This document shows positions 1 to 64,000 of a stretch of DNA of 64,000 nt, in pieces; the stretch's first letter is position 1, and each line of letters begins with the position of its first letter. The position numbers and the translations under genes are program-made. The notes under the pieces were generated by a model, which was given only the letters and a program-made list of their open reading frames with translations, was not told the origin of the DNA and searched no databases. Origin of the DNA: Magnetospirillum gryphiswaldense MSR-1 v2 (GTDB lineage: Bacteria > Pseudomonadota > Alphaproteobacteria > Rhodospirillales > Magnetospirillaceae); assembly GCF_000513295.1 (NCBI RefSeq), contig NC_023065.1, forward strand, positions 2,092,501 through 2,156,500, written 5' to 3'.

Positions 1-591
1 AGCGATGCCGGCACCGCCTTGGGCACCGATGGGCCGCAACGACCCCGTGCCCACCTGCGGACGATCGGTCGCCGCCAACGGCGACGCCTCACCGAATGGT
101 AAAGGGGGCGCCCCCACCGCCGAAGCCCCCGGAGCCCGCCCGGATTCGGCGGCGCTGCGCGGCACGTAACGACCGGTCATCTTATCGATGGCCGCCATAT
201 TGGCGCGGGCGATGTCGAGGATCGAACGCGGCATCACCACGCCGCCATCCCCCGGCGTCATGATCGAGCCGGGAATGTTGCCGGTGATGATCACCTCGTA
301 ATACTGCCGGGCCAGGTCATAGCGCCCCAGCCCCTGATAGGCCAGGCCGGCAGCCAGCAGGCCCATGCCGTCGCGGGGATTGTAGCGCAAGGCGGTCAGC
401 GCATAGCGTTCGGCGGTTGTATAATCGCCCCGGGTCAAGGCGCTCATGGCCCGGTCCGAAGCGTCGCTGTTGACGATGCCTTCGACCGTATTTTGCGTAC
501 CGTTGGGATCGATCAAGGCCTGACAGCCGGACAGCGCCGACAGCACCAGGGCCAAAGCGGCGCCGCGTCGCAGTCGAGTAAGGGTGCTCAT
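1..591 (-). CDS. TPR-like outer-membrane or periplasmic lipoprotein, C-terminus cut by window edge
   Basis: The frame is open from an ATG at 591 to the window start, giving the first 197 residues. The N-terminus is a lipoprotein signal: a basic start, a hydrophobic stretch and a lipobox LSGC with the lipidated Cys at residue 23. Residues about 50-105 (RGDYTTAERYALTAL, LAAGLAYQGLGRYDLA) look like one or two tetratricopeptide-type helical repeats. After about residue 145 the chain becomes rich in Pro, Gly, Ala and Ser. The specific function is not recognisable; a scaffold or assembly lipoprotein is possible. It is divergent from the CYTH-CHAD gene, with 150 bp between them. Confidence 0.8.
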   Translation of the reverse strand, partial: MSTLTRLRRGAALALVLSALSGCQALIDPNGTQNTVEGIVNSDASDRAMSALTRGDYTTAERYALTALRYNPRDGMGLLAAGLAYQGLGRYDLARQYYEVIITGNIPGSIMTPGDGGVVMPRSILDIARANMAAIDKMTGRYVPRSAAESGRAPGASAVGAPPLPFGEASPLAATDRPQVGTGSLRPIGAQGGAGIA

Positions 592-741
592 CCGTTTCCC
601 CCTTGGAGCGAGCAACCGCGACAACAAAGCGCGGCCGCGCAGGAATTCCGAACCTTACAATGACGGCAAGCGGTTCACACTTCCTTAATCGCCGCCCCCC
701 TGTGGTCAGTGCTATATAAAGAGGGATCACGGGGGACCATC

Positions 742-2253
742 ATGGACAGCACCGAGACCGAGCTTAAATTGTGCCTGGATGCCGCACTTCTGTCGCGCGT
801 CCCCCGTCTGCCCGCCATTGCCGCCTACAAAACCGGTAAAGGCCGCAGCAAAACCCTGATCTCCACCTATTACGACACGCCGACACGGGAATTGCGCCAA
901 AGCGGTGTCAGCCTGCGCCTGCGCCAATCGGGCCGCGACTGGACCCAGACCGTAAAAACCGAAGGCCGGCGCGCCTCGGGCCTGTTCGAGCGAGGGGAAT
1001 GGGAAATCTCCGCGCCCTTGGCCCAGGTCCACCTGCCCCATTTGCTGGCCACCGAGCTTCCGGTATTCCGCCTGGATGGCTTGATCGAACGGCTGACCCC
1101 CGTCTTCACCACCCAGGTCCGCCGCACCATCTATCTGTTGGCCACCCCCGAATGGGACATCGAATTAGCCTTAGACCAGGGGGAAATCCTGGCCGGTGAC
1201 CGCCGAATGCCGCTGGCCGAAATCGAACTGGAATTACGTCGCGGTCCCGTCACCGCTTTGTTCGGCTTGGCTCAGGACATCGCTGCGGGCTTTCCCTGCC
1301 GCGTCCTCACCAGCGCCAAGTCCGACCGCGGCTATGCCCTGGCCGATGGTGGCGCCCCGCGCCCGACCAAGGCGCCACCGTTGGATCTGAATGCCGACAT
1401 GAACGCCGGTCAGTCCTTCAGCGTCATCGCCGGCAATTGCCTGCGGCACCTGCAAAGCAATGAAGCCGCCCTGCGCGGCGATCAGGCCGGCGAGGCGGTG
1501 CACCAGATGCGGGTGGCCCTGCGGCGCTTACGCTCGGCCTTGAAAGTGTTCAAACCCCTGGTTCACGGCGCCGAACTGGACACGATCAAGACGGAAATGC
1601 GTTGGCTGCTGGAGCATCTTGGTCCGGCCCGCGATGCCGACGTGTTTCTGGCCGAGATCATCGCCCCCGTGCAGGAAAACCATCCCGACGCCCCCGCTTT
1701 GGCCGTCTTGCGCGAGGAATGGCTGGAGCAACGGCAACAAGCCTTTGTCGCCGCCACCGCCGCAATCGACGACAATCGCTTCACCCGGCTTATGCTGACG
1801 CTGGGGCAGTGGCTGGCCCAGGCCCCGTGGACCACGACCGAAACCGCCGCCATGTCCCTGGGGCGGTATGCCCGCCAGGTGCTGAAAAAGTCACATCGCC
1901 GGTTACTCAAAGCCGGCGGCGACAATCTAACCCACCTGCCGGCGCCCGAGTTGCATCAGGTTCGCATCCTGGGCAAACAGATGCGCTACACGGGTGAGTT
2001 TTTCACCACACTCTACCCACGCGCCGAGACCAAACCCTTTCTTGGTCTGCTGGCGGAATTACAGGAAAGTCTGGGCGGCCTGAATGACCTGACGGTGGCC
2101 GGAATAACCTTGGCCGGCACCCACCACCGCCAAGACTGGGCCTGGGCCGCCGGCATGATCTGCGGCTGGCACGAACACCGCCGCCCGGGATTGCTGCGCG
2201 ATGCCCGATTGACCTGGAAGAAACTGCGCAAGACCACGCCCTATTGGGAGTGA
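742..2253 (+). CDS. CYTH and CHAD domain protein (inorganic triphosphatase-like)
   Basis: 503 residues. The N-terminal CYTH domain (about 1-215) opens with ETELKL, the ExExK signature of the triphosphate tunnel metalloenzyme fold, and carries many Arg, Lys and Glu residues for phosphate and metal binding. The C-terminal CHAD domain (about 225-500) has the family's conserved His/Arg helices, for example HQMRVALRRLRSALK beginning at His254. Such fusions hydrolyse inorganic triphosphate or associate with polyphosphate; the substrate here is inferred from family. The ATG at 742 is preferred over an upstream in-frame start at 709 because GGGGGA lies just before it. The 3' end overlaps the convergent DUF4169 gene by 13 bp. 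Confidence 0.9.
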   Translation: MDSTETELKLCLDAALLSRVPRLPAIAAYKTGKGRSKTLISTYYDTPTRELRQSGVSLRLRQSGRDWTQTVKTEGRRASGLFERGEWEISAPLAQVHLPHLLATELPVFRLDGLIERLTPVFTTQVRRTIYLLATPEWDIELALDQGEILAGDRRMPLAEIELELRRGPVTALFGLAQDIAAGFPCRVLTSAKSDRGYALADGGAPRPTKAPPLDLNADMNAGQSFSVIAGNCLRHLQSNEAALRGDQAGEAVHQMRVALRRLRSALKVFKPLVHGAELDTIKTEMRWLLEHLGPARDADVFLAEIIAPVQENHPDAPALAVLREEWLEQRQQAFVAATAAIDDNRFTRLMLTLGQWLAQAPWTTTETAAMSLGRYARQVLKKSHRRLLKAGGDNLTHLPAPELHQVRILGKQMRYTGEFFTTLYPRAETKPFLGLLAELQESLGGLNDLTVAGITLAGTHHRQDWAWAAGMICGWHEHRRPGLLRDARLTWKKLRKTTPYWE

Positions 2254-2429
2254 TCCTCGTCCAGCTTCTTGCTGTCCAAATCCGTCCGCTGCCGTTCGGC
2301 CTGCTGGCGCGCCGCCAGCTTCTCCGCCTTGGTGCGCCCGAAGGCCACGCGGTTGGCCTGGGCCTGCTGGTCTTTTTCCTCGCGCGCCTTGGCCTTGCGC
2401 CGGCGGTTGAGATTGACGATTTCCGCCAT
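2241..2429 (-). CDS. DUF4169 family small basic protein
   Basis: 62 residues. The start MAEIVNLNRRRKAKAR and the later FGRTKAEK are the hallmark of the alphaproteobacterial DUF4169 family, whose members are short, highly charged, mostly helical proteins of unknown function. There is no membrane segment or signal peptide. The gene is convergent with the CYTH-CHAD gene and overlaps its stop by 13 bp. Family assignment is fairly certain; function is unknown. Confidence 0.82.
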   Translation of the reverse strand: MAEIVNLNRRRKAKAREEKDQQAQANRVAFGRTKAEKLAARQQAERQRTDLDSKKLDEDHSQ

Positions 2430-2559
2430 GTGAACACCTCTGTCTCGGCCTTAGGATAAGCGTGCCGCGACAACAGCCAACCAGAAAAATGCGCGCCATA
2501 CAAAAAAGCCCCTTGCGCCCCCCAAAAGCCCCGGTTATATATCCGGCCCTCACGAGGTT

Positions 2560-2636
<77 letters not shown>

Positions 2637-2658
2637 CCTCGTTGAAATATGATCCGCC

Positions 2659-2701
2659 AAAAAGCCGACGCCGCCCCCGACCAGGGCGGCGTCGGCTTTT
2701 T
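2659..2701 (+). terminator. Rho-independent terminator after tRNA-Asp
   Basis: An 18-bp perfect inverted repeat, 2659-2676 with 2684-2701 and a 7-nt loop, has a GC-rich core and ends in a T-run (GGCTTTTT). The mirrored A-run makes it potentially bidirectional. It closes the tRNA transcript. Confidence 0.92.
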
Positions 2702-2996
2702 GGCTTTGGTCATGCAGGAACATCCGATCAGCTCAATATTTAATCACAGAACTAAAATGTCTATTTTTTGTACCAAGTATTGCCCAGGAAGACTGCGGAA
2801 AATCGTCATCGCATAATTTTTAGGCTAAATTCACGCATGTGCGCCCACATTTGCACCATGCCGATGAAGACCATTTTTTAGCCACGTTATAACTTATTGA
2901 TTTTAAACATTTTTATATCATGCACAAGATTGGCATGGTTATTGATGACGCGCCGTCACCCCAGCATTTTGGGATCAGGGTGAGGAGCACAGGCAA
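2702..2996 (+). promoter_or_regulatory. AT-rich amt upstream region with NtrC-like site and weak sigma-54-like promoter
   Basis: No gene is visible in this 295-bp AT-rich stretch. TGGCATG-GTTA-TTGAT at 2931-2946 has the spacing of a -24/-12 sigma-54 promoter: GG at 2932-2933 is kept, but the -12 GC is GA. About 63 bp upstream of the -24 element, TGCACC-ATGCC-GATGAA at 2852-2868 resembles an NtrC dyad (consensus TGCACC-N5-GGTGCA), strong in one half and 4/6 in the other. Ammonium transporter genes are classic NtrC targets, so the reading is plausible; the imperfect -12 keeps confidence moderate. Confidence 0.42.
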
Positions 2997-4277
2997 ATGG
3001 AAGTGACGCGGACCGGAGCAGATGTACTGTTCGTTCTTTTGGGCGCCATCATGGTCTTGGCCATGCATGCCGGCTTCGCCTTTCTTGAAGTTGGAACGGT
3101 GCGAAAAAAGAACCAAGTGAACGCCCTGGTAAAGATTCTCACCGACTTTGCCGTCTCCACATTGGTCTATTTCTTTGTCGGTTACGGCGTCGCCTACGGT
3201 ATCAGCTTCCTGCATCCGGCAGCCGATCTGGTGGGCAAGACGGAAGGCTCGGCCTTCGCCGCCAATGGCTATGATCTGGTCAAATTCTTTTTCCTGGCCA
3301 CCTTCGCCGCCGCCATTCCCGCCATCATTTCCGGCGGCATCGCCGAGCGGGCCAAGTTCTGGCCGCAACTGATCGCCACCTCGATCCTGGTCGGACTGGT
3401 CTATCCCATCACCGAGGGCATGGTCTGGGGCACCCGCCTGGGCTTCCAAGAGACCATCACCGCCCTGTTCGGTGTTCCCTTCCACGATTTCGCCGGCTCG
3501 GTGGTGGTGCACGCCCTGGGCGGTTGGGTCGCCCTGGGGGCGGTGCTGATGCTGGGGGCGCGGCGCGGACGCTATCGCAAGGATGGCCGGGTCATCGCCA
3601 TCCCGCCGTCCAACATCCCCTTCCTGGCCCTGGGGTCGTGGGTTCTGTGCGTGGGCTGGTTCGGCTTCAACGTCATGAGCGCCCAAGCCATCGACGGTAT
3701 TTCCGGTCTGGTGGCCATGAACTCGCTGCTGGCCATGGTCGGCGGCATCATCAGCAGCCTGATCGTCGGGCGCAACGACCCCGGCTTCGTCCACAACGGC
3801 GCGCTGGCCGGCCTGGTGGCGGTATGCGCCGGCTCCGACGTCATGCATCCGGTCGGGGCCCTGGTTACCGGCGGTCTGGCCGGCGCCTTGTTCGTGTGGG
3901 CGTTTGAAATGTGTCAGGACAAGTGGAAGATCGACGACGTCTTGGGCGTGTGGTCGCTGCATGGCCTGTGCGGCGCCATGGGCGGCATCGCCTGCGGCAT
4001 TTTCGGCTTGGAAACCCTGGGCGGCCTGGGCGGCGTCCATCCCGGCGCCCAGTTTGTCGGCACCCTGACCGGTGTTGTCCTGGGATTGGCCAGCGGTCTG
4101 GCGGTCTATGGCAGCCTGCGGGCGACCATGGGCATCCGTCTGTCGGACGAGGACGAGTTCATGGGCGCCGATTTGGCCATCCACCAGATCGGCGCCTATC
4201 CCGAAGACGCCACCTCGGTGCACGACGACGGCGCCTTGGCGGCGCGTGCTTCCGCTCGCGGCATGGGGGCAGCGTGA
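2997..4277 (+). CDS. amtB: Ammonium transporter (Amt/AmtB family)
   Basis: 426 residues, a trimeric inner-membrane ammonium channel supplying nitrogen to glutamine synthetase and GOGAT. About eleven hydrophobic helices are visible. The family's pore residues are present: Asp164 and His172 in DFAGSVVVHALGG and His322 in WSLHGLCGAMGG, matching the E. coli AmtB Asp160, His168 and His318 positions. NPMIPF-type features are not needed for the call. No cleavable signal peptide is obvious. The C-terminal tail (SDEDEFMGADLAIHQIG) resembles the cytoplasmic region that contacts PII in relatives, but no glnK gene is adjacent; a histidine kinase follows instead. The start ATG is chosen for its length match with the family. 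Confidence 0.95.
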   Translation: MEVTRTGADVLFVLLGAIMVLAMHAGFAFLEVGTVRKKNQVNALVKILTDFAVSTLVYFFVGYGVAYGISFLHPAADLVGKTEGSAFAANGYDLVKFFFLATFAAAIPAIISGGIAERAKFWPQLIATSILVGLVYPITEGMVWGTRLGFQETITALFGVPFHDFAGSVVVHALGGWVALGAVLMLGARRGRYRKDGRVIAIPPSNIPFLALGSWVLCVGWFGFNVMSAQAIDGISGLVAMNSLLAMVGGIISSLIVGRNDPGFVHNGALAGLVAVCAGSDVMHPVGALVTGGLAGALFVWAFEMCQDKWKIDDVLGVWSLHGLCGAMGGIACGIFGLETLGGLGGVHPGAQFVGTLTGVVLGLASGLAVYGSLRATMGIRLSDEDEFMGADLAIHQIGAYPEDATSVHDDGALAARASARGMGAA

Positions 4278-4310
4278 TTATCGCTTGGTTAGTATGAGGC
4301 ATGGTTTAAA

Positions 4311-4339
4311 CTCCCCTCTGGAGCGCAGCCAGAGGGGGG
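4311..4339 (+). promoter_or_regulatory. Hairpin overlapping the ribosome binding site of the downstream kinase
   Basis: CTCCCCTCTGG (4311-4321) can pair with CCAGAGGGGGG (4329-4339) around a 7-nt loop, 11 bp with one wobble pair. The 3' arm is the purine-rich run that would serve as Shine-Dalgarno for the GTG at 4348. There is no T-run, so a translational or processing role is likelier than termination. Confidence 0.5.
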
Positions 4340-4347
4340 ACATTCGG

Positions 4348-6393
4348 GTGAGGTTTTCCTGGATAAGCTGGCCGCATCCGTCGACCAGCGTCAGATCCGT
4401 GATTGCCCTGGGCGCCCTCTTGATGGTCGTCGTCCTGGGCATGACCGGTTATGAAATCTGGCGGCAGTACAACAGCACCATCACCTTGGCCGAACGCAAT
4501 CTGAACGTCCTGGCCGATGTGCTGGTCGGTGAGATCGGACGCACCATCAGCGGAGTGGATTCCGTTGTCGAACAAAGCGTCCTGGATCTGTCCACCGAGG
4601 GCAACCGCCCGCCCGAGCAGATCCGCCGCACGCTACGCGACCGTGCCACCGGCGTTCCGGCCATTTTCGGGTTGCTGCTGATCGATGCGCAGGGCCTGCC
4701 GATCGCCTCTTTGCATTCGCTGTCGCCGCGCCATCATGCCTTCGCCCAGTCCATCCGCGCCAGTGTCGCCGGCCAGAACCTGCCCATTCATGTGGGTACG
4801 GTGACCGCCGCCCCCTTCGACGGCACCCCGATCATTCCGTTCAGCCGCCTGCGCCACGACGCCGCCGGCAATATCGCCGGCATCACCGTCGCCGCCATGT
4901 CCGTCCAATACTTCCAGGAAATCTTCCTGCAAGTAAAATCCAAGACGGTTACAACCCTGACCCTGACCCTGGCACGCCAGGACGGAGCCATCTTGGTGCA
5001 AACGCCGGAAGGCGCCACCACAAAGATGTCCGGCATGACCGAATTCCGGCCCGATTCCCGCGATAACGGCCTTATCCACGATGATGACACGTCGGCGGGA
5101 CGGATCGTCGCCTTTCGCACCCTGCGCCCTTACGGCCTGAAGCTGTCGGTGGCCGTCAATGCCGCCGATCTGCTTAACCTGTGGCGCAGCAACGCCTTGC
5201 GCCTGTTGCTGGCGGCGTTGGTGGCGGCGTTGGTGGTCGCTGCGCTGATCTGGGCGATCTTGCGCCGGCTGGCCCTGGACGAAGCCCAGCGCGCCAATTT
5301 GCGCAGCATCGACAACCAGCGCCGCATGGCCCAGTTCTCGCTGGATGCCGGCGCCGACATGGTGGTGTGGACCAACGACAAGGGCAGCATCATTTATGCC
5401 AACCCGGCTGCGCATCAGGCCTTGGGCTATGCCCCCGGCACCTTGTTCAACCGCAGTATTCCCGATATCGACCCGTCGGTCCCGCCTGCGGCCTGGGAAG
5501 GGCGCCTGGACGATCTGCGCCGGGCCGGCACCTTGCGATTTGAAACCAGCCTGCGGACGTTGAGCGGGAAACTGATCTCGGTGGAAGTGTCGATCGCCCT
5601 GCTGCAGGCGGATGGGCGGGACCACACCTGCGCCGTCATCCGCGACATCGGCGCCCACAAACAATCGGAAGCGATCCTGGCCGAACGGACCAAGCGGCTG
5701 GAGGCATCCAACGCCGAGCTTGAACAATTCGCCTATGTGGCCAGCCACGATTTGCGCGAGCCGTTGCGTATGGTCAACAGCTTCGTTGCCTTGCTGGCCC
5801 GCCGTTTCGGCGATCAGATGGACCCCGAGGCGCGCGAATACGTGGAATTCGCCCGCGAAGGCGCCTTGCGCATGGACCGCCTGATCCTGGATCTGCTGGA
5901 ATATTCCCGCGTGGGATCGACCGGACGGCCGATGGCGGCGGTGGATTTGGGCACCGTGCTCAATGACGTCCGCCAAACCCTGGCATTAACGCTGAACGAA
6001 GCCGGGGCCGAGTTGATCCTGCCGGCCAGCCTCCCCAAGGTCTGGGGTGATTTCGACGAATTGGCCCGATTGCTGGGCAACCTGATCGGCAACGGGCTGA
6101 AATACCGTCATTCCGACCGGTTGCCGCGCATCGAGGTGGAATGCCTGACCCAGGACGGGCAGATCACCTTGTCGGTCCGCGATAACGGTATCGGCATCGC
6201 CCCGCAATATTTCGACCGCATCTTCCGCATCTTCCAGCGCCTGCACGGGCGCGACCGCTATGACGGCACCGGCATCGGCCTAGCCATCTGCAAGAAGATT
6301 GTCGAGCGTCATGGCGGGCGCATCTGGGTGTCATCCACCCCGGATCAGGGCAGCACCTTCTTTTTCACGCTGAAACCGGCACCAGCGGCCTGA
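4348..6393 (+). CDS. Membrane sensor histidine kinase (Cache-PAS-HisKA-HATPase)
   Basis: 681 residues. TM1 at about 15-37 and TM2 at about 285-308 bracket a periplasmic region of about 250 residues with double-Cache character. A cytoplasmic PAS domain (about 326-441, LDAGADMVVW, IIYANPAAH) precedes HisKA with phospho-acceptor His467 in ASHDLREPL. The ATPase domain has the N box (NLIGNGLKY), DNGIGIAP and GTGIGLAICKKIVERHGG. The GTG at 4348 is preferred because GGGGGGA lies 7 nt upstream; an ATG at 4294 is an alternative and the frame extends further into amt. No cognate regulator is adjacent. Its position right after amt suggests a nitrogen-related or taxis-related signal, which is inference. 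It converges with a hydrolase gene, overlapping by 29 bp. Confidence 0.9.
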   Translation: MRFSWISWPHPSTSVRSVIALGALLMVVVLGMTGYEIWRQYNSTITLAERNLNVLADVLVGEIGRTISGVDSVVEQSVLDLSTEGNRPPEQIRRTLRDRATGVPAIFGLLLIDAQGLPIASLHSLSPRHHAFAQSIRASVAGQNLPIHVGTVTAAPFDGTPIIPFSRLRHDAAGNIAGITVAAMSVQYFQEIFLQVKSKTVTTLTLTLARQDGAILVQTPEGATTKMSGMTEFRPDSRDNGLIHDDDTSAGRIVAFRTLRPYGLKLSVAVNAADLLNLWRSNALRLLLAALVAALVVAALIWAILRRLALDEAQRANLRSIDNQRRMAQFSLDAGADMVVWTNDKGSIIYANPAAHQALGYAPGTLFNRSIPDIDPSVPPAAWEGRLDDLRRAGTLRFETSLRTLSGKLISVEVSIALLQADGRDHTCAVIRDIGAHKQSEAILAERTKRLEASNAELEQFAYVASHDLREPLRMVNSFVALLARRFGDQMDPEAREYVEFAREGALRMDRLILDLLEYSRVGSTGRPMAAVDLGTVLNDVRQTLALTLNEAGAELILPASLPKVWGDFDELARLLGNLIGNGLKYRHSDRLPRIEVECLTQDGQITLSVRDNGIGIAPQYFDRIFRIFQRLHGRDRYDGTGIGLAICKKIVERHGGRIWVSSTPDQGSTFFFTLKPAPAA

Positions 6394-7147
6394 CAAAACC
6401 GATAATGGCGTCGAACACCGCCTGGGTCTGATCGCGCTGCGGCGTATGGCCGCATTGCGGCAACACCAAGGCCTGCACCCCCGCCGGCACAATGCGTTGG
6501 ATGATCTCCACCTGCTCCAAGGTGGCATATTCATCGTCGGCGCCCTGGATCACCAGCACCGGCGTCCCAATGGCGGCCAGGTGGTCGCGGATGTGCCAGT
6601 GCTTGAAGCCGGGTTCCAGCCAGGTGGCATTCCAGCCCCAAAAGGCGCAATCCACGTTGTCGCCGTGATAACGGGCCAGTTTGTCGCGCAGATCGGTGGT
6701 GCGGTAGATATGGGTGACCTTGGCGATGGCCTCCAGGCACATATCCTCGACGAAGGAATGCGGCGCCATGGCCACCGCGCCCAATATCCGACCATCCCGG
6801 TCGCTGCCCGCCGCCACCAAAGCGATGGTGGCGCCGTCGGAATGGCCGATCAGCACCACCCGCTCCAGGCCAAAATGATCCAACAAGGCCGGCAGGTGGA
6901 TTTCACCTTCCCGGTTCAGATAATCCAGAGGACGCGGCCACTCCACCGGATCGGACGCCCCATAGCCGGCGCGGGAATAAACCAGCGCCGGCAGATCAAG
7001 GCTGGCAGCGACACGATCGGGAAAATCGCGCCATTGCGCCATGCACCCCAGCCCCTCATGCAGGAACACCAACACTGTCTGGCCGGAACGGGCTTGACCG
7101 ATCCAGCGTGTTTCCAGCCGGGTACCGTCCACCACCTCGATGCCCAT
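6365..7147 (-). CDS. Alpha/beta hydrolase
   Basis: 260 residues, no signal peptide. An oxyanion-region motif (FLHEGLGC), a nucleophile elbow GHSDG, a likely acid in GADDEYAT and a catalytic His in CGHTP form a complete alpha/beta-hydrolase triad. The N-terminus (MGIEVVDGTRLETRW) resembles soluble esterases and ring-cleavage-product hydrolases. It starts only 2 nt after the MarR-type gene stop, so the two are one transcript, with an FAH-family gene divergent. The context suggests a small aromatic or carboxylic acid catabolic unit; the substrate is unknown. Confidence 0.85.
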   Translation of the reverse strand: MGIEVVDGTRLETRWIGQARSGQTVLVFLHEGLGCMAQWRDFPDRVAASLDLPALVYSRAGYGASDPVEWPRPLDYLNREGEIHLPALLDHFGLERVVLIGHSDGATIALVAAGSDRDGRILGAVAMAPHSFVEDMCLEAIAKVTHIYRTTDLRDKLARYHGDNVDCAFWGWNATWLEPGFKHWHIRDHLAAIGTPVLVIQGADDEYATLEQVEIIQRIVPAGVQALVLPQCGHTPQRDQTQAVFDAIIGFVRPLVPVSA

Positions 7148-7149
7148 GA

Positions 7150-7596
7150 TCAGCGGGCGACCGCTTCACGGCCCTCGACATTGCCGTAAAGACGCTGCAA
7201 CAGCCCCTTCAGGGTGCGCACCTCGTCCTCGCTCATGCCGGCGATGGCGGCGCTTTCCCAATGAAGGGCGCGCGGCACGATGGATTCGGCCATGCGGCTG
7301 CCTTCCTTCGACAGGGCGATCAGCACGGCGCGGGCATCCTCGCCCGAACGGCGACGCAGCACCAGACCGGCCCGGTCCATGGCGGCGGTGATCCGCGACA
7401 AGGTGGACAACTCGATGGCGGTCAAACGCGACAGATCACCCAGACGCTGTTCGCCTTCATCCAGCAAGGCCGCCATCACCCGCCACATGGGAAGGGTGAT
7501 GCCGAAACGTTCAAGCTCGCGCGAAAAGGTGTTTGAAATAGACACCCCTGCACGGTTTACGAGATACGGGACATAGTCCCCCAACTGGAAGCGCAC
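7150..7596 (-). CDS. MarR family transcriptional regulator
   Basis: 148 residues with a winged-helix core: the recognition-helix region IELSTLSRITAAMDRAGLVLRR and the wing (RRRSGEDARAVLIALS) match MarR repressors, which dimerise and usually respond to aromatic or phenolic ligands. Translation most likely begins at a GTG at 7596, 6-12 nt after AGGGAGGAG. It lies upstream of the alpha/beta hydrolase in one operon and is divergent from the FAH hydrolase gene, so it probably controls both directions from the shared 155-bp gap (inference). Confidence 0.9.
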   Translation of the reverse strand: MRFQLGDYVPYLVNRAGVSISNTFSRELERFGITLPMWRVMAALLDEGEQRLGDLSRLTAIELSTLSRITAAMDRAGLVLRRRSGEDARAVLIALSKEGSRMAESIVPRALHWESAAIAGMSEDEVRTLKGLLQRLYGNVEGREAVAR

Positions 7597-7751
7597 GATT
7601 TTTCTCCTCCCTGGACACCCTCTTTTGTTTTTTGGGGCGTTCCAATTTCAGTTGTCCCATGATTTCCACCACGCTTGCCGTGTCAAGAGAGATTGTCCAA
7701 GCCATACGAAGGAGGCATGCTGCTGTGCCCCCTGCCCATGCGGAGAAGACC
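7597..7751. promoter_or_regulatory. Divergent promoter/operator region between marR-type and FAH genes
   Basis: The 155-bp gap holds the Shine-Dalgarno of the MarR gene and a dyad CTTG-N6-CAAG at 7674-7687, a possible MarR operator. No convincing -35/-10 pair stands out. The assignment rests mainly on the divergent arrangement. Confidence 0.3.
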
Positions 7752-8441
7752 ATGACCACCGCCTTGTTCACCCTGCCCCAGCCCGCTGTCCCGATTTTGG
7801 GTGAAAATGCCCATTATCCGGTGCGCCGGGTATTCTGTGTTGGTCGCAACTATGCCGGCCATGCGCGTGAGATGGGCTCGGACCCCAGCCGTGAACCGCC
7901 GTTTTATTTCAGCAAAAGCGCCGACAGCCTGGTGCCGGGCGGCGGTTCCATCCCCTATGCGCCGGGCACCGGCAATTTGCATCATGAGATCGAGCTGGTG
8001 GTCGCCCTGGGCGCCGATGTCTTCCAGGCCAGCCAGGATCAGACGGCGGCGGCCATCTTCGGCTATGCCGTCGGCCTCGACATGACTAGGCGGGATTTGC
8101 AAAACGCCGCCAAGGACAAGGGGCGCCCATGGGATTTGGGCAAGTCGTTCGAGTTTTCCGCCCCCATCACCGCCATCGTCCGCGACAGCCGGCCCATGAC
8201 GGCGGGGGCCATCTCGCTCACCGTCAACGGCACAGAGCGCCAGCACGGCGATATCGGCGAGATGATCTGGTCGGTGCCCGAAATCATCGCCCATCTGTCG
8301 CAGTATTATCATCTGGGGCTGGGCGACCTGATCTATACCGGCACCCCCGAGGGCGTATCGGCGGTCAAGCCCGGCGACGAACTGGTCGGCCATGTCGACA
8401 ATCTGCCGGAGTTGCGGGTGATCATCGAAGCGGCGGGATAA
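7752..8441 (+). CDS. Fumarylacetoacetate hydrolase family protein (fumarylpyruvate hydrolase-like)
   Basis: 229 residues, the usual length for single-domain FAH enzymes. The metal-binding signature HHEIELVV followed by GYAVGLDMTRRDLQ is clear, as are FCVGRNYAGHA, PFYFSKSADSLV and IYTGTPEGV. Family members cleave or decarboxylate diketo acids in gentisate, homogentisate or homoprotocatechuate degradation; the sequence looks closest to fumarylpyruvate hydrolases of the gentisate route, but no ring-cleaving dioxygenase is nearby. The ATG at 752 codons' end of the longer frame is chosen by alignment to the family start (MTTALFTLP); upstream in-frame starts from 7632 lack support. It is divergent from the MarR gene. 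Confidence 0.88.
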   Translation: MTTALFTLPQPAVPILGENAHYPVRRVFCVGRNYAGHAREMGSDPSREPPFYFSKSADSLVPGGGSIPYAPGTGNLHHEIELVVALGADVFQASQDQTAAAIFGYAVGLDMTRRDLQNAAKDKGRPWDLGKSFEFSAPITAIVRDSRPMTAGAISLTVNGTERQHGDIGEMIWSVPEIIAHLSQYYHLGLGDLIYTGTPEGVSAVKPGDELVGHVDNLPELRVIIEAAG

Positions 8442-8448
8442 TCGGCGT

Positions 8449-8484
8449 TAAAAATACGGCCCCCTCCTCCACCGGGAGGGGGCC
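8449..8484 (-). terminator. Bidirectional hairpin terminator between convergent genes
   Basis: GGCCCCCTCC (8458-8467) pairs perfectly with GGAGGGGGCC (8475-8484) around a 7-nt loop. Reading the minus strand, the stem is followed by GTATTTTTAA, a T-run suited to ending the gene at 8495. The plus-strand side has only a weak T-run. Confidence 0.75.
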
Positions 8485-8494
8485 GCTTTGCCGT

Positions 8495-9265
8495 TCAGAT
8501 CTCGCAGGTGGCGAGATGAACCAGGAACGGCCCGATCAGGTGATGCGGGTCGGTGCCGAATTCCTTTTTGAAGGCGGCTTCGTCGGCCATCTTCATTTCC
8601 GTCAGCGGCGAGAACAGCGCCTGGAAAAAGGCGCAGAACTGGTGATTGCCGAACACATGCGGTTCGTCGTGGTCGACTTCGCGGGTGACGAAGGCGTTGG
8701 AGCCCAGGCTGACCGTGGTCGGCGTGTACTGCATCAGCTTCATGAACCAGTCCTTGCGCAAATCCCAGCGCTTGAACGATCCGGCGATACGGGTCAGCGT
8801 GTGCCACAAGATCAGCTTGGCCGACAGGGTGTCGTAATAGGCGTCCCAGGTGAAATCCTCGCCCAGTTCCGCCTTCAAGTCGGCCACCAGGCGCAGACAT
8901 TGTTCGCCGTAAAAACCGGCGTCATCGCCCAGCACCAGATGGAAAAAGGAAAAGATGTTGGGCAGGAAGGCGCGGTCCAAGGTGCCGCTTTCGAACAACG
9001 GCCCCAGGTGATGCACCATCAGACGACCAAAGGCGTTGGTGCGGCGCTGCTCCATCTTTTCCTGCTCGACCACGTCCAGCAATTCGCGGTAGGAGCGCCG
9101 ATAGAAATCGTCGAACTGGGCCGAGGCCTCGAGCGCCACGATGATGTCGCGCAACGCCGACAGCTCCTTGGGATGGCCTTGCCACGCCCCCTCCGCCGCC
9201 TTCAATAGGGCATCGAGCACATGATTGGTAGTCCGCCGCAACAAGCGCGGCCCGCGCGAACCCAT
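8495..9265 (-). CDS. Conserved hypothetical protein, function unknown
   Basis: 256 residues, soluble, with no signal peptide or membrane helix. It is rich in aromatic residues and appears mostly alpha-helical (FDDFYRRSYRELLDVV, NIFSFFHLVLGD, LSAKLILWHTLTRIAG). I do not recognise a domain. The ATG at 9265 is chosen because AAAAGGG lies 7-11 nt upstream; an in-frame TTG at 9283 is less likely. It stands alone between a terminator on its 3' side and a second minus-strand operon upstream. Length, composition and codon use match its neighbours, so it is a real gene. Confidence 0.75.
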   Translation of the reverse strand: MGSRGPRLLRRTTNHVLDALLKAAEGAWQGHPKELSALRDIIVALEASAQFDDFYRRSYRELLDVVEQEKMEQRRTNAFGRLMVHHLGPLFESGTLDRAFLPNIFSFFHLVLGDDAGFYGEQCLRLVADLKAELGEDFTWDAYYDTLSAKLILWHTLTRIAGSFKRWDLRKDWFMKLMQYTPTTVSLGSNAFVTREVDHDEPHVFGNHQFCAFFQALFSPLTEMKMADEAAFKKEFGTDPHHLIGPFLVHLATCEI

Positions 9266-9323
9266 GTTGGACCCTTTTCTCAATCCTCGCCCAGGATAAG
9301 AGAGCGGCGGTTAACAACCAACA

Positions 9324-9353
9324 AATAAAAATCCCCACCAAAATATGGGATTT
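9324..9353 (-). terminator. Possible terminator of the hydrolase-isochorismatase operon
   Basis: AAATCCC (9329-9335) pairs with GGGATTT (9347-9353) around an 11-nt loop, and the minus strand continues into TTTTATTTG. The stem is short (7 bp), so support is limited. Confidence 0.38.
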
Positions 9354-9380
9354 GACCGAATTTGTACGCTTTCCGTCACC

Positions 9381-10070
9381 TTATCCTTGCAGCCAAAGAC
9401 TAAGGGCGGCGCTGACCGCCCGGGGCTGTTCGATGGCCGACAGATGGCCGCACGCGGCGATGCGCACCAGCTTGGCGCCGGGGATCAGATCGGCCATTTC
9501 CTCGGCCCGGTCGGGCGGGGTCAGGGTATCGTCGCGCCCGACCACCACCAGGGCGGGACAGCTTATGTGCGCCAGACCGGGGCGCGAATCCACTCGACCG
9601 ATGATGGCGCTTTGCTGACGCAAAAACCCCTCCACGCCGACGCTTGCGGCCATGGCATGGAACAGATCGGCCACCGGCCCGTGGGCATGATCGGGCGGCA
9701 CCATGCTGGCCAGCACGGTGGGCAGGATGCGGGAAAAGCCGCCCGAGGCCGCCATCTCCATCAGGACACGGCGCCGTTCGGTCTGTTCCGGCAAATCCGG
9801 GCGGGCGGTGGTGCTGACGAAAGCCACCCGCTCGACCCGTTCCGGCGCCCGGCGCAGGATTTCCATGGAGACATAGCCACCCATGGACAGCCCGGCCAGG
9901 GCGAATGTCGGCGGCGCCTGATCCAGCACCGATTGAGCCAGAGCGGCGATGCTGTCATGGGTATAGGTGGGGATCACCCGAACGCGGGCCTGATCGGCCA
10001 GATCGGCGCATTGCCCCGCCCACAATCTTTCATCGTTGAGCAGGCCGGGTAGCAAGATCAGATCGGTCAT
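9381..10070 (-). CDS. Alpha/beta hydrolase
   Basis: 229 residues. LLPGLLNDERLW corresponds to the oxyanion-hole strand, GLSMGG is the nucleophile elbow, VVGRDDTLTPP supplies the acid and CGHLSAIEQP the catalytic His. It resembles the small hydrolases that often accompany unknown ester or thioester cleavage. It follows the isochorismatase-like gene by 10 nt on the same strand, so they are probably cotranscribed. There is no signal peptide, so it acts in the cytoplasm. The substrate cannot be told from sequence. Confidence 0.87.
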   Translation of the reverse strand: MTDLILLPGLLNDERLWAGQCADLADQARVRVIPTYTHDSIAALAQSVLDQAPPTFALAGLSMGGYVSMEILRRAPERVERVAFVSTTARPDLPEQTERRRVLMEMAASGGFSRILPTVLASMVPPDHAHGPVADLFHAMAASVGVEGFLRQQSAIIGRVDSRPGLAHISCPALVVVGRDDTLTPPDRAEEMADLIPGAKLVRIAACGHLSAIEQPRAVSAALSLWLQG

Positions 10071-10080
10071 GGTGAAATCC

Positions 10081-10623
10081 TTACTTGATCAGCGAGAGCA
10101 CGTCCTTGAATTCTGACGTGCCGGCCACGTGCAGCCACTCGAACAACACCATCTCGGTGGACACCACCGCCACCCCGGCGGCAGCCATGCGGTCAAGCGC
10201 CAATTGGTGATTGGCGGCGACGCGGGATGAACAGGCATCGGCGACGACGAAGACGTCGAACCCTGCCATTTTAAGACCGATAGCCGATTGCAGCACGCAG
10301 ACATGGGCCTCGATGCCGGCGACCACCACCTGAGGCCGTTGGAAGGCCTGAAGACGGCTGAGGATGGCCGGTTCGGCGGCACAGGAAAAATGCATCTTCT
10401 CGACCACCGCGCCTTCGGGGGCTTCGGCCAGCACCTCGCCCATGGTCGGGCCGATGCCCTTGGGATATTGCTCGGAGATGGTCACCGGTACCGCCAGACG
10501 GGCCGCACCGCGCAGCAGCCTGACGCAATTGCGGTAGACTTGGCGCGGCTCGGCCATCACTGGCCCCAGGTTCTGCTGCACGTCGACGATCAGCAGGGAC
10601 GAACGGGCGGCATCCATCAACAT
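10081..10623 (-). CDS. Isochorismatase-like cysteine hydrolase
   Basis: 180 residues, typical of the YcaC/isochorismatase-like fold. The catalytic triad is visible: Asp in LLIVDVQQN, Lys in VVEKMHFSC and nucleophilic Cys in GIEAHVCVLQ. Members cleave C-N bonds of amides and related compounds. The start at 10623 is favoured by AAAGGAAAA just upstream; the reading frame continues to 10674 but without start support. It is the first gene of a two-gene unit with the alpha/beta hydrolase and is divergent from rhlE, 150 bp away. The exact substrate is unknown. Confidence 0.88.
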   Translation of the reverse strand: MLMDAARSSLLIVDVQQNLGPVMAEPRQVYRNCVRLLRGAARLAVPVTISEQYPKGIGPTMGEVLAEAPEGAVVEKMHFSCAAEPAILSRLQAFQRPQVVVAGIEAHVCVLQSAIGLKMAGFDVFVVADACSSRVAANHQLALDRMAAAGVAVVSTEMVLFEWLHVAGTSEFKDVLSLIK

Positions 10624-10709
10624 GGTCGTTTTCCTTTGCGGTATGACCACATGAGCGTAGCCCAAAGGCCACATACTCGCCAGTCAAAGCAAGAAAGCAG
10701 CGTCTTTCA

Positions 10710-10737
10710 TTGACATAGCCGCGCGAGCTTCTATTAT
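10710..10737 (+). promoter_or_regulatory. Sigma-70-type promoter of the RhlE helicase gene
   Basis: TTGACA (10710-10715) and TATTAT (10732-10737) are separated by 16 bp, a near-consensus housekeeping promoter. Transcription would start near 10744, giving a leader of about 30-50 nt depending on the start codon. Confidence 0.72.
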
Positions 10738-10773
10738 CGCGCCACATATGAAACACTCTCTCAAAATCGCCGC

Positions 10774-12456
10774 ATGGACGGCTATCCGCACCCAATGAGC
10801 TTCGCTGACCTGGGCCTTAGCCCCGAACTCCTGCAAGCGGTCGAGGAATCCGGGTACACCACCCCGACTCCCATTCAGCAACAGGCCATCCCCGTCGTCT
10901 TGATGGGCCGTGACGTCTTGGGCTGTGCCCAGACCGGCACCGGCAAGACTGCCAGCTTCACCTTGCCGATGATCGAGATCCTCGCCGCGGGCCGAGCCAA
11001 GGCGCGCATGCCGCGATCCTTGATCTTGGCGCCGACGCGCGAATTGGCGGCTCAGGTCGCCGAGAATTTCGACAAATACGGCAAATACCATAAGCTTAAC
11101 AAAGCGCTGATCATCGGCGGCGAATCCATGAGCGACCAGATCGCCATCCTGGATCGCGGCGTCGATGTTCTGATCGCCACGCCCGGGCGTCTGCTCGACA
11201 TGTTCGACCGCGGTCGCATCTTGTTGAACGACGTCAAGGTGCTGGTCATCGACGAAGCCGATCGCATGCTGGACATGGGGTTCATCCCCGACGTCCAACG
11301 CATCGTCTCGATGCTGCCGAAGATGCGCCAGACCTTGTTCTTCTCGGCCACCTTGGGCCCGGAAATCCGCAAACTGGCCGACGAATTCCTGATGAACCCC
11401 AAGGAAATCAGCGTCAGCGCCCAGTCATCGACGGCGGTCACGGTGGAACAGTTCCTGGCGGTGGTCGATCATATCGACAAGCGCGAGACCCTGCGCCACA
11501 TCATCCGCATCGAGAATTTGAAGAACGCCTTCATCTTCTGCAACCGCAAGCGCGACGTGGACATCTTGTTCAAGTCGCTGAAGAAGCACGGCTTCGACGT
11601 GGTGCAGATGCATGGCGACATGAGCCAGCCGGCGCGGCTGGAATCGCTGGCCAAGTTCAAGTCGGGGGAAGCCCGTCTGCTGGTGTGTTCCGACGTCGTC
11701 GCCCGTGGCATCGACATCAAGGCGGTCAGCCACGTCTTCAATTTCGACGTCCCCATCCACGCCGAGGATTACGTCCACCGCATCGGTCGCACCGGTCGTG
11801 CCGGCGAAACCGGCAAGGCCTTCACCATCGCCTCGCCCGAGGACGGCCGCTTCGTTGCCGCCATCGAAGGCCTGATCGGCCAAGGCCTGCCGCGCATGGA
11901 AGTGGAAGGCGTGCCGCCGCTGGATCTGGACATGAGCGCGCGCCGGGGCCGTGGCCCAGGCCGGGGCGCCGAAAAGCGCCCGTCATCGGACAAGGACAGC
12001 AGCGGCAATAGTCGCGGTCGTGGCCGCCGTAGCGGCAAGGACCGGGGCGAGGATCGCGTCGAAGCGGTGGTGACCGACGAGGCCGTCGTCGCCGAGACCG
12101 TGGAAACCGCCACCCTGCCACAGCCGCGTGAAGAACAACGCCGTGACCGCCCGGAACGCACCGAACGTCCCGAACGTCCCGAACGGGAGCGGACCGAACG
12201 TCCCGAACGGGAGCGGGGTGAATACCGCTCTGGTCGTGACCGTGGTGGCGAGCGTGACCGCAACAACGACCGGGGTCGCCGCGATGATCGCGGTGGGCGC
12301 CGCCGGGGCCGCATCGACGAATTGGGGATCGGCGAAATGCTGCACCCCGACAACGTCATCGGTTTTGGCGACCACATGCCCGATTTCATGACCCGGGCGG
12401 TGCCGCAAATCAGCAAGGCCGCATCGGCCAAGGACGACGACGCGGCCGAGGAATAG
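10774..12456 (+). CDS. rhlE: DEAD-box ATP-dependent RNA helicase, RhlE type
   Basis: 560 residues. The helicase motifs are in order: Q motif (PTPIQQQAI), motif I AQTGTGKT, Ia PTRELAAQ, motif II VIDEADRMLD, motif III FFSATLG, motif V ARGIDI and motif VI HRIGRTGRAG. The N-terminus MSFADLGLS is typical of RhlE, which acts on ribosome assembly and RNA turnover. From about residue 390 there is a long disordered Arg/Glu/Gly-rich tail with ERPERPER-type repeats, probably RNA-binding, and a conserved end (LGIGEMLHPDN). The start may be the ATG at 10774 or the one at 10795; neither has a good Shine-Dalgarno. Confidence 0.94.
   Translation: MDGYPHPMSFADLGLSPELLQAVEESGYTTPTPIQQQAIPVVLMGRDVLGCAQTGTGKTASFTLPMIEILAAGRAKARMPRSLILAPTRELAAQVAENFDKYGKYHKLNKALIIGGESMSDQIAILDRGVDVLIATPGRLLDMFDRGRILLNDVKVLVIDEADRMLDMGFIPDVQRIVSMLPKMRQTLFFSATLGPEIRKLADEFLMNPKEISVSAQSSTAVTVEQFLAVVDHIDKRETLRHIIRIENLKNAFIFCNRKRDVDILFKSLKKHGFDVVQMHGDMSQPARLESLAKFKSGEARLLVCSDVVARGIDIKAVSHVFNFDVPIHAEDYVHRIGRTGRAGETGKAFTIASPEDGRFVAAIEGLIGQGLPRMEVEGVPPLDLDMSARRGRGPGRGAEKRPSSDKDSSGNSRGRGRRSGKDRGEDRVEAVVTDEAVVAETVETATLPQPREEQRRDRPERTERPERPERERTERPERERGEYRSGRDRGGERDRNNDRGRRDDRGGRRRGRIDELGIGEMLHPDNVIGFGDHMPDFMTRAVPQISKAASAKDDDAAEE
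12171..12216 (+). repeat. Tandem 24-bp coding repeat in the RhlE tail
   Basis: An identical 22-bp sequence occurs at 12171-12192 and 12195-12216, offset by 24 bp (8 codons), so copy number changes keep the frame. It encodes the ERPERE(R)-type arginine/glutamate repeats of the disordered helicase tail. Confidence 0.85.
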
Positions 12457-12489
12457 GCCGCGTCACCGTCCCCGTCAGGGAGACCAAGC

Positions 12490-12729
12490 ATGAAGACCAT
12501 CTTCGTCATGGTGAAATGCGAACTGGGCCGCGCCTATGACGTGGCCGACCAGGCGGTGGACATCGAACGGGTATCGGAAGTGCATTCCATTTCCGGCCAG
12601 TACGACCTGATGCTGAAATGTTATCTGGATGAAGCGCAGGATATCGGCCAGTTCGTCGTCGATACCTTGCAGATCATCCCCGGGGTCAAGGACACCTTCA
12701 CCCTGATCGCCTTCAAGGCCTTCGCCTGA
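12490..12729 (+). CDS. Stand-alone Lrp/AsnC ligand-binding (RAM) domain protein
   Basis: 79 residues consisting only of the effector-binding alpha-beta domain of Lrp/AsnC regulators, without a DNA-binding helix-turn-helix. The pattern VMVKCELGRAYDVA, VSEVHSISGQYDLMLK and IIPGVKDTFT is characteristic. Such proteins assemble into decamers or hetero-assemblies and bind amino acids; the cellular role is mostly unresolved. It lies 33 bp after rhlE on the same strand and could be its last operon member. AGGGAG sits just upstream of the ATG. Confidence 0.9.
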   Translation: MKTIFVMVKCELGRAYDVADQAVDIERVSEVHSISGQYDLMLKCYLDEAQDIGQFVVDTLQIIPGVKDTFTLIAFKAFA

Positions 12730-12750
12730 AGCATCGATCATCTTGTTTTG

Positions 12751-12788
12751 ACAAACCCCGCTGGTGCATGCCGGCGGGGTTTGTTTTT
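12751..12788 (+). terminator. Rho-independent terminator after the RAM-domain gene
   Basis: AAACCCCGC-TGG pairs with CCG-GCGGGGTTT across 12753-12782 with a small internal imperfection and is followed by TTGTTTTTC. It ends the rhlE to RAM-gene transcript. Confidence 0.85.
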
Positions 12789-12822
12789 CATCCCTGGTGA
12801 AGCCGTCCTTTGTGACCAGCCT

Positions 12823-12940
12823 CCAGCCGCAACGCGGATAAACGCGGATTGGCACGGATGGACACGGATGAAGAATTATCCGTGTCCATCCGTGTCGCCG
12901 CGAAGCGGCATTCGTGTTTATCCGTGTTGCTGCTGGTTGT
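12823..12940. repeat. Interspersed palindromic element, two inverted copies head to head (CACGGAT family)
   Basis: The region is built of CACGGAT/ATCCGTG heptamers. The right copy (12878-12940) matches the reverse complement of 51815-51877 at 56 of 63 positions without gaps. The left copy (12823-12869) is the same unit in opposite orientation but lacks the central GCCGC-GAA-GCGGC-type hairpin. Together they form a perfect 17-bp stem (12853-12869 with 12878-12894, 8-nt loop), a second hairpin at 12897-12909, and an imperfect outer stem (about 12829-12848 with 12911-12930), so a three-way-junction fold is possible. It occupies most of the 306-bp gap 12730-13035 between two terminators. Confidence 0.85.
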
Positions 12941-12983
12941 TGACCGCGCACGATGGCTTCACCGCAGACGACCAAAAACCATG

Positions 12984-13013
12984 AAAAAGCCCCCGCCGAT
13001 GGCGAGGGCTTCT
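12984..13013 (-). terminator. Terminator of the nap operon
   Basis: GGCGAGGGCTT (13001-13011) pairs with AAGCCCCCGCC (12987-12997) with one mismatch and a 3-nt loop. On the minus strand the stem runs into TTTTTCAT. It lies 22 bp beyond the napC stop. Confidence 0.82.
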
Positions 13014-13035
13014 TCCACATTCAGACCAACCCACC

Positions 13036-13704
13036 TTACTTGCGATGGACAGCGTTCCAGGTTTCGTTCAACTCGCGCTCGGCGTTGAAGGCGCCTTCGG
13101 GCAGCTTGTGGGCCACACCCTTATGGCAGTCGATACAGGTCTTGCCCTCTTCCATAGCTTCGTCGTGCCGGGCCTGGGCGCGCTTTTGCTGACGCGACAG
13201 ATCGAAGGCCGAGAAGGTATGGCAATTGCGGCATTCGCGCGAATCGGTTTCCTTCATGGAGGTCCACACGTTCTTGGCCAGTTGCAGACGCTTGGCCTCG
13301 AACTTCTCACGCGTGTCGATGGTGCCCAGAACCTTGTGCAGGACTTCGTTCGACGCCTGGATCTTGCGCTTGATCTTGTAGATCCACGGCTTCGGCACGT
13401 GGCAATCAGGGCAGGTGGCGCGCACGCCCGAGCGGTTCTGATCGTGGATGGTGCCGCGATATTCCCGATAGACGTTGGCCTCCATCTCGTGACACGAGAT
13501 GCAGAACGCCTCGGTGTTGGTCATTTCCATGGCCCAGTTGAAGCCGCCCCAGAACATGATGCCGGAGGAGAAGCCGACAATCAGGATGGCCCCCAACGAC
13601 CAGCGGGCGGTGGGACGGCGCAGCAGCCCCCAGATTTCGGCCAGGATCGATTTCGGCTTAACCGCAGGGGTTTGGGCCTCAGGCGTTTGATTTTCGTTGG
13701 TCAT
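13036..13704 (-). CDS. napC: Membrane-anchored tetraheme cytochrome c NapC (NapC/NirT family)
   Basis: 222 residues. One N-terminal membrane helix (about 36-58, WSLGAILIVGFSSG) anchors a periplasmic domain with four heme-binding motifs: CISCH, CPDCH, CRNCH and CIDCH. It is a quinol dehydrogenase that passes electrons from the membrane quinone pool to NapB and on to NapA. It is the last gene of the operon, 16 bp after napB, followed by a terminator. The length is close to the family's usual 200-220 residues. Confidence 0.97.
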   Translation of the reverse strand: MTNENQTPEAQTPAVKPKSILAEIWGLLRRPTARWSLGAILIVGFSSGIMFWGGFNWAMEMTNTEAFCISCHEMEANVYREYRGTIHDQNRSGVRATCPDCHVPKPWIYKIKRKIQASNEVLHKVLGTIDTREKFEAKRLQLAKNVWTSMKETDSRECRNCHTFSAFDLSRQQKRAQARHDEAMEEGKTCIDCHKGVAHKLPEGAFNAERELNETWNAVHRK

Positions 13705-13720
13705 GGCCCAGATCCTTTCC

Positions 13721-14167
13721 TCACCGGCCAGTGACGGCGGGCTTGAACTGGTTTTCTACCAGCGGCTTGGCATCCACCTGCGGCACATGGCACTGGGTGC
13801 AGAAGTACCGGTTGCCGTTTACACTATCCTGGCGCACGCCATTGCGGTCGATGTAGTGCAGGTCCGAAATCTTCGGCGCCTTTTCCTGGTCCGAATAGGG
13901 CCATTCATGGCAGCGCAGGCACTGATTGACCTTCAGGTCGATCTCATACTTAGCCGTGTCGTGCGGCACCAGCGGCGGTTGCTGGCGATAGGCACGCTCG
14001 TGCTTGACGCCGTCTTGCACCTTATAGGTATCCGGCGCCTTGTCGGCGGCATTCACCGGCGTATCGCGCAAGGCTTTGACGTCGGCGGCACTGGCGACGC
14101 CCATTCCGGTTACCGTACCCAGGGCAAGACCCAGGGCGACGGCCATGGCCATGATCTTGTGTTTCAC
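13721..14167 (-). CDS. napB: Diheme cytochrome c NapB, electron-transfer subunit of nitrate reductase
   Basis: 148 residues with a Sec signal peptide (about 1-28, ending VASAA). Two heme motifs are present, CLRCH and CTQCH, with axial-ligand His residues in the usual spacing (HERAYRQQPPLVPH). NapB is the periplasmic small subunit that forms the NapAB complex. Translation starts at a GTG at 14167 that overlaps the napH stop (GTGA), which indicates translational coupling. Confidence 0.97.
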   Translation of the reverse strand: MKHKIMAMAVALGLALGTVTGMGVASAADVKALRDTPVNAADKAPDTYKVQDGVKHERAYRQQPPLVPHDTAKYEIDLKVNQCLRCHEWPYSDQEKAPKISDLHYIDRNGVRQDSVNGNRYFCTQCHVPQVDAKPLVENQFKPAVTGR

Positions 14168-15096
14168 AGCATTTTCTCCCCTTGCAGAACTCCGTCACGC
14201 GGGCTTTGGGCGGCCATGCCCGCGCCATCGTGGAAACGAGTGGTGAATATGAAGACGTCCTTGGCGCACACATCGATGCAGCGCCCACAATTGGAACAGT
14301 CGCGCGACAAAATCAGCGGACCGACCTTGTTCTTGGCTCCGCGCAACGCCGGCGTGATGACTTGGCGTTCCGGGCAAACGGTGAAGCAATCCATGCAATT
14401 GTCGCAGGCGTCGCGGTTGACGGCAGAGACCCGCACCAGCCCCTTGGCCCCGATCAGGGCGTAGAAGGCGCCGACCGGACACAGATGCCCGCACCACGCC
14501 CGCGACGCCACGCCCACATCCAGCAGCAGGATGGCGGCGCTGATCCACAAGGCGGCGCCGGCACTGAACAGCGAGCCATAGACCAATCCGCGATGCAGCA
14601 TGGTCACCGGATTGACGAACTCCCAAACGATGGTGCCGGTCACCGCCGAGCCCACCAGCAAACCGGCCAAGATGGCCAGACGCAGGCGGCGATCAAGCGG
14701 ATAGGCTTCCTTCAAACCCAGCCGGGTACGCAGCCAGGCGGCAAAATCGGTGATGACGTTGACCGGGCAGACCCAGCCGCAAAAGGCCCGACCGCCGATC
14801 AGGGCGTAAGCGACGATGACCAGCACGGCCCCTACCAGCCCTGACACTTCCAGCACATGACCGGCCAGCAGGGCTTGCACGGCCATCAGCGGATCGGTGA
14901 GCGGCAGCACGTCGAAAGTGATGCTGGCAGCCAAGGTGCCCTTGGTGATCCACCAGCCCCAAAGCGGGCCGGTCAGGAACAAGGCGAGAAACCCAGCCTG
15001 GGCCAGACGGCGCAGGATCAGCCATTTATGCGCCGCCAGCCAGCCGTCGCGGCGCCTGCGGTCGAGACCTGGGCGGCGGGGATCACGCGCGCTCAT
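14164..15096 (-). CDS. napH: NapH, polytopic membrane iron-sulfur protein
   Basis: 310 residues with about four to five membrane helices and cytoplasmic cysteine clusters. It has the two CxxxCP motifs typical of NapH/NosR proteins (CGWVCPVN and CGHLCPVG) and two C-terminal [4Fe-4S] ferredoxin motifs ([12 protein letters not shown] and [11 protein letters not shown]). With NapG it forms a quinol-oxidising module feeding nitrate reductase. The ATG at 15096 overlaps the napG stop as ATGA, which fixes the start despite the frame being open further upstream. Confidence 0.96.
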
Positions 15097-15893
15097 GGCT
15101 TGAATTCCTTGAAGCCGCCGCCGGGCAGACGCTCGGGCGCCGGCATGGTGGCTGGCGCTTCCGGCATGCGGTCGGGCAGATCGATGATGCCGTCGATCAG
15201 CGATTTGCCGGCCTTGTCCTTTTCTTCCCAGCCCAGGCGGTAATGGGCGCCCAGCATGCCGACGGCCAGGGCCGGCGGCAGCACCTTGATGGCGGCTTCC
15301 TCCAGCACGCAGGCTTTCTCGCATTTGCCGCAGCCGGTGCATTTGTCGGTGTGCACGGTGGGGATGAACACCGCATGCTTGCCGGTGCGTTCGTTGTGAT
15401 GACGCTCCAAGGTGATGGCCACGTCGATGCGCGGGCAGACGCGGTAACAGACGTCGCAGCGCAACCCCAGGAAGTTCAGGCAGGTTTCCTGGCCGACCAG
15501 CACGGCGATGCCCATATGGGCCTGGTTGATGTCGGTCAGGCTTTTATCCAAGGCCCCGGTCGGACAGGCGACGACGCAGGGAATATCCTCGCACATCTCG
15601 CACGGCACCGTGCGGGCGGTGAAGAACGGCGTGCCCACCGGCGGACCGTCCCCGCTTTCGGCCAGCTTCAGCGTGTCATAGGGGCAACCGCGCACGCACA
15701 GACCGCAGCGCACGCAGGCCGAGAGAAAATCAGCATCGTCGATGGCGCCGGGCGGGCGCAGGGCGACGGCTTGCGCCCGTTGCCGCGCCGGCACCGCCAG
15801 CAAGGCCGCCACCAACCCGGCGCCGCAGGCTGCCCGGAAAGCTCCGGACAGCAAGGCGCGACGGTTGATGGGGGGGCTTTGCCGGCGTTCCAC
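15093..15893 (-). CDS. napG: NapG, periplasmic ferredoxin-type protein
   Basis: 266 residues. A Tat-type leader (NRRALLSG then a hydrophobic stretch ending near ARQRAQA) exports the folded protein. Four cysteine clusters for [4Fe-4S] centres follow: [35 protein letters not shown] and [11 protein letters not shown]. NapG pairs with NapH in electron transfer from quinol. The start is taken as the GTG at 15893, 5-9 nt after GGAG and 14 nt past the napA stop; the frame is open to 15968 but upstream codons overlap napA. Confidence 0.95.
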
Positions 15894-15907
15894 CGTTTCT
15901 ACTCCGC

Positions 15908-18415
15908 TCAGGCCTTGGCGACCTTGACCGCGCACTTCTTGTAATCGGTCTCTTTCGAGATCGGGCAAGTGGCGTCAAGGGTCAGCTTGTTGACCAGAAT
16001 GGTTTCATCGAAGAACGGCACGAAGATCAGGCCTTCCGGCGGCTTGTTGCGACCACGGGTGTCCAGACGCAGGCTGATTTCGCCGCGCCGGCTGGCCACC
16101 TTGACCACGTCACCGTTCCTGAGGTTGCGCTTCTTGGCATCGTTGGGATGCATGAAGCACACCGCGTTGGGCACCGCCTTGTGCAACTCCGGCACGCGCC
16201 GGGTCATGGAGCCGGAATGCCAGTGCTCGAGCACGCGCCCGGTGCACAGCCACAAATCATATTCGGCATCGGGCATTTCCGGCGGGTCTTGATAGGGCAG
16301 ACCGATGATGAAGGCGCGGCCATCGGGACGGCCATAGAACTTCACGCCTTCGCCCGCCTTGACATAGGGGTCATAACCCTCGCGGTAGCGCCACAGGGTT
16401 TCCTTGCCGTCGACCACCGGCCACCTGAGGCCGCGTGCCTTGTGGTACATGTCGAACGGGGCCAGATCGTGGGCATGGCCGCGACCGAATTGGGCATATT
16501 CCTCGAACAGGCCCTTTTGCACGTAGAAGCCGAAAGCCTTGCTTTCGTCGTTGTCGAAGCCGGCCTGGATGTCCGACAGCGGGAACTTGTTGACGGCGCC
16601 GTTGCCATAAAGCACGTCGAACATGGTCTTACCCTTGTATTGGGGCGCCTTGTCCAGCAGTTCCGCCGGCCACACTTCCTCCATCTTGAAGCGCTTGGAG
16701 AACTCCATCACCTGCCACATGTCGGACCGGGCCTCGCCCGGAGCCTTGACCTGCTGGCGCCAGAACTGGGTGCGGCGCTCGGCGTTGCCATAGGCGCCTT
16801 CCTTTTCCATCCACATGGCGGTGGGCAGGATCAGATCGGCGGACAAGGCGGTCACGGTCGGGTACGGGTCGGAGACGACGACGAAAGCTTCCGGGTTGCG
16901 ATAGCCGGGATAGCCTTCCTCGTTCATGTTGGGGGCGGTCTGCATATTGTTGGTGCACTGCACCCAATAGGCATTGAGCTTGCCGTCTTTCAGCATGCGA
17001 TGTTGCAGCACCGCGTGATAGCCGACCTTGGGATTGATGGTACCGGGCGGCAGCTTCCATATCTGTTCGGCGAATTCGCGGTGCTTGTCGTTCATCACCA
17101 CCATGTCGGCGGGCAGACGATGGGCGAAGGTGCCCACTTCACGCGCGGTACCGCAGGCCGAGGGCTGGCCGGTCAGCGAGAACGGGCCGTTGCCCGGTTC
17201 CGATATCTTGCCCACCAGCAGGTGGACGTTATAGATCATGTTGTTGACCCAGGTGCCACGGGTATGCTGGTTGAAGCCCATGGTCCAGAACGACACCACC
17301 TTCTTGGTCGGGTCGGCATAGAGCTTGGCCAACTCGATCAGCTTGTCGGCGGGGACGCCGGACAGCTTCGACACCTTTTCCACGGTGTACTCGGCGACGA
17401 TGGCCTTGAATTCGTCGAACGACGAATTGTCCATCTTGTTGGGATCGCCCTTGCCGTTATAGCCGTTGTTCTGCGGGTCTTGTTCCAGCTTGTGGGTGGG
17501 GCGCAGGCCGAAACCGATATCGGTGACGCCCTTCTTGAAGGTCACCGCCTTGTCGATGAACGCCTTGTTCACCGCGCCGTTCTGGATGATGTAATTGCAG
17601 ATGAAGTTCAGGATGGCCAAGTCGGTATTGGGGACGAAGACCATGCCGTTATCGGCCAGATCGAAGCTTTTGTGTTCATAGGTGGACAGCACCGCGACCT
17701 TGCAGCCGTCATGGGTCAGGCGCCGGTCGGTCAGGCGCGACCACAGAATCGGGTGCATTTCCGCCATGTTGCTGCCCCACAGCACGAAGGCGTCGGCCTG
17801 CTCGATGTCGTCATAGCAGCCCATGGGCTCGTCCATGTTGAACGTGCGCATGAAGCCGGTGACGGCGGACGCCATGCAATGGCGCGCATTGGGGTCGAGG
17901 TTGTTGGAGCGGAAGCCGGCCTTCATCAGCTTGGCGGCGGCATAACCTTCCCAGATGGTCCACTGGCCGGAACCGAACATGCCGATACGGGTGATTCCAT
18001 CGGGCTTCTTCAGCTGCTCCTTCCACTTTTCGGCCATGATGTCGAAGGCCTGATCCCAGGTGATGGGCGCAAACTCGCCGTTCTTGTCGAACTTGCCGTT
18101 CTTCATGCGCAGCAGCGGCTTGGTCAGACGGTCCTGGCCGTACATGATCTTGGACAGGAAATAGCCCTTGATGCAGTTCAGGCCCCGGTTGACCGGGGCA
18201 TCGGGGTCGCCCTGGGTGGCAACCACGCGGCCATCCTGGACGCCGACAAGCACGCCGCAGCCGGTACCGCAAAAGCGGCACACGCCCTTGTCCCAGCGAA
18301 TGTTGGCCTTGGCCGGCTGCGCAATCGCCGCCGCCGTCGGCAGGGAAATGCCGGCCGCCGCCGCCGTGGCAGCGGCGGCATTGGCCTTGATGAAGTCGCG
18401 CCGGTTGAGGCTCAT
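15908..18415 (-). CDS. napA: Periplasmic nitrate reductase catalytic subunit NapA
   Basis: 835 residues, the normal length. A Tat signal (NRRDFIKA, then an Ala-rich core to about residue 33) exports the cofactor-loaded enzyme. The [4Fe-4S] ligands are Cys47, Cys50, Cys54 and Cys82, and the molybdenum-ligating residue is Cys180 in ARHCMASAV. It binds Mo-bis-MGD and reduces nitrate to nitrite in the periplasm, used for redox balancing or the first step of denitrification. The ATG overlaps the napD stop (ATGA). All family landmarks are intact. Confidence 0.98.
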
Positions 18416-18720
18416 GGAACGATCTCCCCTTCCAAATCCTGGTCGAAATGGTGATAGACAAGGGCGACCGACAGGACGCCCTCGATGTCATGGAAACTGG
18501 TGATGGTGGCCCCGGCCCACTGGCCGCAGGCATCCTCGACGATGACAACCAGCCTGCCGTCGTCGGTCATGGTGTGCACCTCGACGCCGGGCAGCGCTTC
18601 CAGCGCCGCCTTGATGCGGTTGCGGTCGCGCGGCACCACGTGAACCAGCACGCCGCAGATGTTTTCCACCGATACGCGGGGGGCTTCGTGCTCCCGTGCG
18701 ACAAAAGTGCCTAAGCGCAT
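18412..18720 (-). CDS. napD: NapD, NapA maturation chaperone
   Basis: 102 residues with the NapD ferredoxin-like fold pattern ([53 protein letters not shown]). NapD binds the Tat signal of NapA and delays export until cofactor insertion. It begins 10 nt inside the end of napF and its stop overlaps the napA start, so translation of the three is coupled. The N-terminal 15 residues ahead of the fold are slightly longer than in E. coli. Confidence 0.95.
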
Positions 18721-19022
18721 GGCTTGCTTTCTCCCGACCCGGCGGGCGCCAGAACCAGCGCCCCCACCGGACAGACGTTGAGGCAGTCGCCGCAGCCTGT
18801 GCAGGCGGCGGCATCGATCAAAGGGATGGCCCGCCCACCCAGCATGGGACGAATCTTGATGGCGCGGGGATCGCACGGGTCGGCGCAGGTGCCGCAGGCC
18901 ACCCCTTGGGTGGCGATGCAGGTGCCGCCCAGCACGGCCACCCGTTTCACCGGCGCTTCCGGCGGCGACTGGGGGGGAGTGCGCCCGAACAAGGCGCGGC
19001 GGCTAAGGCTGTGCGACATCAT
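18711..19022 (-). CDS. napF: Short NapF-type ferredoxin with two clusters
   Basis: 103 residues, against about 160 in typical NapF. The N-terminal SRRALFGR matches the family. Only two [4Fe-4S] motifs are seen: the atypical CIATQGVACGTCADPC and the C-terminal CTGCGDCLNVCPVGA. The first of the usual three clusters is absent, as if the segment between the N-terminal motif and the middle cluster had been lost. NapF is a cytoplasmic iron-sulfur protein that helps mature NapA. There are two adjacent ATGs (19022 and 19019). First gene of napFDAGHBC. Confidence 0.9.
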   Translation of the reverse strand: MMSHSLSRRALFGRTPPQSPPEAPVKRVAVLGGTCIATQGVACGTCADPCDPRAIKIRPMLGGRAIPLIDAAACTGCGDCLNVCPVGALVLAPAGSGESKPCA

Positions 19023-19099
19023 AACGGCCCCGTAATCGCAGGCCTTCCCGAACGGAAGAGCCGGCACCGCCAGAGTGGACCCATCGGTCCGAATCGCAT

Positions 19100-19113
19100 T
19101 TGATTTTGGTCAA
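19100..19113 (-). promoter_or_regulatory. FNR/Anr-type binding site upstream of napF
   Basis: TTGAT-TTTG-GTCAA matches the FNR consensus TTGAT-N4-ATCAA at nine of ten positions. It lies 78 bp upstream of the napF start in a 170-bp gap, a normal place for an anaerobic activator controlling nap. Confidence 0.68.
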
Positions 19114-19192
19114 GAAGACCACACCGTAAGCAGGGTCTTTTCCGACCCCGTTACTTGGTTATTCAAATATCAGTGATTGGTGATTTAGCCGC

Positions 19193-20830
19193 TCAGGCTT
19201 GGCCGCGCAGGAAACCATCGGCCAGCATGGCCTGGAATTGCTCTGCCGGAACCGGTCGGGAATAGAAGAACCCCTGCACGGTGTCGCAGCCATTATCCTT
19301 GAGGAACTGGATATGGGCGGCGATCTCGCAGCCCTCGGCCACCACTTCCAGGTTGAGGCCGCGACTCAGGCCGATGATGGCGCGGGCGATCTCGGCGGTC
19401 TTGGGATTGTGGTCCACATCGGCGATGAAGGCGCGGTCGATCTTCAGCGTGGTGATGGGGAAGCGGCCCAGATAGGACAGCGACGAATAGCCGGTACCGA
19501 AATCGTCGATGGACAGACCCAGGCCGAGATCGCGCAGCGCCGTCATCTTCTTGACCGCCGCCTCGACGTCGTTCATCAGCATGCTTTCGGTGATTTCCAG
19601 TTCCAGCCATTTGGGGGCCAGACCGGTTTCCGCCAACACGCCGGTGACGATGTCGAGCAAGGCGCGCGACTTGAACTGACGGGCGGAAACGTTGACCGAG
19701 ACCTTGACCGTCTCCAGCCCCATCCCCTGCCATTCGCGCACCTGCTGGCACGAGCGGCGCAACACCCAGGTGCCGATCTGTTCGATCAGGCCGGTTTCCT
19801 CGGCCACCGGAATGAACTCGCCGGGATTGACCATGCCCTTATCGGGGTCGATCCAACGGATCAGCGCCTCGGCCCCGACGATGCGGTTGTTTTCCGCCGA
19901 CACCTTGGGCTGATAGAAGACCACGAACTCTTCGTTGACCAGAGCCCGGCGCATGCGCGATTCCAGGTCCAGGCGCGAGCGGGCCTTGTTGTTCATATCC
20001 TTGGAAAAGAACTGGTACTGGCTGCGCCCGGAGATCTTGGCGTGGTGCAGGGCGTTTTCCGCCTGCTTGATCAGACCTTCGGCGGTTTGGCTGTCTTGCG
20101 GATAAAGGGCGATGCCAATGGAAAAGGTGACGACCACGTCCTGGCCGTCGATGGCGAAGGGCTCCTTGATGGCGGCCAGCACCTTCTCGGCGACAATGAC
20201 GCTGTCATCCACGTCGGCGATGGTCATCACCAGGGCGAATTTGTCGCCCTCCAGCCGCACCGCCGTATCGGTCTCGCGGATGCAATGGCGCAGACGGCGA
20301 GCCACTTCGGTCAACAGGCGATCGCCGGCACTGTGGCCCAAGGCGTCGTTGACCATGGTGAAGCGATCCAACCCCATCATCAAAAGCGCGATGGAACCGC
20401 CGGCGCGGTTGACCTGCAACACCGCGCGATCGACACGGTCGGCGAAGATGTCGCGGTTGGGCAGGCCGGTCAGAACATCATGGCCGAATTTCTTGCAATC
20501 CTCCTCGCCCGCCGGACGCAGCAGCGCCAGATAATGGGCGCCAGCCTCGATGGCGGTGACCGAAACCCGGGACATCAGGCCGGAACCGTCGGCACGGCGG
20601 ATTTCGCCTTGCCACGGGTCATCGCCCGCATGGCCGATGGCCTGAACCAACTGGGAATGGGCAACGCTGGCATCTGCCGAAGTCTGCCGCAAGAAGACCT
20701 CGCCAGCATGACCGGTCAGGGTCTCGAACGCCTTGTTGACACGAACGGGAACACGGTCGGAACCGGCGACGACAACGGCGTCGCGGATGTTTTCCATGAT
20801 GGCGTCCAGAACCGGATTACGTTCGATCAT
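19193..20830 (-). CDS. PAS-GGDEF-EAL protein, likely c-di-GMP phosphodiesterase
   Basis: 545 residues, soluble. A PAS-like sensor (about 1-115) is followed by a GGDEF domain (LTGLPNRDIFADRV) whose active-site loop reads EGDKF instead of GG(D/E)EF, so cyclase activity is unlikely although the RETD inhibitory-site motif five residues earlier is kept. The EAL domain has the catalytic set: GAEALIRW, LEITESM, SIDDFGTGYSSLSYL, LKIDRAFI, VVAEGCE and GFFYSRPVP. It should degrade cyclic di-GMP, affecting motility or attachment. The ATG at 20830 follows GAGGGGGGA. It lies between nap and nudC with no evident operon partner. Confidence 0.92.
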   Translation of the reverse strand: MIERNPVLDAIMENIRDAVVVAGSDRVPVRVNKAFETLTGHAGEVFLRQTSADASVAHSQLVQAIGHAGDDPWQGEIRRADGSGLMSRVSVTAIEAGAHYLALLRPAGEEDCKKFGHDVLTGLPNRDIFADRVDRAVLQVNRAGGSIALLMMGLDRFTMVNDALGHSAGDRLLTEVARRLRHCIRETDTAVRLEGDKFALVMTIADVDDSVIVAEKVLAAIKEPFAIDGQDVVVTFSIGIALYPQDSQTAEGLIKQAENALHHAKISGRSQYQFFSKDMNNKARSRLDLESRMRRALVNEEFVVFYQPKVSAENNRIVGAEALIRWIDPDKGMVNPGEFIPVAEETGLIEQIGTWVLRRSCQQVREWQGMGLETVKVSVNVSARQFKSRALLDIVTGVLAETGLAPKWLELEITESMLMNDVEAAVKKMTALRDLGLGLSIDDFGTGYSSLSYLGRFPITTLKIDRAFIADVDHNPKTAEIARAIIGLSRGLNLEVVAEGCEIAAHIQFLKDNGCDTVQGFFYSRPVPAEQFQAMLADGFLRGQA

Positions 20831-20946
20831 CGTCCCCCCTCTCGGCCGCCCATTTTCACCATGTGCGAGAAAAGCGCAATCGCCATATGCGTAAAATGCC
20901 CCACTGTCCGCTTGAGACACTTTGCCCGCTGGTGCATGCTTTATCC

Positions 20947-21879
20947 ATGGATCATCTTCTGTTCACCGCCCCCACCCTCGACCGCGCCGCCCATCTGCGC
21001 CGCGATCCTGCCGCTTTGGCTCATCTGCAAGGCGGCCCCGACGCCCTGGTCACCGGCTTTTGGCGCGACCAGTCGCTGTTGCGCGGCGGCCAAGCCCTGC
21101 TGGCCCACGGCACCGAAGCCGCCCATCTGCTCGAACTGTCCACCGAGGCCATCTTTCTTGGTCTGCGGGACGGAAAACCGGTCTTCGCCGCCGATCTGGG
21201 CAAGATGCAAGGCGAGGCCGATGGCAGCCCACCGCAATGGGAAACCGACACATCCTGGGGCGAGTTGCGGGCCATCGGGCGTGATTTGACGCCCGAGGAC
21301 GGGGCCATCCTGGCCACCGGACGGGCCTTGGTGAACTGGCACCGCACGGCCAAATTCTGCGGGCGCTGCGGCGGCCCCACCGAATCGCGCGAAGGCGGCC
21401 ATCTGCGCGTCTGCCTGGACGGCACCTGCGGCGCCCAGCATTATCCGCGTACCGACAACGCCGTCATCATGCAGGTGACCGATGCCGACCGCATCTTGCT
21501 GCACCGCCAGCCCGCTTGGCCGGCGGGCATGTGGTCGATCCTGGCTGGCTTCGTCGAGCCGGGCGAAACACTGGAACATGCGGTAAAGCGCGAAACCTGG
21601 GAAGAAACCGGCATCGAGGTCGATGACATCGCCTATGCCGGCAGTCAGCCCTGGCCGTTTCCGTCATCCCTGATGGTCGGGTTCACCGCGATAGCCACCG
21701 GCGGTACCCTGCGCCCCGACCCGCATGAACTGGAGGACGCCCGCTGGTTCAGCCGCGCCGACATCGCTGCCCATTTCAGCGATAACCACCGCGACGATGG
21801 CAGTGACCAGCCTTACCTGGCGCGGCCCGGCTCAATCGCCCGGCGAATGATCAATGCTTGGCTGAAGAAGCAGGGCTGA
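20947..21879 (+). CDS. nudC: NAD(+)/NADH diphosphatase NudC (also RNA deNADding)
   Basis: 310 residues. An N-terminal domain is followed by a zinc ribbon (CGRCGG and a second Cys pair in CLDGTCG), then the Nudix box: GFVEPGETLEHAV followed by RETWEETGI. The downstream SQPWPFPSSLM is the family marker that distinguishes NudC. It hydrolyses NAD(H) to NMN(H) and AMP and can remove NAD caps from RNA. The start is the ATG at 20947, matching the usual N-terminus; the frame is open to 20863. It converges with a chemoreceptor gene only 7 bp away. Confidence 0.95.
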   Translation: MDHLLFTAPTLDRAAHLRRDPAALAHLQGGPDALVTGFWRDQSLLRGGQALLAHGTEAAHLLELSTEAIFLGLRDGKPVFAADLGKMQGEADGSPPQWETDTSWGELRAIGRDLTPEDGAILATGRALVNWHRTAKFCGRCGGPTESREGGHLRVCLDGTCGAQHYPRTDNAVIMQVTDADRILLHRQPAWPAGMWSILAGFVEPGETLEHAVKRETWEETGIEVDDIAYAGSQPWPFPSSLMVGFTAIATGGTLRPDPHELEDARWFSRADIAAHFSDNHRDDGSDQPYLARPGSIARRMINAWLKKQG

Positions 21880-21888
21880 CGCCCTGCT
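21869..21888. terminator. Hairpin spanning the stop codons of convergent nudC and MCP genes
   Basis: AGCAGGGC pairs with GCCCTGCT (8 bp) around TGAC, and the loop holds the nudC stop. No clear T-run follows on either strand, so it may be an intrinsic but weak bidirectional terminator. Confidence 0.4.
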
Positions 21889-23575
21889 ACATCTTGCGGA
21901 CTTCGGCCAGGAAGCGTGACAGGCCGCCGGTCAGTTCCTGGGCATCATGGGCCAGATGGTCGGCGGCGCTTTGCACTTCACGCGCGGCGGTGCCGGTTTC
22001 GTTGGCGGCCTGGGTGACCGAACCGATATGGCTGCCCACTTCCTGCGCCCCATGGGCGGCTTCGGCGACCGAACGGGCGATTTCGTTGGTGGCGGCGCCC
22101 TGTTCCTCGACCGCAGCGGCGATGGATTCGGCGATCTCGCTCATCTGGGCGATGGTGCGGCTGATCTCGCCGATGGCGTCGACCACGTCGCCGGTGGTGC
22201 CCTGAATGGCACCGATTTGGGTGGTGATCTCGTCGGTAGCCTTGGCCGTCTGATTGGCCAGATGCTTGACCTCGTTGGCGACAACGGCGAAGCCCTTGCC
22301 GGCCTCGCCGGCGCGGGCCGCCTCGATGGTGGCGTTAAGCGCCAGCAGATTGGTCTGGGCGGCGATGGTATTGATCAGGCCGACCACCTGACCGATGCGC
22401 GAGGCGGCTTCCGACAGGCCGCGCACCACACCGTCGGTGCGCTCGGCCGCCGACACCGCATCGTGGGCGATGGTGGTGGATTGCGACACCTGACGGGTGA
22501 TTTCGCCGATGGAGGCATTCAATTCCTCGGCGGCGGCGGCGACGGTTTCCACGTTGCTGGTGGTCTGCTCGACGGCAGCGGCGACCATGGAGGTCTCGGC
22601 ACTGGTCTGATCGGCATTGCGGGTCATGGAGCCGGCGGTGGCGCGCATCTGCGAGGCGGCGGCGTTGACCGCCTGGGCTGCCGAAGAAACCCCGGCCTCC
22701 AACTCGTCGGCCAGCCGAGCCAGGGTGTGACGCCGGTCGGCCTCGGCCTGCCGGCGGACTTCTTCTTGCTCTTCACGCATTTTCGCCATGGCGATGGCGT
22801 TGTCGCGGAACACCATCACCGACCGGGCCATCTCGCCGATTTCGTCCTTACGCCCGGTACCTTGCGGCATGGCGCTGGTATCGCCGTCGGCCAGTTTGTG
22901 CATGATACCGGTGATGTCGGCCATGGCCCTGACCATGCCGCGCCCGACCACATAGGACACCAACAGCACCAACAGCACGATCAAGCCGATGCGAAAGCCC
23001 TGGCTGACCAGTTCGGCGCGGAAGGCGGTATCCACATCGTCGACATAGATGCCCGAGCCGACCACCCATCCCCAGGCATCGACACCCTTGACGTAGGAAA
23101 TCTTGGCCACCGGCGCCTCGTGCCCCGGCTTGGGCCACAGATAATCGACAAAACCGGCCTTGTCCTTGGCCACCACCTCGACGAAAGCGACGAAGATCGC
23201 CTTACCGTTGCCGTCCTTCAGACCGGACAGATCCTTGCCGTTCAGTTCCGGCTTGATCGGATGCATGACCACGCGCGAGGCCATGTCGTTGATCCAGAAA
23301 TATTCGTTGCCGCCATAGCGCAACGCCTGCAACGCTGCCATGGCCGCCTTTTTGGCGTCGTCCTCGGCCATCAATCCGGAATTGGCTTGTTCAATAAAAT
23401 GCTCGACCAAAGCCGTGCCGGTCTCGACGATATGCTGGGTCTTGAGCCGCCGTCCCTCCAGCATTTCCGAACGCAGATTGCTGAGATCCAAGCCGACCAG
23501 CACGACCATACCGATCAGAGAGACACCGAGGATCAGCAGGATCTTGCTGCGAAAACGCCAGTTGTCGATGAACAT
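21887..23575 (-). CDS. Methyl-accepting chemotaxis protein with single Cache sensor
   Basis: 562 residues. TM1 (about 12-30) and TM2 (about 190-212) flank a periplasmic single-Cache (sCache_2) domain with the telltale [15 protein letters not shown] and [17 protein letters not shown] domain and a coiled signalling domain follow; the hairpin tip contains [24 protein letters not shown] (interrupted here only for length), the invariant CheA/CheW contact. sCache_2 receptors often bind short carboxylates. There is no C-terminal CheR tether. It converges with nudC. Confidence 0.95.
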
Positions 23576-23743
23576 GCACGAGACCCCAATATGATGAATT
23601 ATTGTTATAATTCAGCGCCAAACGTAACAGGTGGTGATTATTGAGGCATCCAGGCCGGGCTGGTCAATGTGAATATCGCCACCTACACCTTTGGTTTAAG
23701 CAACAATCCCCTGAAAAGATGAGAAGATTTCAGCAACAGCACA

Positions 23744-23779
23744 AAAAAGGGGCGTTGCCGCAATGCAGCGGCAACGCCC
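23744..23779 (-). terminator. Rho-independent terminator of gltBD
   Basis: GGGCGTTGCCG (23750-23760) pairs perfectly with CGGCAACGCCC (23769-23779). On the minus strand the stem is followed by CCTTTTTTG. It lies 20 bp beyond the gltD stop. Confidence 0.9.
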
Positions 23780-23798
23780 TTTCGATTTCAACCCGATC

Positions 23799-25211
23799 TC
23801 AGCGCGGCAAAGTGGTCGCACCCATCAGGAACTCGTCCACCGCGCGCGCCGCTTGACGACCTTCGCGGATGGCCCATACCACCAGACTTTGACCACGACG
23901 GATGTCGCCGGCGGCGAACACCTTGGGGTTCGAGGTCTGATACTTGACGGTGTCGGCCAGGACATTGCCGCGACCGTCCTTTTGCAGGCCCAGACCATCG
24001 ACCACACCTTCATGCACCGGATGGACGAAGCCCATGGCCAGCAACACCAGATCGGCTTCCAAGGTGAACTCGGTGCCCTTGATGGGTTGGAACTTGGCAT
24101 CGACCTCGACGCAGTTCAGACCCTTGAGAACGCCACCTTCGCCGAAAAAGGCGCTCGTTGCCACCGACCAGCGCCGCTCGCAGCCTTCGTCGTGCGACGA
24201 CGAGGTGCGCAGGCGGTTCGGCCATTTCGGCCACGTGACCAGCTTGTCTTCCAGCACCGGCGGCTTGGCCATGATTTCGATCTGGGTGATCGAAGCCGCG
24301 CCCTGACGGTTGGAGGTGCCGACGCAATCGGCACCGGTATCGCCGCCACCGATCACCACCACCTTCTTGCCGGTAGCGAGGATGTCGACCGCGCCCACCG
24401 CCTCGCCGGAAACCCGGCGGTTCTGCTGGGTCAGGAAGTCCATGGCGAAATGCACGCCAGCCAGTTCGCGCCCCGGCACGGTGAGATCGCGCGGCTTTTC
24501 CGAGCCACCGGTCAGCACCACCGCGTCATAGGCATCCAGTTCGGCCACCGGTACGGTGACGCCCACATGGGCATTGGTGCGGAACTCGACGCCTTCCGCC
24601 TTCATCTGGGCGGCGCGGCGTTCGATCACCGACTTGTCCAGCTTGAAATCGGGGATGCCATAGCGCAGCAGGCCACCCACATGGGCGTTCTTCTCATAGA
24701 CCACCACGTGGTGACCGGCGCGGGCCAGTTGCTGGGCCGCCGCCAGACCGGCGGGACCGCCGCCGACTACCGCCACCTTCTTGCCGGTGCGCGGCTTGGA
24801 ATTATCCGGCTTGATCCAACCTTCGGCCCAGGCGCGCTCGATGATGGCGTGCTCGATGGTCTTGATCGCCACCGGGGTATCTTCCAGGTTCAGCGTGCAC
24901 GACGCCTCGCACGGCGCCGGACAGATGCGTCCGGTGAATTCGGGGAAGTTGTTGGTGGAGTGCAGCACCTCGATGGCTTCGGCCCAACGGTCGCGATAGA
25001 CCAGATCGTTCCAATCGGGGATGATGTTGTTGACCGGGCAGCCCTGGTGGCAGAACGGCACGCCGCAATCCATGCAGCGCGCGCCTTGCTTGGCCAGTTC
25101 AGCGTCGGACAACGACTTGGTGAACTCGTTATAATGCTTCACCCGCTCTTCCGGCTTTTCATAGCCGGGAATCTGGCGCGGGAATTCCTTGAAGCCGGTC
25201 GCCTTGCCCAT
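23799..25211 (-). CDS. gltD: Glutamate synthase (NADPH) small subunit
   Basis: 470 residues. The N-terminal part carries the two [4Fe-4S] cysteine groups ([14 protein letters not shown] and CPAPCEASC). Two dinucleotide-binding folds follow: [15 protein letters not shown] for FAD and [13 protein letters not shown] for NADPH. GltD passes electrons from NADPH to the large subunit for conversion of glutamine and 2-oxoglutarate into two glutamates. It starts one base after the gltB stop (TGA-G-ATG), so the subunits are translated together. Confidence 0.97.
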
Positions 25212-25212
25212 C

Positions 25213-28200
25213 TCAGTTGCCCCCCTGCTTGGGTTCCTGGGCCTTTTGCATTTCCATCAGCGCGCGGCGGTAATCCACCGGCATGACCTTGACGAACTTG
25301 GGCATGTGATATTCCCAATTCAGCAGGATGTCGTGAGCCCGCTTGGACCCGGTGTAATGCACATGGTTCTTCAGCATGGCCAGGATGCGATCGGCATCGC
25401 CGCGGGTCATGTCGCCCATGACATCGACCAGCCCATGGGCTTCCAGGTCGTTGCTCATGCCTTCATGCTTTTCCATGGCGTCTTCCTCGGCCTGCACCGG
25501 TTCCAACTCGACCATGGCCAGATTGCAGCGCTTGGCGAAATCGCCGGCCTCGTCCAGCACATAGGCGACACCGCCCGACATGCCGGCGGCGAAGTTGCGC
25601 CCCGTGGGGCCGATGACCAGGACGCAGCCACCGGTCATGTATTCGCAACCATGGTCGCCCACGCCCTCGACCACGGCGATGGCGCCCGAGTTACGGACGG
25701 CGAAGCGTTCGCCGCCGATGCCACGGAAATAGCACTCACCCTCGATGGCGCCGTACAGCACGGTGTTGCCGACGATGATGTTGTCCTCGGCGACGATCTT
25801 CGACACCTTGGGCGGGTAGATGATGATCTTGCCGCCCGACAGGCCCTTGCCGACGTAATCGTTGCCTTCACCTTCCAGTTCCAAAGTCATGCCCTTGGCC
25901 GAGAAGGCGCCGAAGGACTGGCCGGAAGTCCCGGTCAGCTTGACGTGGATGGTATCCTCGGCCAGACCGGCATGGCCCCACTTCTTGGCCACTTCGCCGC
26001 CCAGCATGGCGCCGGCGGTGCGGTCGTAATTGTGGATTTCCGCCTCGATGCGCACCGGCTGCTTGGTGTCGATGGCATTGCGTGCCTTGGCGATCAGCGT
26101 GCGGTCCAGCACATTGTCGATTTCATGGTCCTGGGTCTCGCAATTATAGACCGGCTCGCCCTTGCTATCGACCTTGTGGAACAGTCGGCTGAAATCCAGA
26201 CCGTCGGCCTTCCAATGGTTGATGGCCTTGTTGGTATCCAACAGGTCGGAGCGACCGACCATGTCCTGAATGGTGCGGAAACCCAGCTTGGCCATCCACT
26301 CGCGCACTTCCTCGGCGATGAAGAAGAAGTAGTTGATGACGTGCTCTGGCTGGCCCTTGAAACGCTTCCTGAGATCGGGATCCTGGGTGGCCACGCCCAC
26401 CGGGCAGGTGTTCAGATGGCACTTGCGCATCATGATGCAGCCGGCGGCGATCAGGGGCGCGGTAGCGAAGCCAAATTCATCGGCCCCCAACAACGCACCG
26501 ATGACCACGTCGCGACCGGTCCTGAGCGCACCGTCGACCTGGACGGCGACGCGTTTGCGCAAGCCGTTCAGCACCAGGGTCTGATGGGTTTCGGCCAGAC
26601 CGATTTCCCAGGGCGATCCCGCATGCTTGATGGAGGTCAGCGGCGAGGCGCCGGTACCGCCGTCGAAGCCGGAAATGGTCACATGATCGGCCTTGGCCTT
26701 GGTGACGCCGGCGGCGACGGTGCCCACACCCACTTCCGACACCAACTTGACCGAGATGCGGGCGGCGGGGTTGACGTTCTTCATGTCGAAGATCAGCTGG
26801 GCCAGATCCTCGATGGAATAGATGTCGTGGTGCGGCGGCGGGCTGATCAGGCCGACACCGGGGGTGGAGTGACGCACCTTGGCGATGCTTTCGTCCACCT
26901 TGTGGCCGGGCAACTGGCCGCCTTCACCGGGCTTGGCGCCCTGGGCCATCTTGATCTGGATGTCGTCGGCGTTGACCAGATATTCGGTGGTGACGCCGAA
27001 ACGGCCCGACGCCACCTGCTTGATGGCCGAGCGCATGGAATCGCCATTGGCCATGGGCACGAAGCGTTCGGCCAACTCGCCGCCTTCACCGGTATTGGAC
27101 TTGCCGCCGATACGGTTCATGGCGATAGCCAGGGTGGTATGCGCCTCCCACGAGATCGAGCCGAACGACATGGCGCCGGTAACGAAGCGCTTGACGATTT
27201 CGCTGGCCGGCTCGACCTCGTCCAGCGGAATGCCGTTGCCCGCCGGCTTGATGTCGAACAGACCGCGCAGGGTCAACAGGCGCTGGCTTTGTTCGTCGAT
27301 CTGACGCGAGAAATCCTTGAAGGTCTCGTAGGAATTGGTACGCACGGCGTGTTGCATGGCCTGGATCGATTCCGAGGTCCAGGCGTGATCCTCACCGCGC
27401 GTGCGCCAAGCATATTCGCCGCCCACGTCCAACGCGTTCTTGTAGATGGGGGCATCGGAATAGGCCAGCTGATGCCGGCGCACGGTTTCCTCGGCCACTT
27501 CCTTCAGGCCGACGCCGCCGATACGGCTGGCGGTACCGGCGAAATAGGCATCGACGAAGCCTTGGGCCAGACCGACAGCATCGAAAATCTGGGCGCCGCA
27601 ATAGGATTGATAGGTGGAGATGCCCATCTTGGCCATCACCTTCAAGATGGCCTTGTCGATGCCCTTGATGAAGCGCTTTTGCACTTCATAGGCTTCCAGC
27701 TTTTCCGGCAGGGTCGGACGCATGCTTTCCAGCGTCTCGAAGGCCAGATAGGGGTTGATGGCCTCGGCACCGTAACCGGCCAGACAGCACATATGATGGA
27801 TTTCGCGGGCTTCGCCGGTTTCCATCACCAGACCGACCTGGGTGCGCAGACCCTCGCGGATCAGGTGATGATGCACGGCGGAGATGGCCAGCAGCGACGG
27901 CATGGGCACGCGGTCGGCGCCGACCTTGCGGTCGGACAGGATCAGGATGTTATAGCCGTCGGCCACCTTGCTTTGCGCCAGGGCGCACAGATCGTTGATG
28001 GCTTGTTCCATGCCCGCCGCACCGGTCGCCGCCGCCCAGGTGATGTCGAGCGTCAACGACTTGAAGCCGGAATTGGGCACGTTCTCGATACGGCGGATCT
28101 TTTCCAGATCCTCGTTGGTCAGGATCGGCTGCTTGACCTCCAGCCGCTTGCCTTCGGCGCCATGTTCCATGGCCAGCAGATTGGGGCGCGGGCCGATCAG

Positions 28201-29823
28201 GTTGACCAAGCTCATCACCGATTCCTCGCGGATGGAATCGATGGGCGGATTGGTCACCTGAGCGAACAGCTGCTTGAAATAATTGAACAGATTCTTTGGC
28301 TTGTCCGACAGCACGGCGATGGGGGTGTCGGTGCCCATGGAGCCGATGGCTTCCTGCCCCGTGACCGCCATGGGCTGCATCAGGAACTTCAGATCTTCCT
28401 GGGTATAGCCGAACACCTGCTGACGCTTGAGCAGGGTGGCGCCGTCGAAGCCCTTGGGCTCGACCGCGATCTTCAAATCTTCCAGCACCACCTGGGCTTC
28501 GTCCAGCCATTGCTGGTAGGGCTTGGCCCCGGCCAGTTCGTCCTTGATCTCGGTATCGTCGATCAGGCGGCCCTTTTCCAGGTCGATCAGCAACATCTTG
28601 CCCGGCTGCAAGCGCCACTTCTTGACGATCTTGTCCTCGGCAAACTTCAAGACGCCCATTTCGGACGCCATCATGATCTTGTCGTCTTCGGTGATCAGAT
28701 AGCGGGCCGGACGCAGGCCGTTGCGATCAAGGGTGGCGCCGATCTGGCGGCCATCGGTGAAGCACAGGGCGGCGGGACCATCCCAGGGTTCCATCAGCGC
28801 CGCGTGGTACTCATAGAAGGCACGACGCTTGTCATCCATCAGCGGATTGCCGGACCACGCCTCGGGCACCAGCATCATCATAGCATGGTGCATGGGATAA
28901 CCACCCAAGACCAGCAATTCCAAAGCGTTGTCGAAGCACGCCGTGTCCGACTGGCCTTCGGCGATCAGCGGGAACAGCTTTTCCAAATCGGGGCCGAACA
29001 CCGGGCTGCTCATGGCCTTGCGCCGGGCGTTCATCCAATTGACGTTGCCGCGCAACGTGTTGATCTCGCCATTATGGCTGATCATGCGGAACGGATGGGC
29101 CAGACGCCAGCTGGGGAAGGTGTTGGTGGAAAAGCGCTGGTGCACCAGGGCCAGGGCCGAAACCATGGCCGGATCGGACAGATCCTGGTAATAGGCGCCG
29201 ACCTGATCGGCCAGCAGCATGCCCTTGTAGACCAGGGTGCGCGACGACAGGCTGGGGATGTAGAAATCGCGCTCGGCCCCCGCCGGAATGGCGTTTTCCG
29301 CCTGCTTGCGGATCACGAACAGCTTGCGCTCGAACGCCTGCTGGTCGGCGCAATTGGCGCCCTTGGCGACAAACACCATGCGGACGAAGGGTTCGGTCGG
29401 CTTGACCGTCTCACCCAGGCCGGAACCGTCGGTGGGAACGTCGCGCCAACCCAGCAGAATCTGGCCCTCGGCGTTGATCAGCTTGTCGACCAAACCGACG
29501 CAGGCGGACCGAAGCGCGGCATCCTGGGGCAAGAACACGGTACCGGCGGCATAAGACCCCTCGCTCGGCAGCACGATGCCCAGCTTGGCGGCTTCGGCGC
29601 GCAGGAAGGCATCGGGCATCTGGATCAGAATGCCGGCGCCGTCACCGGCCAACGGATCGGCGCCCACCGCACCGCGATGGGTGAGATTTTTGAGAATCTC
29701 CAGACCCTGCTCGATGATCTCGTGCGACTTGCGGTTCTTGATATCGGCGATAAAGCCGACACCGCAGGCGTCGTGTTCATAACGAGGGTCGTAAAGTCCC
29801 TGCACCTCAGGCAATCCGCTCAT
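25213..29823 (-). CDS. gltB: Glutamate synthase (NADPH) large subunit
   Basis: 1536 residues. The class II glutaminase domain begins at Cys20 ([11 protein letters not shown]), so a 19-residue propeptide must be removed to expose the N-terminal nucleophile. A central domain and the FMN/[3Fe-4S] synthase domain follow ([47 protein letters not shown]), with the C-terminal beta-helix GXGXG region. It is the ammonium-assimilating partner of glutamine synthetase. The ATG at 29823 is preferred because the propeptide then has family-like length; the frame is open to 30003 without support. Confidence 0.97.
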
Positions 29824-30273
29824 CGTACACTCGGTTCCCTTAGGGCCGCCCCCAGCACCATGACGGTACGGTCGGCACAGCCTAATTTCCAATGTTTTCC
29901 CATGGCGCCCGGCAAAGCCGCTGCACCATCCGGCGAAGGGTTTTATCCATCCGTCCGAAGCGAAGCAGACTTCATACGGCATTCCGCCGCGCTCGCCAAG
30001 CATCGCTTGCCCTCGTTTTCCACAACTTGGCGAATCAGTGCATTTTGCCGGCCTCCCCCCGCCCTGTCGGAGGGGTGAGGCCTACCCAACGGAAGGATGT
30101 CCAGCCCTTTTGGAACGCTTCCACGCATACCTCTCAGTCCTGCGATTTTCTTTGACTCACCCGATGAATGTGTTTTCCTGCTTGTGTCCGGTGCGGGGTA
30201 GTTGATCGAAAAGGGTGTCCGCACCGAAAGAGAAGCTATTTTAGACACTTAGCACTTAAACCATTAGGCCCGC
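29824..30273. promoter_or_regulatory. Intergenic region upstream of gltB and the globin-type chemoreceptor
   Basis: This 450-bp divergent gap has no convincing gene. On the gltB strand a GC-rich hairpin (GGCCTC-ACCCC at 30073-30083 with GGGGGG-AGGCC at about 30050-30059) would lie in a long leader and could act as an attenuator. Closer to the chemoreceptor, CGGTGCGG (30189-30196) and CCGCACCG (30219-30226) form a perfect dyad with a 22-bp gap, a possible operator. No clear sigma-70 or sigma-54 promoter is seen. Confidence 0.35.
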
Positions 30274-31713
30274 ATGACCGACGATTTCGAGCTGTTCGAC
30301 GACGCCCCCGCGCCATCCGCCGTTGGTTCCGCCGCCGCCGGGGGCGATCTTTTCTTCGACGACGACGAACCTGGCGCCTCCGACGCCCCCGTCGGCATGA
30401 GCATGACCGAGCGCGTCACTCAGTATCTCGACCTGTTCCAGGTGGATGACGCGGCCCAGCGCCTGATCGCCGACAATTGCGGCAAGGTGGTCGCCTCGGT
30501 CGAAACCATGGTCAACCGGGCTTCCGACTGGGTGCAGCGCACGCCGCCTTTCGGCGAGAAGATGAACAGTGAAGCCGGCGCCACCTTGAAAAGCGCTCTG
30601 GTCGAGCATTGGTCGCGGCTGTACCGGGCCGAGTTCACCGCCGATTACATCGCCACCGCCCAGCAATTGGGCTTCATGCTGGCCTATCTGGATCTGGGGG
30701 CGTCCTGGTATCAGGCCATGGCCGCCAATGCCGCATCGCAAGCCCTGGCCATGCTGCGCGATCAGCGCCATTTCGACACCCTGGCCGGGGTATTGACCCG
30801 AGCCAGCCAGTTGGACGTATCCCTGGTCACCCACGATTATTTCGAGGCGGCCAAGCAGACCCGTTCGCGCATCGTCACCGATCTGGCCCAGGGCTTTGAA
30901 AAGTCCATCAAGGGCGTGGTCGACGAGGTGGGCGCCATGGCGGCGACCTTGAAATCCAATTCGTCGCAGATGCTGCACCGGCTGTCGCACATGGATTACG
31001 AGACGGTCAACATGGCCGCCGCCGCCGAGGAAGCGGCCTTTTCGGTGCAGAACATCTCGGCCAATTCAACAGAACTGGCCGGATCGATCCAGCATATCCT
31101 GGGCAACGTCGTGCGCACGGCGGATGCGGCGGAGCAGGCGGCGATTGCCGCCAACGCCACATCGGAAGCCATGCAGGTGCTGTTGGGGGTGGCGTCACGC
31201 ATCGGGCGCATCGGCGAAACCATCGACAACATCGCCCGCCAAACCCGCATGCTGGCGCTGAACGCCACCATTGAAGCGGCACGCGCCGGTCAGGCCGGTC
31301 GCGGCTTCGCCGTGGTCGCCCAGGAAATCAAGAAACTGTCGGAACAGACCAGCACCGCCACCCACGACATCGCCGCCAGCGTCGCCGAAGCGGTCGATGC
31401 CACCAACGCCGCCGCCGACACCATTCACAACACGGTTTCGGCGGTATCCGGCATCAATCAGGTGGCGGCGGAAGTGCGCGTCGCGGTGGAAGCCCAGACC
31501 CAGGCCACCGCCACCATCGCCGACCATGTGGGCGAGGCTGCGTCGGGAGCCAAGGCGGTGACCACATCGGTCAACAGCGCTATCGAAGCCTTGGGCGTTT
31601 CCGCCTCGGCCGCCGGGGAATTGAACGAAAGCGCCGATGCCCTGGCCATCAAGGCCGATCACATGCGCAGCGAGGTGGATTCCTACCTCGACCGCCTGCG
31701 CGCCCTGGGCTGA
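30274..31713 (+). CDS. Soluble chemoreceptor with degenerate protoglobin-type sensor domain
   Basis: 479 residues, no membrane helices, so cytoplasmic. Residues about 50-210 align with the globin-coupled sensor fold of HemAT/protoglobins ([17 protein letters not shown], then [20 protein letters not shown]). In heme-binding relatives the segment reads IGxxH; here the His position is Leu136, so the proximal heme ligand is missing. The MCP signalling hairpin follows ([33 protein letters not shown]). An acidic N-terminal extension of about 45 residues ([10 protein letters not shown]) precedes the globin. It probably controls taxis through CheA/CheW but may not sense oxygen directly. Confidence 0.88.
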
Positions 31714-31743
31714 GCCCGTTCCCGGCAAGCGCCCCTCGATCGC

Positions 31744-33339
31744 TTACGCCTTGAGATCGCGGGCCACCGTGGTCATTTCGTCGGCGGTCTTGAACACCGT
31801 GGCGTTGGTGGTATAGGCCTTTTGCGTCACGATCATCTTGGTGAATTCCTGGCCGATATCCACGTTGGACGCTTCCAACGACGACGGCGAGAACCGGGGT
31901 GCGCCCACCGCATTTTCCACCGACGACACCGTGATGTCGCCAGCCTCGCGCGAGCGGCGGAACAGATTGCCGGAAATGGGCTCCAGATTGTTTTCCGCCA
32001 CGAACTGGGCGATGGGCAGCTTGAACAGCGCCCGCGTCTTGCCGTTGGTGAACTGGCCGTACATCTCGCCCCGCTCGTTGAAGCCCGAGCTGATCAGCGT
32101 GCCCGAGCCGTAACCGTCGGTGGCGATGTTGTCGATGTGCAGATCACCATCATACTGGGTCATCCCATCCATATCCAAGGCGACCGTCGCCGTCCCCACC
32201 TCGGTGCCCGAAGTCCACGACAGCGCCAGACTGGCCGGCGAACCGGTGACCATCTTGCCGTCTTCATTGAAGGTCACGTCGATGGGCGTCGGATTGGCCC
32301 CGGTGGTGGCGTTGGAGCCGGGCAGCACATGCATGTACCAGGTGTTGATGCCCGAACGCTCGAACCCCAGCGTCACCGTGTGGGAATTGAAATTGCTGTC
32401 GAAAACCTCGAGGTAGATTTTCTGCATGGGAATCGACGGCTTGGACGAACTGAGATTGACGGTGGTGGCGCTGTCGGCGGTAGCCGCGCCATAGGCGGCG
32501 TCGTCCCAGTTGATGGTCACCGGCTCGGCGGCAAAAGTGGCCGGCGCGGTGATGTTGCCATTGGAATCCATGGTGACGGTCATGGCGGCGCTGGACACCG
32601 CGCCCACCGCCGCCGGTACCGACGGCGTCACCGTCCAGGTGGTGGCGTCCACCCGCGACCAGTTCAAGGTCAGCGTCTGCGAGGCGCCCAGGGGATCGGT
32701 GAAGGTGGAGGTGGAATTGAAATTGCGGGCACTCAGCGTCGCATCGCGGGGGATGTTGGCAAAGACGCTGGCTTCGGTGGTTTCCCGCCCTTCCATGGTG
32801 GTTTCCGGCAGGGTATAGACCGGCGTCAACCCCCCAGCCTCGTCGATGGTTCCGGTATCGTCGGCCATCCAGCCCAGCACATAATTGCCGCCGGCGGTGG
32901 TGAAATATTTTTCCTGATTGGGGCCGGCAACGAAATGGAACGAACCGTCGCGGGTGTAAAGCACGCTGGCCGGATCGTCGACGCTGGCCGAGGTCGGCGC
33001 ATTGGACGATACCGTGGTGCCGGTGGTGGTGGTCGACGGCGGCGCCACCAGCAGGAAACCGCGACCGTTGATGGCCAGATCGGTGTTCCAGTTGGAGCCG
33101 GTGATGGTGCCTTGCTGTTCGATGTGATAGCGGTCGGCGGTCTTGACACCAAAGATATTCAGCTTGCCTGAATGGGTGCTGGGGCCGGCCTTGGATTCCG
33201 ACATCACCGTCTTGAACAGCGTTTCCTTACGCTTGTAGCCGGTGGTGTTGACATTGGAAATGTTTTGGCTGATGGACCCCATGTCCCAGCTTGTCGCCAT
33301 CATCGCCGTACTGGCGTTGTTCATTGCGCCCCAAATCAT
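31744..33339 (-). CDS. flgE: Flagellar hook protein FlgE
   Basis: 531 residues. The N-terminal rod-type motif (SISQNISNVNTTGYKR) and the C-terminal helix (DIGQEFTKMIVTQKAYTTNATVFKTADEM, family-typical; cited in part) identify the FlgE/F/G axial family, and the long Ser/Thr-rich middle with DxDGMTQYDG-like elements is that of hook protein. It is exported by the flagellar type III system and polymerises as the hook. The ATG at 33339 follows AAGGAGG by 7 nt. No other flagellar gene is in the window, so this is an isolated copy. Confidence 0.92.
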   Translation of the reverse strand: MIWGAMNNASTAMMATSWDMGSISQNISNVNTTGYKRKETLFKTVMSESKAGPSTHSGKLNIFGVKTADRYHIEQQGTITGSNWNTDLAINGRGFLLVAPPSTTTTGTTVSSNAPTSASVDDPASVLYTRDGSFHFVAGPNQEKYFTTAGGNYVLGWMADDTGTIDEAGGLTPVYTLPETTMEGRETTEASVFANIPRDATLSARNFNSTSTFTDPLGASQTLTLNWSRVDATTWTVTPSVPAAVGAVSSAAMTVTMDSNGNITAPATFAAEPVTINWDDAAYGAATADSATTVNLSSSKPSIPMQKIYLEVFDSNFNSHTVTLGFERSGINTWYMHVLPGSNATTGANPTPIDVTFNEDGKMVTGSPASLALSWTSGTEVGTATVALDMDGMTQYDGDLHIDNIATDGYGSGTLISSGFNERGEMYGQFTNGKTRALFKLPIAQFVAENNLEPISGNLFRRSREAGDITVSSVENAVGAPRFSPSSLEASNVDIGQEFTKMIVTQKAYTTNATVFKTADEMTTVARDLKA

Positions 33340-33578
33340 TTCCAGCCTCCTTGCCGGATAAAAATATTCCGCCTGATTTGGCTGCATGGTTCGTGCCAGT
33401 TGGTTAAGTCCAGGAATTCCGCCATTTTCGTCTTTCGCACCGCGGCAAAACCTGCCCCCTAAGACAGAAATGACCCGGTCTGACCCGGCAAAGCTTGCCC
33501 AGCCGAAAAAAGCGGCGCCCCCTGCCCGCCGATTGGGCGACACGATCCAAACGGCACGCATTTCCGCGCCTTTGGCCA

Positions 33579-33594
33579 AGGCATGATTATTGCG
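33579..33594 (+). promoter_or_regulatory. Sigma-54-like promoter of the UrtA-like/kinase operon
   Basis: AGGCATG-ATTA-TTGCG has GG at 33580-33581 and GC at 33592-33593 with exact -24/-12 spacing. Transcription would start near 33605, 20 bp before the ATG and just ahead of its Shine-Dalgarno. The match lacks only the leading T, the sixth base and the final W of the consensus. Confidence 0.55.
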
Positions 33595-33625
33595 ACCCGG
33601 CTTGACAGGAACAGGGGGGGGAACG

Positions 33626-34903
33626 ATGCCGGGTTGGGGCCGCAGACGTTATTTCGCCGGGGCTTTCCTGCTGACCGTGGCAGGATGGCTGGCGGCGATC
33701 GCGGTGATCCAGGCCTGGGACGACCGGGCCAGCGGGCGCGGCATCATCAAGGTGGGCATCTTGCATTCGCGTACCGGCACCATGGCGGTGTCGGAACGCA
33801 CCGTCATCGACGCCACCCTTTATGCCATTGATGAAGTGAACAAAGCGGGCGGCGTGCTGGGCCGCCAGATCAAGCCCATCGTCGTCGACGGCAAGTCGGA
33901 CTGGGCGGTGTTCGCCGCCCAGGCAGAAAAGCTGATCACCGTCGACAAGGTCTCGGCGGTGTTCGGCTGCTGGACCTCGGCCTGCCGCAAGACCATCAAA
34001 CCCATCTTCGAGAAACACGATTCGGTGCTGTTTTATCCGGTGCAATACGAGGGGCTGGAGACCTCGCCCAACATCGTCTATACCGGCGCCGCCCCCAACC
34101 AGCAGATCATCCCGGCGATCAAATGGTCCCTGGACAATCTGGGCCGGCGCTTCTTCCTGGTCGGTTCCGATTACGTCTTTCCGCGCACCGCCAACAAGAT
34201 CATCCAGGCCCAGGTCACCGCGCTCAGGGGCGAGGTGGTGGGCGAAGCCTATGCCCCCCTGGGCAGTCAGGATTTCACCGGTATCATCGAGGCGATCAAG
34301 CAAGCCCGGCCCGACGTCGTCTTCAACACCATCAACGGCGATTCCAACCTGGGTTTTCACAAGGCGCTGCGCGGGGCCGGCATCACCCCGGACAGCATCC
34401 CGGTGATGTCGTTCTCGGTGGCCGAGGCCGAGGTCAAGGCCATCGGCCCGGCGGTGATGGCCGGCGATTATGCCGCCCGTAATTACTTCCAGACGGTGGA
34501 CACGCCGGAAAACCATGCCTTCGTCGCCGGGTTCAAGGCCCGCTACGGCACGGATTACGTCACCACCGCCCCGATGGAGGCGGCCTATTTCGGCGTCAAA
34601 TTGTGGGCGCGCGCGGTCAGCGAGGCGGGATCGGCGGATTTCCGCGATTTCCGCGCCACCATCAAGGGGCAAAGCATGGCCTCGCCCGGCGGCACCGTCA
34701 CCATCGACCCGGCGACCCAGCACACCTGGAAAACCGTGCGCATCGGTCGTATCCGCGCCGATGGCGATTTTGAAATCCTGTGGGATTCGCAACGCCCGGT
34801 GCGTCCGGTGCCCTATCCGTCGTTCCTGGCCCGCAGCCAATGGACCGACTTCCTTGACGGTTTGTACCGGGGCTGGGGCAACAACTGGGCGGCACCGCCA
34901 TGA
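33626..34903 (+). CDS. UrtA-like periplasmic binding protein of a sensory module
   Basis: 425 residues. A hydrophobic segment at about 9-29 after RRR is a signal or uncleaved anchor. The body is a type I periplasmic binding fold closely related to UrtA: both share [35 protein letters not shown] and INGDSN/INGDAN, the last region being near the ligand cleft in this family. Urea or a short amide is therefore the likely ligand. Its stop overlaps the start of a hybrid kinase and no permease accompanies it, so it is probably a sensor input rather than a transporter component. AGGGGGGGG precedes the ATG at 33626. Confidence 0.88.
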
Positions 34904-37578
34904 CCCCCATCCCCCGCCCCCGTCTTGCCGTTGAGATCGCCGGCGGCTACCTGCTGTTGGGATTGCTGCCGCTGGTGGTCATCGTCTGGATGTATTTCCA
35001 TGCCTCCGAACGGGTGCTGATCGAGGAAATCAGCCGCTCGCTGTCGACCATCGCCGACCAGAAGACGGCGCGGATCGAGGCCTTCGCCCGCGACCGCATG
35101 CAGATGGCACAGACATTGTCCTATACGCCCACCGTGCGCGACGCCCTGTTCGCTTTGCCGCGCGGCGCCGATGACGGCGCTTTTCGTCCGCTTTTGGCCC
35201 GCTACGGCGAAAGCGCCGGCGCCCGCGACCTGCTGCTGGTATCGGCGGAAGGCGAAATCCTGTTCGCGCTCAACCGCGCCGGTCTGGTCGGCACGGTGCT
35301 GACCGGCACGGCACAGCGCGGCAGCCTGCTGGCCAATATCTTCGAGCGTACCCGCACGCTGTTGGAGACCGAGATTTCCGATTTCGCCGGCGGTGCCGAT
35401 TCCACCTCGTTCGCCGCTGCGCCGGTGTTGAAGGATGGCGGCCTGTTGGGCATCGTGCTGCTGGAAGTGGACCACACCGCGTTGTTCGACATCGTCGCCG
35501 ACACCGCTGCCCTGGGCCGCACTGGCGAAACCATCGTCGCCGCCCGCGCCGGCCCCGGCATGATGGACATCCAAGGGCCGTTGCGGTTGGCCGCCAATAT
35601 GGGCTTCCCCCGCCGCATCGCCGCCACCGATCCCATAGGCATCCCGCTTGATCGCGCCTTGCACGGCGAACGCGGCGTCGATTTCGCCACCGATTACCGG
35701 GGCGAGACGGTGCTGGCCGCCTGGCGCTATCTGCCCAGCTTCCGCTGGGGCATGGTGGTCAAGATCGACGTGTCGGAAACCCTGGCCAGCGTCGAACGCC
35801 TGCGCGCTCTGGGCTGGTGGATCGGCTCCGCCGCCGTCTTGTTCGGGCTGCTGGCCGCCATCTTCATCGCCCGCGCCATCGCCGCCCCCTTGAAGGACCT
35901 GCAACAGGCGACGGAAGCGCTATCGCAGGGCACCTTCCAGCCGCCGCTCGCGGTGGACGGCAGCGTCGAGATCGCCGATCTGGCCCATTCCTTCAACCAC
36001 ATGGCGCGCGAGATTCAAAGCTATCATCACGGCCTGGAACGCATGGTCGAGGACCGCACCAAGGAATTGCGCGCGGCCAAGGATACGGCGGAAGCGGCCA
36101 CCCGGGCCAAGACCGATTTCCTGGCGGTGATGAGCCACGAATTACGCACCCCCATGAACGGCATCATCGGCATGGCCGAATTGCTACGCCGCCGGCTGGA
36201 AAACGACGGCGAAGCCCAGCGTTGGGCCGGCACCATCAAGCAATCGGGGGAAACCCTGACGGTGCTGCTCAACGACATCCTGGATATCTCGCGCATCGAA
36301 GGCGGCCACCTGACCTTCGAGCGCCGCGCCTTCGCCCCACTGCGGCTGGCCGAGGATCTGGTGGCGCTGATGCGGCTGCCGGCGGCGGATAAGGGCTTAA
36401 GCCTGCGCCTCGACGCCGCCCCCGACCTCCCGGACCTGGCGCTGGCCGACCCGGCACGGCTGCGCCAGGTGCTGCTGAACCTGTTGGGTAACGCCATCAA
36501 GTTCACCGATCACGGCGACATCGTGCTGTCGCTCGCCATGTCCACCCCCCATTCGCTGCGCTTCAGCGTCGCCGATACCGGCATAGGCGTCGCCGCCGCC
36601 GACCGCGACCGCCTGTTCGAGCCGTTCTTCCAGGCCGATTCGTCGGCATCGCGCCGCCATGGCGGCGCCGGGCTGGGGCTGGCCATCTGTAAGCGCCTGC
36701 TCGACGGCATGGGCGGGGCCATCAGCTATGAGGCCCGTCCCGGCGGCGGCTCGCTGCTGGTGGTCGATCTGCCTTTTACCGCTGCCACCGACACCCCCGA
36801 GGATGACGACGAGTCCATCCCCGCCTTGCCGCCGTTGAGGGTGCTGGTGATCGAGGACGAAGAGGTCAACGCCCAGGTGTTGACCGCCCTGCTGGTCCAG
36901 GCCGGCCACACGGTCAGTCTGGCCCGCGACGGCGCCGAAGCCCTGGCCCTGGCCGGCCATGACGATTTCGACGCTGTGTTGGTGGATTTGCGCCTGCCCG
37001 GCATGGACGGCTTTCAGGTCACCCGCCGCCTGCATGCGCTGCTGGCGGAACGCGGCGCCCATGTGCCGGTCATCGCCGTCACCGCCAATCTGATGCCCGA
37101 GGACCATTCCGCCTGCGCCGCCGCCGGCATGGTGGCGGTGGTGCCCAAACCCATCGACCCACCCCGCCTGCACGCGGCCCTGGCCATCACCCAGGACCCC
37201 AGCCGGGCCATGCCCATGGCGACACCGTCCACCGGCATTCTTGATATCCGCTTACTGGAGCAACTGGCCGAGGATTTGGGCGCCGACCATCTGCGGTCGT
37301 TGACCCTCAACGCCCTTGATGTCATGGCCGAACGCTTGCGTCTGCTGTCCGAGGAACAGGATTTGGCGCAAATCGCCGATCTGGCCCACAAACTGGCCGG
37401 CGCCGCCGGCAGTCACGGCTTGGCGGCGGCACGGTTGCAGGCCAAGGATCTGGAATATAACGCCCGCAACGGCGATGGCCCCGCCTGTCGCGCTGTCTTG
37501 GCCCAATTGCAGGCGGACTTCGCCCAAGGCCGTACCGCCTTGTTGCGATGGTTGGAAGACGCCGGCATGGGCGGATAG
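34900..37578 (+). CDS. Tripartite hybrid sensor histidine kinase (TorS-like architecture)
   Basis: 892 residues. TM1 (about 12-32) and TM2 (about 303-325) enclose a large periplasmic sensor of Cache type, followed by HAMP (about 326-380) and a coiled coil. HisKA has His413 in [11 protein letters not shown]; the ATPase domain has NAIKFTD, DTGIGV and [11 protein letters not shown] receiver domain carries Asp696 in [11 protein letters not shown] and an HPt domain carries His830 in [11 protein letters not shown]. The full phosphorelay chain can hand phosphate to a separate regulator, most simply the convergent OmpR-type one. It overlaps the UrtA-like gene by 4 nt, implying the binding protein modulates the kinase, as TorT does TorS. 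Confidence 0.93.
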
Positions 37579-37583
37579 AACGC

Positions 37584-38285
37584 CTATCCCCGGCTGACCG
37601 CGGGAACGAAGCGATAGCCATGGCCGCGGCAGGTTTCGATCAGACCATCCTCGCCGCCCAGTTTCTTGCGCAGGCGGCTGATCAGGATATCGATGCTGCG
37701 CGGCCCCGATTCGGCGTCGTCGGACCCCAGGGCGACCATCAGCGCGTCGCGGCTTTGAATGCGGCCGGCGCGGCTGACCAGAATATGCAGCAGATCGAAT
37801 TCGGCCGGCGTCAGATCGGCGGCGCGGCCCAAGGTGTCGAGTACGGCCCGCGCCGTCAGGTCCATGCACCAGCCGGCGAAACGCAAGCGGTTGGCTGTGC
37901 CCGCCCCGCGCAAACCGGCACGGCGGTCCAGCACGCTTTTCACCCGCGCCAGCAATTCACGCGGATAGACCGGCTTGGCCAGATAATCGTCGGCGCCGGT
38001 TTCAATGCCCAACGCCCGGTCGTCGGGGCCGCCGCGTTCGGTCACCATGATCACGGCCACATCGGAATGCGCGCGCAGGTCGCGGGTCAGGCTGATGCCG
38101 TCGCCGTCAGGCAGGTTGACGTCCAGCAGCACCAGATCGATCTGGCCGGTGGCCAGCCAAGCGCGCATACCCGCCGCGTCCTCGGCCTGCTCGACCCGAT
38201 AGCCGGCCTTGGCCGCCGACGCCGCGATCAGGGCGCGGACGGTTTCGTCATCGTCGACCACCAGAATGCTGGATTTGACGCTCAT
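37584..38285 (-). CDS. OmpR-family response regulator
   Basis: 233 residues. The receiver domain shows the acidic pocket DDDE, phospho-acceptor Asp55 in LVLLDVNLPDGDG, Thr in VIMVTERG and Lys in DYLAKPVYPREL. The C-terminal winged helix (LTPAEFDLLHILVSRAG, IDILISRLRKKLG, GHGYRFVP) binds DNA. The ATG at 38285 has AAGAGG upstream. It is convergent with the hybrid kinase with 5 bp between them and divergent from urtA, so the shared 489-bp region could be its target. It is probably the kinase's partner; its promoter lies in the AT-rich region. Confidence 0.93.
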   Translation of the reverse strand: MSVKSSILVVDDDETVRALIAASAAKAGYRVEQAEDAAGMRAWLATGQIDLVLLDVNLPDGDGISLTRDLRAHSDVAVIMVTERGGPDDRALGIETGADDYLAKPVYPRELLARVKSVLDRRAGLRGAGTANRLRFAGWCMDLTARAVLDTLGRAADLTPAEFDLLHILVSRAGRIQSRDALMVALGSDDAESGPRSIDILISRLRKKLGGEDGLIETCRGHGYRFVPAVSRG

Positions 38286-38644
38286 GCCGCCTCTTTTCTC
38301 GATCCGGGAAAAATACCAGAAACACAAGACCGTTACAGTCCCCTTCGTCACTCATTTGCACACACGGCCTGCGCCTGCAATAATAATTGCACGGCGCCTA
38401 AGTCTTTTGTGAATATGAAGAAACAATCCAGAAATATTGCAAAATAGACTGTGCCGTGATTTTGAGCAGCGCATAACCATATATCATTTGTGGTCAAAAA
38501 ATTTTGAACCCTTGCCAGCCGCCACGTCCACGGAGATTTATAATTTTGCCCACCACCACCAAAATGCATATATTTTAACCATAGTCGTGGATGTGGTTAT
38601 TTTTTAAACACTTACTGCCGCCACCGCCGGCACTTTTTCGCAGA

Positions 38645-38661
38645 TGCACAAATAATTTGCA
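38645..38661 (+). promoter_or_regulatory. NtrC-like binding site upstream of urtA
   Basis: TGCACA-AATAA-TTTGCA agrees with TGCACC-N5-GGTGCA at nine of twelve defined positions. It is embedded in the dyad ATGCA-N9-TGCAT (38644-38662). It is centred about 91 bp before the predicted start of transcription, a workable enhancer position. Confidence 0.5.
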
Positions 38662-38717
38662 TCCCGCCACCACGGTAAAACGTTAAAAATCAATGAGTTA
38701 AATCAAAATATCCAAGT

Positions 38718-38733
38718 TGGCCCGCGCCTTGCC
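38718..38733 (+). promoter_or_regulatory. Sigma-54 promoter of the urt-ure cluster
   Basis: TGGCCCG-CGCC-TTGCC has GG at -24 and GC at -12 with correct 10-bp separation and matches the consensus TGGCACG-N4-TTGCW at all but two positions. Transcription would begin near 38744, 30 bp before the urtA ATG. It is the best sigma-54 match in the window. Confidence 0.75.
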
Positions 38734-38774
38734 TATTCCCTCGGCACCTGCAATCTCGCACGGGGGATATCAGA

Positions 38775-40049
38775 ATGAAGTTCAACCGGATTCTTGGCGC
38801 CGGACTGTTTGCCGCCGCCACCGCCCTGCCCATGCTGGCGCAAGCCGCCGAAGACACCATCAAGGTCGGCGTGCTGCATTCGCTGTCGGGCACCATGGCC
38901 ATTTCCGAAACCACCTTGAAGGACACCGTCCTGATGATGGTGGACGACATCAACAAGAAGGGCGGCCTGCTCGGCAAGAAGGTTGAAGCGGTGGTGGTCG
39001 ACCCGGCCTCCAACTGGCCGCTGTTCGCCGAAAAGGCCCAGGAATTGCTGGAAAAGGAAAAGGTCGCCGCCGTGTTCGGCTGCTGGACCTCGGTTTCGCG
39101 CAAATCGGTGCTGCCGGTGTTCGAGAAGATGAACGGCCTGCTGTTCTACCCGGTGCAATACGAGGGCGAGGAAAGCTCGCGCAACGTCTTCTACACCGGT
39201 GCGGCGCCCAATCAGCAGGCCATCCCCGCCGTCGATTACCTGATGAGCAAGGATGGCGGCGAAGTGAAGCGCTGGGTGCTGGCCGGCACCGATTACGTCT
39301 ATCCGCGCACCACCAACAAGATTTTGGAAGCCTATCTGAAGTCCAAGGGCGTCAAGGCCGAGGACATCATGATCAACTATACCCCGTTCGGGCATAGCGA
39401 TTGGCAGACCATCGTCGCCGACATCAAGAAGTTCGGCACCGCCGGTAAGAAGACCGCCGTGGTCTCCACCATCAACGGCGACGCCAACGTGCCGTTCTAC
39501 AAGGAACTGGCCAATCTGGGCGTCAAGGCCGACCAGATCCCGGTCGTCGCCTTCTCGGTCGGCGAAGAGGAACTGGCCGGTATCGACACCAAGAATCTGG
39601 TCGGCCATCTGGCCGCCTGGAACTACTTCCAGTCGGTCAAGAGCCCGGAAAACGACGCCTTCATCAAGCAGTGGCAGACCTTCATCAAGAGCCCCAAGCG
39701 CGTCACCAACGACCCGATGGAAGCCACCTATATCGGCTTCAAGATGTGGACCCAGGCCGTGCAACAGGCCGGCAGCACCAACGTCGACGCCGTGCGTCAG
39801 GCCATGTACGGCCAGCAGGTCAAGAACCTGACCGGCGGCACCGCCGTGATGAACACCAACCACCACCTGTCCAAGCCGGTGTTCATCGGTGAAATCCAGG
39901 CCAACGGCCAGTTGCAGACCGTGTGGAAGACCAAGGACGTCATCAAGGCCGACGCCTGGAGCCCCTATATCCCGGAAAGCGCCAAGCTGACCGCCAACTG
40001 GACCTATCCGTGGGTGTGCGGCAACTGCACCGAACCCAAGTTCAAGTAA
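38775..40049 (+). CDS. urtA: Urea ABC transporter, periplasmic urea-binding protein
   Basis: 424 residues. A Sec signal peptide (about 1-24, ending MLAQAA) leads into a type I binding-protein fold with the UrtA landmarks [39 protein letters not shown] and INGDANVPFY. It captures urea at low concentration for the UrtBC permease and UrtDE ATPases. It is the first gene of the urt-ure cluster, and a stem-loop follows its stop, which commonly keeps the binding protein in excess over the membrane components. Confidence 0.96.
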   Translation: MKFNRILGAGLFAAATALPMLAQAAEDTIKVGVLHSLSGTMAISETTLKDTVLMMVDDINKKGGLLGKKVEAVVVDPASNWPLFAEKAQELLEKEKVAAVFGCWTSVSRKSVLPVFEKMNGLLFYPVQYEGEESSRNVFYTGAAPNQQAIPAVDYLMSKDGGEVKRWVLAGTDYVYPRTTNKILEAYLKSKGVKAEDIMINYTPFGHSDWQTIVADIKKFGTAGKKTAVVSTINGDANVPFYKELANLGVKADQIPVVAFSVGEEELAGIDTKNLVGHLAAWNYFQSVKSPENDAFIKQWQTFIKSPKRVTNDPMEATYIGFKMWTQAVQQAGSTNVDAVRQAMYGQQVKNLTGGTAVMNTNHHLSKPVFIGEIQANGQLQTVWKTKDVIKADAWSPYIPESAKLTANWTYPWVCGNCTEPKFK

Positions 40050-40057
40050 GCCTGCCC

Positions 40058-40088
40058 GACCGGCCCCCGACCGGGGGCCGGTCCTTTT
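40058..40088 (+). terminator. Stem-loop after urtA (attenuating terminator or mRNA 3' stabiliser)
   Basis: GACCGGCCCCC (40058-40068) pairs perfectly with GGGGGCCGGTC (40073-40083) around GACC and is followed by CTTTTCC. The T-run is short, so partial read-through into urtB is expected. Confidence 0.75.
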
Positions 40089-40104
40089 CCCGCCGGGGGT
40101 GCCC

Positions 40105-41691
40105 ATGCGTGCGTTCCACCTGATCCTTGCCTTGGCCGCGCTGCTGCTGGCGGCACCCGCCGCCCGCGCCGACGATGCCTTCGCTCAAGCCCTCGGCGCC
40201 CTTAATGCCGAATCCTATGCCGACAAGATCGCTGCCGCCGAAGCCCTGGCCGCCCTGGGCGACGGCCGTGCCGCGCAAGTCCTCGACGCCTTGGCCGATG
40301 GCCGCCTGATGGTCGCCGCCGATGGCGCCATCCTGATCGACCAGGGCGGCAGCTATGCCGACCCGATCAGCGGCAAGATCGTCACCGCCCAAGCCGAGGC
40401 CATCACCGTCAACAACCGTCTGCGGAGCGTGGCGCGAGCCGCCGCCGGACGGCTGGCCCTGTTCAGCCCCGACGCCGCCGCCCGCAAAGCGGCGGTGGAA
40501 GCGATCATGAATTCCCCCGGCCCCGAGGCCGCCGACATGGTGCGTGCCGCGCTCGCCAAGGAGACCGATGACAGCGTCAAGGCGGCCATGATCACCGCCC
40601 TGGCCAGCCTGGACCTGACCAGCCCCGATCCCGCCCGCCGGCTGGACGCGGTCAAGCAATTGGCCGATTCGTCCGACCCGTCGGTGCGCAGCCAGATCGA
40701 GACCCTGCTGCAAACGGAAACCGATACCAGCGTGCGGCAGGTGGCGGAGAAAAGCCTGGCTTCCATCCAATTCCGCGTCACCTTGATGGGCTTCGTCGCC
40801 AATCTGTTTCAGGGCCTGAGCTTAGGCAGCGTTCTGCTGCTGGCCGCCATCGGCCTAGCCGTCACCTTCGGCGTCATGGGCGTCATCAACATGGCCCATG
40901 GCGAGATGATCATGCTGGGCGCCTATACCACCTTCGCCGTGCAGCAGCTGTTCCGCGCCTTGCTGCCACCCGATCTGGTCGACCTTTATCTGGTCGCCGC
41001 CATCCCCGCCGCCTTCGTCGTCACCGCCTTGGTCGGCATGGGGCTGGAGCGGGGTGTGATCCGTTTCCTCTATGGCCGTCCGCTGGAAACCATGCTGGCC
41101 ACCTGGGGCATCTCTTTGGTGCTGCAACAGGTGGTGCGCCAAATTTTCGGCGCCACCAACATGGAAGTGGCCAACCCCGCCTGGATGACCGGCGGCTGGG
41201 AACTGGCCGGCGGCTTCACCCTGACTTACAACCGCGTCATCATCATCTTCTTCTGTCTGGCCGTCCTGGGCGGGCTGGCGGCCTTGCTGCGCTGGTCCAG
41301 CTTCGGTTTGCACATGCGCGCGGTGACCCAGAACCGCCCGATGGCGGCGGCCATGGGCATCCCCACCGGCCGCGTCGATGCGCTCACCTTCGGCCTGGGT
41401 TCGGGCATCGCCGGCATCGCCGGCGTGGCGCTGTCGCAAATCGGCAATGTCAGCCCCAATCTGGGCCAGGCCTATATCGTCGATTCGTTCATGGTCGTGG
41501 TCTTCGGCGGCGTCGGCAGCCTGTGGGGCACCCTGGTCGGCGCGGTTACCTTAGGCGTGGTCAACAAGTTCCTGGAACCCTATGCCGGAGCCATGCTGGG
41601 CAAGATCCTGGTGCTGGTCTTCATCATCCTGTTCATCCAAAAGCGTCCGCGCGGCCTGTTCGCGCTCAAGGGCCGCTCGGTGGAATCGTAA
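40105..41691 (+). CDS. urtB: Urea ABC transporter permease UrtB
   Basis: 528 residues. A signal peptide (about 1-22, LAAPAARA) precedes a periplasmic alpha-helical, HEAT-like extension of about 200 residues (AAAEALAALGDGRAAQVLDAL), a feature of UrtB compared with other LivH-type permeases. The C-terminal 290 residues form the membrane domain with about eight helices (TFGVMGVINMAHGEMIMLGAY, cited in part as the LivH signature). It pairs with UrtC. The ATG at 40105 is preferred, with GGGGG just upstream; a GTG two codons earlier is possible. Confidence 0.95.
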   Translation: MRAFHLILALAALLLAAPAARADDAFAQALGALNAESYADKIAAAEALAALGDGRAAQVLDALADGRLMVAADGAILIDQGGSYADPISGKIVTAQAEAITVNNRLRSVARAAAGRLALFSPDAAARKAAVEAIMNSPGPEAADMVRAALAKETDDSVKAAMITALASLDLTSPDPARRLDAVKQLADSSDPSVRSQIETLLQTETDTSVRQVAEKSLASIQFRVTLMGFVANLFQGLSLGSVLLLAAIGLAVTFGVMGVINMAHGEMIMLGAYTTFAVQQLFRALLPPDLVDLYLVAAIPAAFVVTALVGMGLERGVIRFLYGRPLETMLATWGISLVLQQVVRQIFGATNMEVANPAWMTGGWELAGGFTLTYNRVIIIFFCLAVLGGLAALLRWSSFGLHMRAVTQNRPMAAAMGIPTGRVDALTFGLGSGIAGIAGVALSQIGNVSPNLGQAYIVDSFMVVVFGGVGSLWGTLVGAVTLGVVNKFLEPYAGAMLGKILVLVFIILFIQKRPRGLFALKGRSVES

Positions 41692-41704
41692 AGGGGCGCC
41701 TGAG

Positions 41705-42806
41705 ATGCATGCCATGTTGAACCCCGCCCAGCGCGGTTTCTGGATCGGCTTTATGGCCTTGGGGGCCTTGTTCCTGCTGGTCATTCCGGGGCTGAACCTG
41801 TTGGTCCCCGTAGAATCCGCCCTGCATGTGCCCAATTACATGGTCACCTTGATCGGCAAGTATCTGTGCTACGCCATCCTGGCCATGGCCATGAATCTGG
41901 TATGGGGCTATTGCGGCGTGCTGTCCCTGGGCCACGGCGCCTTTTTCGCCCTGGGCGGCTATGCCATGGGCATGTACATGATGCGGGCCATCGGCACCCG
42001 TGGGTCATACGGCAATGCTGAATTGCCCGATTTCATGGTGTTCCTGAACTGGAAGGAATTGCCGTGGTTCTGGATGGGCTTCGACAATTTCGCCTTCGCC
42101 CTGTTGATGGTGATGGTCATTCCGGGCGTGCTCGCCTTCGTCTTCGGCTGGCTGGCCTTTCGCTCGCGCATCAACGGCGTTTACCTGTCCATCGTCACCC
42201 AGGCCATGACCTATGCCCTGATGCTGGCGTTTTTCCGCAACGAAATGGGCTTCGGCGGCAATAACGGCCTGACCGATTTCAAGGACATCCTCGGCTTCGA
42301 CCTGTCGCAGTCCTCGACCAAGCTGGGACTTTACTGGCTGACCGCCCTGCTGTTGGGCGCCACCTTCCTGGTGGTCCGTTTCATCGCCGCGTCCAAGCTG
42401 GGCCGGGTGATGATGGCGGTGCGCGACGCCGAAAGCCGGGTGCGCTTCCTGGGCTATTCGGTCACCGGGGTCAAGCTGTTCGCCTTCACCGTCTCGGCGG
42501 TGCTGGCCGGCATCGCCGGCGCGCTCTACGTGCCCCAGGTCGGCATCATCAACCCGTCAGAATTTTCCCCCGCCAATTCCATCGAAATCGCCATCTGGGT
42601 GGCGGTGGGCGGGCGCGGCACCTTGTTGGGGCCGGTCTTGGGCGCCTTCGCCGTCAACGGCGCCAAGACCTGGCTGACCGGTGCGGCGCCGGAATTGTGG
42701 CTGTTCGCCCTGGGCGCGCTGTTCATCATCGTCACCCTGGCCCTGCCCAAGGGGCTGGTCGGATTGTGGGCCGATTTGCGCACGCGCATGGCCAAGGAGA
42801 ACGCCC

Positions 42807-42814
<8 letters not shown>
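41705..42814 (+). CDS. urtC: Urea ABC transporter permease UrtC
   Basis: 369 residues, LivM-type, with about nine membrane helices. AMAMNLVWGYCGVLSLGHGAFFALGGYAMG (cited as the family's signature region) and the ATPase-contact loop in GRVMMAVRDAESRVRFLGY are recognisable. It forms the second half of the urea channel. It starts 13 nt after urtB, and its last 8 nt overlap urtD, which indicates coupled translation. Its long periplasmic loop after the first helices is usual for the family. Confidence 0.95.
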
Positions 42815-43601
<787 letters not shown>

Positions 43602-43603
43602 TC

Positions 43604-44314
43604 ATGCTGATGGTGGAAAACATCGATCTCTATTACGGCGCCAGCCATGCCTTGCGCGGCGTATCGTTGCAGGCGGCCAAGGGCCGGGTCACCTGCGTGC
43701 TGGGCCGCAACGGCGTCGGTAAGACCAGCCTGATGCGGGCGATCATGGGCCAGCAGGCGGTCAGAAGCGGCGTGGTCCAGTGGGAAGGCGCCGACATCAC
43801 CACCCTGCCCGCCTATGAACGGGCCAGGGCCGGCATCGGCTTCGTCCCCCAGGGCCGCGAGATTTTCGCCCGCCTGACCGTGCGCGAGAACCTGGAAACC
43901 GGCTTCGCCCCGCTGAAACGGGCCGAGCGCACCATTCCCGCCGAAATCTACGAGCTGTTCCCGGTACTGGCCGACATGCACAGCCGTCGCGGCGGCGATC
44001 TGTCGGGCGGCCAGCAGCAGCAATTGGCCATCGCCCGCGCCCTGGTCACCCGTCCGCGCCTGCTGATCCTGGACGAACCGACCGAGGGCATCCAGCCGTC
44101 GATCATCAAGGATATCGGTCGGGTCATCCGCCTGCTGGCGGAAAACAAGATCAAGGCCTTCGGCGAAATGGCCATCGTCCTGGTCGAACAATATTTCGAC
44201 TTCGCCAAGGAACTGGCCGACGATTACGCTGTCATGGACCGGGGCGAGGTGATCCTGGCCGGCGCAACCGCACAGATGGTCGAGGCCGATGTCCGTAAGC
44301 ATCTTACCGTCTGA
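43604..44314 (+). CDS. urtE: Urea ABC transporter ATP-binding protein UrtE
   Basis: 236 residues, LivF-type. Walker A GRNGVGKTSLM, signature LSGGQQQQLAIARAL and Walker B LLILDEPTEGIQPSI are all present; GIQPSII is typical of UrtE. It forms the ATPase pair with UrtD. Its last 26 nt overlap ureD, linking the transporter and urease halves of the cluster in one transcript. Confidence 0.96.
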   Translation: MLMVENIDLYYGASHALRGVSLQAAKGRVTCVLGRNGVGKTSLMRAIMGQQAVRSGVVQWEGADITTLPAYERARAGIGFVPQGREIFARLTVRENLETGFAPLKRAERTIPAEIYELFPVLADMHSRRGGDLSGGQQQQLAIARALVTRPRLLILDEPTEGIQPSIIKDIGRVIRLLAENKIKAFGEMAIVLVEQYFDFAKELADDYAVMDRGEVILAGATAQMVEADVRKHLTV

Positions 44315-45140
44315 CCCCGAACTGACCCGCATGCATGGTCGGGCCGAGTTGGGCTTCGTCCATGTGGACGGGGCCGACCGGCTGGCGCATCTGTACCAGC
44401 GCGCCCCCTTGCGCGTGCTGTTCCCCGACCCGCCAGCGGACGAGCCGCCGCAGGCCGCCCTGGTCACCACCTCGGGCGGGCTGGCCGGCGGCGATGTGCT
44501 GGAATTGTCCGTCCATACCGGCCCGCGCGCCCGCGCCCTGGTGGTGGGCAGCGCCGCCGAGAAAATCTATCGCTCCACCGGCGCCGACACGGTGATGGAT
44601 GTGCATCTGACCATCGACGCCGCCGCCCGGCTGGAATATCTGCCACAAGAAACCATCCTGTTCGACGGCGCCCGACTGCGCCGTACCACCCGCATTGACG
44701 CGGCAGCCGACGCCCGCGTATTGGTCGGTGAGATGCTGGTGTTCGGGCGGACGGCAAAGGGCGAGCGCCTGCATACCGGCCTGCTGCGCGAAGCCTGGGA
44801 AATCCGCCGCGCCGGACGGCTGGTCTGGGCCGATGCCCTGCATATGGACACGGACCTGCGCGCGCTTCTTGATGCCGCCGCCTGCTTTGACGGGGCGGTG
44901 GCCGCAGCCTCCTTGGTGTTGCTGACCGATGATGCGACCGATCTGCGTGACCGCATCCGCACGGATCACGCCGATTATGCCGGGCGCTTCGGTGCCGGCA
45001 TCATCAATGGCGTGCTGGTGGCGCGCTGGCTCGACCGCGACGCCCAATCCTTGCGCGCGGCCTTCGGCCAGACCTGGAAAACATTACGGCACCAGGCGCT
45101 GGGCCTGCCGGCCCACTTACCGCGTCTGTGGGATATTTGA
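44289..45140 (+). CDS. ureD: Urease accessory protein UreD (UreH)
   Basis: 283 residues. The family core is present: [48 protein letters not shown] and GEMLVFGR. UreD is the scaffold that binds the urease apoprotein and, with UreF and UreG, channels nickel to the active site. It overlaps the end of urtE by 26 nt, with GAGG 5-9 nt before its ATG inside urtE. It precedes ureA by 14 nt. Confidence 0.95.
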
Positions 45141-45154
45141 GGGGAGCGACAACA

Positions 45155-45457
45155 ATGAACCTGAGCCCAAGGGAAAAGGACAAGCTGCTGGTGGCCATGG
45201 CCGCCATGGTGGCGCGGCGGCGGCTGGAGCGGGGCGTCAAACTCAACTACCCGGAAGCGGTGGCGTTGATCACCGATTTCGTCGTTGAAGGGGCGCGCGA
45301 CGGTCGCCCGGTGGCCGATCTGATGGCGGCGGGGGCAAGCGTGCTGACCCGGGCCCAGGTCATGGACGGCATCCCTGAGATGATCCACGAAATCCAGGTG
45401 GAAGCCACCTTCCCCGACGGTACCAAGCTGGTGACCGTCCACAACCCCATCCGCTAG
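45155..45457 (+). CDS. ureA: Urease gamma subunit
   Basis: 100 residues, exactly the family length. [23 protein letters not shown] and [22 protein letters not shown] are textbook UreA (only partial strings are quoted), with the C-terminal [17 protein letters not shown]. It is one of three structural subunits of the (alpha-beta-gamma)3 urease. GGGGAG precedes the ATG. ureB follows after 9 nt. Confidence 0.98.
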
Positions 45458-45466
45458 GGGGCGGCC

Positions 45467-45778
45467 ATGATCCCAGGTGAAATCATCACCCAGCCGGGTA
45501 GTATCGACCTCAATGCCGGACGTTCGACCCTTACGGTCGAAGTGGCCAATACCGGCGACCGCCCGATCCAGGTGGGCAGTCATTACCATTTCTTTGAAAC
45601 CAACGCCGCCTTGTCGTTCGACCGGGCCAAGACCAAGGGCTATCGCCTGGACATCCCCGCCGGCACCGCCACCCGGTTCGAGCCGGGCCAGACCCGTAAG
45701 GTGACCCTGGTCGCCTATGCCGGCACCGGCGAGGTGTGGGGCTTCAACGGTTTGGTCAACGGCAAGCTGGGGGGCTGA
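45467..45778 (+). CDS. ureB: Urease beta subunit
   Basis: 103 residues. [13 protein letters not shown], the [19 protein letters not shown] region and [16 protein letters not shown] identify UreB. It is a separate polypeptide, as in most alphaproteobacteria, not fused to UreA. It packs around the catalytic alpha subunit and near the active-site flap. ureC begins 4 nt after its stop. Confidence 0.98.
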
Positions 45779-45782
45779 CAGC

Positions 45783-47489
45783 ATGGCTTACAAAATCGAG
45801 CGCAAGGCCTATGCCGCCATGTTCGGGCCGACCATCGGCGACCGCGTGCGCCTGGGCGACACCAACCTTTTGATCGAGGTGGAGCAGGATTTCACCATCT
45901 ATGGCGAGGAAGTCAAATTCGGCGGCGGCAAGGTCATCCGCGACGGCATGGGCCAGTCGCAGGCGTCGCGCGCCCAAGGGGCGGTGGACACCGTCATCAC
46001 CAACGCCCTGATCCTCGACCATTGGGGCATCGTCAAGGCCGATATCGGCCTGAAGGACGGGCGCATCCATGCCATCGGCAAGGCCGGCAACCCCGATATC
46101 CAGCCCGGCGTCACCATCATCGTCGGACCGGGGACCGAGGTGATCGCCGGTGAAGGCCGCATCGTCACCGCCGGCGGCATCGACGCCCACATCCATTTCA
46201 TCTGCCCGCAACAGGCCGACGACGCGCTTTATTCCGGCGTGACCACGCTTCTGGGCGGCGGCACCGGCCCGGCGGAAGGCACCAACGCCACCACCTGCAC
46301 TCCCGGCCCCTGGCATCTGGGCCGCATGCTGCAAGCCGCCGAAGGCCTGCCGGTCAATATCGGCTTTTTCGGCAAGGGCAACGCCACCCAGCCGCAAGCC
46401 CTGGTGGAGATGATCGAAGGCGGCGCCTGCGGCCTGAAGCTGCATGAAGACTGGGGCACCACGCCTGCGGCCATCGATGCCTGCCTGTCGGTGGCGGACG
46501 AATACGACGTGCAGGTGGCCATCCACACCGACACCTTGAACGAATCGGGCTTCGTCGAAAACACCGTCGCCGCCTTCAAGGGCCGTACCATCCACGCCTT
46601 CCACACCGAAGGCGCCGGCGGCGGCCATGCCCCCGACATCCTCAAGCTGTGCGGTGTGGACAACGTGTTGCCGTCGTCGACCAACCCGACCATGCCATTC
46701 ACCATCAACACGGTGGACGAGCATCTGGACATGCTGATGGTCTGCCATCACCTGGATGCCCGCATCGCCGAGGACGTGGCCTTCGCCGAAAGCCGCATTC
46801 GGCGTGAAACCATCGCCGCCGAGGATATCCTGCACGATATGGGCGCCATGAGCATGATGAGCTCGGACAGCCAGGCCATGGGCCGCATCGGCGAGGTCAT
46901 CACCCGCACCTGGCAGACCGCCCACAAGATGAAGGCGCAGCGGGGCAACCTGCCCGGCGAAAACGGCAACGACAACACCCGCGCCAAACGCTACATCGCC
47001 AAATACACCATCAACCCGGCCATCACCCATGGCATCGCTGCTCATGTGGGCAGCGTCGAGGTGGGCAAGCTGGCCGATCTGGTCATTTGGAAGCCGGCCT
47101 TTTTCGGCGTCAAACCCGATCTGGTGCTGAAATGCGGCTCTATCGCCGCCGCCCTGATGGGCGACCCCAATGCCAGCATCCCGACACCGCAGCCGGTGCA
47201 TTACCGCCCCATGTTCGCCGGTTTCGGCCGCGCCCTTCAGGCCAGTTCGGTGACCTTCGTCAGTCAGGCGGCGACGCAACGGGACATCGGCCGCCGGCTG
47301 GGCCTCAACCGTGCCCTATTGGCGGTGACCGGCACTCGCGGCTTGGGCAAGTCGGCCATGATCCACAACAATGCCTGCCCGGATATCCAGGTCGACCCGG
47401 AAACCTATGAGGTGCGCGCCGACGGTGAATTGCTGACCTGCGAACCGGCGGCGGAACTGCCGTTGGCACAACGGTATTTCCTGTTCTGA
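45783..47489 (+). CDS. ureC: Urease alpha (catalytic) subunit
   Basis: 568 residues. The nickel-site residues align with Klebsiella urease: His136 and His138 in DAHIHFI, carbamylated Lys219 in GLKLHEDWG, further His in [10 protein letters not shown] and [12 protein letters not shown], and flap residues Cys321-His322 in MVCHHLD. It hydrolyses urea to ammonia and carbamate in the cytoplasm. [15 protein letters not shown] near the N-terminus is standard. The last base of its stop is the first base of the ureE ATG. Confidence 0.98.
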
Positions 47490-47968
47490 TGACCCGCGCC
47501 GTCGCCCTACACCCTGCCGGCACATGGCCCCGATCGACGGAAGCCGGCACCGTCACCCTGGCCGCCGCCGACCGCCACCGCCGCCGGGTCATGCTGACCG
47601 GCGACGACGGCGCCCCCTTCCTGCTGGATTTGCCGCGTGCCCAACAGATGAAGGATGGCGACGGGCTGGAACTGGACATCGGCGGCTTCATCCGGGTGGT
47701 GGCGGCGCCCGAGGAGGTGATCGATATTTCCTGCCGTACCGAGGCGGAACTGGCCCGCATCTCCTGGCATATCGGCAACCGCCATGTGCCGGTGCAGATC
47801 TTGCCCAATCGGGTCTTGCGGGTGGGCATGGACCACGTACTGATGACCCTGCTGGACGGCCAAGGCGTGCAGGCGTGGCGACGGCGGGCGCCGTTTCAGC
47901 CGGAACCGGGGGCCTATGACCCGCATGGCCTGATCGACGCCCCCGCACCCGTGGTGCGGCGGGCATGA
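47489..47968 (+). CDS. ureE: Urease accessory nickel metallochaperone UreE
   Basis: 159 residues. The peptide-binding N-domain and the metal-binding C-domain are seen (LRVVAAPEEVIDI-like strand, ELARISWHIGNRHVP with the conserved His, VLRVGMDHVL). There is no long His-rich tail, so nickel storage capacity is probably small. UreE delivers nickel to UreG. Start and stop overlap ureC (TGATG) and ureF (ATGA). Confidence 0.94.
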   Translation: MTRAVALHPAGTWPRSTEAGTVTLAAADRHRRRVMLTGDDGAPFLLDLPRAQQMKDGDGLELDIGGFIRVVAAPEEVIDISCRTEAELARISWHIGNRHVPVQILPNRVLRVGMDHVLMTLLDGQGVQAWRRRAPFQPEPGAYDPHGLIDAPAPVVRRA

Positions 47969-48642
47969 ACGCCCTGTTGCGCCTGATGACTTGGTTGTCG
48001 CCGGCCTTTCCGGTGGGCGGCTTCAGCTATTCACACGGTCTGGAGCGGGCGGTGGAAGCCGGGCTGGTCACCGATCGAGACAGTCTGATCCGATGGGTGG
48101 AAACCGTTCTGCGTCATGGTTCTGGGCGGGCCGATGCTGGCTTGCTGCTGGAAGCCATGCGCGCCCATGCTGACACCGAGCGCCTGGACCGCTTGGTGGA
48201 CCTGGCCGATGCCCTGCGCGGCTCGGCGGAACTGGCGCTGGAATCCTCGGCGCAAGGCACCGCCTTTGTCGCCACCATCGCCGCCGCCTGGCCCGATCCC
48301 TGGCTGGACCAATGGCGCGTCCGGTTGAAACAGAGGAACCGGCAGCCGGCCTATGCGGTGGCGGTGGGCGTTATCGCCGCCCGCACTGAAATCGCCGAGA
48401 CGGACGCTTTGCTGGCCACCTTGCAGGCTTTCGCTGCCACTTTGGTCTCGGCGGCCATCCGGCTGGTGCCCCTGGGCCAGACCGACGGGCAGAAGGCCAT
48501 GGCGGCGCTGGAACCGGTGATCGAACAGGCCGTACACTTGGCCCTAACCCGTCCGTTTTGCGATCTGGGCAGCGCCACCGCCATGGTCGATTGGTGCAGC
48601 CTGACCCACGAAACCCAATATACGAGGTTGTTCAGATCATGA
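47965..48642 (+). CDS. ureF: Urease accessory protein UreF
   Basis: 225 residues, all-helical. The N-terminal [21 protein letters not shown] is the UreF hallmark (quoted in part), followed by [21 protein letters not shown] and the C-terminal [15 protein letters not shown]. UreF bridges UreD and UreG in the activation complex. It overlaps ureE by 4 nt and ureG by 4 nt. Confidence 0.95.
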
Positions 48643-49256
48643 GCGCATTTCGCGTCGGCATCGGCGGGCCGGTGGGCTCGGGCAAGACCGCCCTGACCCT
48701 GGCCCTGTGCCTGCATTTTCGCGATCATTACGACATCGCCGCCATCACCAACGACGTTTACACCCGTGAGGATTGCGAGTTCCTGACCAGGAACGGGGCG
48801 CTGCCGCCCGACCGCATCCTGGGGGTGGAAACCGGCGGCTGCCCGCATACCGCCATCCGCGAGGACGCCTCCATCAATCTGGCGGCGGTGGATGAAATGC
48901 ACGACCGCCATCCCGGTCTGGAATTGCTGCTGATCGAATCGGGCGGCGACAATTTGACCGCCACCTTCAGCCCGGAACTGGCCGACATCACCCTTTACGT
49001 CATCGACGTGGCGGCAGGCGACAAGCTGCCCAGGAAGGGCGGCCCCGGCATCACCCGCTCTGACCTGCTGATCATCAACAAGACCGATCTGGCACCGCTG
49101 GTCGGCGCCAGCCTGGAGGTGATGGACCGCGACAGCCGCAAGATGCGGGGCGAGCGGCCCTTCGTCTTTTCCAACATGAAGACCGGCGCCGGTCTGGCCG
49201 AGATCGCCGCCTTCATCGTCAAGGCCGGGGGATTACGGACTACACCGACCGCGTGA
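48639..49256 (+). CDS. ureG: Urease accessory GTPase UreG
   Basis: 205 residues. P-loop [11 protein letters not shown], nickel-binding region [15 protein letters not shown] with the CPH motif, switch [13 protein letters not shown] and base-specificity NKTDL are all present. UreG is the SIMIBI GTPase that powers nickel insertion. It closes the urt-ure cluster; its final 17 nt overlap the convergent NAD synthase gene, so no terminator separates them. Confidence 0.98.
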
Positions 49257-50898
49257 ACCCGTTGGTGATCGGGTAACGGCGGTCCTTACCGAAGGAGCGT
49301 CCGGTGATCTTGACGCCGGGGGGCGCTTGGCGGCGCTTGTATTCGGCCCGGTCCAGCATGCGCCAGATCCGGCGCACCATGGCGTCGTCATAGCCTTTGG
49401 CCGCCGTCGCCTCGACACTCAACTCGCCTTCGATCAGACAGGACAGGATGCCGTCCAGCACGTCATAAGGCGGCAAGGTGTCCTGATCCGTCTGGTCCGG
49501 CTTCAGTTCCGCCGAGGGCGGCTTGGTGATGACCCGCTCGGGCATCACCGGACCGTTGGGACCAAGGGCGCCGGCGGGGAAATTGCCGTTACGCCAACGG
49601 CAGACGGCGAAGACCGCCGTTTTATAGACGTCCTTCAGCACCGCATAGCCGCCACACATGTCACCGTAAAGGGTGGCATAGCCGGTGCTCATCTCCGACT
49701 TGTTGCCAGTGGACAGCACCATGGGGCCGAACTTGTTGGACAGCGCCATCAAGGTCACACCACGGGCCCGCGATTGCAGGTTTTCCTCGGTGATGTCGGC
49801 ATTGGTGCCGGCGAAATGCGGCGCCAGCATGTGGTCGAAGGCGCCCATGGCCGGGCCGATATTGATATTGTCCAAACGGCAGCCCAGCATGGCGGCCACA
49901 CCCGCCGCGTCGTCCAGGCTTTCCTGGCTGGTATAAGGCGACGGCATCATCACGCACCACACCTTGTCGGCGCCGAGGGCATCGGCGGCCACCGCCGCCG
50001 CCAGGGCCGAATCGATGCCACCCGACAACCCCAGCACCACGCCGGGAAAGCCGTTCTTGCCGACATAATCACGCAGGCCCAGGACCATGGCCTGATACAG
50101 ATCCTCGTCGCGTTCCGGTATGGGGGCGATGGGGCCGGCGACGCTCCAAGTACCGTCCTGCTTATGCCAGCGGGTGGTGACCACCTGCTCGGCCCAGGCG
50201 GGCAGCCGGACCGTGACCTCACCCTTGGCATCCAGCGCGAACGAGGCGCCGTCGAACACCAATTCGTCCTGACCGCCCAACTGGTTGACGTAAATCAGCG
50301 GCAGGCCGGTTTCCGCCACCCGTTCCTTGGCCCGGGACAGACGCACGCCCACCTTGTCCAGCTCGAACGGCGAGCCGTTGGGCACCACCAGGATTTCGGC
50401 GCCGCATTCGGCCAGGGTCTCGGCCACGTCCGAATACCACATGTCCTCGCACACCAGCACGCCCAGGCGCACGCCCCGGAACTGGATGGGGCCGGGCACC
50501 GGACCGGGGGCGAAGACGCGGGCTTCGTCGAAGACGCCGTAATTGGGCAGGTGATGCTTCAACCGGCTGGCGGCGACGCGGCCATGGTCCAACAGCAGGG
50601 CGGCGTTGTGCAGACGTCCCGCCACCCGCCACGGCGCGCCGACCAGGATGGCCGGGCCGGTATCGGCGGTATCGGCGGCCAAGTCTTCCACCGCCTGTTC
50701 GATGGCATCGAGAAAGGCCGATTTCAGCACCAGATCCTCGGGCGGATAGCCCGACACCACCAGCTCGGGGAACACCACCAATTGGGCGCCGTCGGCAGCG
50801 GCCTGGGCCCGGGCGGCGCGGATGCGGGCGACATTGCCGGCGACGTCGCCGACCACCGGATTGATCTGGGCAAAAGCAATGGACAAGCTGTCGGACAT
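49240..50898 (-). CDS. nadE: Glutamine-dependent NAD(+) synthase
   Basis: 552 residues. The N-terminal nitrilase-type glutaminase has Glu in [11 protein letters not shown], Lys in [11 protein letters not shown] and Cys in [10 protein letters not shown]. The C-terminal synthetase has the ATP pyrophosphatase loop [14 protein letters not shown] and [18 protein letters not shown] (quoted as the family's NAD-site region). It amidates nicotinate adenine dinucleotide with glutamine-derived ammonia. The start at 50898 ([14 protein letters not shown]) matches the family; the frame is open to 50958. Confidence 0.96.
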
Positions 50899-50995
50899 GG
50901 AAACGCACCCGTGAAAAACCCAAGCGGCGAGCCTATGGCCCGGTGCCGGATGTGTCAATTCCTGCTAATCTTCATGGATAAACAGGAGGACGGTC

Positions 50996-51775
50996 ATGAG
51001 CAGCAACGAAGCCCCTGCCGGCGCCAAGGCCTGCGAAGCCATCGCCAACACCATGATCGGCCATTTCACCACCCGCCTGGAAGTCGAGGCGGCCAAGCGC
51101 GGCGCCCTGTCCGCCGCCGATATCCGCCAATTGGCGGAAAGCTTCATGGAAATCGAGTTCACCCGTTTCCAATCCACCTATCGGCGGTCCTACGACACCT
51201 GCTCGGCCACGCGCGAGGCCAAGCAATGGGAAAGCACGCGCAAACGCCCGTTCGACCGCGTGTTGATGAAGTCGTTCGCCCATCTGTTCCCGCCGCGCCA
51301 GGGCGACGACGGCGGCCAGGGGCTGTTGTCGCGCCGGGTCATTCCTGGCTTCAACCTGGCCATCGACAAGATGATCGGCCCCGCCCTTTACGAGCAATGC
51401 CAGCGCAAATCCCAGGCCATCCTGGACCGCCACCGGGCCAACAGCGGCCATGACTGGGACGCCATCCACGCCGACCCGGAAACCCACGCCTTGACCAACG
51501 ACGTGTTGATCGTGGTCGCCCATTACTTCGCCAATTTCCAGCGCCGGCGCGAATGGTTTTTGGCCCTGGTCAATTCCCATCTGGCCAAGGCCGGACCAGA
51601 AGCCGCCGATACCCATTGGCAACTGACCGAACACGGCTTCGCCGAGTTGATGCGCGCCTTGTTCGCCGATCTGCGAGCTGCCCTGATCGCCTCGCCCCTG
51701 GTCTTGCGTCGCCGCTACGGCGACCACACGGTGGAAACGGTGGAAGCGTTCCTGCAACGGCTGGAACGGGAATGA
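50996..51775 (+). CDS. Conserved hypothetical protein, function unknown
   Basis: 259 residues, soluble and predicted helical. A central basic and aromatic region (FTRFQSTYRRSYDTCS, RPFDRVLMKSFAHLFP) and VIPGFNLAIDKMIGP stand out; the C-terminal half ends in a coiled-coil-like segment (VETVEAFLQRLERE). I recognise no domain, signal peptide or transmembrane helix. GGAGG lies 7-11 nt upstream of the ATG and codon use is native, so the gene is credible. It is divergent from nadE, 97 bp away. Confidence 0.75.
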   Translation: MSSNEAPAGAKACEAIANTMIGHFTTRLEVEAAKRGALSAADIRQLAESFMEIEFTRFQSTYRRSYDTCSATREAKQWESTRKRPFDRVLMKSFAHLFPPRQGDDGGQGLLSRRVIPGFNLAIDKMIGPALYEQCQRKSQAILDRHRANSGHDWDAIHADPETHALTNDVLIVVAHYFANFQRRREWFLALVNSHLAKAGPEAADTHWQLTEHGFAELMRALFADLRAALIASPLVLRRRYGDHTVETVEAFLQRLERE

Positions 51776-51814
51776 TGGCCCGTGCCGTCTGCGGCGATGC
51801 CGTCACGGGTACAA

Positions 51815-51877
51815 GCAACCAGCCGTAACACGGATAAACACGGATGCCGCTGCGCGGCTACACGGATAGACACGGAT
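51815..51877. repeat. Interspersed palindromic element, single copy (CACGGAT family)
   Basis: The 63-bp unit contains four CACGGAT heptamers around a central GCCGC-TGC-GCGGC hairpin (51846-51858). Its reverse complement matches 12878-12940 at 56 of 63 positions. It sits in the 125-bp gap between the hypothetical gene at 50996 and the convergent ParA gene. Confidence 0.85.
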
Positions 51878-51900
51878 TTTCGGATGGCCGCTGGCGCGGA

Positions 51901-53007
51901 TCAGAACGGAAAGCGGAAATAGGCGCCGGCGGCGGCAAAGCCCAATATCGCCCCCAGCAGCACCAGCCCCAGAGCAACCCCGATCTTCCAGCCGGCACCG
52001 GGACCGATGATGGCCTGGGCCATTTCGGGGGCATCGGTCCAACCGGGCTCGGGCGATTCCCCCGGCTCGGGGATGGCCAGCTTCGACCGCCGGCCGTTCA
52101 GCTCCGCCGACCACACCGCCAGCTTGTCGGCGGCGGTTTCGTGTTCCAGCGCTTCGGCCAGCCGGGCATCCTCGGGGGCGCCGCTCATGTGCAGGACACG
52201 GGTCAGCAGCAATTGCGCCAGCCGCAGATAGGCACGCGACGGCGGCGATTGCGGCGCCATGGACACCACCGGCAAGTCGCGCGCCGCCGCCTCGATCACC
52301 ACGTTGTCGCGTGGCACCAGCACCGGCATCACCCGCGGGCCGAATTCGGCGATGATGTCCTCGGTCAGGCGCTGGGTCAGCGGCCCGTCCTCGGTCATGT
52401 TCAGCACGATGTTGATGGTGTGCAGATCGTGGTTATAGCTGGAGCGCACCCGGTTGACGTTCCACCACGCCTTGTGCAGGCCATCCAAGGCATGCGGGCT
52501 GGGCATCACCGGCATCACCACCACGTCGGCGGCGACCAGGGCGTTGACCGAGACGATACCCGGCGCCGGCGGACAGTCGATGACCAGGATATCAACGTTG
52601 GCGGGCAGCTTTTCCAGCGCCTTGCCCAGAATGCCCTGACATTCCGGCTGTAACGCCAGTTCGATGTCGGCCCAGGCCAATTCATCCGAGCCGCCGATCA
52701 AACGCAAATTCTCGTAATCGGTCTTCTTCAGGCATTCATCCGCCGGGGCACGCCCGGTCAGCAATTGATAGGCCCCGGTCGAGATAGGCGGCGTCACCCC
52801 CACATTGGTGGTGGCGTTGCTTTGGCTGTCCAGGTCCAGCAGCACCACCCGCTTGCCCAAGGCGGCCATGCACACCGCCAGGTTGACGCTGGTGGTGGTC
52901 TTGCCGACACCGCCTTTCTGATTGAAGACGGTGATGATGGTCGGCTTGGCGGCGGGCTTGCCGACGGGGTTGTCGGTCGACTGGTCGGCGGCTTCTTGTT
53001 CGGCCAT
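51901..53007 (-). CDS. Orphan ParA-family ATPase with C-terminal membrane segment
   Basis: 368 residues. The deviant Walker A NQKGGVGKTTT (Lys31 signature, Lys36 P-loop), Walker A' LLDLDSQSNAT and Walker B VIDCPPAPG define a ParA/Soj-type ATPase. Beyond the roughly 260-residue ATPase is a linker and a hydrophobic helix at about 339-362 (IGVALGLVLLGAILGF), an unusual tail anchor. There is no parB or parS nearby, so it probably positions something other than the chromosome. The start at 53007 excludes a longer frame to 53055 that lacks a Shine-Dalgarno. It is divergent from the LdtR-like regulator. Confidence 0.88.
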   Translation of the reverse strand: MAEQEAADQSTDNPVGKPAAKPTIITVFNQKGGVGKTTTSVNLAVCMAALGKRVVLLDLDSQSNATTNVGVTPPISTGAYQLLTGRAPADECLKKTDYENLRLIGGSDELAWADIELALQPECQGILGKALEKLPANVDILVIDCPPAPGIVSVNALVAADVVVMPVMPSPHALDGLHKAWWNVNRVRSSYNHDLHTINIVLNMTEDGPLTQRLTEDIIAEFGPRVMPVLVPRDNVVIEAAARDLPVVSMAPQSPPSRAYLRLAQLLLTRVLHMSGAPEDARLAEALEHETAADKLAVWSAELNGRRSKLAIPEPGESPEPGWTDAPEMAQAIIGPGAGWKIGVALGLVLLGAILGFAAAGAYFRFPF

Positions 53008-53093
53008 AAAGACTGCGTCCCCAAGACATGCGATGGCAGCACAATACAATCCCAAACCAGACTGGGAAATACTCCAGATAGGAAAAAACCCTG

Positions 53094-53122
53094 TTGGCGG
53101 TGAGATTGGTTACACATATACT
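53094..53122 (+). promoter_or_regulatory. Sigma-70-type promoter of the LdtR-like gene, probably leaderless
   Basis: TTGGCG (53094-53099) and TATACT (53117-53122) are 17 bp apart. A start of transcription 6-8 bp after the -10 element coincides with the ATG at 53131, and no Shine-Dalgarno is visible, so the mRNA may lack a 5' leader. Confidence 0.6.
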
Positions 53123-53130
53123 GCCGCGCC

Positions 53131-53592
53131 ATGACCAAGCCGTATTTTGAAATCATCCGCCTGATCGAACGCCTGCACCGTCACTTCCTCGACGTGCTGC
53201 GGTCGGAACTGCGCCGCTTGGGCATCGAGGACATCAACGCCGTCCAGGCCTTGCTGTTGTACAATATCGGCGAGAACGAGGTGGTGATCCGCGACCTCAA
53301 GGATCGCGGCTATTACCAGGGCTCGAACGTGTCCTACAACATCAAGGCGCTGACGGAATACGGCTACCTGACCCAGGAACGCTCGGCCCACGACCGCCGC
53401 TCGGTACGGCTGAAGCTGACCGACAAGGGGCTGGACCTGTGCAACGCCGTACGCACCTTGCAAGACGACCTGTCGGCGGTGTTCGGCGACGAGGATTCGG
53501 CCAAGGCCCTGCAAGGCACCGTCGACACCATGCTGCGGCTGGAACGCACCTGGGGCGATTTCGTCCATTACGGTCGCCCGCGCGTCGTCTGA
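53131..53592 (+). CDS. MarR-type winged-helix regulator, LdtR-like
   Basis: 153 residues. The pattern RLHRHFLDVLRSEL, INAVQALLLYNIG, GYYQGSNVSYNIKAL and SAHDRRSVRLKLTDKG closely follows the LdtR group of alphaproteobacteria, which controls L,D-transpeptidase and cell-envelope genes and responds to small molecules. GSNVSYN lies in the recognition helix. No transpeptidase gene is adjacent. It is divergent from the membrane-anchored ParA and followed by a terminator ahead of purB. Its identity as LdtR orthologue is by recollected family pattern, not by search. Confidence 0.85.
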   Translation: MTKPYFEIIRLIERLHRHFLDVLRSELRRLGIEDINAVQALLLYNIGENEVVIRDLKDRGYYQGSNVSYNIKALTEYGYLTQERSAHDRRSVRLKLTDKGLDLCNAVRTLQDDLSAVFGDEDSAKALQGTVDTMLRLERTWGDFVHYGRPRVV

Positions 53593-53621
53593 TGCGCCCC
53601 TGAAATCAGCGTCTGTTTTCA

Positions 53622-53651
53622 CCGTCGCCTTTGCAAGGCGGGCGGTTTTTT
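53622..53651 (+). terminator. Rho-independent terminator after the LdtR-like gene
   Basis: CCGTCGCCTT pairs with AAGGCGGGCGG (one bulge, one wobble) around TGC and runs into TTTTTTG. It separates the regulator from purB. Confidence 0.78.
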
Positions 53652-53702
53652 GCCATAACCCCCACTCTTCGTCCGCGCGCCAGCAAGAACCGAGGCCCGA
53701 TC

Positions 53703-55040
<1,338 letters not shown>

Positions 55041-55077
55041 AAACAAAAAGACCCGCCGGAGATCACTCCGGCGGGTC
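55041..55077. terminator. Bidirectional terminator between purB and DUF1476 gene
   Basis: GACCCGCCGGAG (55050-55061) pairs perfectly with CTCCGGCGGGTC (55066-55077) around ATCA. The minus strand continues TTTTTGTTTTT, ideal for the DUF1476 gene; the plus side has TTGACCTTTTC. Confidence 0.9.
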
Positions 55078-55103
55078 TTGACCTTTTCAGCGGCTGAAGA
55101 AAC

Positions 55104-55430
55104 TCAGCGCTTCAATTCGGCGGTCAACTGGGCGGCGGCCAAGTCGCGGCAGCGATCCACTTCCTTCTTGAACAGGCGATCCTCGATCTGGACGCCCTTT
55201 TCCGCCAGATCGCGGGCGACCTTGTGGGTGGCATCATGGTCGGGTTCGGTGAACTCGGCATCGACCACGGTCAGGGCATAGGCCTTGGCGGCATCGCCGG
55301 TGATGCCCATCTGTTCCGCAGCCCACAGGCCAAGCAGCTTGTCACGGCGCACATTCACCTTGAACTGCATTTCCTGATCAAGCTTGAACTTGGCTTCGAA
55401 AGCCTTTTCGCGATCGTCGAAGGTGGTCAT
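55104..55430 (-). CDS. DUF1476 protein, F1-ATPase inhibitor zeta-type subunit
   Basis: 108 residues. MTTFDDREKAFEAKF, LDQEMQFKVNVRRDKLLGLWAAE (quoted in part) and GITGDAAKAYA are the family signature. In Paracoccus and relatives this protein (zeta) binds the F1-ATPase through its N-terminal segment and blocks ATP hydrolysis. The family is nearly restricted to alphaproteobacteria, which supports the taxonomic placement. The ATG at 55430 is the family start; the longer frame to 55457 is not. Convergent with purB. Confidence 0.92.
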   Translation of the reverse strand: MTTFDDREKAFEAKFKLDQEMQFKVNVRRDKLLGLWAAEQMGITGDAAKAYALTVVDAEFTEPDHDATHKVARDLAEKGVQIEDRLFKKEVDRCRDLAAAQLTAELKR

Positions 55431-55548
55431 GACAGGCGACTTCCCTTGATGCCCCACTTACTTTGGAAGTGGTTGTCGTTTGAATCCTTTGCCAGAGCGG
55501 CGAACGTGTTATAGCCGTCATTTCTTCGCCCCGAAACCGGATTTTCGC

Positions 55549-56289
55549 ATGTGCACCTTGGTTTTGTCACGCCGCCCCGGTCATGACTGGCCGATCCTGA
55601 TCGCCGCCAATCGCGATGAAATGGCCGGACGCCCCTGGAAAGCCCCGGCCCGCCACTGGCCCGACCGCCCGGAAGTGACCGCCGGCCTGGATGAGTTGGC
55701 GCAAGGATCGTGGCTGGGGATGAACGACCATGGCGTTGTCGCCGCCATCTTGAACCGGGTCGGCACCCTTGGTCCGGCCCCAGGCAAACGGTCGCGCGGC
55801 GAATTGGTGCTGGACGCCCTCGACCACGCCGATGCCGATCAGGCGGCCCAGGCGTTGGCCGATCTGGACGGACGGGCATGGCGCCCCTTCAACATGATCG
55901 TCGCCGACAACCGCGACGCTTTCTGGGCCAAATCCGACGGCACCGGATTGGTCCACATCAACACCATTCCCCCCGGCCTGCACATGATCTCGGCCATGGA
56001 CCTGGACGACAGCGCCAGCCCGCGTCTGGCCGCCTATCTGCCCCGCTTCCGTGCCGCCCCCCTGCCCGACCCCGACCATGGCGACTGGCAGGCCTGGCAG
56101 GCGCTGATGGCCGATGGCGGCGCAGGCTCGGACACCGAGGAAACCGCCGCCATGTGCTTCCTGCGCCCCAGCGGCTTCGGCACCGTGTCGTCGTCGCTGA
56201 TCGCCCTGCCCGGCATGAACAGCGAACAAAAACCCTTGTGGCTGTTCGCTCCGGGACCACCGGACAAAAGTTTATATTCGATAACTTAG
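55549..56289 (+). CDS. NRDE (TANGO2-like) family protein
   Basis: 246 residues. The N-terminal MCTLVLSRRPGHDWPILIAANRDE contains Cys2, the presumed N-terminal nucleophile of this Ntn-hydrolase-like family, and the NRDE motif that names it; WLGMNDHGVVAAILNR also matches. Eukaryotic TANGO2 relatives are linked to heme or lipid trafficking, but the bacterial role is unresolved. The ATG at 55549 is fixed by the motif position. It stands alone between the divergent DUF1476 gene and the chemoreceptor. Confidence 0.9.
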   Translation: MCTLVLSRRPGHDWPILIAANRDEMAGRPWKAPARHWPDRPEVTAGLDELAQGSWLGMNDHGVVAAILNRVGTLGPAPGKRSRGELVLDALDHADADQAAQALADLDGRAWRPFNMIVADNRDAFWAKSDGTGLVHINTIPPGLHMISAMDLDDSASPRLAAYLPRFRAAPLPDPDHGDWQAWQALMADGGAGSDTEETAAMCFLRPSGFGTVSSSLIALPGMNSEQKPLWLFAPGPPDKSLYSIT

Positions 56290-56373
56290 ACGTTCGTATT
56301 ATGTTGTTATGCACAGGCCATTGGTGTTAGCCATCCTGCGCTAGTGGGACAAGCAATCGGGAAAATCCTTCTG

Positions 56374-58404
56374 ATGAACATTCGCACACAGATCGTTGCT
56401 GGTCTGACCATTGTTGTTGCCGTGTTCGCCACGACCAGCTGGTTGAACAGCCGTGCCGTCAACGCGCAAAAGCCGCTGCTGACCGAGATCAGTCAGCGCG
56501 CCGACACGGTGTCCAAGCAATCGATCAAATTGTACGCGGCCATCAAGGATATGAACCTGCAAGTGGCGCAGGTTCAGCAATTTCTCAGCGACATCTCGGC
56601 CACCCGCGCCCAGGACGGGCTGAATGACGGCTTCGACAAGGCGGAAGAAGCGGCCCAGGGCTTCGCCGAAGCCATGAGCCAAGCCCGAGCCGCCGCGCAA
56701 AGCCTGAAACTGGACGACATCCTGGAATCGCTGGACAAGGCGGACCAAGCCTTCGACCCCTATTATCAAACCGGCCAGATCATGGCCAAGGAATACATCC
56801 GCGGCGGCGCCGAAGCCGGCAACAAGCTGATGGGCGATTTCGACGAAGCCGCCGAGAGGATGCATCAGCGCCTGGACAACGTGGCCGAACTGGTCGAGCA
56901 GGAAACCAACAATTCCCTAACCGGGCTGACCCTGGCGGCGGAGCGGGTCGAACAGGGCAACGACAAGGTTGCCAACACCCTGGCCATCGCCGGCGGCATC
57001 GGCCTGACCCTGGCCATCCTGATCGGCGGCACCCTGGCTTGGCAATTGGCGCGATTGTTCAATCTGCTCAGCCATGACGTGCAGGCGGTGGTCGAGGAAC
57101 GCCACGACCAGCACCTGAACTTGCAAGAAAGCCGCCGCGACGAATTCGGCCCCATCGCCCGCGCCCTGGCCCAGTTCCGCTCCAACGCGTTGAAATTGCT
57201 GGCCATGCAGGCCGAGCAGGCGAAGCAGGCTGAATTGGCCGAGCAAACCCGCCGCCAATCGCTGCTGGACATGGCCGATACAGTCGAGGTGGAAACCGCC
57301 CAGGCGGTGGAAAACGTCGCCCGCGAAACTGTGCAGATGCGCGATCTGGCCACCGATATGGCCCATTCCGCCCATCAGGTGGGAGAAAACAGCCAAGGTG
57401 TCGCCGCCGCCGCCGAACAGGCCTTGCGCAACGCCCAGGCGGTGGCCGGTGCCGCCGAGGAATTGTCGGCTTCGATCCGCGAGATCGGCAGCCAGGCCAA
57501 TATGTCCACCCAGGTGGTGGCCGGCATCGTCCAATCGGCGCGGGAAAGCGCCGACACCGTGCACAAGCTTTCCGACGCCATGTCCCGCATCGGCGACGTG
57601 GCCAAGCTGATCAATGCCATCGCCGAACAGACCAATCTGTTGTCGCTCAACGCCACCATCGAGGCGGCCCGCGCCGGCGAGGCCGGCAAGGGCTTCGCCG
57701 TGGTCGCGCACGAGATCAAGGGCCTGGCCACCCAGACCGCCCGCTCGACCGAGGAAATCAGCCGCGAGGTTGGCGCCCTGCAAGCCATCGGCCGTCAGGT
57801 CACCCAGGCCATCGGCAACATCACCACCACCATCGAGGAAATCAGCGCCATCGCCAATTCCATCGCCGCGGCGGTGGAACAGCAGGACGCCGCCACCCAG
57901 GAAATCGTCCGCAACGTGGTGCAGACCAGCCACGCCGCCGAAGAAGTGGCCGAACGCATCGCCACCGTCGCCTCGGAAGCGCAAACCACCGGGCAATCCG
58001 CCGAACTGGTCCAGCACCAGTTGGAAAGCATCGCCGTGCGGGTACGCGAGTTGAAAGGCAGCCTCAATCAAGTGGTCCGCACCGCCACACCGGAAGTGGA
58101 TCGCCGCCAGACACCGCGCATCGCCTATGGTGAAACAGCGGAAATCAGGGTCGGCGACACCACCATGGCCGTGCGCATGGCCGATCTGTCGCTGTGCGGC
58201 GGTCGTATGCTGGACGTTCCCGACCTGCCCGGCGGCAATGACGGCAGCCTGCGGATTTCCGGTCTTCCGGGCACTCTCAACTTCCACATCATCGAACACG
58301 GCACGTCCGGCATGCGCATCAGCTTCGACGATTCCAGCCCGGAAGCGGCACAGCTTGCCCACTTCATCGCCGAGCGGCACCGGAGCAATCGTAACGCGGC
58401 ATGA
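56374..58404 (+). CDS. Methyl-accepting chemotaxis protein with C-terminal PilZ domain
   Basis: 676 residues. TM1 (about 5-23) and TM2 (about 206-228) enclose a periplasmic helical sensor of about 180 residues resembling a four-helix bundle. HAMP follows, then the MCP hairpin with [20 protein letters not shown] and [15 protein letters not shown]. From about residue 575 a PilZ domain is attached: DRRQTPR gives the RxxxR element and DLSLCGG the (D/N)xSxxG element, so cyclic di-GMP binding is likely. This links second messenger level to chemotaxis, as in Azospirillum Tlp1. Start ATG 56374 is weakly supported; a GTG at 56344 is possible. Confidence 0.93.
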
Positions 58405-58451
58405 CGGGCCAATTGTTTCGCCCCCTCATCCCTGCTATACCAAACCCGTGA

Positions 58452-58485
58452 GCACGGGGCCGAAACGGCCCCGCGCTTGTTGTTT
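58452..58485 (+). terminator. Probable terminator after the MCP-PilZ gene
   Basis: CGGGGCCG (58455-58462) pairs with CGGCCCCG (58466-58473) around AAA, followed by CGCTTGTTGTTT. The T-run is interrupted. It lies 48 bp past the stop and 51 bp before purC. Confidence 0.6.
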
Positions 58486-58535
58486 CCCCGGCGCCAGCCG
58501 CACCAGGCCGCGCCTCATCGATCCGGAAGTTTCCC

Positions 58536-59300
58536 ATGGCTCGACGCAGACAGATTTATGAAGGCAAGGCTAAGGTTCTTTTCGAAGGACCGGAACCGGG
58601 CACCCTGGTTCAGTACTTCAAGGATGATGCCACCGCCTTCAATAACAAGAAGAAGGGCACCATCACCGGCAAGGGCGTGCTGAACAACCGGATCAGCGAA
58701 TACCTGATGATCAAGCTGGGCGAGATCGGCATCCCGACCCACTTCGTTCGTCGCCTTAACATGCGCGAGCAATTGGTGCGCGAAGTCGAGATCATCCCGC
58801 TGGAAGTGGTGGTCCGCAACATCTCCGCCGGTTCGCTGGCTCAGCGCTTCGGCCTGTCGGAAGGCACGCCGCTGCCGCGTTCCATCGTCGAGTACTACTT
58901 CAAGTCCGACGCCCTGGGCGACCCCATGGTCGCCGAGGAACACATCACCGCCTTCGGCTGGGCCACCACCCAGGACATCGATGAACTGATGTCCATGTCG
59001 CTGCGCGTCAACGACTTCCTCACCGGCCTGTTCCTGGGCGTTGGCATTCGTCTGGTCGATTTCAAGCTGGAGTTCGGTCGCCTTTACAATGGCGACGACA
59101 TGCAGATCGTCCTGGCCGACGAGATCAGCCCCGACAATTGCCGTCTGTGGGATCTGAAGACCGGCGAAAAGATGGACAAGGACCGTTTCCGCCGCGATCT
59201 CGGCAACGTCGAAGACGCCTATCAGGAAGTGGCGCGCCGCTTGGGCATTCTGCCCGAGGGTGGCCCGCGCGACCTGAAGGGCCCGGAAACCATGCAATAA
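58536..59300 (+). CDS. purC: Phosphoribosylaminoimidazole-succinocarboxamide synthase (SAICAR synthetase)
   Basis: 254 residues. [61 protein letters not shown] and [14 protein letters not shown] cover the ATP-binding and catalytic signatures. It joins aspartate to CAIR in purine synthesis. It is followed by purS 21 bp later. The ATG is preceded by a GC-rich leader with no obvious Shine-Dalgarno except GGAAG. Confidence 0.97.
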
Positions 59301-59321
59301 GCCTACACAAGGAATATTCCC

Positions 59322-59561
59322 GTGAAAGCTAAGGTTCATATCACTTTGAAGAACGGCGTTCTCGACCCCCAGGGCAAGGCAGTGCAGCACGCGCTGGGCT
59401 CGCTGGGCTTCGGCGGCGTCAACGACGTCCGTCAGGGCAAGTACATCGAACTGGATCTGGCCGAAACCGATCCGGCCAAGGCGCGCGAAGCGGCCGAGCA
59501 GATGTGCAAGCAGCTTCTGGCCAATACCGTGATCGAGAATTACAGCATCGAGCTGGTCTGA
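59322..59561 (+). CDS. purS: Phosphoribosylformylglycinamidine synthase subunit PurS
   Basis: 79 residues. KAKVHITLKNGVLDPQGKAVQHAL and VRQGKYIELDLAE are typical PurS (partial strings). PurS forms the FGAM synthetase complex with PurQ and PurL. A GTG start is used, with AAGGAA upstream. A terminator follows directly and purQ and purL are not in the window, whereas in many relatives purQ comes next. Confidence 0.95.
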   Translation: MKAKVHITLKNGVLDPQGKAVQHALGSLGFGGVNDVRQGKYIELDLAETDPAKAREAAEQMCKQLLANTVIENYSIELV

Positions 59562-59574
59562 CACGGTTGAGCTG

Positions 59575-59612
59575 AAAAAAAGCCGGAGCGGCACAGGCCC
59601 TCCGGCTTTTTT
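59575..59612. terminator. Bidirectional Rho-independent terminator after purS
   Basis: A-run plus GCCGGAG (59582-59588) pairs with CTCCGGC (59600-59606) followed by TTTTTT. The mirrored A-run gives a U-run on the other strand, so it also serves the convergent permease gene. Confidence 0.9.
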
Positions 59613-59667
59613 ATTGTCTGCTCCAGAGCCATCGCGGGCGGACAAAACCAGCCACAACAAAGCACGC

Positions 59668-61050
59668 CTACAGCCGTCCCAGCACCATCCACCACAGCGC
59701 ATCCAACGGCAGCAGAATCACCACCGAAACGCCCGCCGTCAGCAGGCACATGCGGACGAATTCGTGATAGGGCACGCCCGAGACCGGAACCGCCGCCATC
59801 AACGGCGGCACCTGATGCGGCAACAAGATGGTGGACAGGCCCGGCACCTGCAACATGGCGACGCTGTCGATGGAAAAGCCCGAGCGCGCCGCCAGGGTGC
59901 CGGCCATGGGCACCAGCACCGCCGGCACGCCGGGGGCCGTGGTCAACACGCCCAACAGCATGGGCAGGATCACCAGCACCGCCCAGTCGTGCAGATGGCC
60001 GTCGCCCGACAACGGCATCCAGCCCAGGATGGCTTCCGCCATCCACGCCCCCAGGCCCAGATGGTTGGCCACCGCCCCCAGGCCGATGACCGCGCCCACA
60101 TGGAAGATCATGGACATGTTGAGTTTGCGCATGGCATCGGCGCCCAGCACGCCGAAACGCGGATACAGGCACAATACCGCCCCGGCCAGGGCGACCCAGG
60201 CCGGCGATATATGATGCCAGGAATCGGTCACCCACAGGCTCACCGCCAGCAGTAGCACTGCGGCAAGACGGCGCTCTCCCTTGCTCAATGGTCCCGGCGC
60301 GGCGGCTCCGGCTCCGACCAGCGGCCCCGGCGGTTCGGCATAAAGCAGGCTGACCAGCGCCCACACCGCCAGCGCCCGCCCCACCCCCAGCACCGGGAAA
60401 TGGACGATGAAGAACTCGACGAAGGTGAAGCTGTGGCCGGTCAGCTTTTCCAGCGTGCCGGCCAACACCATGTTGGGAACATTGGACGGCAGCACCGAGA
60501 AGGCCGGCAGAAAGGTGCCGAAGGCAGCGGCCAGCATCAGGCCGGAATAGCCGCGCGAGCCGGGATGATAGCCCAGATGCACCGCCAGGGGGGCGACGAT
60601 GCCCAACAGCATGATGATGCGACCGGTCGCCGACGGCATGAAAAAGATGGCCGCCAGCCCCAGACCGACCACCACCGCCACCAGTCGGGGGTAAGACAAT
60701 CCTTCCAATCCGCGCGCCAACCCGGCCATGCGCTTGCCCAGACCGGTTTCATCCATGGCCAGGCCCAGGACCAGTCCGGCCAGAACCAGCCACAAGGCCG
60801 ATGACGTGAAGCCGGACAGCACCACTTCCGGCGGGGCCAGCTTGAACAACAGCAGGACGGCGAAAAAGCCCAGCGCGGTGACGTGGTCGGGCAGAAAACC
60901 ACCCGACCACAGACCGATGGTCACCAGCAAAATGGGCAAGCCCCAGCCCGCCGCGCCGCCGCCTGCCGGCTGCATGATCAGCGCCACCAGGGCGGCGACG
61001 ATCAGGCCAGCGCCCAGAATCTTGGGCAAGGTCCGGGCGTTGACTTTCAT
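59668..61050 (-). CDS. SLC13 (DASS)-family anion permease
   Basis: 460 residues with about eleven to twelve membrane helices. PSNVPNMVLAG and the later TTAPGVPAVLVPMAG occupy the positions of the two SNT-type ligand motifs of the divalent anion:sodium symporters, although altered. The family carries di- and tricarboxylates or sulfate. It begins 3 nt after pyk, so the two are cotranscribed, which would fit uptake of a central-metabolism carboxylate (inference). It converges with purS across a shared terminator. Confidence 0.85.
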   Translation of the reverse strand: MKVNARTLPKILGAGLIVAALVALIMQPAGGGAAGWGLPILLVTIGLWSGGFLPDHVTALGFFAVLLLFKLAPPEVVLSGFTSSALWLVLAGLVLGLAMDETGLGKRMAGLARGLEGLSYPRLVAVVVGLGLAAIFFMPSATGRIIMLLGIVAPLAVHLGYHPGSRGYSGLMLAAAFGTFLPAFSVLPSNVPNMVLAGTLEKLTGHSFTFVEFFIVHFPVLGVGRALAVWALVSLLYAEPPGPLVGAGAAAPGPLSKGERRLAAVLLLAVSLWVTDSWHHISPAWVALAGAVLCLYPRFGVLGADAMRKLNMSMIFHVGAVIGLGAVANHLGLGAWMAEAILGWMPLSGDGHLHDWAVLVILPMLLGVLTTAPGVPAVLVPMAGTLAARSGFSIDSVAMLQVPGLSTILLPHQVPPLMAAVPVSGVPYHEFVRMCLLTAGVSVVILLPLDALWWMVLGRL

Positions 61051-61053
61051 GGA

Positions 61054-62499
61054 TTACAGGACTTCGCCGCTTTCCTCGATTTCCGCCACCCGCAGGATGT
61101 TGGTGGTGCCGGAACAGCCAAACGGCACGCCGGCGGTGATGACGATGCGGTCGCCGGGATGGGCGAAGGATTCATCCTGCGCCGCCTTGGCCGCCGTCTG
61201 CACCATTTCGGCGAAGCTGCGCACTTCCTGGGTCGGCACGCAATGCGCCCCCCACACCAGGGCCAGCTGGCGCGCCACCTCGATGCCCGAAGTGAGCGAG
61301 ATGATCGGCTGCTGCGGTCGTTCGCGGGCGGCGCGCAAGGTGGTCGAGCCCGACGAGGTGAAGGTGACCACGGCGGCGGCCTTCAGCGTATGGGCGACCT
61401 GCCGGGCGGCGGCGGAAATGGCGTCGCGGGTGGTGTTTTCCGGCTGCGAGCGCGAGGCGTCGGTGATCACCGTATACTGGTCGTCTTCTTCCACCCGATT
61501 GATGATGCGGTCCATCATGGTCACCGCGTCCACCGGATAATCGCCCGAGGCGGTTTCCGCCGACAGCATCACCGCGTCGGCGCCGTCATAGATGGCGGTG
61601 GCCACGTCCGAGGCCTCGGCTCGGGTCGGCGATGGCGAATGGACCATGGAATCCAGCATCTGGGTCGCCACCACCACCGGCTTGCCGGCGGAGCGGCAGC
61701 ACTTGATGATGCGTTTTTGTAGGATCGGCACCGATTCCGGCGGGCATTCCACCCCCAGATCGCCGCGTGCCACCATCACCGCGTCGGACAATTCGACGAT
61801 TTCTTCCAGGTAATCGATGGCCGAGGGCTTTTCCAGCTTGGACAACAGGCGCACGCGGCTGCCCACCTTGCGGGCGATCAGCTTGCGCGCTTCCAGGACG
61901 TCGCCGGGACGCTGGACGAAGGACAGCGCGATCCAGTCCGCCCCCATGTCGACGGCGAAATCCAGATCGGCCTTGTCCTTGTCGGTCAAGGGCGAGATGG
62001 GCAGCACCACGTTGGGGACGTTGACGCCCTTGTGGTTGGACAATTCACCGCCGACGATCACCCGCGTCTCGGCGAAATCACCGCCGTGCTGCTCGACCCG
62101 CAGCCGCAGCTTGCCGTCATCCAGCAGCAACTCGGTGCCCACGTTCATGGCGGCGAACACTTCCGGGTGCAAGAGCGGCGCGCGCACGCTAGTGCCCAGT
62201 TCCGGTGACAGATCCAGGCGGAAGGTGGCGCCGGTCTCCAGCTTGATCTTGCCATCGGCGAACTTGCCGACCCGCAGCTTGGGGCCTTGCAGATCGGCCA
62301 GCACGCCGATGGGACGTCCGATCTTTTGTTCCAGCGCGCGGATGGTGTCGTAGCGGGCCTGATGGTCGGCATGGCTGCCGTGGCTGAAATTCAGGCGGAA
62401 AACGTCAGCCCCGGCCCGGAACAGGCTTTCAATGGCCTGCGGCGTCGACGACGCCGGGCCCAGGGTGGCGATGATCTTGGCTTTTCTTGTTCTACGCAT
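61054..62499 (-). CDS. pyk: Pyruvate kinase
   Basis: 481 residues. RRTRKAKIIATLGPASST, RLNFSHGSHADH, ADLQGPKLRVG, the catalytic-Lys region LLSKLEKPSAIDYL, MVARGDLGVE and AEASDVATAIYDG-type metal and substrate residues are intact, with the C-terminal domain at about 350-480. It makes ATP and pyruvate from phosphoenolpyruvate. It heads a two-gene unit with the SLC13 permease and lies 114 bp downstream of a GntR regulator on the same strand. Confidence 0.97.
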   Translation of the reverse strand: MRRTRKAKIIATLGPASSTPQAIESLFRAGADVFRLNFSHGSHADHQARYDTIRALEQKIGRPIGVLADLQGPKLRVGKFADGKIKLETGATFRLDLSPELGTSVRAPLLHPEVFAAMNVGTELLLDDGKLRLRVEQHGGDFAETRVIVGGELSNHKGVNVPNVVLPISPLTDKDKADLDFAVDMGADWIALSFVQRPGDVLEARKLIARKVGSRVRLLSKLEKPSAIDYLEEIVELSDAVMVARGDLGVECPPESVPILQKRIIKCCRSAGKPVVVATQMLDSMVHSPSPTRAEASDVATAIYDGADAVMLSAETASGDYPVDAVTMMDRIINRVEEDDQYTVITDASRSQPENTTRDAISAAARQVAHTLKAAAVVTFTSSGSTTLRAARERPQQPIISLTSGIEVARQLALVWGAHCVPTQEVRSFAEMVQTAAKAAQDESFAHPGDRIVITAGVPFGCSGTTNILRVAEIEESGEVL

Positions 62500-62613
62500 C
62501 TTGGGTCCTTAGCAACCGAAGGCGGGATATTTTGTGGTGCGCACCATAGCAGACGGGCGCGCCGCCGCCTACCGCGCCTGGATGACGGTTTTCCACTGCC
62601 CGAAGGTGTGGGG

Positions 62614-63348
62614 TCAGCTGCCGCGCTGGCTTTGCACCACGCGATAGCGCGCCACCACCCAGCCCAGATGGGCCTGCATGGCGACGGCGGCGGCATCGGC
62701 ATCGCCGGCGGCGATGGCATCGGCGATGGCCCGATGATGGCCCAGGATGGTCTGATCATCCTCGGGCGTCGGGAACATTTCATAGCGGTGATAATCCAGC
62801 ATCTGCTGCAAGATGCCGCGAAACACCCCCATCACATGCATGTAGACGGTGGAACCCGACGCTTTGGCCACCGCCAGATGAAAGCGGATGTCGTTTTCGG
62901 TCTTGTGCTTGCCGGCATTGATGTCGGCCTCGGTCGCGGCCATCACCTCGGACAACTCGGCCAGATTGGCGGGGGTGGCGTTTTGTGCCGCCCGCCGAGC
63001 TGCCCACACTTCGATCTGTCCGCGGATCTCCGCCAGATCGGCCAGGGTCTCATGGTTGGCCTTGACCAGTTGGGCCAAGGACGCATCCATGCAGGCGGCA
63101 TTGGATACCACACGGGTGCCGCCGCCTTGGACCGCGTCCAACAGGCCTTGGGTCTTCAGGGTTTGCAGCGCCGCCCGCACCGACACGCGTGACACGCCCA
63201 TGTCCTCGGCCAGTTGACGTTCACCGGGGAGACGCTGCCCCACCGCCCATTCGCCGCTGGCGATACGGGCAAGAATGCGGTCGGCGACGCGGTCGGAAAC
63301 GCGGGTGCGGGGATCGGCCGGGACCGTATCTGAAGTGTCATTGGTCAT
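62614..63348 (-). CDS. GntR-family regulator, FadR subfamily
   Basis: 244 residues. The N-terminal winged helix (GQRLPGERQLAEDMGVSRVSVRAAL quoted in part: LPGERQLAE, VSRVSVR) is followed by an FCD ligand domain with metal-binding residues in the pattern D...H...H (NDIRFHLAVAKASG, LGHHRAIADAI). FCD regulators respond to small carboxylates. It lies upstream of pyk and the SLC13 permease and could regulate them. The ATG at 63348 is chosen; the frame runs to 63405 without support. Confidence 0.9.
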   Translation of the reverse strand: MTNDTSDTVPADPRTRVSDRVADRILARIASGEWAVGQRLPGERQLAEDMGVSRVSVRAALQTLKTQGLLDAVQGGGTRVVSNAACMDASLAQLVKANHETLADLAEIRGQIEVWAARRAAQNATPANLAELSEVMAATEADINAGKHKTENDIRFHLAVAKASGSTVYMHVMGVFRGILQQMLDYHRYEMFPTPEDDQTILGHHRAIADAIAAGDADAAAVAMQAHLGWVVARYRVVQSQRGS

Positions 63349-63379
63349 GCCGGATGGTGAGCATAACCACCCGCCATCG

Positions 63380-64000
63380 TCAAGTGGGGTTCGCCTTGCG
63401 GGCAAGATGAATGCCTGCCAAAACCACCATGGCCCCGACCACCTGCACCATCCCCAGCGTCTCGGCGAACAGTACCCAGGCCATCAGCACCGCCACCACC
63501 GGCTGCAACAACAGCACCACCGCCCCGAACGACGCCGACACATGGGCCAGCCCCCAGGCGATCAACCCCTGGCCGGCGCATTGCGACACCAGGGCGAGGC
63601 CCAGCACCACCGCCCAGCCGCGCAAGGTGGTCGGCCACACGGTTTCGCCCAAGGCCAGGGCGGCAGCCAGGATGACCAGGGCGGCCACCGCCCCACCCAC
63701 CGCCATCAACAAGGGGGTCGGCAAATCTGCGCGGGCGCGGCCCACCGCCAGGATATAGCCGGCATAGAACAGCCCCGACAACAGCGACAAGCCATCACCA
63801 GCCAGCCGGTCCAGGGACAAATCCGGGGCACCGCCGACCAGGGCCAGGGCGCCGGTGAAGGCGACCAGCAAGGCCAGGGTGAAGCGGGCCGACGGGCGCT
63901 GGCGCCAGATCAGCCACAGGGCCAAAGCGACGAAGATGGGCGCCATGTTGGTGAACAAAGAGGCATTGGCGACGCTGGTCAGCATGATGCCCAGATGCCA
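63380..64000 (-). CDS. EamA-family (DMT) permease, N-terminus cut by window edge
   Basis: The frame is open to the last base; the visible part is 206 residues and is the C-terminal two thirds of a ten-helix drug/metabolite transporter. The codons upstream of the internal ATG at 63985 read WHLGI, followed by MLTSVANASLFTN, the usual EamA junction, so translation starts beyond the window. The second EamA repeat is visible (CAGQGLIAWGLAHVSASFGAVVLLLQPV, in part). The substrate is unknown. Its stop lies 31 bp before the GntR start on the same strand. Confidence 0.88.
   Translation of the reverse strand, partial: WHLGIMLTSVANASLFTNMAPIFVALALWLIWRQRPSARFTLALLVAFTGALALVGGAPDLSLDRLAGDGLSLLSGLFYAGYILAVGRARADLPTPLLMAVGGAVAALVILAAALALGETVWPTTLRGWAVVLGLALVSQCAGQGLIAWGLAHVSASFGAVVLLLQPVVAVLMAWVLFAETLGMVQVVGAMVVLAGIHLARKANPT

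Follow-up and report, generated by a model that had tools for sequence, protein, structure and literature searches.

A cytoplasmic chemoreceptor of Magnetospirillum gryphiswaldense with a His-less, probably heme-free protoglobin sensor

The gene at positions 30274-31713 of the window (the whole 64,000-nucleotide stretch of Magnetospirillum gryphiswaldense MSR-1 DNA analysed here) encodes a soluble methyl-accepting chemotaxis protein (MCP) whose protoglobin sensor domain carries leucine at F8, the proximal heme-ligand position. Judged from sequence comparison and a predicted structure, the receptor is quite probably a non-heme globin sensor that recognizes a new ligand or partner at a remodelled F helix, and its trigger is probably something other than oxygen. 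The coordinates given for this open reading frame in an earlier, sequence-only reading are exact. The features discussed below are as follows.

25213..30003, - strand: gltB, glutamate synthase large subunit, the divergent neighbour (named from the sequence and the sequence-only reading)
30274..31713, + strand: cytoplasmic methyl-accepting chemotaxis protein with a His-less protoglobin sensor (L family), 479 aa (open reading frame, Pfam)
30274..30393, + strand: acidic N-terminal tail, M(S/T)DDFELFDD...DLFFDDD (ortholog alignment, predicted disorder)
30409..30855, + strand: protoglobin domain, aa 46-194 (Pfam PF11563, structure prediction)
30520..30525, + strand: Ala83-Ser84, occupying distal positions B9-B10, where the His-bearing group mostly has Phe-Tyr (alignment)
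30607..30609, + strand: His112 of helix E, the leading candidate for a replacement heme ligand (alignment)
30634..30720, + strand: near-invariant E-F-G segment, aa 121-149 (conservation, dN/dS)
30679..30681, + strand: codon of Leu136, which takes the proximal heme-ligand place, F8 (alignment)
31126..31581, + strand: MCP signalling domain, aa 285-436, gapless against the His-bearing paralog (Pfam)

Both halves of the protein are recognized clearly. The sensor had been assigned to the protoglobin/HemAT type, and PF11563 matches it at 85.5 bits against a curated cut-off of 25, over profile positions 3-157 of 158; the receptor belongs to the Pfam Protoglobin family with the whole domain covered. 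The MCPsignal match reaches 89.6 bits (cut-off 34.6), and the signalling domain has the conserved MCP hairpin with QTR, which is kept in the L family.

Structure prediction gives the same picture of the sensor. An AlphaFold model of this domain, built as a monomer from 12 sequences, has a pLDDT of 90.5 and a pTM of 0.85, and its fold is that of a globin. The first 27 Foldseek rows are all globin-coupled sensors or protoglobins, two of them at E 0.001 or better. Against solved globin-coupled sensors the predicted model scores VIA Z of about 14.5-17, with Z 17.3 for 8h17 (rmsd 2.5, 153 aligned), Z 16.6 for HemAT 1or4 (rmsd 2.4, 146 aligned) and Z 16.0 for AfGcHK. RsbR 2bnl follows at Z 12.7 (rmsd 2.8, 128 aligned), a range in which helical folds may match by arrangement alone. 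Sequence searches of solved structures reach less far: the single sequence gives a best E of 0.12 and the family profile 0.00034, both to 7o0i, an anti-anti-sigma factor with a globin-like N-terminal region. With the His-bearing paralog as query, 2w31 comes up at 4.3e-10 and HemAT at 1.7e-6.

The acidic tail is kept in most orthologs; it is absent from the partial L043, and its second half is missing in L076. Residues 1-40 have a pLDDT of about 30-34 in a full-length model that is itself poor (mean 60.6). Docking of the tail on the globin domain finds no support there (about 33 over the same residues), and a broader role for the tail motif was dropped, the one match in the genome being the receptor gene itself.

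The central observation is the residue at F8. PF11563 matches from 61 genomes of the order were aligned, and removal of duplicates and of six partial rows (shorter than 110 aa) left 96 distinct protoglobin domains. The removed rows read His at F8 in L085, L066, L072 and L071 and Leu in L076, and the sixth, a second piece of L085, has no letter there. Among the 96 domains F8 is His in 68, Leu in 15, Arg in 11 and Tyr in two. Leu136 of the receptor falls in this column when aligned with its relatives, as the sequence-only reading had it; the His-bearing paralog (L001) reads IGQIHQRIGLEPRWYTAGY where the receptor carries its Leu136 segment. Groups named by their F8 letter cannot test F8, and orthologs found without the motif can. 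With a whole-domain family profile, F8 is Leu, within the motif QQLGFML, in 24/24 ortholog genomes above 130 bits, and Leu recurs in all 12 separately gathered ortholog loci.

Identity to solved globin sensors is just about 9-16% in the structural matches, which might suggest that the alignment has slipped and that the true F8 residue lies elsewhere. This is highly improbable. The column is anchored by G133, L141, W145 and Y146, matched in the His group by G in 65, L in 57, W in 55 and Y in 63 of 68 domains; profile and MAFFT alignments concur; and the receptor has no His at all between aa 113 and 165. Retention of the WY motif, already noticed from the letters, extends through the family (W145 and Y146 in 23/23 L-family rows).

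The distal side of the pocket has changed as well. The B10 Tyr, present in 66/68 domains of the His group, occurs in 0/23 of the L family, and the receptor has Ser84 there; at B9, Phe in 63/68 of the His group is replaced by Ala, Ser or Cys. With F8 and B9/B10 all replaced, the usual heme pocket is altered on its proximal and its distal side. The loss of the B10 Tyr and the fixation of the F8 Leu across the orthologs go beyond the sequence-only reading. Of the features that define a HemAT-type sensor, the receptor thus has the globin fold in its predicted model and lacks the F8 His and the B10 Tyr, and a globin fold, here predicted, from which the heme-coordinating residues have gone is one trait of a non-heme globin sensor. 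That reading had also proposed a heme-free globin; its globin-fold and His-less part is borne out by the sequence and the predicted fold, by the tree and by fixation throughout the family, and heme absence itself is what these would imply.

One objection is that heme might still be bound through another ligand, leaving an oxygen or redox sensor. Met135, the invariant His112 and several Tyr could in principle serve, to go by the sequence, and His112 of helix E is the foremost of them, being present in 23/23 L-family rows. A precedent exists in HGbRL, a putative globin-coupled sensor described as having swapped sites, unusual heme coordination and fused helices E and F (PMC4476040). His112 is, however, about as conserved in the His group (62/68) and the Arg group (11/11), and so did not arise in compensation; the distal residues have been lost as well, in a region (aa 52-90) that is the family's least conserved; and helices E and F are predicted to be separate in the receptor, unlike those of HGbRL. 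Retained heme binding is therefore rather unlikely.

The Leu-bearing proteins form a family of their own. In a tree of the 96 domains the L rows make a single long-stemmed clade (support 100/99), and the R and Y rows each form a separate one (99/96 and 100/99); L046 is placed, tentatively, beside the L clade, the columns being few and L046 itself a long branch. The L-family profile scores above 130 bits in 24 of 317 genomes of the order, and the best other protein reaches 46 bits; two members are fragmented, their second pieces scoring 57 and 32 bits. Across these 317 genomes the members are confined to the window's GTDB family, where they span seven genera. Among 385 sampled genomes of the class, the window's own protein is the sole member, with no close relatives and the next best profile match at 44 bits. 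Within the genus the family is found in 11/13 genomes. A His-bearing ortholog co-occurs in 16/16 member genomes among the 61 sampled; the remaining eight members are in another genus. A search for relatives on plasmids gave nothing further, since only the MCP signalling part aligned among the matches listed (20 of 846 records).

Such a distribution bears on whether the gene is simply a decaying HemAT copy on its way to being lost. Its heme ligand is gone, it was not found in 2/13 same-genus genomes, and the receptor frame is broken in one of the 12 ortholog loci (L043:4001-4482, from a MAG), a break that is likely an assembly or read error. Set against this are fixation across seven genera, mostly intact frames, a conserved signalling hairpin, a near-invariant core and a dN/dS of 0.11-0.34 over aa 52-191 against five orthologs, well below 1. 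Frames, dN/dS and core together strongly disfavour decay, which is barely credible.

Conservation within the domain has a distinct pattern. For this comparison, 23 L rows were set against 21 orthologs of the His-bearing paralog, with 15 genomes in common; the alignment (A1) omits L043 for its broken frame, and a further one (A3) holds the window and 9 of the 12 ortholog loci. Over the whole domain the L family is the more variable (mean identity 63.0% vs 71.5%), and aa 52-90, which include helix B, average 44% vs 62%. The order is reversed in aa 121-149, where identity is 94.3% vs 85.5% and invariant columns number 24/29 vs 14/29. Within aa 126-139 the invariant columns are 12/14 vs 6/14, and aa 127-138 are all invariant in the L family. 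Positions 124, 128, 131, 134 and 135, invariant here and variable in the His-bearing set, are plausibly outward-facing. In aa 121-149 dN is zero in four ortholog comparisons and 0.015 in one. Low synonymous divergence against the same five orthologs hinted at extra nucleotide-level constraint on codons 121-149; the codon identity of 0.71 at amino-acid-identical sites is equalled or beaten by 34/432 windows along the protein, and the idea was dropped.

This concentration of conservation is the main reason for placing a ligand or partner site on helix F, and the sequence pattern suggests that a functional site probably lies within aa 121-149. The proposal of a new ligand or a protein-interaction role thereby gains support, though only indirectly, in that conservation has moved to the region of helix F. 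The conserved F helix could also reflect a different heme-binding mode.

A possible mechanism can be outlined. With the proximal His and distal Tyr replaced family-wide and the predicted fold intact, the protoglobin domain would be a non-heme globin. Its trigger would be a ligand other than a gas, lodged in the emptied pocket, or else a partner protein at the F-helix face, and not O2 on heme. A conformational change of the globin would then pass through the H-helix to the MCP coiled coil and on to CheW/CheA. Heme-based O2 sensing would be left to the co-occurring His-bearing paralog.

Known globin-coupled sensors are dimeric, as the receptor's globin would be too, and their dimers form mainly via the G and H helices. 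The domain could alternatively be a heme-free globin that lacks its own ligand and serves for dimerisation, structure or team signalling, tuning the receptor array in this way. A role of this kind has been suggested for MCP514 (Atu0514) of Agrobacterium, a globin MCP that lacks conserved globin residues (PMC10851874); its gene lies in the che operon, and without it responses to four unrelated chemical types were affected (PMC8466855). The invariant F segment (aa 127-138) exceeds what dimerisation alone would be expected to need, and this alternative is unlikely, if the most serious one. It shares the heme-free premise with the ligand- or partner-sensing account, so the two overlap in probability.

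Several known systems help to place the receptor. HemAT of Bacillus subtilis (PDB 1or4/1or6) is likewise soluble, joins a globin sensor to an MCP signalling domain and shares its fold with the receptor's predicted model; the difference lies in the proximal His123 and distal Tyr70 reported there (PMC13401364), which correspond to Leu136 and Ser84. Globin folds without heme-binding residues are also known in signalling proteins. Gram-positive RsbR proteins have neither the proximal His nor the distal Tyr, and a non-heme globin domain of B. anthracis has been crystallised together with a fatty acid (PMC4976288). MabR is described as a sensor of the non-heme globin kind and set beside RsbR and pXO1-118 (PMC11617747). 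Sensors of this RsbR/MabR type (2bnl, 3pmd) differ from the receptor in that their output is not an MCP and their structural match to its model is weaker. A further system is Atu0514/MCP514, a cytoplasmic MCP whose protoglobin domain is missing conserved globin residues; it differs in its che operon, HAMP domain and 36H class, the comparison being one of published description rather than alignment. In Atu1027, replacement of the heme His abolished the aerotaxis function (PMC10851874). Rhizobial globin-coupled sensors with F8 Glu in 21 sequences are His-less too, with Glu instead of Leu, and the authors warned of an alignment artefact (PMC4648194). With RsbR, pXO1-118, MabR and Atu0514 already known, the receptor is less novel than had been implied. 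In the open-licence literature, no paper was found that notes this receptor's missing His or that measures heme in any globin MCP of the His-less type.

The receptor has very likely been named before. M. gryphiswaldense MSR-1 is reported to have 54-56 MCP genes, including two protoglobin MCPs named HemAT1/2; as putative receptors for aerotaxis or energy taxis, both were deleted (PMC12442639). The domain search of the MSR-1 contig returns two protoglobin and 54 MCP-domain matches, and because these counts fit, the gene at 30274-31713 is very likely hemAT1 or hemAT2. Deletion of hemAT2 reduced spreading in soft agar, and the available portion of that paper tells of no other hemAT-specific phenotype (PMC12442639). 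The matter is of some weight, as M. gryphiswaldense is a model magnetotactic bacterium and the receptor is grouped there under HemAT names. Should one HemAT be unable to bind heme in the known manner, another account of its role would be needed, and deletion mutants already exist.

The proposed family search for other His-less members was carried out and, besides the L, R and Y groups, uncovered further cases across Alphaproteobacteria. The class survey covered 80 of 95 matches outside two genomes already read, the 15 highest-scoring being left out; the column richest in His served as F8, and MCPs were assigned by the hairpin motif. F8 is His in 69/80 and another residue in 11/80 (Phe in five; Arg, Gln, Tyr, Ile, Leu and Asp in one each). 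Among domains with the MCP hairpin motif, 40 are His and nine non-His. A quick, weakly supported tree of 87 rows requires seven switches between His and other residues; its 56 His rows are a random draw, and L081, L046, L189 and class rows shorter than 130 aa are excluded. An earlier globin census demanded His at F8 (PMC1457004) and would have filtered out His-less families. Given this filter and the 11/80 alphaproteobacterial domains without F8 His, non-heme globin chemoreceptors may be a recurrent, little-studied class.

Other groups deserve separate mention. The Arg-at-F8 clade, from the same bacterial family, comprises L091, L052-L055, L057, L060, L062, L068, L070 and L077; the seven of these 11 proteins that were scanned are all protoglobin-MCPs, and B10 is Tyr in five, Phe in four and Leu in two. 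Five MCPs from other alphaproteobacterial families (L217, L218, L219, L222, L223) share (S/A)A(F/L)YDxGVPxYAV and have F8 occupied by Phe or Leu. Tyr stands at F8 in L048, L051 and L215 and could be a heme ligand there. L048 and L051, the two Y-group proteins, were both scanned and are protoglobin-STAS fusions (RsbR-like).

The genomic neighbourhood is partly conserved. As first described, gltB is divergent from the receptor, lying upstream on the - strand; its true start is probably near 29823, by inference. Using only the window's own genes as queries, gltB was found upstream, divergent and within about 1 kb of the receptor in 18/24 member genomes. In L037, a 19th genome, the two are separated by a kinase gene, and gltB was not found in the fetched stretch of L038, L039, L145, L146 and L148. 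Because gltB is the usual neighbour, a bolder version of the heme-free account can be imagined: a chemoreceptor clade of magnetospirilla and relatives whose old heme helix docks a nitrogen-assimilation metabolite or protein, an internal-state sensor mistaken for an oxygen receptor. This is a long shot; the linkage lends a nitrogen connection weak support and may be plain inheritance of gene order.

The region between the two genes has a feature of its own. On the gltB strand, upstream of gltB, positions 29940-29990 of the window form a stretch that is also conserved at six orthologous loci and has a start codon and then Lys; this stretch could be a gltB leader peptide or a regulatory element. 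No Rfam match (E up to 1) indicated an RNA element over 29600-30400. Downstream, and convergent with the receptor, positions 31744-33579 hold a gene of flagellar hook type with FlgE domains; among the ortholog loci, several of which end early, this FlgE-like gene was found only in L035, L036 and L040. Beyond it, at 33590-40049, two Peripla_BP_5 binding proteins flank a HAMP hybrid histidine kinase with a dCache-like match just below cut-off.
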